Assembly (NCBI RefSeq): GCF_004210375.1
Contig: NC_134833.1
Location: forward strand, 142,964,127-143,028,126
Length of the DNA stretch: 64,000 bases
DNA from: Tachypleus tridentatus
Taxonomy: Eukaryota; Arthropoda; Merostomata; Xiphosura; Limulidae
Reading direction: 5' to 3'
Below, piece by piece: positions 1-64,000 of the stretch; positions within the stretch are counted from its first letter, which is position 1; each line of letters opens with the position of its first letter. The notes beneath the pieces were generated by a model. The model searched no databases. It was given only the letters and a program-made list of their open reading frames with translations, and was not told the DNA's origin. A program made the position numbers and the translations under genes.

Positions 1-1236
1 ACTCGTTTGCAAACTGTCACTCATAATGCAGTACATCTATCGATTTCCACTTCTGTTAATTTCTTAATGATAGTTAATGATTGTCTAACGTGCTTAAAAC
101 TCAGCATCACTACTTTTTAACTGTTGGATATACCAGAGCACTCTCTTCTAATGTTGCTTCCATGTACTGATGAATTCCTTGCTGTGTCGTTTCCTTTTAA
201 GCAAAATGTTTTATTAAGTAACAATGTTCGATCTCCCCCATGTCGTTTAGCACTGCTCACTTATTCACTTCAAACATCAACAATACACAAAACAAGCTGG
301 TTAAGTCATGTGTTGTTTACTCATAAAAATGTTCCAACTTAACATTCATCAGAAAGAAAAATCACACATTCTATTTTTTTTCTAGATCAAGCCACGAACT
401 TTTCGGAAAACCCTCGTATCTGAATGTATTTGTTGTTTTATATAAGATCGTAAATCTTCCATTAACCATATTCTATGCTAACACATACAGTATATGTAAA
501 GAAAAACTGATTCGTATTTTTAGTTGTCCAAACAAGGGGCTGAAATGTAAAACTTATTCCCACTTCTGGTTTATTTTCTGTGGATGTTTTGTACAAATAG
601 TAACTTCATCATCTCGTCACTGTTGTACATGTCTTCCCATTATTATTCCAATACTGCATACCGGAATAAGATATGGCAAAAATTTGGTCATTTGGAATGT
701 AGGCTTAGGTTTAGATTAAAACACAAAAAGAGCGGTTTAAGGGGGTAACACACCATAACAAACATCACGTTATTAAATAAACAGTTTAAGCTCACCACAA
801 CAACCGTAACACCATGCGTTCATTCTCCAACTTCAAGAATGGAGGAAATATAGGATTTGAATTTGAATGAATAAAACAAGGTGGAATTCATGGTTTCGTT
901 TTGAGGCTAGTGACTAAACATACACTTGATTCTGTTACAAGTTATAGATTGTACGTACAAGTAAGGGAGAATGTTTCTAAAACAGATACGACTTTTCGAT
1001 CACTGGTGCAATCAGTAAGGTGGAGAGAGAACGGTTCAGTACTAAAACAAGGTAGCACTTGTAAACAAAACCAGTTTTCAATATTCTTATCTGTTAGATT
1101 ACATCTCTAGAGGGAGCTGCAAAGCTGTTAAACCTTCTATCCGTTTCTCTGGTCATTCAGTATTCGTTATCCCATGTGTTAACGCTGTGGATCTGTGGAT
1201 TATCAAATTGGATGGTTATGGATTACTCTTTAATTA
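1..1236. other. AT-rich sequence, no gene seen
   Basis: No coding exon, RNA gene or recognisable repeat was found. The short open frames show no family resemblance and no splice context. It may be intron or 5' flank of the XKR gene downstream, whose 5' exons are missing from the window. Confidence 0.5.
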
Positions 1237-1450
1237 TGCCCGGCATGACCAGGTGGTTAAGGCACTCGACTCGTAATCTGAGAGTCGCGGGTTCGAATGC
1301 TCGTCACACCGGACATGCTTCCTTTTTTAGCTGTGACGGTAAAAGAGTAGCCCAAGAGTTGGCGGTTTGTGGTGATGACTAGCTGCCTTCCCTCTATTCT
1401 TTCCCTGCTAAATTAAGGGCGGCTAGTGCATATAGCATATATCAAAAACA
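1237..1450 (+). repeat. SINE family A (tRNA-derived)
   Basis: A tRNA-like head with an A-box-like GACCAGGTGG and a B-box GGGTTCGAATGC is followed by the family body (TAGCCCAAGAGTTGGCGG, GACTAGCTGCCTTCCCTCTA). The segment after the head is internally deleted and the 3' end is degraded. A family B copy follows within 40 bp. Confidence 0.85.
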
Positions 1451-1473
1451 AACTCATTAATAAAAAGAATAAA

Positions 1474-1577
1474 CCCCTTCACTGACACAGCGGTATATCT
1501 GCGGACATACAACGCTAGAAATTGGTTTTCGATACCCGTGATGAGCAGAGCACAGATAGTCCATTCAAAACAACAAC
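1474..1577 (+). repeat. SINE family B
   Basis: Contains the family B landmarks CAGCGGTATATCTGCGGA, ACAACGCTA, TTTCGATACCCGT, GCAGAGCACAGATAG and the tail CAAAACAACAAC. It is mildly diverged. Confidence 0.8.
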
Positions 1578-1639
1578 TTAAAAGATTATACAAGTTCCAT
1601 TTTACGACCATTGTAAGTTAACAAATAAGTCAAAGAGGT

Positions 1640-2228
1640 TGTAGTCTTGTTTATCCCTTAACCTCCTCATCAAAAGTACTTTTATCGATTCTCTCTCTCC
1701 TGTTGTTTATACAGATACATAAACTCAAATCAGTAAACACAGAACATTTGTTTCTTGATTCACGACAACTCACGTAAACCTGATGCTTCTATTGGTTTCT
1801 AGACTTTAACGATCAATCTTGAGACAAGACAAAAATGTTGCGATATGAAATTATAAAAAACGGAGTAATTATCAAACGGTCTTTCTCGTTTGGTTGTTGG
1901 TGAATACAAAGCTACATAACTGGCTATCTGTGCTGTTCCCACTATCAGTATTGGAACCCGCTATTTAGCTGCCTAAGTATTTAGACTTATCACTAGGGTT
2001 CCAGGAACACAGTCGCTACTTATATCCTTTCTGACTCTAACAATTGTGAGTTGTGAGGTATAAACATCTCCCTACCGCCATCCTGATGTACGTTCTACAC
2101 GTTACACATATAAAAGCTTATTGAGTTAGATGTGGTACAATGGTCAACTTGCAAGGACTGAATACCAGACTGTTTATGTTCCGCATCCCACCGTCACAAA
2201 GACGCGCTGCGTCTTATAAAAACTATTC
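1640..2228. other. Unannotated AT-rich spacer
   Basis: No gene, tRNA or repeat was recognised by eye. Confidence 0.4.
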
Positions 2229-2236
2229 TGACTCGA

Positions 2237-2479
2237 TTGTTTCTTTGTTTGTTTGTTTTTTGTAATTTCGTGCGAAGCTACACGAGGACTATCTGTGCTA
2301 GTCGTCCCTAATTTAGCAGTGTAAAACTAGAGGGAAGACAATTAGTCATCACCACCCACCCATTACTCTTTTACCAACGACTGAAAGGGCGAGTATGTTT
2401 GGTGTGACAGGGATTCGAACCCGTGACCCTCGGATTACGAGTCGAGTGCCCCTAACCGCCAGCCCATGTCGGGCCGTTT
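2237..2479 (-). repeat. SINE family A with 8-bp flanking repeat
   Basis: On the reverse strand it reads tRNA head, body and AAAC-rich tail. The tail lies at the low-coordinate end. The octamer TGACTCGA occurs at 2229-2236 and 2480-2487, consistent with a TSD, though it is short. Confidence 0.85.
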
Positions 2480-2489
2480 TGACTCGACA

Positions 2490-3289
2490 CGAGGACCGAT
2501 GTATGTAGAAACACTGTTAAATAAAAAGGCTTCTATTGTTGTGACTCGGCATTAGGACCGACGCGGCTATATAATATATTTTGGATAAATAACAAGCCCT
2601 ACTGGGGTGTCCACACAGATCAATACATCACGATTCAGCATAGCATAAAAGAAGAAATCCCTAACACATAGTCATTAAAGTCTCGTCAGCTGCGAATCAT
2701 CTACTTTTATACATAACAAAGCCAGTATCTGCTTTGCAAATGAGAAGAGGTAATAATAATTCGTGCCAAAACCGAGCCAGCACAATACTCGAAAGACTCC
2801 TGGTGTCGGCCTACGTTATTGCAGCGTTGAAATAACAGTTTCATTAAACGTCATTCCTAATTCATCAATGCAAGATATTTCTTATAATATATGATATTAA
2901 AGGCGCTTAAAGCAGACTGATGTATGACAATTGAGACTAATGTTCTCTAGAATGGCTGTCATTCAATTACGTCAAAGCGCGTTTACTAAACTCGAACAAC
3001 ACAGGGCGTTGCTTATATGTAGAGTAATGAGAGTAGCACACTAACTTGTAATTCTTTGTTCAAATGACTCACGCAAAACCGTAAATCATATACCATACAT
3101 TTCTTTGTTCTCCGTGACAACAAGTCCAAGTGGCCACGGTATATTCGCTAAAATAATCCAGTCTGTGAATTAACTTTAATTATTCGCCCTGTACAGTATT
3201 AACATTTAACCATTATTTACTGAACGTTGAATGTGCTGCTTCACACCTTATAAATATCCATATAATTATAATAAATTATATAAGTATTC
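2490..3289. other. Unannotated spacer
   Basis: No coding or structural feature was recognised. GACTCGACACGAGGACCGA at about 2481 recurs imperfectly near 2541 (GACTCGGCATTAGGACCGA), a short local duplication. Confidence 0.4.
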
Positions 3290-3299
3290 ATCAGGAAAT

Positions 3300-3418
3300 G
3301 CCCCCCGCTAGTACAGCGGTATGTCTATGGATTTACAACGCTAAAATCAGGGGTTCGATTCCCCTCGGTGGGCTCAGCAGATAGCCCAATGTGGCTTTGC
3401 TTTAAGAAAAACACACTA
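3300..3418 (+). repeat. SINE family C with 10-bp TSD
   Basis: A complete family C element: CCCCCGCTAGTACAGCGG head, ACAACGCTAAAATCAGGG, perfect B box GGTTCGATTCC, CAGCAGATAGCCCAATGTGG and an AAAAACACAC tail. The TSD ATCAGGAAAT is at 3290-3299 and 3419-3428. Confidence 0.92.
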
Positions 3419-3502
3419 ATCAGGAAATAGGAGACACGTTTCATTCTGAATTCTCGATCATTCAAGAATTAAATTATTTGTTCGTAACGTATGGACTATA
3501 TA

Positions 3503-3567
3503 TGTTTGTTTGTTTGAAATTAAGCAAAAAAACTACACAATCTGTGCTTTGCTAACCACGGGTATCG

Positions 3568-3570
<3 letters not shown>
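3503..3570 (-). repeat. Truncated SINE family B
   Basis: Reverse-strand family B tail and middle (AATTAAGC, ATCTGTGCT, CCACGGGTATCGAAA). It stops abruptly where a (TA)n tract begins, so the tRNA-like head is missing. Confidence 0.7.

Positions 3571-3601
<31 letters not shown>
3570..3601. repeat. (TA)n microsatellite
   Basis: About 15-16 perfect TA units lie at the broken end of the family B copy. Confidence 0.97.
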
Positions 3602-3603
<2 letters not shown>

Positions 3604-3989
3604 ATCTTCAGCTAGATCTTCTATAGCTTTCAGCTCCAGTTTGGCTTACTGAAAGCTTAACACTTTGAAGACCAGCTAACTACAATAATTAACTCTGCGA
3701 TGTGGTCACAATGTCATTTGAGGAGGAGGTAGAGATAAGTCATCAGTAGGACCCGTTGAAGGATGAAAAGTGGACACAACAGCAGAAACCCCTTTACTTG
3801 TAAGGGAACAGCCATCAAATCTTCTGTAGTCGATATTTTTATTTTACTGCAACTACCTAGGACTACTATCTTCTTCACTGTTACTAGGAAAATATATTTA
3901 TATTAGAAATATGAAATCTTCCTATAGCTGCATTTAATCTATGGTATTTTGATTTATATACTAATAGAATACCACACTTTGTAATTTCT

Positions 3990-5045
3990 AAACACCCATT
4001 CTATCTTAGAGCAAATTATCCTGTAAAATTATCTACTGTAGAAGATAAAGAATGTATCCTCAATAATAGCAAATCACCTACTTTAAGTGTGTCTAGGTAT
4101 ATCTGAGAGTTGTAGGATTGTTGCTGTCGCTTCTGGGCATTTTCAACATTAGATCTTGCCTTCTGTAAAGCTTCTTGTAATTCTGTTGTTTGCTCATCTA
4201 CAGTTTGAGATGTTGTTGGGTATTTTGTCTCAAGAAAGAAAGGCATCACGTTTCAAGTGAAGTTTAGCTGGCGTGTACCCTATGGACTCATGAAGGGGAG
4301 TTTTATAGGTTAGAGAAAATTCAGATGCACAATTATCCAAAGTTCGATTTTTCTTTTCAAAATAAGCAAATATCATTCTTCCAATATTTCAGTAATTTAG
4401 ACTGAGGATGAAATGGAGCTGTAAAGATGTGTTTAATTCTCATAGTTTGGGAGGTTTATTCCATCAAATGAGATAAAAATTGTGGGCCATTATCAGATAG
4501 AGTCATTGGAATGCCATATCTACACAATTATTCATTAATAAATTTTCTGACAATCATCTTCAGAGTTATAATTCAACCCATTTACTGAAATAATTTGTTA
4601 CAAACAACAAATAGCTATTTCCTGACTGTTTTTATAATATTTAGTGGTTTAACAAATACGGCATGACAACATATCATGTTTAATGTCCTTTCTCGTACCA
4701 CACCAATGACCACCTTTGGATACTTTGCCTACTATTTTATGAACACCTAGATGACCAGCCATAGAATGATGATGCAGTTCGATCAACATCACCAGTCTCA
4801 GTGATTTGAAGTTTAGAGTTACTTCGTTTTGCTGAATGAAGTGTAATCTAGTAGACAAGATACAGTCAAATCTTTAACAACAACAAAACATTGATTCGCC
4901 ATGTTATTTGTTACCATCAGTTTTGCTTCAAGATATCTCAATGGTTGACAGTTTGTCATTCCATCTATAAGACATCTGTTACCTTTACTCAAAGTTTTTA
5001 GTTGAAGTGTTTGATCATTTCTCTTAGTTTATTGCTATATACTTT
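3990..5045 (-). mobile_element. Ty3/gypsy-like retrotransposon remnant lacking RT
   Basis: Reverse-strand translation gives, in element order: a protease-end-like stretch (CLLDYTSF and the following LNFKSL, about 4800-4960); directly after it an integrase zinc-binding motif (HHHSMAGHLG followed by CRIC, 4649-4780); an integrase core piece (SDNGPQF and HPQS, about 4390-4500); and a post-integrase basic segment ending in GDLLLLRI (4016-4249). Stops and frameshifts separate the pieces. The reverse transcriptase and RNase H normally lying between protease and integrase are absent. No LTRs were identified. It is an inactive fossil; gypsy-type is inferred from domain order and motifs. Confidence 0.75.
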
Positions 5046-5282
5046 CATATAATACTAAATAATACGGCCTACTAATTTCACACCAACAATTTTAGGGTTA
5101 GGTGCGCAGATCCATTTCAGTTGTTGTTAGATAATTAATGGAGTGTTTTACTTTCACAGAACTCAAAACCTCCTTATTTATCCTTGTTCTTCTGTCACGA
5201 CCGTTCTCCTTCATTTCTATGTTCCCTATTTAAATATTTTTTTCTTTAAACAGTACAAAGATAAGTGCTTTATTCGATTACA

Positions 5283-5557
5283 GGCCCGGCATGGCCAGGT
5301 GGGTTAAGGCGTTCGACTCGTAATCTGAGGGTCGCGGGTTCGAATCCCTGTCGCACCAAACATACTCACCCTTTCAGTCGTGGGGGAGTTATAATGTGAC
5401 GGTCAATCCCACTATTCGTTGGTAAAAAGAGTAGCCCAAGTGTTGGCGGTGGGTGGTGATAACTAGCATTCCCTCTAGTCTTACACTGTTAAATTAGGGA
5501 AGGCTAGAGCAGATAGCCCTCGAGTAGCTTTGCGTGAAATTCAAAACAAACAAACAA
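5283..5557 (+). repeat. Full-length SINE family A with 12-bp TSD
   Basis: A near-consensus 275-bp copy. The head GGCCCGGCATGGCCAGGTGG has an A-box, the anticodon-position region reads CTCGTAA as in tRNA-Thr(CGT), and the B box is GGTTCGAATCC. The body and AAAACAAACAAAC tail are complete. The TSD TATTCGATTACA is at 5271-5282 and 5558-5569. Confidence 0.95.
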
Positions 5558-5569
5558 TATTCGATTACA

Positions 5570-6460
5570 AGAACAACGTCGTAGGAAACTATTAAGGTGC
5601 TTAGTTTTAATCACTTCACTATTAAAAGTTTCTTGTTAATTGTTCCAGTGAGACTCGTATTGTTTAGTAAACTTAAGCACATCAGAACTAAATGTAACAA
5701 AATGGAATTATAAGTATTCTCGTAAAGAAACGTCCAGTTGTGATATCATACATTTTACAGTTTCTCTTTCTGTAGCTTCAGAGTTCCATAGCTTATAAAT
5801 TTTCATAGTTTTCCTTATAAATGTCTCAACTCACACTACAATTAAAGAGTTCCTTAGTCAATTCGATGTTACCTAACACCTCTGGCTTTGTTTCTTTAAA
5901 TTCTCCCCAGTTTTGAAATCCATTTCTGATCTGAAAACCTTCCACTATTCTAGTGTCCGTCTTCTCAAACAAGAAACTGCAGTTCTCACCCATTTAGTCT
6001 CAGGTTAATAATAAAATCGAGTGACAAACAATAATTCACTTATTATCCGTGAATATCCCTTTTTATAGCAGAGTATTTATTCGCTGAGTAAGGCGCGAGA
6101 GTACAACCTCATGTGATTATATATTTGCATAATATTCTGCTACATTAATAATATCTGTACATCACGGCTATGAAAGCTGATGTCAGTTTCATTATGTGTA
6201 CACTTGAATTTTGCATACAAATGATTAGCTAGAAGGTAAATTAATATTTTAATGCAACTAAAAATCAATAGATAATGTAAACGATATAAGTTAATAATAA
6301 ATAACGATGAATATAACTGTAATCACAAGCTGCCTTCCTTCCAGCATTCTTCTTCGTAACAACTTTAATCCTATCTAGTTAGGGGTCAGCCAATAATTTT
6401 CTAAGTCGAGAATTTACAGATGGACGGCAGGACCAGACAGCAAATATATTGGACGAACAT
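5570..6460. other. Unannotated AT-rich spacer
   Basis: Nothing recognisable; no supported exon. Confidence 0.4.
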
Positions 6461-6464
6461 ATTC

Positions 6465-6536
6465 GGCAACAGGTATTCGAACTCGCGACCCTCAGGTTGC
6501 GAATCGAACGCTCTAACCACCAGGCTATGTCATGCC
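6465..6536 (-). repeat. SINE family A tRNA-head fragment
   Basis: Reverse-strand head only, with A-box and B-box regions (GTATTCGAACTCGCGACC on the + strand). It abuts a forward-oriented family A tail, so it is either a rearranged copy or two independent fragments. Confidence 0.7.
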
Positions 6537-6537
6537 C

Positions 6538-6607
6538 ATCTTCCCTCTAGTCTGTCACTGCTAGCGCAGCTTGCCCTCGTGTAGCGAAATTCAGAATAAA
6601 CAAACAA
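6538..6607 (+). repeat. SINE family A 3'-end fragment
   Basis: Forward-oriented tail (CTTCCCTCTAGTCT, CCCTCGTGTAGCGAAATTCA, AAACAAACAAA) joined head-to-tail in opposite orientation to the fragment before it. Confidence 0.7.
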
Positions 6608-6673
6608 AATCTAGACTTACTATCTGTCCTTGCATTGTCAGTTTTGCTCATTTTGTTTACTTGTTTTTAACAC

Positions 6674-6803
6674 AATGCCTCCCAGTGGCACAACAATATG
6701 TCTGCGAAGTTATAACGCTAGAAACCGGATTTCGATACCCGTAGTCGGAAGAGGACACATAGCCCATTGTTTAGCTTTGAGCTCGTTTACAAACAAACAA
6801 AAT
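6674..6803 (+). repeat. SINE family B
   Basis: CCCAGTGGCACAACAATATG, ATAACGCTAGAAACCGG, TTTCGATACCCGT and the tail with AACAAACAAA. Moderately diverged. Confidence 0.8.
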
Positions 6804-6820
6804 GTTAATATAAACCACAC

Positions 6821-6888
6821 AGTGGTTTGTCTGCGTTCCATTCAGCGCGGGAAATCGAACTCCAAATTTTAGACGTCGCAAGTCCGCG
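6821..6888 (-). repeat. Unclassified tRNA-like repeat fragment
   Basis: The reverse strand reads GACTTGCGACGTCTAAAATT, then a B-box-like GGAGTTCGATTTCCCGC. It resembles a SINE head but is not family A, B or C. It is cut by the family C insertion that follows. Confidence 0.4.
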
Positions 6889-7003
6889 TGTGTTTTTTGT
6901 TATAAGAAAGCCACATTAGGCTATCTGTTGAATCCACCGAGAGGAATCAAGCCCCTGATTTTAGCGTTGTGAATCCGTATACTTACCGCTGTACCAGCGG
7001 TGG
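6889..7003 (-). repeat. SINE family C inserted into another repeat, 11-bp TSD
   Basis: Complete reverse-strand family C. The TSD GCAAGTCCGCG lies at 6878-6888 and 7004-7014, inside the older tRNA-like repeat, so the order of insertion is visible. Confidence 0.9.
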
Positions 7004-7103
7004 GCAAGTCCGCGAACAAATCGCTATCCTACTGGGAAGGGGGGCTCTCATTGTAAGATCCGAAACATCACTTATCCACAGTTTCGAAATGTTGTATTTC
7101 TAG

Positions 7104-7372
7104 ATACATTGAACTCATGATTTACGGGCTTCGAAGCAGAAGAGATCGGAGACAAAAGCAGCGTAAGGCAAGAGAGTGGGACCTGACGTTCCGGAGGACC
7201 CCGGAAAATACAACTGACGACAATGTTGACTACTGCCAGCTAGCCATTCAAGAAGATAGGGATACAGCCCTCCTGTCGCTTTTCGAGAGCTTCATGGAGT
7301 CTGCGCCTCAGCTAGTTCTCCAAATTTACATTTTGGCAGAGAGGGGAGTAGTCCCCCAAGACCTCTGGACAG
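7104..7372 (+). CDS. XK-related protein, penultimate exon
   Basis: Internal exon of an XK-related (XKR) multi-pass membrane protein. It begins after acceptor TTTCTAG and ends at donor ACAG|GTTAGT in phase 1. About 89 residues are encoded: YIELMIYGL, a basic loop (SRRDRRQKQRKAR), then LFESFMESAPQLVLQIYIL. The E-S-A-P-Q-L-V-L-Q block is the hallmark of the XKR family. Joining to the next exon at 8607 keeps the frame (G+TC gives Val). Some XKR members (vertebrate Xkr4, 8, 9; worm CED-8) act in phosphatidylserine exposure; which subgroup this belongs to cannot be settled here. The N-terminal exon or exons were not found in the 7.1 kb upstream. The first in-frame ATG (7117) lies inside the exon and is unlikely to be the start. 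Confidence 0.9.
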
Positions 7373-7713
7373 GTTAGTGTTGTCGTCAGAAATGCAAAAC
7401 AACGATCTAAGTATAGTAAATTGAGAAACAACTATTTGTAAACATAATAAAATAATTGGGGAGCCTACTACATATTTCGACAGAACATTGGTCTGTCTTC
7501 CGTCAAAACGAAGTATACTCCCCAAAAACAAAACTAATTAATTTACTGTTATTTTAGCATACTGTATTAATGACCATAAATTTCTCCATTTTTGCGTACA
7601 CGAAGTCACACCGACGAAAGAGATTGCTACAGTTATAATATATTTAAGACTTCTATATACTAGTACTAATAACTTTTGCTTTGTAAATATAACATCATTA
7701 CAGAAACATTCAT

Positions 7714-7982
7714 TAAATGGTGAGGCTGTTAAAGAGCTCTAGACTCGCAATTTGCGAATCGCAGGTTAGAATCCTTGTCACCAACTATACTCGTTCTTTC
7801 AGTCGTAGGCGCGTTACTATGTCATGGTCATTCCCATTATTCGTTGGTAAAAGGTTAGTCCAAGAATTGGCGTTTAATGGGCATAGCTTGCTGTCCACTC
7901 TCTTGTCTACAATTACTGAATTAGGGATGGTCATAGCAGATAACCCTCGTTGTAATTTTGGGCGAAATTCAAAACAAACCAA
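7714..7982 (+). repeat. Diverged SINE family A in XKR intron
   Basis: An old copy within the 1.23-kb XKR intron: GCGAATCGCAGGTTAGAATC head, CATTCCCATTATTCGTTGGT body, GGCGAAATTCAAAACAAACC tail. The open frame across it is repeat-derived, not a gene. Confidence 0.8.
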
Positions 7983-8264
7983 ACTGTTCACGAAACGCTA
8001 ACAGATGAAATAAAAGCTATTATTAATAGCTCCTGATTGAAGCCAGTTAACCAAACAAATCAGATGTAAAAAAAAAAAAAGCTGAAGATATGAAGCTAAT
8101 TATACATAACAAATTAAGTTTGTTTAATTAAGGATCTACATAATTAATAGCAATAATTTAAAGGCAGACCGATATCATTATTTACTTTATAAATAAGACA
8201 CCACGAAAACAAATAGCATAGTACTAACTACTACGATGTTACGTATAATTACACTTTACCAAGA

Positions 8265-8577
8265 TATAATCCTAATATATTTATTAAGAAATAATCCTGA
8301 TATATCTACTACTACTATCAAATAATGATCTATTTATCAATAAGTTACTCTGATATATCTACTAACAAATACTGATACATTTACAAATAAATAATCCTGA
8401 TATATCTACTAACAAATAACAATCTATTAACCAATAGTCCTCATATATTTACTAATAAATACTGATATATTTACCACCAAATAAATCTGAAATATTTACA
8501 AATATATAATGATATATTTACCAATAAATAACCCTGGTATCTCTACCAATAAATAACGATCTATTTACAAATAAAAA
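8265..8577. repeat. Degenerate AT-rich tandem repeat beside the XKR acceptor
   Basis: About 10-11 imperfect copies of a roughly 26-30 bp unit around GATATATCTACTAACAAATA. The array ends about 30 bp before the exon start at 8607, so it occupies the branch-point side of the intron. Confidence 0.75.
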
Positions 8578-8606
8578 GTCCTAATTTTTTTTGTGTCTCT
8601 TCACAG

Positions 8607-9214
8607 TCATCATCCAAATAGCATCCGTGACGTCATCACTGTTCGAATTGTCCTGGTCCTTGGCGTCGTACCACCGAGCTCTACGACGGTCAGTACAGGA
8701 CAAGCGAAACATGACCTGGGGCGGCACAACTATTCAGTTCCTGTGGCGATATTGCACCATAGCGGCCAGGGTCCTCTCCTTGGCTCTCTTCGCTTCGGAA
8801 TACGGTTACTGGATGTTCCCAGTGTGCATCGGGCACTGGGGTATCATGACAGTGTGGGTGATGCATCAACAGACCAGCTTCTGTGATACAGAGACTGGAG
8901 AGAAACGCCAGTGCGAAGAGTACCTGTTTAACATGGTCATTGGAGCGGTATACCTGTTCTGTTTCTTGAACGTCAAGGACGAACCCACTCGTCTGAAGTA
9001 CCTGGCCTACTACATCATCGTTTTCATTGAGAACTCGTCGATGATTGTCTTGTGGTACCTTCGGACTGGCCCAACTCTATGGTACCATCTGCCTGCTCTA
9101 GTCGTCGACTTTATCAGTTTCAGTTTGGGTATCATATTCATGCAGCTTTATTACCGCTTCTGTCATCCTGAATCCAACATTCCCTGTAGGGACCGTCCTG
9201 CATCTTGTTGCTAA
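8607..9214 (+). CDS. XK-related protein, terminal exon
   Basis: Starts after acceptor TCTTCACAG and ends in TAA; about 202 residues. It contains the family features: LSWSLASYHRALR with the following K-R-N-M, FLWRYCTIAARVLSLALFAS (transmembrane), GHWGIMTVWVMHQQTSFC, LFNMVIGAVYLFCFLNVKD, YYIIVFIENSSMIVLWYL and a last hydrophobic span around VVDFISFSLGIIF. I count four to five membrane segments, as expected for the C-terminal half of an XKR protein. The tail after the last span is short (ends PASCC, a possible palmitoylation site) and shows no DxxD caspase site like those in vertebrate Xkr8 and Xkr4. Codon use is more GC-rich than the surrounding AT-rich DNA, as expected for a conserved exon. 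Confidence 0.93.
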
Positions 9215-10160
9215 GTGCTATAGTTACGCCATTGCTTCGAGAGGCTGGTTTCTTATTTATTGTAAGGACACAGTTTCCTAAAGGCACTTCTCACAAGTTG
9301 TGACATAATTTAAATATTACAGTCAAATTTCAGGTGCTGAGGTGTGTGGCAAAGGTCCTTACGTCTGTGACTTAAGTGCTGTGACTCATATAGTATATTA
9401 TACTTGTACCGCGGTTGTTAAATGTGCCACGGTTACAGCTACTATTTATGTAAATGTTGACACAATAATTGTGTCACAATGGTGTGTATGTGTTTGACAA
9501 TTTCTTGGAATCGTGACACTTGTTCTTCGTGTCGCATCTTTTGTCACAAACATGTCTCTCTTGTTGTATGTGACACATTTCGTAAAGCAGTGGCATACAC
9601 TGCACTGAAGCAAATCCGGCATCTTTTGTTTTCTATCATATGTTGTTGTTTTTTTCATAAATCACTTAAGCATTGAGCAAGACAGCAACTAGAGACTTCT
9701 AGAATTAAAGCAATGCTTGGGATTTTGTTGAATCTAAAAGAGTTTGTGTAAAATCATAGCCTCGAGTTACTTCGTAACTAGAAAACAGTTGTCTCTACAC
9801 TGACTAGTTTTGCTGACTGTGACACGTTTCTCATAAGTTAAGCTTGCTACTAAAGTAACCGCAAAATGTTTTTTTCCTTATGTCGACGCAGTCCGGTGAT
9901 TGCGACGCACTTTTTCTTGTAAATAAACGTCTCACAAAGATTATGGCATACGTTTCTTCATTCCAACATAATTCAGTGATTCTGACACACTTTTTCTTAA
10001 TACTGATGTGTCTCAGTGACTATGACACACATTTTATGTGAATAAACACTTCCCAAAAACTAGGACCCACTTCTTTCCTATTTTGTTTATCATGACGCTT
10101 TCCAATTACTGCGACACTCTTTCTTATTGTCCAATAAATATTTGACTGAGCTCTAGTGAT
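9215..10160 (+). other. Probable XKR 3' UTR and flank with TGACAC-rich degenerate repeats
   Basis: No coding signal after the XKR stop. TGACAC or its reverse GTGTCA, with close variants, recurs more than ten times. Roughly 80-110 bp related blocks begin near 9893, 9971 and 10082, sharing GACACACTTTTTCTT. AATAAA hexamers at 9922-9927 and in the later blocks could serve as poly(A) signals, but none can be chosen from sequence alone. Confidence 0.4.
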
Positions 10161-11132
10161 TGATGCGAGACAGACGTGTTATGTCTTTTTGCGTCACCTA
10201 ATTTCCACATGCTACATATAACCTTTCTTCGTAACTTTTGAGCGACTAGTTACTGGCGGACAAATACGTTAGTACTGTCTTTGTTTACAAACAAACCGAC
10301 GTTTAGAGAGAAGTGGGCTTACATACAAGTACACATAAAACGTTTAAATGATGAACTACAACAGATGTAGCTAGTATATTTTCATTAAATGTGAAAAACT
10401 ATTAACAACATGAAAAACAAACTTATGCTTACTGTACTTATAACTCTGGGCTAGTTCGATGTTTTGTACCAATAAAGTTATAGGAAAACAATGTTGGGCT
10501 TTTGTTGTTGTTAGAAAGGGTCACTTTCCTTTGGAAAAAAATCCAAACAATTACAAGCAAGTTTAGAAATATTTGAAACTAAAGAGAGAGATAAAAAGAG
10601 TAAAAAAGAGGACTATACTTATACGTTTTTCATTATTATAATGTTTGAAAGTAACGGAGTTCGTGATAGGGCAAAAGCTTAAAAATCTTTTATCTTTTCT
10701 CGTTTCTTATTTGTGCATTTCGGAAACAGATCTAGAAGCAAAAACATTCTCAAATGGCCCTAAAAATTAAATAATTAAAGAAAATTATTATAGGCTACCA
10801 GCAGAAATGCAATTAGAAGCCAAAATGGTGTATCTTTTTTTCTAGATATTAAGTAATTAAAGAAAATTACCATCAATTATGAAAAATATTTAATTAAAAA
10901 GAAAACCAAAGATGTCAATTTATTAAGGAGAGAGATTTAGGAATATCTAGACCAAAGGGCGGTAGATATCACCACAGTATTTGTTTATTTCGGATGTCCA
11001 CACAAAGCAATACAAGAGCTATATATCTACGCTTTATTACTGACTGGTAGACTAGTGAAAAAAACAGCTAGCTAATCAATGACACCCACGCCAACTCTAG
11101 GGTTACATTAATCGAATAATGGAATTCGATCG
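10161..11132. other. Unannotated AT-rich spacer
   Basis: No gene or element recognised. AATTAAAGAAAATTA recurs at about 10775 and 10855. Confidence 0.4.
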
Positions 11133-11262
11133 TCTTTCTTATAACGCAACCACGCCCCCCTAAGAGAAGTGAGTGATTTTGGGGCAACGGAACGGAAAGC
11201 GAGCCGTGGAACTTCAGATTCATAGTTCGGCACTCTAATCGTTGGGCCACACGCGGATTCCC
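11133..11262 (-). repeat. tRNA-like repeat head, fourth family
   Basis: The reverse strand reads GCGTGTGGCCCAACGATTAG (A-box region) and then CTGAAGTTCCACGGCTCGC. It resembles a tRNA-derived SINE head distinct from families A-C, and may be related to the element at 34885. Confidence 0.4.
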
Positions 11263-11520
11263 AAGTGTTCGAGGAAACTGTAGATCATGAAAATGCAAGA
11301 AGAATTTTAACGAATAATTAATTACAATATAAGGCAATAGGTGTCTCTCGAGTATTTGATGAAGCCGTAGATAATAAATATGCTAGAAGATTGTCATCGA
11401 ATAGTTAGTTACACTAGAGAATGGTAGGTGTCTCTCAAGTATTTGAGGAAGCTACATATAATAAAAATGAATGAAATTTTTTAGTGAAACTCACACTAGA
11501 GGGCAGTAAGTGCCGCCAAC
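11263..11520. repeat. 87-bp tandem repeat, about 3 diverged copies
   Basis: Units begin with AAGTATTTGAGGAAG-like sequence at 11263, 11350 and 11437, an exact 87-bp spacing. A fourth partial unit begins at the CCAACT of 11516 and is split by the family B insertion at 11522. Confidence 0.8.
11493..11506 (+). promoter_or_regulatory. CTCF-like motif
   Basis: ACACTAGAGGGCAG matches 13 of 14 positions of the consensus CCASYAGRKGGCRS. It lies in the last full 87-bp unit. Sequence match only; occupancy is unknown. Confidence 0.3.
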
Positions 11521-11521
11521 T

Positions 11522-11646
11522 TGTTGTTGTTTTAAATTAAGCACAAAGCTACTCAATGGGATATCTGTGCTCTGCTCACCACGGGTATCGAAACCCGATC
11601 TTTAGCGTTGTAAATCCGCAGACATACCGCTGAACCACTGGGGCTA
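11522..11646 (-). repeat. SINE family B with 11-bp TSD
   Basis: Full reverse-strand copy: TTGTTGTTTTAAATTAAGC tail, CACGGGTATCGAAACCCG, CAGACATACCGCTGAACCAC. The TSD TGCCGCCAACT is at 11511-11521 and 11647-11657. It interrupts the 87-bp tandem repeat. Confidence 0.93.
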
Positions 11647-11755
11647 TGCCGCCAACTATTTAAGGTAGTTGTTTTTCTCAGTAGAAAAGGATAGAATGAA
11701 TGCTCTGCATTTTACCCATTTTTCTACTTTGTAAGTTTGTAAGTTTATCGTTGTC

Positions 11756-11769
11756 CCATCAGAGGGCAG
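11756..11769 (+). promoter_or_regulatory. CTCF-like motif
   Basis: CCATCAGAGGGCAG matches 13 of 14 consensus positions, in the same orientation and about 260 bp from the first. Confidence 0.3.
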
Positions 11770-12680
11770 TGCTTAGAGAAGCTGTGTACATGAACAAATA
11801 CTAATCATTTAATTACATAACTAAAAAAAAAAGAGAAGCGTTGAAGTAATGTTAATAAGTAAGGTAACTTTAAATAGCTTTAAGTCGGTATAATTTAACT
11901 GTAAGGCCTTTATATTTGTACAAACCTTGACGTACAAATTCACTGGGACTGGTATTATGTTCGGTAAGCACCAAGTTATCTGTGGATGGTTCAAAGAAAA
12001 AATATTGAAAACCACTTTAAACAGTAGTTGTTTAAAAGACCTAGGTTCACCTGATCTCAACCAGTGAAACTGTTGATGAATTATACAGTTACATAGCATA
12101 GTGCGAAACTAAAAACGGATTGTAATACACAATTCAAGTTGTTGATTTTCTATTGTATTATAACACAGTGGAGGAGACTTATTACTCACTACGACGTTTG
12201 TCAGTAATTCTACAAATTTCAACAGTGTCTGCTCTTTCACAGTTCTTTAATGTAAAGTTAATAGCTTACATTTTGTACGAAGTCAGAGTTCTGTAAATTT
12301 GTGTCAAGTTGTCAAAGTTGGTCGTGGTTTACATGTGTACAAATTCTATCTTTCTGAGTAACTTGTGTACAACTGAGTAATAAATAGCTGTGATATAGCA
12401 TCGTCATTGTCTCGTCATTTTTCTCCTGGCTAGGAAAATTAGTCCAAATAAAACTATTTATTCCTAGTTAACAATAGTTTTTAATACTAATTGTAAAACA
12501 TTTTAGTCCTAAACTTCGTAGCACACAATTTAAAGATATATAGTTAAATATCCTTTGCTGTTTCAAGACAGTTAAAGTTACAATGTAACTCTTGTAATGT
12601 TTTTAAAGACAGAATCACAATAGCAGTTAATTGTATCCTGATAGAATACGTTATTAATCAAAATGAAAGCTCGTTCTTTT
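11770..12680. other. Unannotated AT-rich spacer
   Basis: The open frame on - at 11821-12099 has no family resemblance and no splice context. Nothing else recognised. Confidence 0.4.
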
Positions 12681-12683
12681 ATT

Positions 12684-12794
12684 AATGTGAAACTACACAA
12701 TAAGCTATATATTCGTACTCTGTTCGCTGCATGGAACCAAACCCCGGATTTTAACACTATAAGTACGTAAACTTACTGCTGAACCACTGGAGCA
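12684..12794 (-). repeat. SINE family B, diverged
   Basis: Reverse strand: CACTGGAGC end, TTACTGCTGAACCACTGG, CCCCGGATTTTAACACTATA and a degraded tail. Confidence 0.7.
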
Positions 12795-12829
12795 TGATAC
12801 TGTTATTGCTACCTTTAATTTTTTCATTG

Positions 12830-12945
12830 CAAAGCTAAAAAAATGGGCTATCTGAACTATCTCTACCTCGAGAAAACAAACATCAAATTTTAACTTTGTA
12901 AGTCTGTAAACTTAACAGAAACCTTAAATTACTAACCAATGGGAC
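12830..12945 (-). repeat. SINE family B, strongly diverged
   Basis: CAAAGCTAAAAAAATGGGCTATCTGAACT and TTTTAACTTTGTAAGTCTGT align with family B on the reverse strand. Confidence 0.5.
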
Positions 12946-13350
12946 AGTATATTGAAAATAGATGTAGTTTTTCGAGAATATTCAAAATAAATGCTGTCAA
13001 AATATGTTTATTGGTACACTTTAAAAGTCACGAAACCGTCGTCTGTGCATATAAAATAATTACACGCATTGTACAATCGATCTTGCCTACCTGTTCTCAA
13101 TAATTGGGAGACAATTAATTAGCATTATAAGACTTTTTTTTTTAATATGAAATGATATTTTAGTTTTTTCTCTGGTATTTACGAGTTAATAATCACATAC
13201 AAGTTATACACGGTTTTTACTACGAAGTTCATTTTAGATTATGTAGCCATTTCATAATATAAGTCATAAAACACATGACTATCATGCTATACCGCAACTG
13301 TAAGCATTCTGTTGGTTGGTTGATAATAATGTATTCGACTATTTCAAAAT
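12946..13350. other. Unannotated spacer
   Basis: Nothing recognised. Confidence 0.35.
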
Positions 13351-13351
13351 G

Positions 13352-13478
13352 GCCATTCCTCACTAGTACAGCGATAAGTCTACGAATTTACAACCCTAAA
13401 ATCAGAGGTTCGATTCCCCTCGATGGACTCAGCAGAAAACCTAATGTGACTTTGTTATAATAAAACATACATGCACAC
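13352..13478 (+). repeat. SINE family C
   Basis: CACTAGTACAGCGATAAGTC, TTTACAACCCTAAAATCAGAG, B box GGTTCGATTCC, CAGCAGAAAACCTAATGTG and an AC-rich tail. Confidence 0.85.
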
Positions 13479-14027
13479 ATTCCCGATAGCATCGAGGTTT
13501 TTAAAAATTACGTGTGCTTTTATCTCTTGGTGTTTCTTATAACATTTTGTATTATTTGTTGCATTAGATAATAAATCATACTGAATAACGAGAAATGTTG
13601 TTGTAATGTATTGCCATCTATCGTCATAATACAACACTAAAGCTGGGTGAATTATTTTGCTTCGGAGAGATTGCTTTATTATAAAATACATTTTACAACC
13701 AGTAACATATGCACTCTTTTATTAGATGTTAAAACAATACATTACCAATCAAACAATTTAACAACTATAGCACACAAAGTGCAGCAAAATTTGGTCTTAA
13801 ACGACAACAAACCCAAACGATGAGTTAAAAAAACTATGACCAATGGGTAACCTAGCCAGGACGACATCCTCCTTCCAATCCTTACAGAAACAAGATGACC
13901 AAATAGTAACAGAAGGTTTGATCAAGAAAAGCTTGTTATCACGTTGCTTGCCAACTGGTGTGGAGACGAGCCTTGACTATAGGACTGTAGTCCGTAAATG
14001 AAACAGGCTCGACCATAACGGCACCAA

Positions 14028-14282
14028 TTTGTTTGTTTTGTTTTGGAATTTCGCACAAAGCTACTCGAGGGCTATCTGTGCTAGCCGTCCCTAATTTAGC
14101 AGTGGGAAGGCAGCTAGTCATCACCACCCACCGCCAACTCTTGGGCTACTCTTTTACCAACGAATAGTGGGATTGACCGTCACATTATACACCCCCACGG
14201 CTGGGAAGGCGAGCATGTTTAGCGAACCCGCGACCCTCGGATTACGAGTCGCACGCCTTACGCGTTTGGCCATGCCAGGCCT
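14028..14282 (-). repeat. SINE family A' inside the LINE, 13-bp TSD
   Basis: Subfamily with the alternative head (GGCCTGGCATGGCCAAACGC on the reverse strand) and a CCAAAAC tail. The TSD ATAACGGCACCAA is at 14015-14027 and 14283-14295. The duplicated target is LINE RNase H sequence, so the SINE is younger than the LINE. Confidence 0.95.
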
Positions 14283-15520
14283 ATAACGGCACCAAAGCAG
14301 ATGGACGTAACTCGATTTTTGGCTAGCTCGTTCCCGTAAATACTGACCGACATGATCAGGTACCAAGAATAGCTGGATACTAATAGTTGGGAAGAAAAAC
14401 GGGACTAATCAATTCAAAATGTCATGGCAAGAGGGTGAGAACTCCTGCAAAGCGGCAGAGAGCTAAAAGAGTTAATGTAAAAAAGTACATGTAAAACTGG
14501 TTAGCTGTTCGTGACCGGAAGTGACATAAAAGTTTAGAGGGGATCCTCTGAGCAACCACTGAGTCATAGCAGAACCCATAGAATCACCTGATTTCGCACC
14601 ATCCATTTCAATAGGTATGGAAGGATCATTAGTAAACTGTCGTGTAAAGAAAAGTATTTTCAATCTGAAGTATCCGCCTTCTTCAGGCGACTCAAGAAAT
14701 ATCACACGTGGGAATGTTAACGTGCCATGGAGAAATTGTTCGAACACTAGACACAGAGATATCGTCCAGTGCCAGACCCAACTTGCTTGTTTGTACTTGG
14801 ATATGGAGGTAAAAAGGTAAACAACTGACCACCTTTTACGATAGAGAACGGCTCACCGAGGACACAAAAGATAATCCCAGGTGTCGTGTCGTGTCAAAAT
14901 CGCAGTTTGACAGTGTAATGTAAGGAAAGTAAGTACTGTAAGGAAAGTTGCAAATGTCGAAGATGGAGAGATGGTTAATGAGACTCGGCGTACGTCTTCT
15001 GGACAGGCGAAGTGTGAAATGCCCTCGTGTGGAGCTGAAGCTCCTGTTGCTGAAGGGCATCCAGCATCTTCAAGTCCAAGGTCCTGACAGAACCATAGAC
15101 TAGAGATTCATTGTTCAGTTTTGATCGTATGAGAGCATGACAAATCATAAGCATAGAACATGGATCTGTTCTCTAAGTGGTAGAAAAGAGGACATGGAGA
15201 ATGTTCAGCGCTCTGGTACACCTAACATAAAATTACTTGGTTGGAGGGATAAATGCCAGCTTGTGGTGAATCGCGAGTCCCAAGAGCTTCATCTCTGGAA
15301 CCACAGGAATAGCATTGTCACTAAGCCAGAGTCGTCAGGATGTAATCCTGGCAAAAGTGCATGCAAACGGTTTTTAAAGAAGAGAAAGTAAAACCGATTG
15401 CGATCAGCCAATGTACGAGACGATCGAAGGCACTCTGAAGCTACTTCTCTATAAACCTCAGACTATTTACAGCAATCAGAGGAAGCTGGTGAATGATTGC
15501 ATTGATCTTAATATTGAAAA

Positions 15521-15679
15521 TTCGTAATGACGAGAAACCCACTTGAAGTAAAAATGTATTCTCAAACCAACTGGTATGGGCATTAGCACTTTAATTAAAA
15601 TGTGGTACAGAACAACATTTCGACTTTCTTAACTCATCTTCAGGTTAACAAAGAGAGAATTTGCAAACTTTAGAATACA
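15521..15679 (-). mobile_element. Penelope-tail or retrozyme-like insertion with hammerhead-like core
   Basis: A 159-bp block flanked by TTAATATTGAAAA (15508-15520) and TTAATACTGAAAA (15680-15692), interrupting the LINE RT. The reverse strand contains CTGAAGATGAG, then GTCGAAATGTTGTTCT. This fits the hammerhead pattern CUGANGA - stem II - GAAA and resembles the ends of Penelope-like elements. It shares AACAACATTT and CCACTTGAAGTAAAAATGT with the repeat at 42.9 kb. The ribozyme assignment is tentative because stem II is weak. Confidence 0.55.
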
Positions 15680-17289
15680 TTAATACTGAAAAGTCTGATA
15701 CACAAGACACAGTCCTGAGAAACTCCAAGTTTCTGTTGGAACAATCACGAGAATGTAGAAGCCATACGAACTTGGAATCGGCTGTTAAATAAAAAATACA
15801 AAGTAAAAACGTGCAAATAGTTACCTAACCCGTACGAATGGAGGTCACGTAAAATTCTGTGCCTCCACGTAGTGTTATGAGACTTCTCAGGGCTAAAAAA
15901 GATGGAAACCAAATGTTCTCTCTTGAGAAAAGCCTCCCTGATCGACGTTTTAAGCCGAATGAGGTGGTCCATGGTGAAGCATTATCATCTGAACCCACAT
16001 TAATTTGGCGAGAGAAGGTTGTTTGATTCCAAGAACCATACAAGACGAGCAATAACCAACCTCTCAAAAACTTTATATAGACAGATCATGAAAGCAACAG
16101 GTCGATAGTTTGTCGGAATCTTGGAATTTTTCTCAAGCTTAAAAGAGGGTAGTATAATAGCCTGGCGTCAAGCACCAAAAAAAAACGTTCTCCTGCCAAA
16201 TTCGGTTGAAAATTACTAGAAGAATAGAAAGAGAGACAGGAGATAAATGGTGCAGCATCTCATAATGAATATTTTCGGGTATTACTGATGTACTGCCGGA
16301 CCAATGAAGAGTTATCTTCAGATCTACCATAGTGAATAGGTGATTGTAGTCAGAAACACCCACCTCATGAAGGGAAAGCAGCGATCTCTCGGCCCAAGTC
16401 TTGATCGCCAGAAAGGCTGGGGAGGAGGCAGAAGAACTGAAAAACTATTCTCAACAATGTCAGCAATTCCTAGGACATCATCAACTTCCGGTCATCGGAG
16501 AGAAAGCCCAAAAGGATTGGTGGGTGTAAATTCCACCGACCTTCTGAATCTCGTCCCACAAAACATTAGATCTAGTTGAACTAGCCATGTTGAAGATGAA
16601 CTTGATCCAAGATACCCTATAGCTTTGATGTCTGACGTGCTGAGCGTGGGCACAGGTCCGCTGATAAACTATGTGGTTAGAAAGAGAGTGGTACCATTGG
16701 AAGGTATCCCAGGCTCGTTTTTGAGCCTTCTGTGCCTTCTGGCAAGAAAGACTTCACCATGGACGAGGATTCCTTGGAAAACATGTCGAGATGTTTTAGG
16801 ACGAGTTTGAGCAACTGTCTAGACAATACATTCAGTCACTGTTGCAACACAATCATCTATAGATGTTTTACAGACGGTGACAAAATCAAGTTCCGAGAGA
16901 GTGGTGAAAGAAGGCCAGTTGGCTTGATCCAACTTCCACTGTGACATGTGTGTCGGAGGCATTGACCACGGCCTGTCTCCCTCAAGATAATGGAAAAATG
17001 ATCACTACCACATATGTGTAACTCTCCACACTCCAAAAAAAAATGAATAAAATGAAGGTGAAAAGCAATATAGGTCTATAGAAGTAAAAGAGTGACAGAG
17101 TGTACAAAAGTGAGTAAAAGAACCATCATTGAATACAGAGAGTTTACGATTAAAAACTCCCAAGAGAAGAATAACAGATGGCAACTTATTTAAAAGAACG
17201 TCAAGGTCCGACTGATCGTCTCTCCTGGAAACAGACAGATGGAACAAAATAGTGGTGGTATGAACGTACACGGAGTGTGTTTTTTCATT

Positions 17290-18828
17290 TCATTCACCTT
17301 TTTTACCTCTAATAAATGTAGTTTATCAACTTGTATGGTAATTTCTTAAAAGCAAAAGCGAAAGATACTAGTTTATACTTTGTTCAGGGTCAACCACTGC
17401 CTCATCTGGTCTATCTGCTTTCCCTCTGGTCAGTAGTTCAAAATAGGAAGCCTTAGTTGTGTTGCCATTTGATACGAAATGCGAAAAAGTATTTGATAGC
17501 CCTAATCTTGATTATATAAACGCACTTAAAGCTCTTAATAAATGGAATTAAATTTGCACTTTAATTACATATTTTTTGTAAATAATCGTCATTTCGTCAC
17601 AAATAATTCAAAATGGAAAATTTTATTCCCACAAAATGTTCGCTTTCTTTCTGGTAACGCTATCATCTCTAAAAGAAACTAATTAATAACGTAAAAAATA
17701 CAAGCACTGTTGCTTACTACGCTGTAACTTCGGGTTCTTGTGGTTCGGCTGTTGTGGGTTTACTTTCTGTAGCTTTCTTTTCTTTTCGCAAGGTGGATTA
17801 TTCAAATTTTCATAATGCATTTAAAAAAATACAAATTCTGTAAAATGTTCACATCAAACTGTATAGTTTTAACTTCAGAAAGTCATTCTTTAAAAATAAC
17901 TTTCACAAAAATTAAACTATTAAATTATTTGGCTCTGTTTGGTTATGAAAACCGACGAAGTGAAAACAGCGTGCATTTTTGGCCTAAAAAAAATCTAATA
18001 TCAACGTCAAGCAGTTGAAGTAAGTCCTGTTGACAATATTACAGAAGCCATATATCAAATTTAAAATGAATCTATCATCGAAAAAGGAAAACCGTATCCA
18101 AATTGGATTTTCGAACATTCTTCGAAACAAAGCATTTAACTTCAAAGAACAAAACAAATATGATAAAAGCACGTTGAGAATAAGATGGAAAGAAATATAA
18201 ACCTCATACAGGTTTAAGCATAAACCAAACAAGTTACGAACCTTCATATGAAACGTACGCAGAATGTATCAGTCTTGTTAACCCTAAAATTGCCTGTGGA
18301 ATCGCATTTACTTTTACAATACGTTTTTCTAAATTAGGTATGTACCAAGTTGCTTGCGAGTCCATGTTGGTTTGTTTTTTGCTGTTGTTTCCTGATATTC
18401 ATGCACAGGTTCTATCTAGGCCTATAGGTTTACTGATAAGACTATAGGAAAGGCAAGTTGTCAACATCACCAACCTCGAACGTTTAGGCTACTATCACTG
18501 AACAGTGGCATTTGATCGTAACTACTACAATACATTTACTGTCCCGAAGTGCAAAAGAACAATTTCATTGTAATAAAATATAGACAATGGATCGTCAGAT
18601 TCACAACCCTACGTAATAATTACTAGGACAATCCCTGTCCTAGTTTTAAAAAACTTATTAGCATATAAATTAAAAACAAAACGTAATAAATAAAAATACC
18701 AATATGCGCACCCTAGTGGTAGAGAACAGTGTTAAAAAACAAGTTGATAATTTGAGGATCAACGGTGCTTTTCATCGCAAACAAAAAGGGTGATGGAGAA
18801 AGTACAAGACGTTTTATTAAACACCTTA
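17290..18828. other. Unannotated AT-rich spacer
   Basis: No supported exon. The open frames here are AT-rich chance frames. Confidence 0.4.
18706..18719 (-). promoter_or_regulatory. CTCF-like motif
   Basis: The reverse strand CCACTAGGGTGCGC matches 13 of 14 positions of CCASYAGRKGGCRS. Prediction only. Confidence 0.25.
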
Positions 18829-18987
18829 TCGTCACACGAAACATGCTCGTTGGCAAAAGAGTAGCCCAAGACTTGGAAATGGGCGGTGATGACTAACTGA
18901 CTTCCCTCTAGTCTTACACTGCTAAATTAGGGACGGTTAGTGCAGATAGTCCTCGTAGCTTTGCGCAAAATTAAAAAACAAACAAAC
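18829..18987 (+). repeat. SINE family A, 5'-truncated and internally deleted
   Basis: CGTCACACGAAACATGCTCG joins directly to TTGGCAAAAGAGTAGCCCAA, skipping the CCCTTTCAGCCGTG segment, then runs to the AAACAAACAAAC tail. Confidence 0.85.
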
Positions 18988-18989
18988 AT

Positions 18990-20210
18990 AAACGTATGTC
19001 ACACTCTTAGCCTTCGGCGTAACATAACAAAAATAATAAGGCCGTGATACGAACTTCAGTGAATCTTTTGTTGTTGTTTGTCTTCTTTTTTTTTCAATAT
19101 ATATCAAATTAAAGTTTCTCAAATCGGCGGAACGTCTATTGCGCATGTTCTCCAGAGTTTGGTGATGTAAGTAGATCGTCAATTTACAGGCGAAGAAATT
19201 CTTTGTAAAAATGGGCACTATATGGCATATAAAGAGCGTAAATTTTTTATTTCGGTAGCACCAAATAAACATCATAAAAATTTTGTTATAGGTGTCGCAA
19301 GTCGAACTTCATCATCCAACCTGGTTTATACATTACGTACGAAGGTGAAAAGCATTATATTTGACTTTATTTTATGCGTTTTTCTTTCTGTTCTTTTATT
19401 ACTCGACAGAGTTAAATGTAAAATAACGCATCTCATGCTTCGGAACTATTTTTTTACCTCAGTAACTTCTAAACATTGGTACTGGGAAGACTTTTGGAGA
19501 ATATGAAAATCAGACTATATTGTAAGTCTCGAACTACATTTATCACTCGAATGTTTGCTAGCAAGTAGGTATTGCTGGCGCTTTTCTACAGCGAGACCAG
19601 GCATAAAGCTTGGTCATCAATTTCAGTTAAGGCTGAGCAGGGGATTTTAAATTCTTCTTTAATATTACATTTTCAGTTTAGCTAACAGTTGAGCTACTCG
19701 TAAATAACTTTTACTTGCTTCAATTGCTTTTGACAACCTTATACTATGTTACTCACTGTAATTAGAGATTTTGGACAGGAAATGTTTAATAAAACGGAAA
19801 CTATGTAACAAAACATACACGAGAAAAGTGAGAAACTAGCTATATTAAAGTTTACAGAAATTAATTTGGATTCACATTTTACTCGCTAAAAAGTACATAA
19901 AGATCGCACATTCAAGAGACGAAAAATATGAAAATAATTTATTGAAGCTAATAGCGCCCCTATGATAAATGTTTAATGATTAACAATTAACTGTTATGGT
20001 TTAAATGTGCATAATGTCTCTATTGTCGACTTGTCCCTAACAAGTAATATTTCGCGGGAAAGCAATTAAACGATATGATTTTTTGTTTGTTTTTGTTGAC
20101 GAAGTGAACATACTTAGTATCTTGATTAGAGATGAAGGTATTTTTGAAATATGTGGATCAATAATTTAAATATCTAACGTAATTTAGTGGGTAGAGTTTA
20201 CAGATGGTAA
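18990..20210. other. Unannotated AT-rich spacer
   Basis: Nothing recognised. Open frames at 18937-19275 (-) and 19222-19506 (+) have no family motifs; the first begins in SINE sequence. Confidence 0.4.
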
Positions 20211-20212
20211 AG

Positions 20213-20390
20213 CTAATAATTCATGGTTAGAGGCTCGTTGCCACTCGATCCACATTTTGGTACCACTATAAGAGTGACAGTAAAATCTAGTTATTCGATC
20301 AGAGAAGTCCATCGTAAGAGCTGGCGATCAGTGCTGCTGACTAGCTGACTTCTCTCTGGTCCCCCTATTCAAAATTAATGCGCAAGTAAT
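20213..20390 (+). repeat. Very diverged family A-like repeat
   Basis: TCATGGTTAGAGGCTCGTTG and GCTGACTAGCTGACTTCTCTC resemble a tRNA head and family A body. The alignment is weak. Confidence 0.35.
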
Positions 20391-20541
20391 ATTTTATGTA
20401 CCTTTACACGACAATTCTGGAAGAAACATAATTGACCAAACTATATACTATCTGCATTGGTATCTTCGGGCACCTCGCAGTGTGTCATGTTTGAAGAAAA
20501 ACAATGGTTGCCATTGGCCATCTTAGATTACAAAGGGCACG

Positions 20542-20797
20542 AACCCGGCATGAAATGGTGGTTAGGGCGCTTGACTCACAATTGGAATGTTGTGGTTTCA
20601 AATCCCGGTTACGCCAAACATGTTCGCCCTTTCAGCCGTGGGGGCGTTATAAGGTACGGTAAATCCTACTATTCGTTGGTAAAAGAGTTAGCGGTGGGTG
20701 GGGATGACGAGTTGCCCTTTCTCTAGTCTTACATCGCTAAATTAGGGATGATTAGCGCAAACAGATCTTGTAAAGCTTTGCGCGAAATTTTAAAAAA
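20542..20797 (+). repeat. SINE family A
   Basis: ACCCGGCATGAAATGGTGGT head, CGCCCTTTCAGCCGTGGGGG, CTACTATTCGTTGGTAAAAG and TTTGCGCGAAATTT tail. The open frame at 20457-20726 is repeat-derived. Confidence 0.88.
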
Positions 20798-20799
20798 TT

Positions 20800-21285
20800 A
20801 AAAAAATCACAATTTCGAATCTATGTAGCGTTTCCTAAATGCCTGTTTTCTCTTACTGAGTTTCATATTTACGTCGACCACTTCGTTTTTTGTTTTTTTC
20901 AATTTATTAAAAAGTGTCTTCATAAGTCTATCTCATTAACAGGTTTACTAGTTTGTATTTGTATTTTAATTAAATGATTTAGTTTCTCTATCAAGTTATT
21001 TGAAACTTCTGTCAAAGGCTGATACATTAAGATGTGTAAAGACATCAAGACATTTTCTGATTTACAAGTATTCCTACATATACACTGTTACTTCAAACGT
21101 TTCTCACACTGAAACACAAATATCTGTATAATGACACAGATTTGCACGCGCAAAGTCTCTGTCAATTTTCAAGGAACTGCCCGAACATTTTTATACGTAT
21201 TTCGAGTGGTGTGAATATACGCGTTTAGTCGTTAGGAATCACCATTATGTGCATTGCAGCAGTTCATTTTCACTCTAATTTTAGA
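20800..21285. other. Unannotated spacer
   Basis: Nothing recognised. Confidence 0.35.
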
Positions 21286-21289
21286 TTAA

Positions 21290-21541
21290 CGTCTCGACTG
21301 ATGAAATCCGAGGGTCGCGGGTTCGAATCCTTGTCGCACCAAACATGCTCGCCCTTTCAGCCGTGGAGCGTTATAAAGTACGGTCAATCCCACTATTCGT
21401 TGATAAAAGAGTAGCCCAACAGTTGGCGGTGGATGGTGATGACTAGCTGCCTTCCCTCTAGTCTTACACTGCTAAATTAGGGATGGATAGCGCAGATAGC
21501 CCTCGAGTAGCTTTGTGCGAAATTCAAAACAAACAAAAATA
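21290..21541 (+). repeat. SINE family A, head truncated
   Basis: Begins within the anticodon arm (CTCGACTGATGAAATCCGAGG) and is otherwise near-consensus to AAAACAAACAAA. Confidence 0.92.
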
Positions 21542-21549
21542 AACTATCG

Positions 21550-22035
21550 ACTGGTTAACTGCTGCCATCTTTTAGAACGTATAAACGTTTTCGCGGTGAC
21601 ATCTATAACGTCATATGAGACTAATCGTTTTATTTTATTTTGGGAACATTTTGCTTTATTTGTTGATTAAAAAAAGCACAACGTAACAGTTTTCCTCTCT
21701 AGTGAAATAAATCTTTCATTTCTTTAACGTTCTTGGCTCTACTGAGTGAAGCTATACATTCTGTAAAGTAATCAGACAGAAGGGTTGGTCGAGTCTGTTA
21801 ATTTCTTTGACTGGGTCTCACTCACTTGAGTGCGTGGAGTCACAAATGCGCTTGCGTGATTGCACACTGCCCTTCGCACAGCTGTGTATGCCGTTATATT
21901 TTATTTAGGTTCGGCAACTCTTAAGTTAGCACGTGTGATAACCCTATACCCCATTTCATCGCGTCTCTTTCAACTTTCATTGATACGGAACAATCTTTAA
22001 CTATTTTATGCACCTAATGTCCGGATTATTAGAGG
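21550..22035. other. Unannotated spacer
   Basis: Nothing recognised. Confidence 0.35.
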
Positions 22036-22039
22036 TCTA

Positions 22040-22240
22040 CATCAAATCTAATTATTCTCCAAATACGCACAATCGATCCAACAAGCAGTGTTGTTTTCCT
22101 TTTTGGACACTTTACGGTCACTATGGGCCCCTACTAGTACAAAGTCTAAATTACCCATCGACCCAATAAGCAGTGTTGTTTTAATCACTGGACGCTCTAC
22201 CATCACCCTGGACCCCTACTAGGACCAAATCTAAATAACA
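22040..22240. repeat. 85-bp diverged tandem duplication
   Basis: ATCGATCCAACAAGCAGTGT at 22072 recurs as ATCGACCCAATAAGCAGTGT at 22157, followed in both by GGAC...CCCCTACTAG and an AATCTAAAT-like stretch. Confidence 0.75.
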
Positions 22241-22910
22241 TAATATAGTACATGTACTGAACTGCATTTTCATTGATGTGGAACTTATTAGCATTATTAA
22301 CATTTGATAAACGTGATTCAGTGAGTTTCATGTTTTACGACAAACAGTTATAGTTTTGGTAAGGATTTTAAAACATTACTTGACAACTTATTAAGCAAAC
22401 TAAAAACCTCGAGTCCTGTTTCTTTTCAGATTAACAAAATCTCTAGTTTCCACTTAAAATATTTCAAAAAACAAACAATAGTTTTCTTGCCTAAAAATTA
22501 CAGTAGTTCCGGATATTATTAACAGTAGTGTTGATCCAAAATGCGAAATACATAACTACGCATAGTGGGATTTGTTCAAAAAGTGGCGCTCCAACATTCT
22601 GGCTGACAGAGCGTACTGGTACGCTATGTCCACGCATTCCTACCCTACTACGCTATTTAGGAGTATATATTTAAAAATATATCCAATTGATGAAATTATT
22701 TATTTTTCCATAAAACAAAGCGCAAAGAACATACTCAATTTAAAGCAAAGTAGCTATTGCTTACTACAGGTAATTCATCAATGCTTACTTAAAATACGTG
22801 ACTAAAAGTCGTAAATAAATGGTTTGTTATCGCTTCTTTTAGTCTGATTATTAAAACATACAACAAGCAGTGTCATTCTTTTATTATCAATATTTTTGTT
22901 TTGGGGATTC
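22241..22910. other. Unannotated spacer
   Basis: No supported gene; the open frame at 22572-22805 has no family resemblance. Confidence 0.35.
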
Positions 22911-23032
22911 CTTGATGGCGAGTGGTGTTGACTGTCCTGTCGCCTTCTCTCTTGTTCATCACTGTTAACTAAAAAAAGCTAGAGCAGATGGGATTCAAGT
23001 TGCTTTAAGCGAAATTCAAAGCAAAAACAAAA
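22911..23032 (+). repeat. SINE family A 3' half, diverged
   Basis: GCTAGAGCAGATGGGATTCAAGTTGCTTTAAGCGAAATTCAAAG is a degraded family A tail (written here as one element, 22978-23022). Confidence 0.55.
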
Positions 23033-23281
23033 AATAATCATTAAAAATGTAAAGTGTCATCCTTCTTTGAAATGTTGGAGGTTATGTTTCACTAGAAATT
23101 GTCTCGGCTATCCTTCGTTAGAAATATTCTAGGTCATCCTTTGCAAAAATGATTTTCTTTTCAACATAGCCCAAGAAAATGTAAGTTATTCTTCAAACAG
23201 AAGGCAAAGGCTGGTACATTTGAAAGGAGTACTTTAGAGACATTTTTATATCATGTGACGGATTTACTATCATATATGTAT

Positions 23282-23371
23282 ATTTTAATATCAATGTTTG
23301 TATAATTTAAATTTACATATATGTATATTTGGAAATATAAATTTAAATTAAACAAACATTGATATTAAAAT
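23282..23371. repeat. 34-bp near-perfect inverted repeat
   Basis: Arms 23282-23315 and 23338-23371 are reverse complements at 33 of 34 positions, with a 22-bp loop. The loop also contains CATATATGTATATTT, repeated directly upstream at about 23273. It could form a cruciform or an RNA hairpin. Confidence 0.9.
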
Positions 23372-23869
23372 TGTAGAAAATTCTCGAGCGTAAGAATCAA
23401 CAACATATGTATGTATGTAAACACAGTGTATCGTTTATATGTTTGCGTAAATTGAAATTTCGAGAAAATCTCCTCACGCCTATAAATATAAATAACGCAA
23501 CATGCCAAAAGGCAGTATATATATTATTGGTTTGGTATAGTTGGGGTGCTATAAACCTTGGAAGCTGTAACTGAGAAGGTGTAACGCTTATTAATTGGTA
23601 TCTTCAGATATTTGACCAATAACGTTTATAGGTTTCAAACTTTACAAACCATTTAACTTCAGCGAGTTCATACTGAAAACATTAAATAACTTCAGCGATG
23701 AAAAGCATGGTGTGTGACCTGCGAAGAACGAACACAGAGCTAGCTAGCTCCCTGTTAAATGAATTGTACCTCTATAAACTCACAATCAATTCACTTATCG
23801 TAAACCAAACTATATAGAAATCTCAATATTGTTTGTTTTTTGTACAGAGATTATTATTTGTGATAATCA

Positions 23870-23985
23870 TTATTGTAAATTGTGTTATTGTTTGTATATT
23901 AAAATATATTTGATTTTTTAAAATGTGTGTATCAATCTTGTTCGAAACTATTATAAACTGGATACATATCAACATTTATTCAACT
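23870..23985 (+). repeat. Dispersed repeat, copy 1
   Basis: Shares TTTGTATATTAAAATATAT, TGTGTGTATCAATCTTGTT and ATATCAACATTTATTCAA with 55300-55425. Class unknown. Confidence 0.6.
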
Positions 23986-23992
23986 TCTAAAT

Positions 23993-24296
23993 AGCCGGGG
24001 CTATTGAGAATTCCCTCTTGTTTAGTTTGTTTTGGAATTTCGCACAAAGCTGCTCGAGGGCTATCTGTGCTAGCCGTCCCTAATTTAGCAGTGTAAGACT
24101 AGAGGGAAGGCAGCTAGTCATCACCACCCACCGCCAACTCTTGGGCTACTCTTTTACCAACGAAAAGTGGGATTGACCGTCACATTATAACGCCCCCACG
24201 GCTGGGAGGGCGAGCATGTTTGGCACGACGCGGGCGCGAACCCACGACCCTCGGATTACGAGTCGCGCGCCTTACACGCTTGGCCATGCCAGGCCG
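23993..24296 (-). repeat. SINE family A' carrying a 3' extension, 9-bp TSD
   Basis: The TSD CTTCTAAAT is at 23984-23992 and 24297-24305. Between the left TSD and the SINE tail is about 33 bp of extra sequence (GCCGGGGCTATTGAGAATTC, then CCTCTTGTTTAG). The same extension flanks the copy at 26722, which suggests 3' transduction. Confidence 0.93.
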
Positions 24297-24309
24297 CTTC
24301 TAAATCTAA

Positions 24310-24695
24310 ATTATCACGTAACTCAGTTTCACGCCATTCAAAATTTACACGTTACATAATAATCAATACATTAAAAGTAATATCTACAGTATGTTAAGGT
24401 TTTATTTTCCCTAGTAGATAATCATACTACAAAAATTGGATTTTCATCGTTCTTATACTAACATTTTAAGAAGATTTATATATACTTAGCAAGTATAAAC
24501 TCTTGAAACTGAAATATGGTAGAATAATAACGACATTACTTACTTATAACGTGCTGTCAATGTTTCACTTTTACCGCAGTAAACCTGTAACAAGTAATTA
24601 AAAAATGGGAAAGAGATGCGACAGTAAATCGAAAACGTCGCTCTCATACAGCCGTATCAGACAGACCCAAAAAAGATGAATGAGACGTTAAATTT
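24310..24695. other. Unannotated spacer
   Basis: Nothing recognised. Confidence 0.35.
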
Positions 24696-24709
24696 CGCAA
24701 GAGGCGTTT

Positions 24710-24981
24710 GTTTGTTTTTGAATTTCGCGCAAAGCTACTCAAGGGCTATCTGCGCTAGCCATCACTAATTTAGCAGTGTAAGACTAGAGGGAAGGCAGCT
24801 AGTCAACACCACCCACCGCCAACTCTTGGGCTACTCTTTTACCAACGAATAGTGAGATTGACCGTCACATTATAACGCCCCCACGGCTGAAAGGGCGAGT
24901 ATGTTTGGTGCGACGGGGATTCGAACCCGCGACCCTTAGATTACGAGTCGAACGCCTTAACCTACTTTGCCATGCCGGGCC
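24710..24981 (-). repeat. SINE family A with 13-bp TSD
   Basis: Near-consensus reverse-strand copy. The perfect TSD TCGCAAGAGGCGT is at 24697-24709 and 24982-24994. Confidence 0.96.
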
Positions 24982-24994
24982 TCGCAAGAGGCGT

Positions 24995-26220
24995 GATCGT
25001 AACTTTCATTTCTTTATTTCTTTTTTAGTCTTGCAGGTTGAAAATACCAAATACATAAATTTTCAATTTTGAGACATCCATCTTAAAGCATCTCCCTTAA
25101 CTTGTGTTTTAATGATTTATTATTGCTTTCTTGTTGTCTATAAAATATTTAAGGACTTGTCTTTTCTGCAATGATATAAGTAGTAAGGATTACAGGAAGA
25201 GGAAGAAGGATTCATTAAAAAAAAAGTGACAAGCGCCATCTGCTGCTATTAGGACCAAATATCGATTCTTCTAAATGTACATTTTCTACAGCTTAATAAA
25301 ATCAGACTATTTGCATCTTGTTTGCATATGTTTAGAAATGAACAGACAGTAACAATAAAAAAAACAACAGTTGTTCCGTGTGACTTTAACTTAAAAGCTC
25401 GCGCACGTTTAAACTACATATTAGCTTATTCTCACTAGTACAAGATCAAACCGTTTACCTCGTTACAATGAAGACTTTGTAAGTATATCACAGGAAAAAA
25501 ATGCGACCGATCGTCGAATTTACCGGACTGCGCTGTTTTTAAAGTCAACAAAGTAATGCAAATAACCTAAGCAAAGACTGAATTAATAGAGAAAAAGTAC
25601 TATTTTCTTTCAGCTATTTGTAATTACATGATTAGAAAACGCTTAACTGTAACTATCAGTCAGGTAGAATTGACTAATCTTCAGTACTAAAATAATTTTA
25701 AAATGTGATCTTTCTTTGCAACGAGATCGAAAATGTAGCAGACAAAACCAGAAATATTGAATTAATGTAATTTCTTTTGAATGAGAAATAAATATTTAGT
25801 CTTGAAATTAAAGCAAGGAACGCCTGTGCCGTTAACTTGTATAAGCTAAGTCTGAAAACAGAAGATAATATAGTGTTTTATCGTTTCTTTATTTCAAAGT
25901 TTCCAATATTATATCACGCAAACGAGGTGATATATATTTTCGTCATTTTATATACGCACACACAACCACACCCATACACATAATTATACATCGATATATA
26001 TAATTTTAAAGACGTCGTTGAAATAGGCCTACGTACAACCAAGTATAAAAATTACTACAGCAACACCCCGAAACGAACAATTTCTTTGTTTTTTAAATTG
26101 AATATATATCCTATCAGAATATCAAACCAACAAAAAAGTACATTATAATTCAATCTAACAATACATTAACTTATATAACATAAATTATTATTTATACATG
26201 TAAATGTATTCTTTTATACA
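24995..26220. other. Unannotated AT-rich spacer
   Basis: No gene or element seen. Confidence 0.4.
25233..25246 (-). promoter_or_regulatory. CTCF-like motif
   Basis: The reverse strand GCAGCAGATGGCGC matches 13 of 14 consensus positions and contains the AGATGGCGC core known for fly CTCF. Prediction only. Confidence 0.3.
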
Positions 26221-26221
26221 T

Positions 26222-26430
26222 GATAATCTGCGGGTCCGAATCACGCTGGTTATTTCAGCCGTAGAGCGTTACAATGTAACAATCAATCCCACTATTTCTT
26301 GGGAAAAGATTAATCCAAGAGCTTGCGGGGGTTGTAATGAATAGCTGCCTTCTAATCTTTCACTGCTAAATTGGGGACGGCTAGCGAAAAATATCCCTCG
26401 TATAGCATTGGGTGAAATTCCAACCAATCA
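26222..26430 (+). repeat. SINE family A, diverged
   Basis: GATAATCTGCGGGTCCGAATC, TTTCAGCCGTAGAGCGTTAC and GGGTGAAATTCCAACCAA. Confidence 0.75.
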
Positions 26431-26721
26431 GACGATGATTTCTGTTGCATCTTACAAAAAATTCCAAAAAGTGAGACCTGAATTAACAAATGAACTGATT
26501 AAACGCGAAGTAAATTAATCTTTTAAAGAATTAAGTTACATAAAATATTAACAGAAAATCAAACTTGTACATCTCAATATTTAAACATAACTTTTAGTCT
26601 CAGCATAGCTGCTCACAAAATTGTTTTGAGTTTTATTTAAACAGTTAGTTCGTAACCCCATCACTTGAAATTTTTTTAGGTATAATTACAGCCGGGGCTA
26701 CTGAGGATTCCCTCTTGTTTA

Positions 26722-27001
26722 GTTTGTTTGTTTGTTTTGGAATTTCGCACAAAGCTACTCGAGGGCTATCTGTGCTAGCCGTCCCTAATTTAGCAGTGTA
26801 AGACTAGAGGGAAGGCAGCTAGTCATCACCACCCACCGCCAACTCTTGGGCTACTCTTTTACCAACGAATAGTGAGATTGACCGTCACATTATACGCCCC
26901 CACGGCTGGGAGGGCGAGTATGTTTAGCGCGACGCGGGCGCTGAACCGCGACCCTCGGATTACGAGTCGCACGCCTTACGCGCTTGGCCATGCCAGGCCC
27001 T
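26722..27001 (-). repeat. SINE family A' with 10-bp TSD, candidate transduction source
   Basis: The TSD CTCTTGTTTA is at 26712-26721 and 27002-27011. Its 3' flank (GCCGGGGCTACTGAGGATTC, about 26692-26711) matches the extra sequence carried by the copy at 23993. Confidence 0.9.
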
Positions 27002-27011
27002 CTCTTGTTTA

Positions 27012-27268
27012 AAGTAATCCTGTTTGAATTTCGCGCAAATCTGCACGACGGTTATCTGCGCTAACCTTCCCTAATTTAGTAATCTGCGACTAGAGTGAAG
27101 GCAGCTAGTCATCACTACCCACCGCCAACTCTTGGAGTACTCTTTTACCAACGAATAGTGGGATTGACCGTTACGTTATGACGTTTCCACGACTGAAAGG
27201 GTGATTATATTTGGTGCGAGGGGGAATCGAACCCGCGACCCTCCGATTACAAATCAAGCGCCCCTAAA
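27012..27268 (-). repeat. SINE family A, diverged
   Basis: GTTTGAATTTCGCGCAAATC tail, CACCGCCAACTCTTGG body, GAATCGAACCCGCGACCCTC head. It lies directly beside the preceding A' copy. Confidence 0.88.
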
Positions 27269-27426
27269 TAACGAGAAATCAATTAAACTTGGAGCTTACA
27301 AAGTCCCAAATTATGTAAAATATCATATTAACTAAAATCAGATTTTGTACACATGTTCTATTTTAAAATAATCCACACATACAAAAGAAGTAATGTCTGG
27401 GATATTCATTTAATTAAACATTGACA

Positions 27427-27710
27427 GGCCTGGCATGGCATGGCCTAGCGCGTTAAGGCGTGCGCTTCGTAATCTGAGGGTCGGGGGTATCGCGCCCGAA
27501 TCGCGCCAAACATGCTCGCCATCCCAGCCGTAGGGGCGTTATAATGTGACGGTCAATCCCACTTTTCGTTGGTAAAAGAGTAGCCCAAGAGTTGGCGGTG
27601 GGTGGTGATGACTAGCTGCCTTTCCTCTAGTCTTACACTGCTAAATTAGGGACGGCTAGCACAGATAGCCCTCGAGTAGCTTTGTGCGAAATTCCAAAAC
27701 AAACCAAATC
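27427..27710 (+). repeat. SINE family A'
   Basis: Head GGCCTGGCATGGCATGGCCT with GCGCGTTAAGGCGTGCG, body as in family A, and tail GAAATTCCAAAACAAACC. Confidence 0.92.
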
Positions 27711-27819
27711 CTTGTAAAAATTCTTTTTCCCAAACCATGGGATGGCCTAGCGAAAATGGTCGTTATTATTACAAAGTGTTTTAACTGGTAAAGCACAAAA
27801 AGCTCATACCATTCTTCCT

Positions 27820-29605
27820 CTCTAGAAAATTGTACAGGTTATGATAAGGTTAAACCAGCTATTCTCAATGCATATGAGTTAGTACCGGAGGCGTATTGAC
27901 GGAAGTTTCTAGATTATCGCAAGCAGGTTAGTCAAACGTATCTGGAATTTGCCCACGAAAAAGTTTTATTTTGATCGATGGTGTAGTTCTATGCATATTG
28001 GCAACAGTTTCATCAAACTAAGACAATTATGTCTAACTGAGAAATTTAAACGCGGTACAAGGGACAACCTCAAAACTTACTTGGATGAAAAGAAACTTAA
28101 AACACTACAGGAAGCAGCTGCTCTTTTTAATGTTTACACTTTAACACAAAACAATTTTTCATATAAAGAAATTACTGCCATCTCAGCAAACCCATATAGC
28201 TCTTCAACCCAATAAAGTTGAGGATTCTTCTACAAATTTCAGCTCCTTTAGTTCGAAATCTTCTTACACATATATTTATTTGTTTGGAATTGAATACAAA
28301 GCTACACAATGGGTTATTTGTGCTATGCCTACCACTGATATAGAAAACCGGTTTATAGCGGTGTACGTCCGCAGACATACCTCTGTGTCACTGGGGAGCG
28401 GAGTTATAGACAGGATAAAACTTATTCAAAATCATTAATATCTGTTTGCCATTTCTGTAAAAAACCTTGTCATGATATATCCGACTGTTAGGGTTTGAAA
28501 AAGAAAAAAACAAAAGGAAACAACACACATGGACGCAGTTTCACCCGACATTGATATAAAGGCTGGTGTAGTCAAGAGATAATTTAGTCCTTTTGCGTCT
28601 CTGTCAAATGACACCACTCATCCCATACATATACATATTCTACGTAATACTGTGTCGTTGTTAGAATGTATGTTGCCTTTAGATTCAAGTTCTGTTATTG
28701 CTCAGGATATTGAGAGTGGCTTTGTTGATGTTCCTTTTTATAACAGTTGTTTAACATCAGATCTAGTTTCTGGACCAGTGATGGTTGGAATGATAACTCT
28801 TTTGCCAATTAAGGGTGTATCACTATAGTCCGGAAACGAGTTGACTGGGAAAAGTTGTTGCCAAACCCAAGATGGTTATCGAGCTGATCATTGTTTCATC
28901 TAAGGATGATGCTGTTGAGGAGATTCATGACGTGTTCCCCTCGTGTGCTTTGACTGGAGCTCAAGCTAAGAAATTAAACCAAAAACAAATGGTAGATCAT
29001 GCTGAGGGGACGAATTTATAAATTTGTCTCAGACATTTTTTGAATCGAACGAGGATCTTGTGAATAACTGTCCAACTGACAACTGTTTGATGAGTCACAA
29101 TGATGAACTTTAGATATCTGATGAAGCTCCATTTGGTAGAAGTAAACTGATCACCGAGCAAGAAAAGGATTTAAGGATCTCTTCACTATCTAAATATGCA
29201 CTCCCAAAAATTGAACTGAAGAAGATACCAAATGATTATTTTTTCAAAAAATGATGTGTTCATGAGAAGATGAAGACCGCCAAATGTACCAGCTTCAGAT
29301 GACTGGGATGAAGTTTAACAAATCGTTGTTCCAAAAGCATATCGTTACGATATATTGAAAGTGGCCCGTGAATTCCCCATGGGAGGTCTTTTAGGTGTCA
29401 ACAAGATAGGGGACAAAACTATGATACATTTTTTTTTGTCAAAAATTAGACAAGTTGTTTCTCAGTTTAATAAAACCGGTCATATTTGTCAGCTAGTTGG
29501 AAAACTAACAAGAACATTCCTGTTGCTTCCATGAAACCAATTTCAGCTTTCGAAAGAACCCTTCAGCTGTGTGATTGTTGATTGTGTTGGGCCTTGGCCA
29601 AAAGT
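27820..29605 (+). mobile_element. Ty3/gypsy-like retrotransposon remnant, RT deleted
   Basis: Forward frames give, in order: a gag capsid-like region (YELVPEAY, TYLEFAHEK, LRQLCLTEKFKRGT, AAALFNVYTLT; 27860-28215); a CCHC zinc knuckle, CHFCKKPCHDISDC (28447-28488); a retropepsin-like region (ILRNTVSLLECMLPLD, then VSGPVMVGMITLLPIKG, about 28640-28830) whose D-T-G active site reads N-T-V; an integrase zinc-binding motif (AYRYDILKVAREFPMGG, about 29330-29400); and the start of the integrase core (about 29570). Reverse transcriptase and RNase H are missing and stops are frequent. A family B SINE interrupts it at 28272. No LTRs were identified. Confidence 0.8.
28272..28396 (-). repeat. SINE family B in gypsy remnant
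   Basis: GTTTGGAATTGAATACAAAG, ATGGGTTATTTGTGCTATGC and GTCCGCAGACATACC on the + strand. It lies between the gag-like and zinc-knuckle parts. Confidence 0.8.
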
Positions 29606-29609
29606 ATAA

Positions 29610-29815
29610 TATTTGTGTTGATACACTTTTACACGCAATGTAATTTTATGTTCGTAAGGTTATTTGTGTTAACTATGTTATATACTGTCATGATTACTGA
29701 AGTTGTATAATAATTTGATATATTTAATATAGTGTTATCAATGTATCAATGTTATCAATATATATATTAATTAAAATTATCGTTTAATGTTATCAATATA
29801 TACATTAGTTAAAAT
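29610..29815. other. AT-rich spacer with short direct repeats
   Basis: AATGTTATCAATATATA recurs near 29748 and 29785; otherwise nothing. Confidence 0.4.
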
Positions 29816-29821
29816 AATCTT

Positions 29822-29915
29822 TTGTTTGTTTGGACTTAAACACAAAGCTATAAAATGGGTATCGAAACTCGTTTTCTGATGGTGTGAGTCCGCAGACATT
29901 CCGCTGTACTACAGT
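29822..29915 (-). repeat. SINE family B, internally deleted
   Basis: CACAAAGCTATAAAATGGGT joins GTATCGAAACTCGTTTTCTG and GTCCGCAGACATTCCGC; the AGAGCACAGATAG part is lost. Confidence 0.7.
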
Positions 29916-29994
29916 ACAATACGTAACAAGAGTTAAATCATTTACACTGTTGTTAATTATTATCTAGATCATCATCCTTTCTGCCATTTATTAT

Positions 29995-30047
29995 ACGGCC
30001 AGGTGGTTAGGGCGCTCCACTCGCAATCTGAGGTTCGTGGGTTCGAA
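29995..30047 (+). repeat. SINE family A head fragment
   Basis: ACGGCCAGGTGGTTAGGGCG and GTGGGTTCGAAC. Only the tRNA-like part is present. Confidence 0.7.
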
Positions 30048-30209
30048 CGATTTGATTTAGGGTACAATAGTTCAACCTAATAGTAATTAATTTAGGTCAA
30101 ATCATCACAGTTCTTAGTTGTCTCTCGATGTATCGGCTCCAAATTTTAGATCATATAACACTAAAAAAACACATTAATTATTCATACTGTATTTATTATT
30201 TTCGTAAGT

Positions 30210-30331
30210 GTCCCCCAGTGGTTCAGCGATATGTCTACAGACTTACAACGCTAAAAACCGGGTTTAGATACCCATTGGTGGGCAGAGCACAGATAGCCCA
30301 TTGTGTAGCTCCGTGCTTAATTCAAAACAAC
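30210..30331 (+). repeat. SINE family B with 12-bp TSD
   Basis: Complete copy. TSD ATTTTCGTAAGT (30198-30209) and ATTTTCGAAAGT (30332-30343), one mismatch. Confidence 0.92.
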
Positions 30332-30720
30332 ATTTTCGAAAGTAAAAATAATAAACGCTTAAGCCTACCCTTAGTATATATTATTTAGAACCTGATAACA
30401 TTTATTTTCAAATTGCCCAAACCAACAATAGGCAAATCCGTTTATATAATCTAGCAACAGCTGGATATCGTTAAATTAAGAATAAAGATATACTGGACAC
30501 ACTGAAATAAAACAGTCTACGAATAATGTTAAAGTGAGAAATGGTTAGTGTGATGATAAAAAAACAGTTTAAATGTAAGTGATACACTAGTATTGTAAAA
30601 AACTCAAGTTTGTTACACTATTGAAACATCACTTTATTTTTCCCTTGACAACTCTACCTTCTTACAATACGTCTACGTGGAGTATAGATATATATAAATA
30701 TGCTGGCCAACTAACTACAG

Positions 30721-30838
30721 CGGATTCGATTAACTAAAAGTTCTGCTTGAATATTGTAAGGGTGGTCGGTAGTTGAAAGTATACAAGATGTATTTTGCAA
30801 GCTATTGAAAACATCCTGAGCTCCTTCGTCGATATAAT
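30721..30838 (-). pseudogene. Gustatory receptor fragment (relic of a second copy)
   Basis: The reverse strand encodes an uninterrupted stretch of about 38 residues (DEGAQDVFNSLQNTSC, then STTDHPYNIQAELLV). It closely matches residues 368-399 of the intact receptor at 31971-33329. Homology stops sharply on both sides, so neither the transmembrane 6 part before it nor the transmembrane 7 part after it is present. It lies 1.1 kb beyond the 3' end of the intact gene in the same orientation, consistent with an eroded tandem duplicate. An exon of a second functional receptor is less likely because no convincing splice sites bracket it. Confidence 0.75.
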
Positions 30839-30839
30839 A

Positions 30840-31385
30840 TACTTTGTGACTTAAATGCCTTAAATAAAAGTGACTTTACACAAAAACAAAGTTACTTTAA
30901 TACAGAAGTCTAGATAAAACAGACTTTTTCAAAGTGCAAAGAAATTTACAGTTTGTCCTATTCTACCGAAAAAAATCCCTTAGTTTAAGCCTTGGTCTGA
31001 ACATCATGTATTATAGTAAGAACTATAAATAATCTAAAGTTATAATAGAAACTGGATGGGGTGAAATCAAAATAAGAATTGGTCGGTTTTAATTCAAGGA
31101 ACAAACTGTATAGTTTAAAATTAAAATGACAACCAAATAGCTTCTATACAAAACTGAGTCCAAATTTAAAGTTAAAATTTTAAAGAGTTGAAATTGATAA
31201 AAAATTGAATCAGTCAAAGAGTAATTCTAAAAGTTCTACACTTTTTGTGATAAAACAAAACTATTTGTTGTTAATGAACCCTCAAAATATTTTGTTACTT
31301 TACATATGATGCCTAGAAATTATGTTAATAAAGCTAATAACATTCGTTCACGAATTATTCGATAATTACGTTAAAAGCTGTTAGG
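30840..31385. other. Unannotated AT-rich spacer
   Basis: No further receptor-like sequence recognised. Confidence 0.4.
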
Positions 31386-31392
31386 CATTATA

Positions 31393-31619
31393 CAGGGTGG
31401 CCCTAAGTCCCTACCCATCCATATATCTTATGCATCCAGTGTATCTGTGTGCTGTCCCTCATTCTCGCTGCATAATATCATGCGACGCCACGTTCTTCAA
31501 GTGTAAATAGGCTTACATCAGCCATATTTCTCTGAAAAAAAGAAACAAATTTATAATACATGCGTAATTGAATATAACATAATAACATATGGATGGGTAA
31601 GGGCTTACGGGCCACCCTG
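31393..31619. mobile_element. 227-bp MITE, mariner-like TIRs, TA target
   Basis: Terminal inverted repeats of about 32 bp: left CAGGGTGGCCCTAAGTCCCT and right (reverse complement) CAGGGTGGCCCGTAAGCCCT, both continuing TACCCATCCATAT. Flanked by TA (31391-31392 and 31620-31621). There is no coding capacity. TA target and CAGGGTGG ends fit the Tc1/mariner superfamily. Confidence 0.88.
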
Positions 31620-31911
31620 TATATCTGACAGTTTGATAACATACCAATTGTTACTCCCTTGATACTAACTTCGGATAATTTAACTATTTTGAAAATTAAA
31701 TAATTCTGATTGAGCCTAGCACAACTTGAAGATAAAATCGTTCATCACTATCATATTTTTACGGCTTAAAAATAAAGTTATTTTGATTCTGGTATCATTT
31801 AACACTAAATGCCTCGTACGAAAATGTTATCGCAGAACTCGGAGAAAAACGTCTAAAGTGTAAAGGAAGTTAACATCTACTCAATATTGCTGGTTTATGT
31901 TCACTACGTCA

Positions 31912-31917
31912 TTTATT
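31912..31917 (-). terminator. Candidate poly(A) signal of the gustatory receptor
   Basis: AATAAA on the reverse strand about 55 bp after the receptor stop codon. Confidence 0.5.
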
Positions 31918-31970
31918 ATAATAGATATGTTTCAAACAACAGTGACCTTTGTCCAGCACATTTTAAAAAG

Positions 31971-33329
31971 TTAAGATGTGATTCCAGACAACTTTTTCAT
32001 GGCCTTTGGATTTAGTTGAATGATCAGAACTCCGTAGCTAATAACAGCTCCAAGAACAGTCAACATAAAACCTCTATTGATGATGAAAACGTTCCATGCT
32101 GATAAACCAACCACAGAGGAATTCAGCTGAGTAACTAAAAGTTCTGCTTGAATATTGTAGGGGTGGTCCGTAGTTGGATGAATACAAATTGTATTCTGCA
32201 GACTATGAAGAACATCATGAGCTTCTTCATTGACGAGAGAGGATAGAACGGATAACATTATGAAGAAGACAACTATATACAAGATCCGCAAGCCGTAGAA
32301 AATTCCACCAGCAAGAGTGGACATTTCCTCAACGTCACTTCTCAACAGGGCTGTGATCTCTACACAAAAGCTAGTTATGATTGTGGCGTACCAGATGAAA
32401 ACCATCCGAGTGAATAGTTCATCGAATCTAGTCACAAATGCTGCTAGTTGCGAATGCAAGACGCGCATCAACTGAAGATCTGTAGCAGTTACTGGTCGGG
32501 TATTATCGGCCACAAATTTCCGAAACTGATTATTGAAGTGTTGAAAATTAAGTCTCAGAGAGGTGCAGATGGACAAGAAAAAGGCTATGAGAAAGGTGAG
32601 AACTCCCCAAGCAAAGTAATTACTGAGGTTCCAGTCACTTAGAACTAGCAGGTATGCTGCAATGGACCCGTTTACTGTTTGAGAGCCGTAATAGTGATCT
32701 TCCAAATACTCGTGAACTGGAACTTCTGGTACCACGTAGTTCGTAGACGTGAGCGCTAATAACATATAAAACCATACACCCAACGTCAAAATAGAGACTT
32801 GCCTTGTCAGTTGGCGTGATTTTTCAGGACTTAGCAGTTGACTAAAGGATTCCATTTCAGCCACAAGGTCCCACATTCTTTTCCGATTGACTAAGTACAT
32901 GTCGGCGGTGACACTAGCGGCGATGTTGCGAAGGACCAACGTCATGTTTTCCCACAAATGTTGCCAGTGCCAGATGCACACTGCGATCATATGCAGGGAG
33001 TAGATGTGAAGAAAACATACCACCAGCCCTGTCCATATGACGCTGATATACCAACTTAAAGAATCTCTCTTTCTCGGTATTTGAAGTCCCATTGAAAAGA
33101 AAGACAAAAGAAGAAGCCGATAAGGTCGAAGTTCATAGTTCCCTAATTGATCTCCAGTCATCTGTTGTTTATGATCCTGACTAGCACGTTTCTTTTTTAT
33201 TTTGGACCGGTTATGGCCTAACAGTCTTCTAAAATTTTCAAATAACGTTGCTTCTTTCTTTTCTTGGGCAACATTATTCTGAACTTGCTGAAATACTACG
33301 GCATCGCTGTAGTTTCCAAAACGAATCAT
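31971..33329 (-). CDS. Gustatory receptor (7tm_7 family), intronless
   Basis: A 452-residue open frame of the insect-type gustatory receptor superfamily, which form ligand-gated cation channels in chemosensory neurons. There is no signal peptide. After a long, basic cytoplasmic N-terminus (KIKKKR near residue 43) and the RPYRLLLLSFFSMG motif, hydrophobic spans lie near 92-120, 128-147, 178-200, 238-260, 308-329, 345-366 and 420-440. The last span, ISYGVLIIQL, aligns with the family signature TYhhhhhQF, with Ser for Thr and Leu for Phe. Length is slightly above the usual 350-450. The start is the first in-frame ATG; AG precedes it, so an upstream exon is possible. Most family members have introns; a single exon here may reflect intron loss or retrocopying. 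Ligand unknown. Confidence 0.9.
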   Translation of the reverse strand: MIRFGNYSDAVVFQQVQNNVAQEKKEATLFENFRRLLGHNRSKIKKKRASQDHKQQMTGDQLGNYELRPYRLLLLSFFSMGLQIPRKRDSLSWYISVIWTGLVVCFLHIYSLHMIAVCIWHWQHLWENMTLVLRNIAASVTADMYLVNRKRMWDLVAEMESFSQLLSPEKSRQLTRQVSILTLGVWFYMLLALTSTNYVVPEVPVHEYLEDHYYGSQTVNGSIAAYLLVLSDWNLSNYFAWGVLTFLIAFFLSICTSLRLNFQHFNNQFRKFVADNTRPVTATDLQLMRVLHSQLAAFVTRFDELFTRMVFIWYATIITSFCVEITALLRSDVEEMSTLAGGIFYGLRILYIVVFFIMLSVLSSLVNEEAHDVLHSLQNTICIHPTTDHPYNIQAELLVTQLNSSVVGLSAWNVFIINRGFMLTVLGAVISYGVLIIQLNPKAMKKLSGITS

Positions 33330-34880
33330 CTAATTTTATTGAGAGAAAAGATTAAAAAATAACAAGAAATTGAGTTTATCGGTAATGCGACTCTCTTTAC
33401 GATTTTGTTTTTGTATGGATTCTTTACCTAACTTTTTTATAGCTTTTCTTTCTGTTTCTTATAAAGTTCAATTCACAAATCATACACTTCGTATCTTCTG
33501 GTTCAAACAAAACTCTTCTGACGTTACTTTTATATCCCTCTCAGTATTAATGTTCCGCATGCCCAGATTAGTAACAAAACACACAGACGTGTATCAAGCG
33601 TGATTTCGTTGGAAAAGAACTACACAATCGATTACCGGAAAACTCAAGGTCATAATATGGCACGACTAACATAAATCATTTTTCAAACATTTTCTACAGG
33701 CGGATTTTAAAACATTATGATCAATAGAAAGTAACATAATTCGATACAACTTCTTGAACGATCCGTAAACTGCACGAATCTAACTGATGGGCCTTATTGC
33801 ACGTTTATCATATAATATCGAAACCAAATGACATAAAGTACTCCCTTACTGATGAACTGTTAGTTACATAAAGTGATTCAATGTTGTGTTTTTCAAATAT
33901 TACCAGGAAATCAATAACAGCTACGCTTATGCTTTTCACCTAGTATATAGATGACATGTTATATAATGAACCTGTTTGAATATGGCTATCTATTTGTTAC
34001 CACTGAAACTACTTCACATATAAGGTAGCCCATACGATTGCTTTAAAACGGAAACAGCAACTTACGAAGTCATTATCCATTTTCAATCGTCTGGTACTTT
34101 AGTTTTAACCAGAGGTAGTTGTTTCGAAAACAAAATCTGATACATTAATAAGATACATTTTGATATGTGGATCCTTCTCTTTTTATTTTCATTAAATGCT
34201 CGATTAACAGAAATCTTACTATTCCCTTCAGACTTGTGTAACTAAAATGACGTTCGACAATTTATGTTCTTAATTCATTTTTTTCACACCTGAGGATGCT
34301 GTCGTATAAATGTCCATCTTCATTTTAAGATGTAATTCATTAACGCACAGTTTCCCCTTGGTGAGTCAATGGTAATTTCACAAACTTAATGTTAAAATTT
34401 AGGGTTCAATTTCTCGTCAAGACATTGTCTATTATATAGCTTTTAGCTAACAACTTAAAGTTATATAAAATTATACCTAACGTCAATAAATTTATCCCTA
34501 AACTATAGATACCATTAAAGTACTAATTTACAAATGTTCTATATTTATTGATCTCTTTGAGTTATCACCAACGAACTACAACAACAGCAATATTTTAGCA
34601 ACATACGTTTTAAACTTTTGAATATCAAATAATATTGTGGTTTCCTCGTTACGTGGCAATAACGTAGTTCTAGCGTTCGTCCAACTGGCTGATTCTATCT
34701 GCAACCTGAAAATATTTTGAATGAATAACGACATTGCAGAAAACAATTAAAAAGTGTGCAAAATGTATAACACGACAGCAACGATAAACAAAACCACGGT
34801 TTATAAGGTAATATCATCCATCCCTGAAATAATTCAGCCTACACCGTATACAGTGATCCATCTCACCTATTCTTCTCTCA
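33330..34880. other. Upstream region of the receptor gene, unannotated
   Basis: AT-rich. No promoter motif, second gene or element could be supported. Confidence 0.4.
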
Positions 34881-34884
34881 TTTG

Positions 34885-35145
34885 AGCTGAGCGTTGCCTA
34901 GTGGCTAACGTGTCCGAATTGTCAATCCGAGGGTTCGTGCCCCGCAGAATGAGATCTTGGGTGCACTATAACACCAACGACCAAATCTCACTATCCGGTC
35001 AGGTCAGAGTATCTCAAGGAGGGAAAGGAAGTCCGTTGACCAGCAACATGCCTTCCCTTTACTCTTTCATTTCCAAATTAGAGGCGACTTTGTGTCAAAA
35101 GCCGTTTGTGTAACCTTGTGTAAAAATTCTGAACAAACAAACAAA
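34885..35145 (+). repeat. tRNA-derived SINE, separate family
   Basis: Head GCTGAGCGTTGCCTAGTGGC and GAGGGTTCGTGCCCCGC (B-box-like). The body TCACTATCCGGTCAGGTCAG differs from A-C. It ends in AACAAACAAACAAAC, like family A. Confidence 0.75.
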
Positions 35146-35159
35146 CTTGCATCTCTGCT

Positions 35160-35230
35160 GAACGGCACATGCCAGCCTATGACAGTTTGAGTTTCCATAG
35201 GCTGACGAATCTAACTTCAGTCTAAGAGTT
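35160..35230. repeat. Short hairpin
   Basis: CAGCCTATG and CATAGGCTG form a 9-bp inverted repeat around a 14-base loop. No associated gene. Confidence 0.5.
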
Positions 35231-35237
35231 CATAATA

Positions 35238-35508
35238 ACGTGCCATGGCTAGGTTGTTATAACGCTTAACTCAAAATCTGAAGATCGTGGGTTTAAATTC
35301 GCCGTCATACCAAACATGCTTGCCTTTTCAGCCGTCGAAAAGTTATCATATTATGGTCAATTTTACTCTTCGTTGGTAAAAAGAGTAGCCCAAGAATGGA
35401 TATTGATAACTCGCTATCTTCTCCACTAGTCTTTCACTATTAAATTAGAGACACCTAGCGTAAATATTCCTCATGTAGCTTTGAGCGAACTTGAAAAAAA
35501 AAAAAAAA
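35238..35508 (+). repeat. SINE family A, diverged, poly(A) end
   Basis: GTGCCATGGCTAGGTTGTTA head, GCTTGCCTTTTCAGCCGTCG, GTTGGTAAAAAGAGTAGCCC and a terminal run of about 16 A. Confidence 0.85.
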
Positions 35509-35509
35509 A

Positions 35510-35860
35510 GTAGTTTTAGTGAACGGAAAAACTTACTCACTCAACAAAATCAATTACTACTGCGCGTGTGTTGGATGGTCATGGAAGACGCGTTACCTCA
35601 CAAAGTGATTTTAAACGAGTGGGCGAAAGTATTGCAGTATTTACTATCGCGTTAATTTTACGTATGCAACAACGGTACTAGGAGGCCATCCGTGTTAGTG
35701 ACGACAGTATTCCATATGGAAGTGAATCTTCATAAGCTATGGTTACGTAATTACATTTCAGGTCACGCGACAGACCATCACATGCTTGATTTGCATTGAA
35801 ATGAGGAGATAAATATTCTCGTATTATGGTTACCTAATAAACTGGAAGCAAAATTTAACA
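35510..35860. other. Unannotated spacer
   Basis: Nothing recognised. Confidence 0.35.
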
Positions 35861-35863
35861 AAA

Positions 35864-35985
35864 AGTGTGTGGTTTTTGTATAGCAAAGCCACAAAAAGCT
35901 AGCTGCTCAGCCCACCGAGGGCAATCGAAGCGCTGATTTTAGGGTTGTAAATCCGGAGACATACCGCTGTACTAGCGGGGGTCAA
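35864..35985 (-). repeat. SINE family C
   Basis: GCAAAGCCACAAAAAGCTAG tail, CAGCCCACCGAGGGCAATCG, ACCGCTGTACTAGCGGGGG head on the reverse strand. Confidence 0.85.
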
Positions 35986-35997
35986 AAGTTAAAGATG

Positions 35998-36116
35998 TTG
36001 TTTTGAAGTAAGAACAAAGCTACACAATGAGCTATCTGTGCTCTGCCCACCCTGGGTATCGAAACCCGGATTTTAGCGTTGTAAGTCCGCAAGCATACCG
36101 CTGAACCACTGGGTGG
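35998..36116 (-). repeat. SINE family B
   Basis: AAAGCTACACAATGAGCTAT, GGTATCGAAACCCGGATTTT and ATACCGCTGAACCACTGGG. Near-consensus, 12 bp from the preceding family C copy in the same orientation. Confidence 0.9.
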
Positions 36117-36395
36117 CTTAACAAAAAGAAAGGATTGTTGGTTATTGTAGAATTGCTATAATAAGTACCAAAACCAAAATAAATGTTGGAATAGAAATAC
36201 AAACAAGCAAAGTGATAATAGCTGGATAGATTTTAAAGTGATGTTCAGTCCCTGCTTTGGTTGGCAGATTTAGACTAGTTTATTTATCTGTACGAATCAC
36301 ACTGCCAATCGATCCAGGGATTGGAAATCATTTTAACCAACGAACCCCACTTGCCGTTAATATTTTTCGATTCAGTTATTCAGTGTTTTTTTTTG
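36117..36395. other. Unannotated spacer
   Basis: Nothing recognised. Confidence 0.35.
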
Positions 36396-36517
36396 CCCTC
36401 CGGTAGCACAGCGGTAAGTCTACGGAATTACAACGCAAAAATCAGGGATTCGATTCTCCTTGGTGGGCTCATCAGATAGCCCGATGTGGCTTTGGTATAA
36501 GAAACACACACACACAT
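36396..36517 (+). repeat. SINE family C
   Basis: GCCCTCCGGTAGCACAGCGG head, ACGCAAAAATCAGGG, GATTCGATTCTCC and an ACACACACACA tail. Confidence 0.88.
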
Positions 36518-36519
36518 TT

Positions 36520-36818
36520 GTTCAGATTTTATATGTCCATGGAATGGGCAAAACATCAGTAAACTTTAAGTACAGCCACATCCCCGACAGCTATAACCTA
36601 TGCAGTTATTAAAACCACAATCACAAATGTATAACATTTAATCCATATATATTAGTGTATAAAGCAGTCAAAGAAAGGGTTAAATGTTATAAATTTGTTA
36701 TTTTAATTCTTGTTTCCTTACTTTTTGTTGTATGATCCCAACTTCATTTTAAAATTCATATTTTTTATAATCCAGTTTGTTTTCTTTTTATGTTATACCT
36801 GTATAAAGTATATGCTTT
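36520..36818. other. Unannotated AT-rich spacer
   Basis: Nothing recognised. Confidence 0.35.
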
Positions 36819-36829
36819 ACCCTTAGAAA

Positions 36830-36960
36830 TTATCCTCCCCCCAGTGGCTCAGCGGCATGTCTGCGGACTTACAACGCTAAAAACCGGGTTTCGATACCCG
36901 TGGTGGTCAGAGCACAGATAGCCCATTGTGCAGCTTTGTGCTTAATTCAAAACAACAACA
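36830..36960 (+). repeat. Full-length SINE family B with perfect 11-bp TSD
   Basis: Best family B copy: CCCCCAGTGGCTCAGCGGC (A box TGGCTCAGCGG), CGGGTTTCGATACCCG (B-box region), GCTTTGTGCTTAATTCAAAA and a CAACAACAA tail. The TSD ACCCTTAGAAA is at 36819-36829 and 36961-36971. Confidence 0.96.
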
Positions 36961-37368
36961 ACCCTTAGAAACTGTCGCATGCCTAACAGATGGAGTTAAA
37001 TAATGTTTAAATACATACGTGATATGTTTACCACTTATAAAGAAATCTGTATATATTTATCGGAATATCAAAAGTAAATGCCCACAGACCAGTCAAATAA
37101 ACTGGAGAAATCTTGTAACGATAGTCCGAGCCGTTTAGGAGTTAGCCCCGCTGACGTAAACACATATTATTAGTATATATGTATGCATAATATATCGTAG
37201 TCAATACTTTCTAGGGTCGGTTTTGCTGTGCGTGGATTATATGGAAATCTTCACGACCCCTACAATGAATTACTATTACATTTTATAATGACTGCTATGT
37301 TCAAAATATGTAAGCGATTTCCCGCAGTTTGTTTCATTTGGCTTCACTGTTTAAACGTACTGTTAAAA

Positions 37369-37461
37369 GCTGTAAGTCTCCAAATTTACAATACTATAAT
37401 ATGGGGTTCAATTCCCCGCGAACACAACAGATAGCTCGATTGGTTTTGTTTTAAAACAAAC
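37369..37461 (+). repeat. SINE family C, head truncated and diverged
   Basis: GTAAGTCTCCAAATTTACAA, GGGGTTCAATTCCCCGCG and AACAGATAGCTCGATTGG. Confidence 0.7.
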
Positions 37462-37538
37462 TAACTGTTGAAATTGCATCCACATTACATTATTATTCGA
37501 TTTTATTTACACCTTTATCTCACAAAACCTTTTTTATT

Positions 37539-37814
37539 GGCCCGACATGGCCAGATTGTTAAGACACTCGACTCGTAATCCGAGGATCGCGGGTTCGGAT
37601 CCTCGTCACACCAAACATGCTCGCCCTTGTAGACGTGAGGACGTTATAATGTGTCGCTCAATCCCACTATTCGTTGATAAACGAGTCGCCCAAGAGTTGA
37701 CGTTGGGTGGTCATGACTAGCTGCCTTCTCTCTAGTCTTAAACTGCTAAATTAGGGACGGGTAGCGCCAAATAGCCCTCGTGTAGCTTTGCGCGAAATTC
37801 AAAACAAATCAAAC
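37539..37814 (+). repeat. Full-length SINE family A
   Basis: Near-consensus from GGCCCGACATGGCCAGATTG to GAAATTCAAAACAAATC. Flanking AAACCTTTT at 37525-37533 and 37811-37819 is a probable TSD that overlaps the tail by a few bases. Confidence 0.93.
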
Positions 37815-37819
37815 CTTTT

Positions 37820-38635
37820 ATATTCCTGTATTGGCATTTTTTATATGATTATGGAGTAAACATTTTCATTTAGTTACTTTGGGTTCTGTATTAATTTCTC
37901 CCCAGAGGCTATTTGCGTATTGTGAAATTTTGAACTGATGGACTAGACGGAATGCAAGTATGGTTATTTGCACCTAGCCAATGTATCAAATTCGTGGTGG
38001 TGGTGGGAGAGACAGATATTCATTCGAAAGCACTGCGCTTCGTCTGAGATATCAGAATCTAGTCTCTTACGAATTTTAAATAACCCTATATTGTGACTGC
38101 CATTGTCATGAATTTTGTTGTTGTTTGGACAGAAGAGGTACTCATACTGTGAAAAGATTAATGCCCAATCAGATGAGGACTAAGGTGTAGATCTAATGAT
38201 AATTTAAAACAGCATTAGCCCACCGAAACGTTGTGCAAAGAGAGCCTGGTGTAATGTCAGCTTTTTTTATGATTGGAAAAAAATAGACAGACACCATTTA
38301 AAGTCAAAATGATCTATTTCGTTTTTGACTTAACAATTAACCAAGTTAGCTCCCACCCCCAACTTATACGCCCTCAAATAAAAAAAATCGTAAAAACGCC
38401 ATTGCTTGGGCCATTCTTGTTTCACTAAATAGTTGGATTTGACTGCTACTCTTATAGTACACCAATAACCTTAAGGTGGGAAACGTGTTTACAAAATAAC
38501 TAGCCACGAATAATTAAACTTCAGATCAGCAGTCCATGCACACTAACCGATAGAAGTTTCAAACCAAAATTTTCTGAAAAAGCACTGATAAACACTTAAT
38601 ATCTTTAGCATTTGCTTGTTTTAAATTACTTGATT
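37820..38635. other. Unannotated spacer
   Basis: Nothing recognised. Confidence 0.4.
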
Positions 38636-38639
38636 AAAT

Positions 38640-38748
38640 AAGTCCTCTAGTAACTAAGCGATAAGTCTGCAGGTTTCTAACACTAAAAAAATTGGAATTA
38701 GACACTTTTAATAGGCACAGCACAGATGGTCTATCGCTTCTCAACAAA
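38640..38748 (+). repeat. SINE family B, diverged
   Basis: GCGATAAGTCTGCAGGTTTC, TAACACTAAAAAAATTGG and GGCACAGCACAGATGGTC. Confidence 0.65.
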
Positions 38749-38795
38749 AAAAAAAACAAAGATAAATGAAAGAAAAAAACATCAACTGCTTGATT

Positions 38796-39046
38796 TTAAT
38801 TTTGCCCTAATGCACGCGAGGGCTATCTACTCTCGCCATCCCTAATTTAATAATGAAAGAGAGAACTTAGCTAGTCACCACCACCTACCGCCAACTCTTG
38901 CCTACTTGTTTACCAGTGAATAGAGAGATTTATTGTAAATTTATAACACCCCCACGGCTGAAATGGCGGAATTGTTGGGTGGAATGAAGATTCGAAGCCA
39001 CGACCCTCAGAGAACGAGTCGAGCACCCGAATCACCTGGCCATGAA
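38796..39046 (-). repeat. SINE family A, diverged
   Basis: GCACGCGAGGGCTATCTACT, ACCGCCAACTCTTG, CACCCCCACGGCTGAAATGG and CGAGTCGAGCACCCG on the + strand. Confidence 0.85.
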
Positions 39047-39063
39047 CCAACAACAAACTGTTG

Positions 39064-39790
39064 ATACATTTCTTAATATGAAGCTTTGTTAGATGACAGT
39101 TGTTATCGTTCCTTAAAATTAAGCTTTATTCGATGGTAATTGTCATACATTTCTTAATATGAAGCTTTGTTAGATAACATTTGTTATCGTTCCTTAAAAT
39201 TAAGCTTTATTGGATAGTAACTGTCATACATTTCTTAATACGAAGCTTTGTTAGATGACAGTTGTTATCGTTCCTTAAAATTAAGCTTTATTCGATGGTA
39301 ATTGTCATACATTTCTTAATATGAAGCTTTGTTAGATGACAGTTGTTATCGTTCCTTAAAATTAAGCTTTATTGGATAGTAACTGTCATACATTTCTTAA
39401 TACGAAGCTTTGTTAGATGACAGTTGTTATCGTTCATAAAATTAAGCTTTATTCGATGGTAATTGTCATACATTTCTTAATATGAAGCTTTGTTAGATGA
39501 CAGTTGTTATCGTTCCTTAAAATTAAGCTTTATTCGATGGTAATTGTCATACATTTCTTAATATGAAGCTTTGTTAGATGACAGTTGTTATCGTTCCTTA
39601 AAATTAAGCTTTATTGGATAGTAACTGTCATACATTTCTTAATACGAAGCTTTGTTAGATGACAGTTGTTATCGTTCATAAAATTAAGCTTTATTCGATG
39701 GTAATTGTCATACATTTCTTAATATGAAGCTTTGTTAGATGACAGTTGTTATCGTTTCTTAAAATTAAGCTTTATTCGATGGTAATTGTC
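39064..39790. repeat. Dimeric 81-bp tandem array, 9 units
   Basis: Units start at 39064, 39145, 39226, 39307, 39388, 39468, 39549, 39630 and 39710. Each unit is two related halves of about 40 bp (TTCTTAATATGAAGCTTTGT and CCTTAAAATTAAGCTTTATT). Two variants (TTCGATGGTAATTG and TTGGATAGTAACTG) alternate, giving a higher-order pattern. Confidence 0.95.
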
Positions 39791-39794
39791 GATT

Positions 39795-41175
39795 ATTTCA
39801 TTCTCTCTTCATTGTTGGTTTTATGAACATTAACAAGAGAATTTAAAAAACACAACAGAGTAATTTGCATTGTTAAGTGTATTTTGAACCAATCTGTTTA
39901 TCAGGAAGTAGCCAATTTAGTACGATATAATTGTCATTATGATCAAAGACGCCATTAAAAGTAAGAATATAGAACTGGTTATTAGATTATTTTTATATTT
40001 AAATTTTTAGCGTATTCATTTATAGTATCAAGTATTACTTATTAATACAAACTTGGCTTGATTACTTTACTTCTGCTCTATATAGCTGGCTTGTTTTCGA
40101 TCCGAAATGTTAAATATTACATCATCTAAATAAAAGCTTCGCCATATTCTTTAACCTGTATTTATTAATGGAACATAACGATAGTATTTCACTCATCCGT
40201 AGTCGATACAAGATGTATTAAAACCGATCAACCAATCATTTTAGATCTAGCCACTAAATGAAATTGAATCATGCCATAAGAAAACTTGGTATGAAGATTT
40301 TATTGGTTCACTATCAGAATTGAACTTATCAGTGAAGAAATACATATGCATCACATCCGGTCTCTCTGGCCAACTTCCATCATGGTTCATTTGTTGTACA
40401 GGAAGAATTTCCACTGCAGAAGCACGATCCAGTTGACGTACAGACATCACTTCCAGTACACCTCCCGGCCTACGCCACTATGATGCACTTTCAACACAGG
40501 TATCAAGTCCACTACGTACTTTTATCTATTCTGTCATGACTAACTCAACGCGAACAATACTTTCTACTTCCGATGAACTTAGACGTGATGAATGAACCTA
40601 TGGAATTTAATTAGGCTTCCCACAACCTTCACAGATTACAAAAAAGTGTAATGTGTTATGTAGACTAACCTTCAAGTATTTGGAACTACTGTATTATAAC
40701 AAGAAGTGTAACTCCAGGAAAACGAGCTAAAAGACTTCTATAAAAGATGCCCAAGAAATTGGGAAACGTCGTATCAAGCAAATCGTTTTTCATTCTTCGT
40801 GAAATAATAATGTTTGAGGTTAACAAGATATTTTTATTTTACAAGCTGTATTTAGAAAAACAAGTTCTGAATATCTGTGTGTTTATTTACGATGTTTTAT
40901 GGAAGTTCTAAAAGGAACCATTTTACAATATCTCTACGAAATGAACATCTGTTGAAAAATAGCAAAGTTGTATAAGATATGTTTTTTTAAAACACTAACC
41001 ATAAAATTCTGAAGGAGTAACTTGAAATAAACAAGAAAAATAAGTTTTTCAAACTTTTTAAAATATATATATTTAAATCGTTAGTCGTATAGTGCAAGAG
41101 TGTCCTTATGCTTTGTTAGCCCGTGAATGGAGTTATATACATTAATAATGTATTGTATTAAAATAGTCACACTAA
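39795..41175. other. Mostly unannotated; one unassigned open frame
   Basis: The reverse strand has an open frame about 40247-40484 without recognised family motifs: WRRPGGVLEVMSVRQLDRAS, later DGSWPERPDVMHMYFFTDKF. Its composition looks more protein-like than the neighbouring chance frames. It may be an exon or an old retrogene or element fragment; no function is proposed. Confidence 0.3.
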
Positions 41176-41177
41176 AT

Positions 41178-41452
41178 TTGGTTTGTTTTGAATTTCGCGC
41201 AAAGCTACAGGAGGGCTATCTGCACCAGCCGTCCCTAATTTAGCATTGTAAGACTAGAGGGAAGGCAGTTAGTCTTCACCACCCACTGCCAACTCTTGGG
41301 CTACTCTTTGACTAACGAGTAATGGAATTGACTCTTTCGTTATAACGCTCCCACAGCTGACAGGAAAAGCATGCTTAGTATGACTGGGATTCGAATCCTC
41401 TACCCTCAGATTACGAGTCGAGTGCCTTAACCACCTGGCCATGCTGAGCCTA
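41178..41452 (-). repeat. SINE family A
   Basis: Reverse-strand copy from GGTTTGTTTTGAATTTCGCG tail to CACCTGGCCATGCTGAGCC head; moderately diverged. Confidence 0.92.
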
Positions 41453-41508
41453 TCACAATAAGTTGTATGTGATCAGGTAAACGTAAGTTATTTTATCTCG
41501 AGTCTCAT

Positions 41509-42589
41509 ATATTGCTGGCTAAAATCTTAGAGCCAGTGAACACAAAGAAAAAATATGCATTTTGTGTTGTTAGACTCAACCACTTATTTGACTAGAGCTT
41601 TGAAAGATGAAAATAAGAAAAGGGAAAATAAAAATAATAACTTTCTAGCATTTATTAGGGAAAATATGAGCACTATGAAATTAGTCTAAATACCAGCTTG
41701 TCAAAAGTTTAAGACCACACCAAAAAGAAGTCCTAAACAGGGTAGGAAATGCCCAGCAAGAGGTCTCAGTAGTAAGTTGCAAGGCCGTCATTGCGAATAA
41801 CTTCAAACATTCGCTTTGGCATGGTCGATATAAGCGTTCGCAGAAGGCTGGCTGGAATTTTATTCCAAGTGGTGAAGATGGCTTCACGAAGATCATGCAC
41901 TGTTTGGAATTGACGTCCATTTCTACAGACTTCCCTTGAGAAGGTGTGGCATTTAAAGACGTTTACGGTTTTTAAAGCCCTTCTCTCGTAGATGCCATCT
42001 TATTGTTCTGGAGCTGCATTCTGCGTCCGTAAGGGCCTTAATCTGGTTCGACAATTGATTGGTGTCTTGCCGGACAACCCGCCGAATCCTCCTGCTCAAC
42101 GCCGACGAAATTTTTTGGGCCGACCACTTGAAATTCCCGTTCGAATACCCTCAGGTTTTTTAAAGAAATTTGCAACAGCAGTTTTACTACGCCCAATCTC
42201 ACCAGCCATGGCACGTTGAGAGAGACCTTGCTTTTGCAGCTCGACAATTCTGCCACGTTCAAACTCTGTCAACTTTTTAGCTTTTGCCATGTTTTTACCC
42301 ACTGTAACACAGGAGATGTCAGTGGGAGATATTGACAACGAACACAAATGACTAAATTTCGTTACGTGTTTTCCGATTAACGCTTCGTTTCAGTATGGTC
42401 TTAAACCCCAGCTAGTATTTAGGCTAATTTCATAGCGTTCACATTTTCCCTATTAAATTCTAAAAATGTTTTTTATTTTTATTTTCATCTTTCGAAGCTA
42501 TACTGAAATATGTGGTTAAGTCTAACAACACAAAATGCATATTTTTTCTTTATGTTCATTAGCCTTAAGATTTTGTCCAGCAGTGTATA
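41509..42589 (-). mobile_element. Tc1-like transposon, internally deleted, about 210-bp TIRs
   Basis: The ends are long inverted repeats (about 41509-41735 and 42375-42589) sharing GAAAAAATATGCATTTTGTG and TTGTTAGACT, and flanked by TA-rich sequence. The transposase lies between them on the reverse strand but lacks its middle. Long TIRs with internal terminal-like repeats are typical of the IR/DR group of Tc1 elements. Confidence 0.88.
41755..42289 (-). pseudogene. Tc1-like transposase, catalytic core deleted
   Basis: The N-terminal paired-like helix-turn-helix part is clear (MAKAKKLTEFERGRI, then LSQRAMAGEIGRSKTAV, ending SGRPKKFRRR). After a short bridging stretch only the C-terminal end of a transposase remains (WNKIPASLLRTLISTMPKR, then FEVIRNDGLATYY). 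The DDE catalytic domain between them is missing, so the element could move only in trans. The start ATG at about 42289 is the family-typical one; the open frame continues upstream of it into the TIR. Confidence 0.85.
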
Positions 42590-42904
42590 TTTAGAAAGCG
42601 AAACGAAATGATAGGTACATCTGCTAAATTTTGAAGAAGAAGAAATCTTACCTTATTAGAAACTTAAGTTTAAATAGAATTTTACGCAATGAGTCACATT
42701 AGTCAATGTTTGTTCGAAAGTGTAAAAAAAATCAAATAGTTTATAAACAGTAATTTAACTAGTTAGCAACACAGTTCAGAAGCAACCGTTTACCTATTTA
42801 CGTAAATGTAACTTATAAAAGATGTAATAAACACGCACACATTATGGTCTTTTATTAGACCATGTATATGTAAGCACCAGTTATACATATATTGATGATA
42901 ACGA

Positions 42905-43165
42905 AAAATCCACTTGAAGTAAAAATGTATTGCAGAGACGAATTGTATGGATATTAACAAACCGAAGTAAAAATGTATTGCAGAGACGAACTGTATGGAT
43001 ATTAACGAACCGAAGTAAAAATGTATTGCAGAGACGAACTGTATGGATATTAACGAACCGAAGTAAAAATGTATTGCAGAGACGAATTGTATGGATATTA
43101 ACAAACCTTAACTAAATTAAATTACAAGAACAACATTTTGACCTTCGTCTTGGTTACGAGATTGT
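42905..43165 (-). repeat. Penelope-tail-like repeat with 48-bp tandem units
   Basis: CCACTTGAAGTAAAAATGT opens the block. Four copies of a 48-bp unit (GAAGTAAAAATGTATTGCAG, ACGAACTGTATGGATATTAA) follow at about 42916-43107. The block ends ACAAGAACAACATTTTGACC. It matches the insertion at 15521-15679 in the same orientation. The 48-bp period is a multiple of three, so both strands stay open; no protein is implied. Confidence 0.75.
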
Positions 43166-43169
43166 AGGG

Positions 43170-45660
43170 GGCATAACAGTTATATGTTAAGTTATTAATT
43201 GATACAGGTATAAATGTACTCCTATATATTGTTATAATTTTTTACTTCTCGTATAAGTAGTTACAATCAATACTGTTAGCAAGACTGTATTGAACTCAGT
43301 AGTCAATAAACATTAATTTGGTTTTGCTAAATTGGATTTCTGGATGATAATTATAAAGAAAACAACCCTAAGGTTATCATTAATTTTACTTTTAATTTTT
43401 ACATGTTAACTAAATATTTTTACAAGGTTGCAGAGCAACACACATTTTTGTTAAAATTATAATGAAAACACTATTATACTGAAACCCATAACTTTGTATG
43501 CGTTCTGCCGAATTATTTTCATCGTGTACTAATAGTTATCACCATAACTTATAAAATTTGCGATCTATTTCAATTAGGTGGATAATAAAACTGTTTCGTT
43601 TATTTTTCAACCAAAGTCACATAAATGTTATCAGACACTGTCATTGTCTGCTAAGTATATCAGAATATTTAAATACACATTCACAGCGCCCTCTACGGTT
43701 TAAAGAGTTAAATACATTGAAATAATTTTCTCCGCTCCCAGTTAAGCACGAATCCAAGATTACAGCTTGACTGTTAATATGGGTCTTGAATGAGGAAGCT
43801 CTGAGGACTAAATACATCATGTGTGTGTTAATTCTAGTCAACAGTTAATGTATTAAATATCTCACTGTAACTGTGATACCACTAGCATTTTCTCTGTATA
43901 ACACCACATCAGTGTTGTGTTAAAGTGGTTTTAAATTACTTTTTTCCATGTTTTTAAATATCATATTCCCGCCTTTGAAACATAACTTTTAATATATTTT
44001 ATACCTCAGTCACTCAGATACTGAATAACATTTCATTCCAAAAAGCGTTGATACACTCCAATTTTATCTTTTAAAAAATGTCTGCATGTAGATTTTTAAA
44101 TTATCTTCCTTTGACGGACGGAGCGTGTATGTCAATATATATGTATGTAACCAAAACTCCTGTTTCATTTACTAAATGGCACCTAAAACAAAAATACTTC
44201 TGGTATTCAAGGTCCAGACAAATAACTGTGGTATATGCAACAACCATTTCTTTATGACACAACACAATTTGAAATAAAAGTTCTCTCATTACAACAAGAA
44301 TACAACTTTCACTAGGGCTGTACTTGAGGAGTTGATTAGATCTTTATTAACGTAATTTTTATATATACAACTAAAAATGGAGTTATTACGAAAAGGTGAT
44401 TTTATTTTCATTAAACGGTACCATTTTAACAAACAAGAACATTACAGTTTATATCAGTAAAAGTTATGAGAGATTCGAGCTCTGTACATTGTATTATGTT
44501 GATGCAATAAGTATATATGACTAGAAAACACAATTCACACACTTCTCCCGTGCACTACTCCCCCCAAAAACAAAAGTTTAAAAAATGTTCAGTCTTTTTT
44601 TAAATGTTTTCTCAATGTAATTACTAGCACAAACAGTCGCCAGATAGCGGCGTTTCTGCTAGTTTAAATACTATGTGACATAATATTTAATGTAATACTG
44701 TAGTATTATTACAATATTTAACATGTTAAATATTTACTCGAAGGAAATGTTTACAATTTCATCAAGTAACAGCGAGTGTAAAATATGTTAATGTCTACTT
44801 TCTACTCCTTCCCAATGACAGTTTAACGAAGTTCTTCAGGGTTTTTTTTTTATAGAAGAATTAAAAATATCTATATACAGTTCTTCTCAAGTACACACTC
44901 ACTGAAAACAAATAACCACGATAACATTACTGATGAGGTTTAATCACGATGTCAACAACAACAAAACTGAAACTTGCACAGCGACTGGACAGTTTGTACA
45001 CATTAGAATTGGAAGTACTTTTAACATTTTACTTCCATAGCGAGTAAAAACAAAAAAGAACTAAATGAAACTTGTATTGATATGTAAAACTATATTTTAT
45101 ATAATTTCTGCAAATTAAAATATTTGACAGTGTTCCGAATCCTCAGCTGATGTCTTCAAAAACCAGAATAGTAAAACTATGATCGGTATGATACTAAAAC
45201 GCCAGAAGTTCCTGTGCCTTTAGGTCCAATGACGAATGTATTAAGCACCTAATGACACCTGTGGTTTAAAATGCAATTTATATGTAGGGTTCTATAATAA
45301 TGGTACTTCTACGTACGTATGTACCTAAATTTGATGTGCATATTCATTGCTACAATCTCTATTTGGCCTTCTTTATTTTGAAACCAAAATATATTCGGTA
45401 ATAAACCATCCAAACAATAAGTTACACAATCTACCTAGTTAAAAGGTTGATGTATTACCAAATAATAGCATCTGTTAAATAAGTTACACAGCAGTTGTAA
45501 AGATTGTATTTTTACAAGCAAAATTACCCATCCCAAGATAAAATGGAAAAAAAATAAGTGAATCTATCAATATAAATTACTTGGTATACTTTAAAAATGT
45601 TAATTGTTTGTACTGTTAGTTCCATTCACAGCTAAAGCTCCTAGCTATTTTTACAGACCA
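43170..45660. other. Unannotated AT-rich spacer
   Basis: No gene or element supported. A weaker CTCF-like match (12 of 14) lies at 43686-43699 on the reverse strand. Confidence 0.4.
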
Positions 45661-45666
45661 TCGCGA

Positions 45667-47116
45667 AAAGTATCACGATTAGGCTAATAGACGTATGGTA
45701 TATTATTAATATTATACTAACACACATCTACATAAATTTTTTATGTAAATTGAACGACAAATAAACTGTTTATAAACAAATAACCAAAAATAGGTGGAGC
45801 AGAAGGTGTTGGTACAGTTCAGAACGTGTGAAAAAACTGATATTCCCGTAAAAATTTTGTTTAGTTTGGCGAATAAACTACATTATACCATTCCAGAGCT
45901 AGACACTGAGTTCATAATTATTGGAATTTAGCCAGCAAAACATTTACTTCCGGCAATTTAGCGCCGTCTCCATTATCTGCTTGGCCATCATGGCGAATAG
46001 GATACAACTATCCAGTGATCTAAAAAACCGAATTATTGTGAAATACAAGTCTCGTGTGGCTCTTTCTGGTATTGCTACACAACTTAATATGCCGACATCT
46101 ACTGTTCAAAGCATGATTGCAAAGTTTAAGCTTACAGGATCAACTGCTAACCTCCCTCGTTCTGAACGCCTCACCAAAATTCCAGAGAGAACCAAGAAGG
46201 TTCTCAGAGAAGCTAGTAGGAATCCTCGTCTAACACGTAATGACATACAGAAACTGGTAAGGGAAACTGGGGTTGAAGTAAGCACCTCTATTGTTACGAA
46301 CATGTTACGCTCTTTTGGGTTCAAAGCGTGCCATTCTTGTAGATCTCTTTATTTAAAGCCTCTTCATTTAGAAGCACGATTGAAGTATGCAAAAAAAGCA
46401 TGTAGATAAACCCTTTACCTATTGGAAGAGTATTCTTTGGTCAGACGAGACTAAAATCGAGCTTTTCGGCCACAATGATGTTCGCAATATTTTCCATAAG
46501 AAGGGGGGAACAAAATCTTCCAAAGAACAACATCCCTACAGTTAAACATGGAGATGGCTCGATCATGCTATGGGGTTCTTTCAGCTCTTCTGGTGTAGGC
46601 AGCCTTCACCGCGTCAACAGAATCATGAAAAAAGAAGAGTACGTTGATATATTAGGCACTTATATCATTGTGGAGTGGCCATCACAGTTACCCGATCTCA
46701 AACCAATTGAAAACGTCTGGCATGAGTTGAAGACCGGGGTTCATCAGCGTCATCCGAAAAACGTGCAAGAGTTGGAGGCCTTCCGTGAAGAAGAATGGAA
46801 GAAAATACCAGTCGAGCACTGTCATACAATCATGGAGGGCTATGAGGAGAGATTGTGCCAAGTAATTCACCTGAAAGGCTACACAACTGACCATTAAAAG
46901 TAGAAGCACGAACACTTTCTGCCCCTCCTATGTTTGGTTATTTGTTTATAAACAGATTATTTGTCGTTCAATTTACATAAAAATTTATGTAAATATGTGT
47001 TAGTATAGTATTTATAATATACCGTACTTTTGTTATCCTAATCATGATACTTTTTTAAGTTATGAGGAAAAAACTACTCACGACGCAGGGGTACGAACAC
47101 TTTTTGTCGTAACTGT
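45667..47116 (+). mobile_element. Tc1-like transposon, second family, left end truncated
   Basis: Inverted repeats about 45667-45830 and 46905-47054 share TATGTAAATTGAACGACAAA and TGTTTATAAACAAATAACCA. The right end continues about 62 bp further to a TA at 47115-47116; the left counterpart is missing. It encloses a broken transposase. Confidence 0.88.
45990..46897 (+). pseudogene. Tc1-like transposase, two frameshifts and a catalytic-site deletion
   Basis: The protein starts MANRIQLSSDLKNRIIVKYK with a paired-like DNA-binding region (GIATQLNMPTSTVQSMIAKF, then ASRNPRLTRNDIQKLV) in one frame to 46409. It shifts frame before ILWSDETKIELFGHND (first catalytic Asp) and shifts again before NNIPTVKHGDGSIMLWGSFS. 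The segment that carries the second catalytic Asp (DNDPKHT in relatives) is missing between DILGT and WPSQLPDLKPIENVWHELK, which carries the third acidic residue. The C-terminus is complete (CQVIHLKGYTTDH). It is inactive. Tc1/mariner DDE family is secure. Confidence 0.92.
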
Positions 47117-47119
47117 ATG

Positions 47120-50100
47120 TCTGGAATGGAGTTGGGTACAATAATTTTCCAGCCTTAGGGTAAAAAATGTTATTGACAGTTTTCTAGAGTTATAATTCTT
47201 TCTTTCTCATCCACCACTTTGTACAAGAATGAAAGTAACACTATGAGGGTCCAGTTGACACTTGTACACTTCATGGTCTTTGCCACCACAATGAGCATAT
47301 GTAACAGAATCGTCACAAGATGCCTTTAAAAGACTGAATTGCTGATATTATAAAGACTGGAGAGGGTTAGGAATATATGACTGTAACTTACAATGAAGAT
47401 AACCTGCCTTGACAGAGGCAGACAAACATGGAGATGCAAATATCAAAATGAGAACACCGGTTGTCAGCATAATTTCATCTTTATTCGCAGAGATATGTCA
47501 CACTGAAGAAACACTTGACAGGAGAAGCCAGCAAGGATCTTCATCTAAGAGAAGTTTTTAAATCCTTATCAACAATAACTCCTTGTGAGGAATTCAAAGT
47601 AGCATGGGGAGTAAATTCAGTTGGTATATCCTTCATAGCCTTTCAATTCAGGAATTCAGTGTGTTTTGGTGTAGTATTTCCACAAAGATGTCCTCAGAAT
47701 GTAGCTTCTTGACTGACTATGGGGAGCCAGCAAGCCCTTATAGTTCCTTCTGAATAAAAAAAAAAAAGGGTGGGGAGCCTGACACGGAAAGCAATATAAA
47801 AAAATAAGATACAGGATCACGGTGAGTTGAAGAGTGTTAGTCAGAATTTAAGAGGTGGTCGTATACCAATGAGATGATCTTTTACTATTTTATTTTACTT
47901 TTTGGAAAGGGGGGATCCATAACAGAAGGAGATTGATTCAAGACCCACTCACCCTTCACCATGGAGTCACACAAAAGAATGCAATATAATGCCAAACAAG
48001 GGCACTACAGCAACGTCAGGGCTTCATGAGCACTATACTCAAACACCAGTATCAGACACAATGTACAGAACACCTGATGTCCAATACTGATACTCAGTTG
48101 ACCCTAGCCCAACAAAACCAGCTGGTTGACCCAAGGGAGAGAGCCACCCTAAAGCCAAATGTCTAAAGGAATTCAAGGCTAAAGATGCGTGTTGCAGTGC
48201 CCCAGACACCACTCAACCATCACAATGCTCCCCTTTATGAGTCACCACACACAGCAAACACAAGTGGATGTTCAGATTCCAAAGCAGGTAAAGTGAAAAT
48301 ACAGAACCTTCTCTACGAGATAACCTCACCACCTCCACATCAAAGGGCTCTTCAGTAGATGTATTATTTATTTCTTTTATTTTTTAGAGCATGCATGCAT
48401 TTAACACATTTTGGTACTCATACATATTGGAAAACTGTTGACCAACAAAAGTATTAGCAATAATTAAGATAGCTCTTAAATTACACAACATTGATACAAT
48501 GAAAATTGTTAGACATTTATAGTGTTCTTTAAAAAAATATCTATCAACCCAGTAAGATACTATTTATAATAGTTTTTCAAAACACAGGAAAAGTTTTTTC
48601 TTCAATGGCTGAACCATAAATACTTCACATGGCTTTAGCAAGAAAAATTGGCATGAGAAGATATAAAATAGCCACAACAAAACACTTTACACAGTGAAGT
48701 CTATATAGCTTAGCAGGTGTGTATGACAAGACGAATGGTGTAAACCAACGTTTCCAGTGATGCTGTTGTTACTAAGTGTTAATACTGAAATAACTGTGGT
48801 CATTTACCTCCAATGGAAGATATTCATTCAAAATGTCGAGAAGCAAATATTTTTCTTCAGTGTTATGCATACGTGTAAATGTGTATGCAAACTTATCCTG
48901 CAGGCCCTAATATAATGTTGATTTTATGACTGTTGTATACAAAAGCCTCTCTGTATTGATTTGTTTGAGTACCCTAAACTTGGTTTTACCAATAACCTGT
49001 CATTTGTATTACAGATAAAGTAAATTTGTTTCCTGCTAAACAAAATGATTACAGACACACCAAAAGCACAACAAAATTGTTACATATACATCAGAAATAT
49101 AATACAATCACAGACATATAATGCATCTAAACACCATTTCAGACACACTGAAAAAAAATTATCACACACACACACATTAAAATGTAGCAAACATTTTGTT
49201 TATCAACAGCCTAATGAAAAAGTTTAATTCTCTACACAGAACAGTATTCTGATTTACCTTATTTAATCAGCATCAAGATGCAGGAAAAACTAGTTTTAAA
49301 ATTATCTGACTTTAATAATCCATTACATGAATATTTCTCTCTTCAGTCACTTTTAACACAGCTAAATCAATAACTGAAGGTAGTTTTTGTCCTCAGAATA
49401 GAGAAAACAACTGCAGACAGTTTAGAAGATTACTTACCTGAATAGAACACATTGCTGAGCAGACTCTCACGAATACACATGAATACACATACAAAACTAA
49501 ACATCTATGTCGTACTTAAGCCTTTCAAGACTAACTTATGTCCTATTTTTCTAAAATTTTTCAAACTGAATTTCATTATAGGTTAAAAAAAGAAATGAAA
49601 GAATATTTAGGTCTTTTTTTTAATGTGAAAATCATTATTAAGATGTGTTGCTAGTGTTTTGAGGAACAAGAAAATGTATATTTGTAGAGAGATAGATAGA
49701 CAGACAGACTCTTAGAAGAAACATATATAGTAGTGATGGCAGCAAAAGAGTTACACAAATAATAAAAACAAAAACTTTAATTCCATTCAGAAAGTTTGGC
49801 TTGGATGGAGTTGAAAGATCAAATGCCAAGCATAGATAATGAAATAAAGGTTGCTGCTGTTTATTTTAAAACTAAATGTGAAACTAAGCATAACTCTGCT
49901 CTAAGGATAAAATGAAATCTTTTGTAATTCAACAAAAAATTAAAAGTTTATCCTACTAGATGGAGCATCTCCACTATTTTATCTTAATAACAAAATGACA
50001 AATATTTTCCAGTGTTGTGTTACATATATGCCACCATTATGAGAAGGATTACAACATATATCAAAGTAGATGGCAGAACTCAACACTTCTTTTACAAACA

Positions 50101-50415
50101 ACACATGATTAACAGAATATCACATTATGCTAAGTGATATAACTTACATTTAAACTGCAGTGAAAAGAAACAAAATAATCACATACTGGGTATAAAAATA
50201 AATCATTTGAAATCTATGAACTGTATCTATCAAAAAGCTCACAAGTCATAGTTATTTTATGAATTAATGATAGTTATATTTTTACTGTTATGTATATTAA
50301 AAAAAAAAGAAAAACCTAATCACAGATTTGTAAGGTTCATATTCTACTGAATAAATCCCATTATTCTGGTTATGAATGGTGCAAAAAGTCAGAGAATGGA
50401 GTATTATGAAATACT
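47120..50415. other. Spacer 3' of the lectin exons, unassigned
   Basis: No supported exon. 47920-48350 has visibly higher GC and fewer homopolymers than its surroundings (CACTACAGCAACGTCAGGGC, AGTGCCCCAGACACCACTC), so it may be an unrecognised repeat or exon remnant. Further exons of the lectin gene could lie here but none was convincing. Confidence 0.35.
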
Positions 50416-50418
50416 TAC

Positions 50419-50625
50419 ATAATATCTGCACAGGACAGGTACTGGGACAGTTATAATGATTGTTGTTTTCATTGTGATTCCAGTCAAAGTCTACATCTGT
50501 GCTACACCATGCAACTGTCTCTCCCTCTTCCATAACACATGACATACTGGTCACAAGCAAACCAGAGTAAGTAACAGGTATAACACAGGTCCTGTTTAGC
50601 CGATCAGTTGTTTGATTGTAACACA
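50419..50625 (-). CDS. Lectin gene exon encoding a fibronectin type II-like domain
   Basis: Begins after an acceptor ending CACTAG and stops at donor ATTAT|GTAAGT; 207 bp, phase 1 on both sides. After a short Cys-containing lead (CYNQTTDRLNR) it encodes TCVIPVTYSG, SMSC, TVAWCSTDVDFDWN and HYNC. This is the C-x-x-P-x-x-Y...C...WCST...F-D...C pattern of a fibronectin type II module, with all four cysteines. In mannose-receptor-family proteins this module binds collagen or gelatin. Those proteins place it before the lectin domains, whereas here it follows two CTLD exons in transcription order. An extended Asn- and His-rich loop (NHNENNNHYN) is unusual. Assignment is by motif; no alignment was run. 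Confidence 0.7.
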
Positions 50626-51079
50626 CTAGTGGTAGAATGAAGAAATAAAATATTCACATCATGAGAACAAGAACACAATGACAAAAGAAAATAGGTCTTT
50701 GCTGAAGTTACTACAACAATTGCAGAGTAAGATAACTACAATATCAGGATAAAAAATCAAATGTTTATCCATCACATTAAATATTTGTCTAAAACTGTAA
50801 AAATATAAAGTATAAGCCACAATTTGAGTATAAAAGTACCTAAGAAGTTATAAACTGAAAAGTAATTTTATCATTCACAGCTTAAGATCAGTTCACTGAG
50901 TTTAAGATCAAAATAAGCAACTAGAAGTCTGAAAAATACAATTATCTGATTTTTCTTCATTTATCTTTGTTGAAGAGATGCAGCAATAAACAAACACAGA
51001 AGATATGTTGAAGCTTAAAAATTCACTTTTAAATTAAGTTCTATCCCTTATCCATTATATGTTCACCTGCATTATTCCT

Positions 51080-53220
51080 AACAAATGTCCTCACCTTAGA
51101 AATAACATTACATTGTTGTTACATGAAATCAGATATTCTTACCTTAGTACAGGTAGAAATAAAATAAAATTACATTGTTGTTCTACAAAAGTCAGATATC
51201 CTTATCTTATTACTGGTAAAAATAAAATTACATTGTTGTCACATGAAGTCATATATTCTTACCTTAGGTAGAAATAAAATAAAATTACATTGTTGTTGTA
51301 CACAGCCAGATATTCTTATCTTAGTACAGGTAGAAATAAAATAAAATTACATTGTTGTTGTACACAGCCAGATATTCTTATCTTAGTACAGGTAGAAATA
51401 AAATAAAATTACATTGTTGTTGTACAAAGCCAGATATTCTTACATTAGTACAGGTAGAAATAAAATAAAATTACATTGTTGTTGTACAAAGCCAGATATT
51501 CTTACCTTAGTACAGGTAGAAATAAAATAAAATTATATTGTTGTTGTACAAAGCCAGATATTCTTACCTTAGTACAGGTAGAAATAAAATAAAATTACAT
51601 TGTTGTTCTACAAAGTCAGATATCCTTACCTTAGTACAGGTAGAAATAAAATAAAATTACATTGCTGTTGTACAAAGTCAGATATCCTTACCTTAGTACA
51701 GGTGGAAATAAAATAAAATTACATTGCTGTTGTACAAAGTCAGATATCCTTACCTTATTACTCACAGAAATAAAATTGCATTGTTGTTACATGAAGTCAG
51801 ATATTCTTACCTTATTACTGGTAGAAATAAAATAAAATTACATTGTTGTTACATGAAGTCAGATATTCTTACCTTATTACTGGTAGAAATAAAATAAAAT
51901 TACATTGTTGTTACATGAAGTCAGATATTCTTACCTTATTACTGGTAGAAATAAAATAAAATTACATTGTTGTTACATGAAGTCAGATATTCTTACCTTA
52001 TTACTGGTAGAAATAAAATAAAATTACATTGTTGTTACATGAAGTCAGATATTCTTACCTTATTACTGGTAGAAATAAAATAAAATTACATTGTTGTTAC
52101 ATGAAGTCAGATATTCTTACCTTATTACTGGTAGAAATAAAATAAAATTACATTGTTGTTACATGAAGTCAGATATTCTTACCTTATTACTGGTAGAAAT
52201 AAAATAAAATTACATTGTTGTTACATGAAGTCAGATATTCTTACCTTATTACTGGTAGAAATAAAATAAAATTACATTGTTGTTACATGAAGTCAGATAT
52301 TCTTACCTTATTACTGGTAGAAATAAAATAAAATTACATTGTTGTTACATGAAGTCAGATATTCTTACCTTATTACTGGTAGAAATAAAATAAAATTACA
52401 TTGTTGTTACATGAAGTCAGATATTCTTACCTTATTACTGGTAGAAATAAAATAAAATTACATTGTTGTTACATGAAGTCAGATATTCTTACCTTATTAC
52501 TGGTAGAAATAAAATAAAATTACATTGTTGTTACATGAAGTCAGATATTCTTACCTTATTACTGGTAGAAATAAAATAAAATTACATTGTTGTTACATGA
52601 AGTCAGATATTCTTACCTTATTACTGGTAGAAATAAAATAAAATTACATTGTTGTTACATGAAGTCAGATATTCTTACCTTATTACTGGTAGAAATAAAA
52701 TAAAATTACATTGTTGTTACATGAAGTCAGATATTCTTACCTTATTACTGGTAGAAATAAAATAAAATTACATTGTTGTTACATGAAGTCAGATATTCTT
52801 ACCTTATTACTGGTAGAAATAAAATAAAATTACATTGTTGTTACATGAAGTCAGATATTCTTACCTTATTACTGGTAGAAATAAAATAAAATTACATTGT
52901 TGTTACATGAAGTCAGATATTCTTACCTTATTACTGGTAGAAATAAAATAAAATTACATTGTTGTTACATGAAGTCAGATATTCTTACCTTATTACTGGT
53001 AGAAATAAAATAAAATTACATTGTTGTTACATGAAGTCAGATATTCTTACCTTATTACTGGTAGAAATAAAATAAAATTACATTGTTGTTACATGAAGTC
53101 AGATATTCTTATCTTATTACTGGTAGAAATAAAATAAAATTACATTGTTGTTACAAGAAGTCAGATATTCTTACCTTATTACTGGTAGAAATAAAATAAA
53201 ATTACATTGTTGCTATGAGA
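51080..53220 (-). repeat. 62-bp tandem array built from an exon-donor boundary
   Basis: About 34 head-to-tail units of 62 bp. About 21 central units (51.83-53.14 kb) are essentially identical; those at the low-coordinate end vary. On the gene strand each unit contains TTTCTACCAGTAATAAG|GTAAGAATATC. This aligns with the adjacent exon end TTTCTGTCAGTACCAAG|GTATGGACATT, and the intron continuation aligns too (GTAACAACAATG with ATAGCAACAATG). The array fills about four fifths of the intron between the CTLD exon at 53237 and the FN2-like exon at 50625. Confidence 0.95.
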
Positions 53221-53236
53221 AAGCAAATGTCCATAC

Positions 53237-53662
53237 CTTGGTACTGACAGAAATAAAAAATTTCTTCACCATGTGCAACCTGGAACCAATTGTATGTGGG
53301 TGGCATCAAAGCAACTCCAATGCCTCCCTGAATCTTTCTCTCCAAGTGAGATTCAGAAGAGTACCAGTTAGTGTACCTGTTTTGGTGACGTCCTACTATA
53401 GGATAATTGTACCAATCTTCAATGTTCATTTTGTACTTTAACCCCAGCCAAAAAGATGGAGATTTCTTCACTGAGTCATTACTGTGAAACTGTACATGCT
53501 TGCTAAGAATAAGTTGTGAGAAACTGCCATGTGGAACTGCTAGATCCCTGAACATGTGGTCTTCACACAACTGATGAGCCTCTTTTTCTGTTACCAAATC
53601 AGCATTAACAAGATAGCACTTTCCACCTATAAAAACACCGTCCCCTTCACACTGTAGGTTAC
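53237..53662 (-). CDS. C-type lectin domain exon (5th in window)
   Basis: Acceptor TTTTTTCAG, donor CCAAG|GTATGG; 426 bp, phase 1-1. It encodes a CTLD of about 140 residues: LQCEGDGVFIGGKCYLV, EKEAHQLCEDHMFRDLAVPH, SFWLGLKYK, then GIGVALMPPTYNWFQVAHGE and IFYFCQYQG. The conserved cysteines near both ends are present. The long-loop Ca-binding motifs (EPN or QPD) and the WND triplet are not seen, so calcium-dependent sugar binding is doubtful. The donor at 53236 is the first member of the adjoining 62-bp tandem array. Confidence 0.88.
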
Positions 53663-53997
53663 CTGAAAAAATGAAGTTTTACATGAAACCTCAAACCTTT
53701 TCTTTTACCTAACTTTATTTTAAAAGTATCATAGCTTTACACAAAAATTTGTTTGATTACCTTACAGGCTAATTGGCGTAAAAGAATCTAAGAAACAGGT
53801 GCACAACCCTTTTTATGACAAAATGTAACTAAAATCACGAAAAGTTCTGGTACTTAAGGAAACCAGTTTTAAAATTAGAAGTTGAGAATGTATTTAAACT
53901 GATCTCGTCAGGTGCATTACATAAACACATAACTTTTATATATACTTTTACGTATTTTTCTGTTATCTAATAAAAGATATAATGAATTAACAACATT

Positions 53998-54007
53998 GGG
54001 GGGGGGG
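53998..54007 (+). repeat. G10 homopolymer
   Basis: Ten consecutive G in an AT-rich intron. Confidence 0.97.
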
Positions 54008-54024
54008 CACCTTTTTGTCCACCT

Positions 54025-54225
54025 TATGCATATCTTGATAAATATTACATGAATGTAGCTTTATGTGGAACAAAAATTCCTGTCTAATATAGTACCAGAA
54101 CTTCCTTGTCAATAATTTATTTACAAAGTATATATATCTTGATACCTGTTACACGAATCTGATTTTATATAAAACTAAACTTCCTGTGTAATGTGGTACC
54201 AGAACTTCCTGGTTAGTAGTTTTGA
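54025..54225. repeat. 104-bp diverged tandem duplication in intron
   Basis: TATCTTGATAAATATTACAT at 54031 and TATCTTGATACCTGTTACAC at 54135, each followed by TAGTACCAGAACTTCC-like sequence. Confidence 0.75.
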
Positions 54226-54392
54226 AACTATCAATATTTGGGAACTTTGGATGTAGTTTTTATGAAGGTTTCAACAGTTAAATATTTTCAAGTGGAAAAA
54301 AAAAAAAAGAAGTGAAACAAAATGCAATCAAACAAGATCATATTTTTCAAACCTAGTTTAAAAGTAAAAATGTTTAAGCCTCACAGTCTCAC

Positions 54393-54767
54393 CTGGATTT
54401 TCACATACAAAAGGATACTCTACATCACAGTCTGACCTTAAAAGTGTGGAATCATTGCTTGAAAGATACACACACTCATCATTAGAATTAGGACTTTCAC
54501 TCTTGTCTTTTTCCCATTCACTAAAGACTGGAATGATTTCTCCATCTGATCCTCTCCAATGTCCTCCATAATGGTATCCTCCAACCCAGGCATTTGTACC
54601 ACTTGGTAGTAAAGTTTCCAATGTCTCAATTCCAAATTTATCTTTTAACAAAGCCAAGTAACTACTCTCACGTGCACAGTGTAAAAGTGCCATGAAAAAC
54701 TTCTGTGGTACATCAACATATCTATAACATGTTCTACCATAACCGATGTACCCTTGAGGACATGATT
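54393..54767 (-). CDS. C-type lectin domain exon (4th in window)
   Basis: Acceptor TTTGTTTCAG, donor CCAG|GTGAGA; 375 bp, phase 1-1. The most canonical CTLD here: SCPQGYIGYGRTCYRYVD, FFMALLHCARESSYLALLKD, NAWVGGYHYGGHWRGSDGE, SESPNSNDECVYLSS, LLRSDCDVEYPFVCENP. The WxGG-like core and four framework cysteines are in place, with the extra N-terminal pair of long-form CTLDs. In the sugar-site loop SESPNSNDEC occupies the place of the mannose-type EPN...EDC motif, with Ser before Pro-Asn, and WND is not present. Ligand binding may therefore be altered. Confidence 0.93.
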
Positions 54768-55062
54768 CTGAAACAAAAGAAAAAAAAACATACTGGAAAC
54801 AAGAAGTTTACATTTCTACTCCACATAAGTTATAAATATAAATGGTACACTTAAGTTTCAACATAATGTTCATTTCTTGCACTTTTTTTTGTAAACCAAA
54901 TAACCAGTCAATTTCAGGCCTGTTTCTACAATTAAAGAATTCATTAAATTTAAAATCTTGCTTTCTGGTGTAAAAAATAATGATAATAATAAGTACCACA
55001 CACATAACGGATTTACCATTGTACATTCATTTTAGTATCTACACTTGTTTCTTTATTGTTAC

Positions 55063-55209
55063 CTTTTTCTACGTGGCATACATTCTTGACTGTATAGCAC
55101 AAGTCCCACCCATTCTCAAAATCTGTAGAAAGTTCTTGACATAAAACAATACTTATTTGACAAAAGTGTGCTAGAATATTGTCAAAGTTTATACAAATTT
55201 GTGTGATTC
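55063..55209 (-). CDS. Small cysteine-rich exon of the lectin locus
   Basis: Acceptor TTTTTTTTAG, donor AAAAAG|GTAACA; 147 bp, phase 1-1, matching the neighbouring lectin exons. It encodes about 49 residues with five cysteines: ITQICINFDN, HFCQISIVLCQEL, NGWDLCYTVKNVCHVEKG. I do not recognise the domain. Correct phase, strong splice sites and an uninterrupted frame support a real exon, either a linker or part of a domain split by introns. It lies 0.3 kb upstream of the fourth CTLD exon. The possibility of a chance frame remains. Confidence 0.55.
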
Positions 55210-55299
55210 CTAAAAAAAAAAAATACCAAACATAAAACTCAGTACTGTTTGTAAGTTTGTAAATTATTGTATATAAACCATCATTTGTAATAACCTTTA

Positions 55300-55425
55300 T
55301 TAAAAACTGTATTGTTTTCATGTTTGTATATTAAAATATATCTGTGTTAAAAAAGGAAATTGTGTGTATAAATCTTGTTGGCAAATAACATAAATTTGAC
55401 CCATATTAATATTTTATTAAGTTTT
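55300..55425 (+). repeat. Dispersed repeat, copy 2
   Basis: TTTGTATATTAAAATATATC and TGTGTGTATAAATCTTGTTG match the copy at 23870-23985. Confidence 0.6.
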
Positions 55426-55429
55426 ATAT

Positions 55430-57295
55430 TCAAATTCAAGTTTCCAGTTATATGAAATAGTAATTCATAGCATATGTGATATAATAAATCAGAGACCTGT
55501 CCAAAATAAAATATAATACATAACAAAGTTAATCATCTATTTCACTTCCAGATGGTGCTATACACACTGGTGAAAAGTCCTAAGAATCATTATAGAATTA
55601 AAATTGCTTGAAGTGAAAGGAGTGGGTTGGTTTTTCTTAATTTAGTTAATAATTTTAAACCTTCAAGTTCACTCTTCATTAATTCTCAGAAAAAACAAAA
55701 AAACATTTTTCTTGTTGTGGACACCCTACTTTTTTAATTCAGTAGCTGAGATTAATTTTGAAGAACATTTTAGAAATATCTGTCCTTTAAGTTTAAAGAA
55801 ACAATAGTTGAAATGGAGAGATGATTAAAATAATAATCCTATATTATAAAAATAATAAAAACCCATTTCAAGTATCTATCTCGGTCTCTTAGCTTTTCAC
55901 AATAAACAAGAACAATTGGGTTTTCAGTTGAGAACCAACGAGAAACAATAACTTATTAATCAAAATATTATCAAATTCATCTTCCTATATCTGTCTTCAA
56001 AATATTTTCCATCTAAAGCCTTATCAAGTCTTTACAACTACCACAGGGTTTAGAGAGTGTCTATTTCACATTTTTTAGTTCTAAATCCACTTGAAGCAAA
56101 AACAGATTTCCTAAGTAGCACACATAGTGTGCATTTTATAATCCCAGTTTTTTTACACATACCTTTGTTATTATTGTTATTACTACAATCTTATTACCAC
56201 TTACACCTTTTGGCTAGTTCTTAGGGTTTAACTTAGTCACATTACACAAAGCTTATAACATGTTTAGTAAATTATTTTGATTATGGCTCACCTGATTATT
56301 TTATTTACTGTTTAATGAATGAGGTCATTATTAACTTAATCTATTATTTTGTATCCACATAGACATTAGTTTCTGCTGTAATATCTGTACTGTCTTGCTT
56401 CCAGACTCTATATAATTAAAGAGTAATGTCTGGTAGTAACCACTTCAGATGTCAAGTATCTTTAAAGTTACAATATCAGAGTCATTTTGTAAACTTTCAT
56501 TGGCCAAATGTTGTGTAGAAGGAAAATATTTAATTTGGAATATACACCACACTTTGCAAAAAGCAAGGGAATTGGTGATAATGTAAATAACTAGTTCTTA
56601 TGTGTTTCTAAAGCCAGTTAAATTCTACTTTTCCTTCAGTGTATTTTATTAACGGTATTAATTAAAATATTCTACATAATTATAATTATTTACTTATTTT
56701 TATCTACATGTTACTGCTTATTACTTGCTATTATTTTTTATTGTTAACTTCATACAATAATTAAGTGCTAATTAAAATATTCTGAACTGGTTAAGAAATA
56801 GTGGAAGAACAACAAAATATTACTAATAGGGTGAATACCCAACTGATGACACAATTAATTATAATTATTAGTTTTAGTTAGATCAATATATTAAATTAGC
56901 CAAGTAATGCATTGTTTTTTTTGGTTCTATGTAAAAAGATTGTTCAGTTCAGAAATATATAACAGCACTATGATATATAAGAACATAAAACAGATTTCAA
57001 ATTACAAAGGTGTAACTCTTAAAAGTTTTAGGTTAATCTTAAACACAATTATTTTAACCCTTAAACCCACAGAAGTTTTTCAAAATATTTCCTCTAACAT
57101 AAACATCTAAAATTTCAATACCCTCATTTTGGTTCTGTATTTACGGAAAACTTTACAAAAACGGTGAACAAAATGAAATATTGTGAAATTACTCCCCTTC
57201 CCTTCATTACATGAAAACCAGGTATGGCAGATGTTGTAAAAACTCATTTACTTAAATTGTACAAAGTAAAAAAAGACACAATCAGGTACAATATT
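55430..57295. other. Intron or 3' flank, unannotated
   Basis: AT-rich with no supported exon. If the exon at 57300 is terminal, its 3' UTR and poly(A) site lie here; reverse-strand AATAAA candidates exist but are not distinctive. Confidence 0.4.
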
Positions 57296-57299
57296 CTCT

Positions 57300-57544
57300 T
57301 TACTGACTTGGAATAGTTTGAAATGCATGGTTAATCTGGCCATTATCTATAAGAAGAATATCCTGAGAGTTTGTTGAGATGTTACTATATCCTGCTGATG
57401 AACTCCACTGGCTCAAGAAATCTTTCATATCTTGAGGAGCATCATCCTTAACAAGACTGGATGTGTCTGATGCTGAGCTATCATATTCTATCAACTCAAT
57501 CCACTGATGTTTGAAGAAGATTTTCTTTCCTTGTAATCTTAGTC
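57300..57544 (-). CDS. Candidate terminal exon (cytoplasmic tail) of lectin gene
   Basis: Begins after an acceptor ending CTGCTAG in phase 1, compatible with all neighbouring lectin exons, and runs to a TAA at 57300-57302 (about 80 residues). It starts LRLQGKKIFFKHQWIELIEY, is rich in Ser, Asp and Gln, and ends QINHAFQTIPSQ. GYSNI contains a YxxI sorting-type motif, as found in tails of endocytic receptors. No membrane span occurs in the exon, and no transmembrane exon was found between 57.5 and 59.4 kb, so the topology is inferred. If it is used, transcripts from the right-hand CTLDs end here and the exons at 50-55 kb form a second gene or an alternative 3' part. Confidence 0.5.
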
Positions 57545-59420
57545 CTAGCAGGCAGTACAAAATTATTTAAGTAAACTAAGCCATAACCACATGAAGCATC
57601 TTTTCATTAATTTACTGTTGTTGTTTTTTTAATTACTAATAACAGAATACAGAAACTGTTTATCATCTTTGAAAAGCAATGTGTTTTGCTTTAACTTCTT
57701 AGAAATGATATTAGGACAAAATTGCATTTAAGGAGAGACAATCATTGTTATCACACTTACATGCTAAATTCACACAATTAACTACACTACTGATTTTTTA
57801 AAAAATATTAGAGTAGAAAATTAGATAAAAACATCAGATAATTATCTGTCAACCTATATGAAACAAATAATGTTGTAAAACTATGTTTTGAGATGCAGTG
57901 TATCAAGACACACAGTAATGTGTTGTGTAGCCAAAACAACTTGCAGGATACACTGTGGGTTATTAACAGGTGTGACAATTTAGCAATTTTATACCTTCTA
58001 TACAATGGGCTGTGGTAGTCCAAACCACGACATACTTTCAGTGGACATGTTCTACTAGATCCTTACTTCATATATCAAATTTCAAGGCAATCCATTACGA
58101 AATCCGAGGTATAAAGTCTCAAATTTTAATTTCATTTCTTCCTTTTTTCTTCTTCACACTGAAGGTACAGCAACTTTATTTGATACATAAACAGATTTAA
58201 CTTTAAAGGATTTTTTTTTAAACTTTGGTACACTGATAGATCTTTACAACCTAGAATTAGGTATGAAACTTTGTATAAATATAAACCATGGATGCAAAGT
58301 TATTCAACAAAGACCACTCAAATTTGATAAAAATCTTTGCGTTCCTCTAAAAAGAAGTCACATGGGTTGTCACTATAAACTTTTTAATAAAGCTTCATTA
58401 AAAAGCAAGCGTGGTCGATTTTTTAGTTTTTCTCATTCAGGTTAAAAACGGATGGTTTAGAGCAGTAAAACTATGGGCTGAAAGCATGTGCAGATACGTA
58501 AGTAGTGATTAGAGAAGTAAACAAAATTAATAGTTTCAAGCTCGAGTTTTCAAAAGAATTATACAAGTAGATTATTATTGATTACTCATTGCCACCTTTT
58601 CAGCATAAAATTGCTAAATTTTATGAAATTATCCTAATTTTAGAGCATTTAGGATTACATAATATTAACTTAAGTAATTAGCATAATTAATTATGCTTGA
58701 TACTGTTGTACCAAGTACATGCAGGTGATCACAAGAAACTATTAATCTAGATTCTGTGGCATTATTATAAAAGAAGTTATTAACACTGTTTTGGAAAGGA
58801 AAAACTACCACCATATATTTTAAAGAATCTGGTTGGTCTGTGAAATATAGGTCTGTTCTGAATACTAGGATTACAATCCTAAAGCTGATGTTGGTTAGTA
58901 TCGAGTGTCATTTTCTTATTTGCTGTAGTTTGTTGGTGTGTATTTACAAAAAGGTCATAATATCTAATAAAGAACACATTAGATATGAAAAAAAAAACAG
59001 GTGTGGTGAAAATTAATTTAGTGTGCAACTTAAAGAAATGAACTTAAAATTGTTGGCCTAACTTGGTCGGTATACTTATAGCACTGATAAGAAATTTACA
59101 GCAAATGTTCATTTATTGGTTAGCTAAGCTGCATATTGTTTTCCAAACCAGCATGTCCCAAGTTGAACAAAATCCACAGCCTGGCTAACTAAAAAATGAT
59201 TATTAGCTAAAAAAATTCTTACTGATGCTATAAGTTTAGTTACTAGTTTTACTGCCAACTTTGATTTTATTCCTTTAAGTCATACACTTAATCCTTTTTT
59301 GGCTACATTTTTTTTCACACCTAGGGTGTTTTTGATTAGCTAAGGAACAAACATGATGAAAGAATTAATCTAGTCTCATTGTTTTTCGTATTTACCATAT
59401 ATGTTTAAACCAAAACTTAC
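57545..59420. other. Intron, unannotated
   Basis: No convincing exon on either strand. A transmembrane exon would be expected here on the - strand but was not recognised. Confidence 0.4.
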
Positions 59421-59813
59421 CACTAGATTCTACCTCACATATAAAAGGTGCTTTCCTATTACAGTCATGTCCTGACAGGTGTTTCTGATGAAAAAATACC
59501 ATACACAATTCTTCACTCTCATTTATATTCCTTCTTACTCCTTTAAAGAATGAACCAAGTTTCTGGCCATTACTGAAGTACCAAGTGCCATCATACCAGC
59601 GTGATGACAAACCCATCCAGTGACGACTAGTGACACCAAGTTTCGTAGCTGCATAATTTTGAGTTCTACTGTCAGTAATGTCAGCAAGTCGGCCACCTCT
59701 ATTAGCACAGTTTAGCTCAGCCATTGAATAGTTTGTTAAACTGGAAATTCGTTGCATACTTCTGTCTATATCAAACAGCCCAGAACCTCTTACATTGTTG
59801 ATGATATAATGGG
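59421..59813 (-). CDS. C-type lectin domain exon (3rd in window)
   Basis: Acceptor GATGCTTCAG, donor AGTG|GTAAGT; 393 bp, phase 1-1. It encodes a CTLD: NYSMAELNCANRGGRLADIT, SRHWMGLSSRWYDGTWYFSN, ELCMVFFHQKHLSGHDCNRK, APFICEVES. The W-x-G-L-S core and DGTW-F-S-N-G strand are typical. The N-terminal part (AHYIINNVRGSGLFDIDRSM) lacks the usual first cysteine pair, so this is a short-form CTLD with an atypical start. No EPN, QPD or WND triplet. Confidence 0.92.
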
Positions 59814-62038
59814 CTGAAGCATCAAAAAAATTAATTTTTTATCATTCACAAATTGGTACTGATGGTGAAGCACAACAAAATGACATTTTACATAAACAGT
59901 TCAACAGTTTAAGATAAATCTATTTATGAACACAATTAAGATAAATCTATTTATGAAGACTGTTTTCTGATATTAGAAAAATGAAAAAATTCTTCAAAAA
60001 TGATTAACCTCTCAAACAAGTTAAGCTAGTTTTTATCTAATTTTCTATGCATAAAACAAGTACTATTCTGTTAAATTAGATCTACATTATATTTGTATGT
60101 TGTATTTTGTATTATCCTGTCAAAATTAATAGTTAGTATCATTCATACAAGAATGCTAGCTGATGTTCCAATGAGGATAAAACTTTGTCAGAAAATTACC
60201 TCTAGGACGTATGTTATTTAATAAGGTTTATTTAAGTTTTTGCTTCTTCACAACAGGATCAATAATGATATTTCTTGGTTGATTCTTATTAACTTTTGTT
60301 GAGTCCATGGAAACCTGTGATTATCTTAAATTAACTTTCAACTTTGTTAACTGAACGTGAAAGTTTAATACAAGTGTCTGGAAGGCAGATGTAACATTTG
60401 TCAACTCTTTGAGAACCTGTGATCAGCACTGTCAAGCAGCTTGTTGAAAAATCTGTTTATTATTTCCATGAAATTTTCATAGAAATGGTTTGACTCTCAA
60501 GGTTGTAATACCCTCTTTAAAGGCTTTCAACAGTTCACTTTAAGAGTAATTTAACTAATCTCTAGTTCTGTAGATTCAACTGTAGCAGCTTTGGCCCATG
60601 GAAAAAAACTGATACTTCAATATTGGTTCATAAATAACTAGTTCAACTGGATATGACATCCATCAGCATGTAAACTGTGTAATTTACCTGATGTTGACTA
60701 GAGACTGAAAAATATTCTTTACACTTTCTGTGGGCTTTTTTAGTCCTTAAACCCAAAAAAGTGAGAATAAATACAGGCCAGATAGACTGTATAGAATGCA
60801 TTGTAAAATGTAAACCACATGACCTTATGCACTTTATTCAACTTTAGTATTATTATTAATTATTGGTAGATATTGTTCTTAATATTGAGAAGTGGTTAAA
60901 TTTTGAAACATTGTATTACCATCTAGTGAGTTAAGTCATTTATTTTTCCTTTTTTTTTTTTTTTTTTTTTATTTAATTTCTTTGATATTGGAATTCACCA
61001 CACTAATGTTTATGTACTATTGTTTGTTAATATTTATACCTAGTTCTGGCCACTTATGGGTTTTCTTATTTTTTTTTATTTTTTTATTTTTTTGTAAGTG
61101 ATAAAATTTGTATTCTATTTGAATTTTTTTTCTGTTGTAATATTTAATAAACTGTTTTTGTTTAACCCTTGTTCTAGCAGCATTTATTTAGGCCGTTACA
61201 AGTTGAAAATCTGTACACAAGTCACAAGTGTTTTTGGAAGATATTTTGTCAATCTTTACTGAGAAATGTTTATGTTTCTGAAGCTTGTATACTATTCTTT
61301 ATCACACCAGCAACAGTTTCCCACATTCCTTCAGTAGTCTGCCATGAAAGATAACAAGCAATCTTTGCACAACTTAAGTTCAAGTGCTCACATTCCATAC
61401 ATTATAATAAAGTAAATTGATATCTACCTGTAGTAATGATATTTCAGAGAAGCTAATTAATACACACACATTTAATAGATACATCATCTGCTCCACCCTT
61501 TTGTACAGCAACATCACTTGCAGTCAAGATAGAGTGCATCTAATCAGTAGACTGTTGGTGTCACTCTGATGTTGAAGTCTGATAATGTTTGAATCACTGT
61601 CATTGTATTGCTTCTTTTAGTATGACATGTCACAAGTCCAGTTTTAATTTGTCCAAACAGGAGGAATGAAAGCTGTTCTCAAATTCAATTTTCGTATTCT
61701 TCGATCAACTTGAATAATAATGCAAGGGTCTTCAGGTCACTTTCTGGATATGTGTATCACTTTCATCCACAACAGGTTTCAGGTCATTAACAGCATTAGT
61801 AGATTGAAGCAAGCAGATCTAGATCAGCTTAAGTCACAAAAAGGTCTTTAAAAGTGAGTGTCACATCCTAAAATAAAATTTATCTCAACAGACCTATCAA
61901 AATAGGCTTAATTAGACAAGGGAAATAAATTAATACATACAGAACTACAGACAGATACTGATCAAAAGCTAAGCATAACTAATCGAAGTTAACTTCCTGA
62001 AATCATTACTTGTTAACCCAAAGAAATTTTGTTCTTAC
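59814..62038. other. Intron with simple-sequence tracts
   Basis: Contains a run of 20 T at 60951-60970 and further T-rich tracts near 61060-61090. No exon recognised. Confidence 0.45.
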
Positions 62039-62344
62039 CCTTATGTTGGCAGACAAAAGCATGTTGGTTTTGACAGTTCTCTGTGATGAACTGCATGCTA
62101 TTTTGATCTTTCTTTAAGACAACACAAGAGGGCTCACTTCCAGATGCTATGTTAACCCATAAGTCTAAGGATGTTTGTTGAATGATCCCAAACAAGAAAG
62201 ACTGTACATCTGGGTCATCTGCAAACACTAGCTCTGCATTTTCAGACTGACAGATACTGGAAGCTTCTGAATTTGTGGACTCATTGCTATGTACTTTATA
62301 ACAATGACCATTAAACAATCGGTAGCCACTGCTACACTGCTTAG
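62039..62344 (-). CDS. C-type lectin domain exon (2nd in window)
   Basis: Acceptor TTATTCCTAG, donor ATAAGG|GTAAGA; 306 bp, phase 1-1, about 102 residues. A compact CTLD: KQCSSGYRLFNGHCYKVHSN, SSICQSENAELVFADDPD, LDLWVNIASGSEPSCVVLKK, ENCQNQHAFVCQHKG. Framework cysteines are kept, but the long loop is almost absent and the WxGG core is replaced by WVNI, so the classical calcium and sugar site is missing. Confidence 0.9.
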
Positions 62345-63314
62345 CTAGGAATAAATAAATTAGAATCTTTGTCACATTTCACTTTAATGCAAATTCAAAT
62401 AATATGATTGATACCTCAATGTTAACTCTATCATCAAATGGATATTATTAGCATTACTTAATTTGTTTACTAAATTTCAGTGCATAATCCTACAATGTAT
62501 TTTGTTACAATATACTGACAACAGTCAAAAATAGTTGCTGCTGAAGAAAATCGTAAAACTTACTAATAACAATAACAGGATCTGACAAAAAATTAATTTT
62601 CTTTATCAATGTATGTTCTGATATAGATTTTGTTAGTAAAAATTCTTTTCTGTTACTGCTTCTGTATCAGATTTGTATATTATGCTGTAAGAACAATAGA
62701 CAAGCATGTAACCACTTTTTAAGTGAAAAACCAAACTACATAAAATAGTTATTGGCTCATACATTTAAACAGTTTTCTAATAAATGTAAAAACAACTGTT
62801 TCTAAAAAGCATCTATAGGGCTTTTCCATTAACTAAAAAATATATCATAGCATCAGAAAATCTATTTTATTTTGTAACCGAGGTTGAAGGTGATATGTTT
62901 TAACATCTATCTCATGTAACTAATTAATCCCAATGAAAATCTTTAAACAAACACCAGCATTTTACATCTCAAAACTCCAAGTAAACCAAGTCTACAGAAG
63001 ATCTTGATTGCACAGTATGTTCTGTTTAATTAATATGTCTATAAATAACATACATGCATTTGCAAAGTAGCAACATCTATGCATAAAAGCTTGAACAGAT
63101 TAAATGTGTTATATGTCACGATCAAAACAAACATGACACAATTCAAGCAATAAAGAACACTTGTATCTTTCAACGAACACAAACTGTCATAACCTTCAGT
63201 ATTTGTAAAAGATCCTCATATTACCTCATTAAATATCATGAAACTCAAATAGTACAAACAACATTATTATAAATAAAAACAACATAAATATCAAATTAAA
63301 AGCATGAGACAAAC
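62345..63314. other. Intron, unannotated
   Basis: AT-rich; nothing recognised. Its first 86 bp on the - strand stay open after the exon donor (see findings). Confidence 0.4.
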
Positions 63315-63632
63315 CTCTTCTTTCACATATAAAATGATATCCGTTACGGCAATCTCTTTTGCTGAATTCCTTTTCTGTAGTTTTCACCACACATTTATCT
63401 GCCGTCACACTGTAAACTTCACCAAGCCACACTGTATTATCATCCAAGTTAAGAGAAATTAAATTATCTTCTTCCTCCTTGTTTCCAATATTTAACAATA
63501 TAGCTCCACTATTCTCACAAACTTCCACTGCTTTGCTCCACTTTACATTTTGTGCAAATAGTTTTATACAAGTTCCCTTACTATCAAAAAGTTGGAATCC
63601 ATCTGCACACTCACTGTCTGACAACTCTGGAC
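63315..63632 (-). CDS. C-type lectin domain exon (1st in window)
   Basis: Acceptor TTTTGGTTAG, donor AAGAG|GTTTGT; 318 bp, phase 1-1, about 106 residues. A compact CTLD: SECADGFQLFDSKGTCIKLF, WSKAVEVCENSGAILLNIGN, NTVWLGEVYSVTADKCVVKT, FSKRDCRNGYHFICERR. The loop is short and there is no sugar-site triplet. The donor is weaker (GTTTGT) than those of the other exons. Upstream exons, including any signal peptide, lie beyond the window. Confidence 0.9.
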
Positions 63633-64000
63633 CTAACCAAAACAATTATAATTTTATTTTACAATGTACTAGATGGAAAATAATTCATCAAAAACAAAAT
63701 TATAAATTATGATTTTTCTTTTACACTTTAGAAACTAGGCTAAATTAATATTTGTTAAATCATACTTTATTTTTCTTTTTTTAAAATTAAGCTTGCTATA
63801 ACAGAAAGCAAACCAATAAACTACTAGCTATTTATTTATATCAGAAAAGAAAGCTGCAAAAACTTACATCAGGTGCATGTCTCTACAGTCATTCATTAAC
63901 TGTTCATCAGAGAAATCCCAAGAACTAAAGACACTTGATTACCCTTTCATTACTTTATGTATCAGGTGCACTTGTACGGTACATTTTTTTTGTAGATTTT
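63633..64000. other. Intron at right edge
   Basis: AT-rich sequence upstream of the first CTLD exon; nothing recognised. Confidence 0.4.

Follow-up and report, generated by a model that had tools for sequence, protein, structure and literature searches.

The window, by which we mean the whole stretch of 64,000 nucleotides of the horseshoe crab Tachypleus tridentatus analysed here, carries on its minus strand a run of CTLD-like exons, one of which ends at the border of a long tandem array (Table 1). With 20.3 bits (E 0.00097) this exon lies under the Pfam cut-off of 22.6 for Lectin_C, and the four other CTLD-like exons of the window that were tested lie over it (25.9 to 48.4 bits). A first-pass annotation, made from the letters of the window, had called it the fifth CTLD exon, which agrees with the window yet not with the locus, where two further Lectin_C matches stand upstream. 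At its 3' end the exon reads TTT TAT TTC TGT CAG TAC CAA G, coding for F-Y-F-C-Q-Y-Q, and the intron between exon end (53237) and the start of the next coding exon (50625) measures 2611 nt. The latter exon looks, by eye, like a fibronectin type II domain, with no Pfam match for FN2 at E 0.01. Elsewhere in the window there are an intronless open frame of 452 codons matching the 7tm_7 chemosensory receptors (31974-33329, minus strand; E 1.3e-11) and pieces of a Tc1-like transposase in two frames (45918-46897, plus strand), including HTH_Tnp_Tc3_2 in 45918-46406. Coagulogen marks the genome as a horseshoe crab's: the profile PF02035 has 19 matches in it and 0 in 14 control genomes, and one coagulogen exon agrees with chain 1aoc, from Tachypleus tridentatus, at 47 of 48 positions.

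Table 1. Features of the array-bearing gene and of two tandem repeats on C10. Positions without a prefix are those of the window; a slash marks the exon-intron boundary.
Feature	Position	Strand	Detail
Upstream Lectin_C matches	C9:143032115 and C9:143034666	same strand as gene	Lectin_C profile matches
CTLD-like exon, its 3' end the seed of the array	53237..53662	-	phase-1; between TTTTTTCAG and AAG/GTATGG
Authentic GT donor, AAG/GTATGG	53235..53236	-	U1 duplex -6.2 kcal/mol
Edge unit with the authentic donor (21 exonic and 41 intronic nt)	53196..53257	-	48/62 against majority unit
Tandem array	51100-53212	-	TRF: period 62, 34.3 copies, 95% matches
Donor copies	from 53174 down to 51094	-	
20 consecutive identical units	51832..53071	-	each with TTTATTTCTACCAG, TAATAAG and GTAAGA
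More diverged units, downstream side	51080..51831	-	four of the five array sites without GT or last exonic G
Last donor-like copy, AAG/GTGAGG, far end of array	51092..51097	-	
AG of downstream acceptor	50626..50627	-	TTCTACCACTAG; CACTAG before exon
Next coding exon	50419..50625	-	in phase with CTLD exon (frame continuity)
Second exon-seeded array (L076)	C10:5194286-5190942		74 bp x 45.4, 83% matches; starts inside Lectin_C exon
Tandem repeat over probable donor (L022), exon before L076	C10:5195143-5195252		42 bp x 2.6

The array and its kinship with the exon-intron junction

With its head-to-tail units of tens of bp and high identity, the array is a minisatellite. Cutting it by unit yields, with the exon edge included, 35 units, 31 of them exactly 62 nt long, which fall into 15 distinct types; the run of identical central units, previously put at about 21, is there and counts 20. 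On the plus strand of 51100-53212, which is antisense to the intron, AATAAA occurs 68 times, about two per unit. A search of the 2.17-Gb genome for the unit's 35-nt core (up to three mismatches) found 25 places, all within this array, against 0 for the reversed control, and a 401-bp query gave nine matches, all at the array locus. Since both queries are confined to that locus, we rule out a dispersed satellite or a transposon-borne repeat; genome-wide, the 62-bp array was found at no unrelated locus, which leaves standing the claim of an array made from the gene's own splice site. Another array in the window (39064-39790, 81 bp) is likewise unique to its own locus, so that birth in place appears to be the usual route in this genome.

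The proposal that the 62-bp unit is homologous to the exon-intron junction, with the authentic donor in the edge unit of the array, is borne out by the match of that edge (53257-53196) to the majority unit at 48 of 62 positions, when the best of 62 registers in 5000 dinucleotide shuffles had a mean of 27.0 and a maximum of 35. Taken separately, the intron part matches at 31 of 41 positions (shuffle maximum 27) and the exon part at 17 of 21, a value also reached by the best of 5000 shuffles, so the exon 21-mer by itself, in free register, is marginal. A stricter test, in which the register was fixed by the neighbouring unit and both the donor consensus (-3..+6) and the 17 intronic bases adjoining the array were excluded, gave 24 matches in 36 positions; 200,000 shuffles had a mean of 11.4 (sd 2.56) and a maximum of 23, with 0 reaching 24, and the gene's other five donors in the window scored 12-14. 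At lag 62 the match runs about 23 nt into the exon (19/25) and drops to 10/35 beyond that point, and a 62-mer scan over the rest of the window found 36/62 at best. In-register homology beyond the splice consensus, the hallmark of a minisatellite seeded by a splice junction, is thus seen here (24/36) as well as in the C10 array described below (47/55).

Could an intronic minisatellite resemble the neighbouring splice site by chance? That the exon 21-mer in free register equals its best shuffle and no more, and that the consensus is common to donors, would allow for it; but the similarity outside the consensus, which none of the 200,000 shuffles matched and the other donors do not approach, and the second such array on C10 make coincidence a scarcely credible account, and on the shuffle tests in free and fixed register we reject it. 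Similarity no better than that of shuffled sequence had been named in the first-pass annotation as grounds to abandon the homology; the shuffles fall short of the observed match, and the homology stands.

As to the ancestral state of the junction, no array-free paralogue that might show it was found: the exon's protein matches itself alone, and a query of three exons returned ten matches, three in the gene itself and seven at 29-34% identity. Neither does the far-end copy qualify as a keeper of the ancestral sequence, a possibility we dropped on finding 15/24 matches between edge and far end and 13/24 between majority unit and far end, when unrelated places in the window reach up to 16. The presumed order of events, with the exon first and the array second, rests on the CTLD motif.

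A second array on C10 and the survey of CTLD exons

Outside the donor consensus, the unit consensus of the array on C10 (L076) matches its true junction at 47 of 55 positions (50,000 shuffles: mean 14.1, maximum 28); the intron that follows this exon we infer from donor and phase. Most of its units run from a CTAAC-like motif through a pyrimidine tract and TGTCAG to a GT placed 7 nt further on, and with the exon included there are 43 CAG-N7 modules, 40 with GT and 41 with a branch-like motif upstream. The authentic C10 donor scores -9.6 and just 5 of the 39 other GT copies are as strong. Between the 62-bp and the 74-bp units no similarity is detectable (score 10; null mean 7.4, maximum 15). 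Judged from sequence, the C10 case shows that exon-end seeding would have happened independently at a second lectin gene and that it recurs, an array of the same make pointing to a repeated event in a minisatellite-rich genome. Indeed, minisatellites crowd this genome; tandem arrays with a period of at least 20 lie within about 1.5 kb at 18 of 34 CTLD loci.

Our lag test took in 74 fetched CTLD loci, equal to 71 distinct exons (L021/L029, L026/L039 and L027/L063 coincide), and of the 95 Lectin_C rows the survey takes in 71; two more rows are exons of the window, and 22 rows, as well as L023-L025, fall outside its scope. Three of the 74 loci gave a donor-side signal with z > 6, namely L076, L022 and L083. 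The repeat at L022 opens with the end of the exon, ACACACAAATG/GTAGGTTA; in its copies the sequence is changed to AATGTTAGG, which makes a weaker donor. L083 was rejected as a donor-spanning array, for its repeat begins 100 nt after the domain with the donor outside it. On the acceptor side a single locus exceeded 6: L067 (C13:186972000-186973800), where a strong tandem signal of period 126 lies beside the CTLD exon, perhaps a mirror case with the array at the 3' splice site.

Genome-wide, three spaced copies of AGGTAAG occur at 12,064 places (4987 + 7077) and their reversed control at 11,589 (7730 + 3859), and TGTCAG-7-GTAAG-TGTCAG occurs at 92 places against 664 for its reversed control, all counts referring to overlapping places and not to arrays. 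This census gives no support for general selection of donor arrays.

Splice signals in the units and what they may do

Counting the authentic one there are 36 donor-like sites, 32 of which have GT; 26 of these read AAG/GTAAGAAT. With AAG/GT present in the edge unit and the majority of copies, the duplicated segment carries the AG/GT required for intron gain by tandem duplication. The copies lie in sense orientation, as had been said, and the view that every one of them is a strong donor, arguably better than the authentic site, holds for 30 of the 35 (U1 duplex -9.5 to -10.1 kcal/mol, compared with -6.2 for GTATGG) though not for the rest, which include sites without GT. The authentic site is itself the second weakest among six donors in the window (weakest -6.1). 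Strong sites number about 14 per kb in the array (30 in 2.16 kb); on the rest of the same strand, where 17 of 3865 GT sites reach -9.5 or better, the figure is 0.27 per kb. Were the copies pure passengers, one would hardly expect the authentic donor to be outdone by most of them. Among unit types, 3 of 25 changes fall into the donor 9-mer and 40 of 63 nine-column windows have as few or fewer, so conservation in the donor columns is unremarkable; the few changes in four-fifths of these columns could reflect weak selection, in a comparison whose 14 inner unit types give it low power.

Because the exon end itself (F-Y-F-C-Q, T-rich, with CAG 7 nt before the donor) resembles an acceptor, the copies carry an acceptor-like site too. 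Twenty-two array units are complete modules of pyrimidine tract, CAG, 7 nt and GTRAG donor, and none was found elsewhere in the window on either strand; a looser count with the exon edge included gives 25 CAG-N7 modules, 23 of them with GT. Recursive splice sites join acceptor and donor at zero nt, and here 7 nt separate CAG and donor in all 22 modules, the triplet directly abutting the array donors being AAG or, in one unit, AAT. On C1 (1080861-1081633), repeats of about 48 bp have TTCTTGACAG/GTAAGT, in which an acceptor-like sequence abuts the donor; they resemble ratchet points in tandem more closely than does the array of the window.

These signals can be read in several ways. The array might act as a copy-number dial: the share of messages truncated or decayed through the use of copy donors or through intron retention would scale with array length, and alleles of different length would set receptor output. 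Consistent with this, most copies outdo the authentic site as U1 partners (30/35), all 31 array donors, when joined to the next exon, predict one and the same tail of 11 residues (GMDICFLIATM) followed by a stop, and the 20 identical units suggest a recent change in length. At C10, however, the authentic donor surpasses most of its copies (5/39 reach -9.6), which means stronger decoys are not general, and the basis is one assembly; to our minds such a dial is unlikely. The uniform tail also contradicts the earlier suggestion that variable exon extension would yield variable proteins. Another suggestion was that the array recruits U1, either shielding the transcript from premature polyadenylation or titrating the snRNP. 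The density of strong sites given above speaks for this; against it, neither AATAAA nor ATTAAA occurs in sense orientation within the 2611 nt of the intron, leaving the shield without a local target, even if more distant signals could exist, and such arrays are not in excess genome-wide. U1 is abundant, and its titration by one gene is implausible. Altogether we give recruitment or titration very little credence.

Alternatively, the units may be working splice modules through which the intron is removed stepwise, by recursive splicing or as chains of 7-nt microexons. In favour of this are the 22 full modules confined to the array, a strict CTRAY upstream within reach in 22 of the window's modules, the C10 array with its retained GT (40/43) and branch-like motifs (41/43), and about ten diverged units with AAG/GTAAGA and no CAG, which would add no extra bases. 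Yet a single 7-nt insert is predicted to break the frame, the protein ending after about 10 residues, the window's mini-intron would be just 55 nt, and the strict CTRAY found there (CTGAC) follows the donor at a distance of some 10 nt, too near to serve it. Moreover, ratchet points in flies, in the account of PMC8605326, require a following cryptic exon. We regard working modules as improbable, and hold similarly small expectations for a wider idea: lectin-domain exons would be natural seeds of self-contained splice modules, their last codons (F-x-F-C-Q) doubling as a pyrimidine tract and a CAG that stands 7 nt ahead of the donor, so that each unit made by duplicating the exon end could be an intron; the dozens of such modules in two genes might be spliced stepwise or as microexons taken three at a time to keep the frame, and output would depend on copy number.

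The reading we favour, and consider probable, is that of a passenger minisatellite which was seeded by the splice junction, is tolerated at the price of some unproductive splicing, and recurs at C10. A 62-bp segment that joins the closing ~21 nt of the CTLD exon to the ~41 nt at the start of its intron would have undergone tandem duplication, after which unequal exchange or slippage would have raised the number of copies to about 35; the 20 units observed to be identical were presumably homogenised recently. The weak authentic donor is most likely still preferred, in keeping with PMC9225289, which describes, for alternative sites in large introns, that those closest across the exon are favoured. 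Some transcripts may nevertheless use copy donors, acquire the 11-residue tail and stop, and be lost or truncated. Array copy number may in this way mildly lower output.

In the literature titles and abstracts searched, such an array was not described for a horseshoe crab, which is no proof of absence. The human 6-16 minisatellite reportedly contains multiple splice donors and sits next to an exon. Our array is like it in having units with splice donors beside an exon, and unlike it in unit length (62 bp, or 74 bp on C10), in copy number (~35-45) and in an acceptor-like site that often comes with the donor, all donors here being putative. Related cases are gathered in PMC4974935, which presents the Rogers model, where introns are gained when a segment bearing AGGT is duplicated in tandem, for potato RdRp, fish ATP2A1 and 24-bp repeats in fission yeasts: tandem copies with AG/GT are common to those examples and ours, the potato duplication also crosses an intron-exon boundary and the fission yeasts have several copies, but in the horseshoe crab the segment straddles a donor that already existed, and its copies add to the length of the intron already there. 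Human duplicated genes, as portrayed in PMC2812944, have variable internal tandem repeats at exon-intron boundaries with units averaging 30 bp in about four copies; growth of a minisatellite at such a boundary, with possible new introns, is shared with our arrays, which are far longer. Recursive splice sites or ratchet points, as treated in PMC8605326, likewise place acceptor and donor close together within an intron, whereas those discussed here, read from sequence, stand 7 nt apart in 22 units, many in tandem at a spacing of 62 nt. New with respect to these precedents are the size of the arrays, a unit that pairs an acceptor-like site with a donor, and the independent occurrence of such arrays at the ends of two CTLD exons.

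For splice-site choice, the locus offers a natural test in which a weak authentic 5' splice site faces about 30 stronger copies in one intron, and the C10 array an independent replicate with mostly weaker copies. It also bears on the debate about intron gain by tandem duplication: in CTLD exons the acceptor-like part comes from the coding end, so that a single duplication provides both splice signals.
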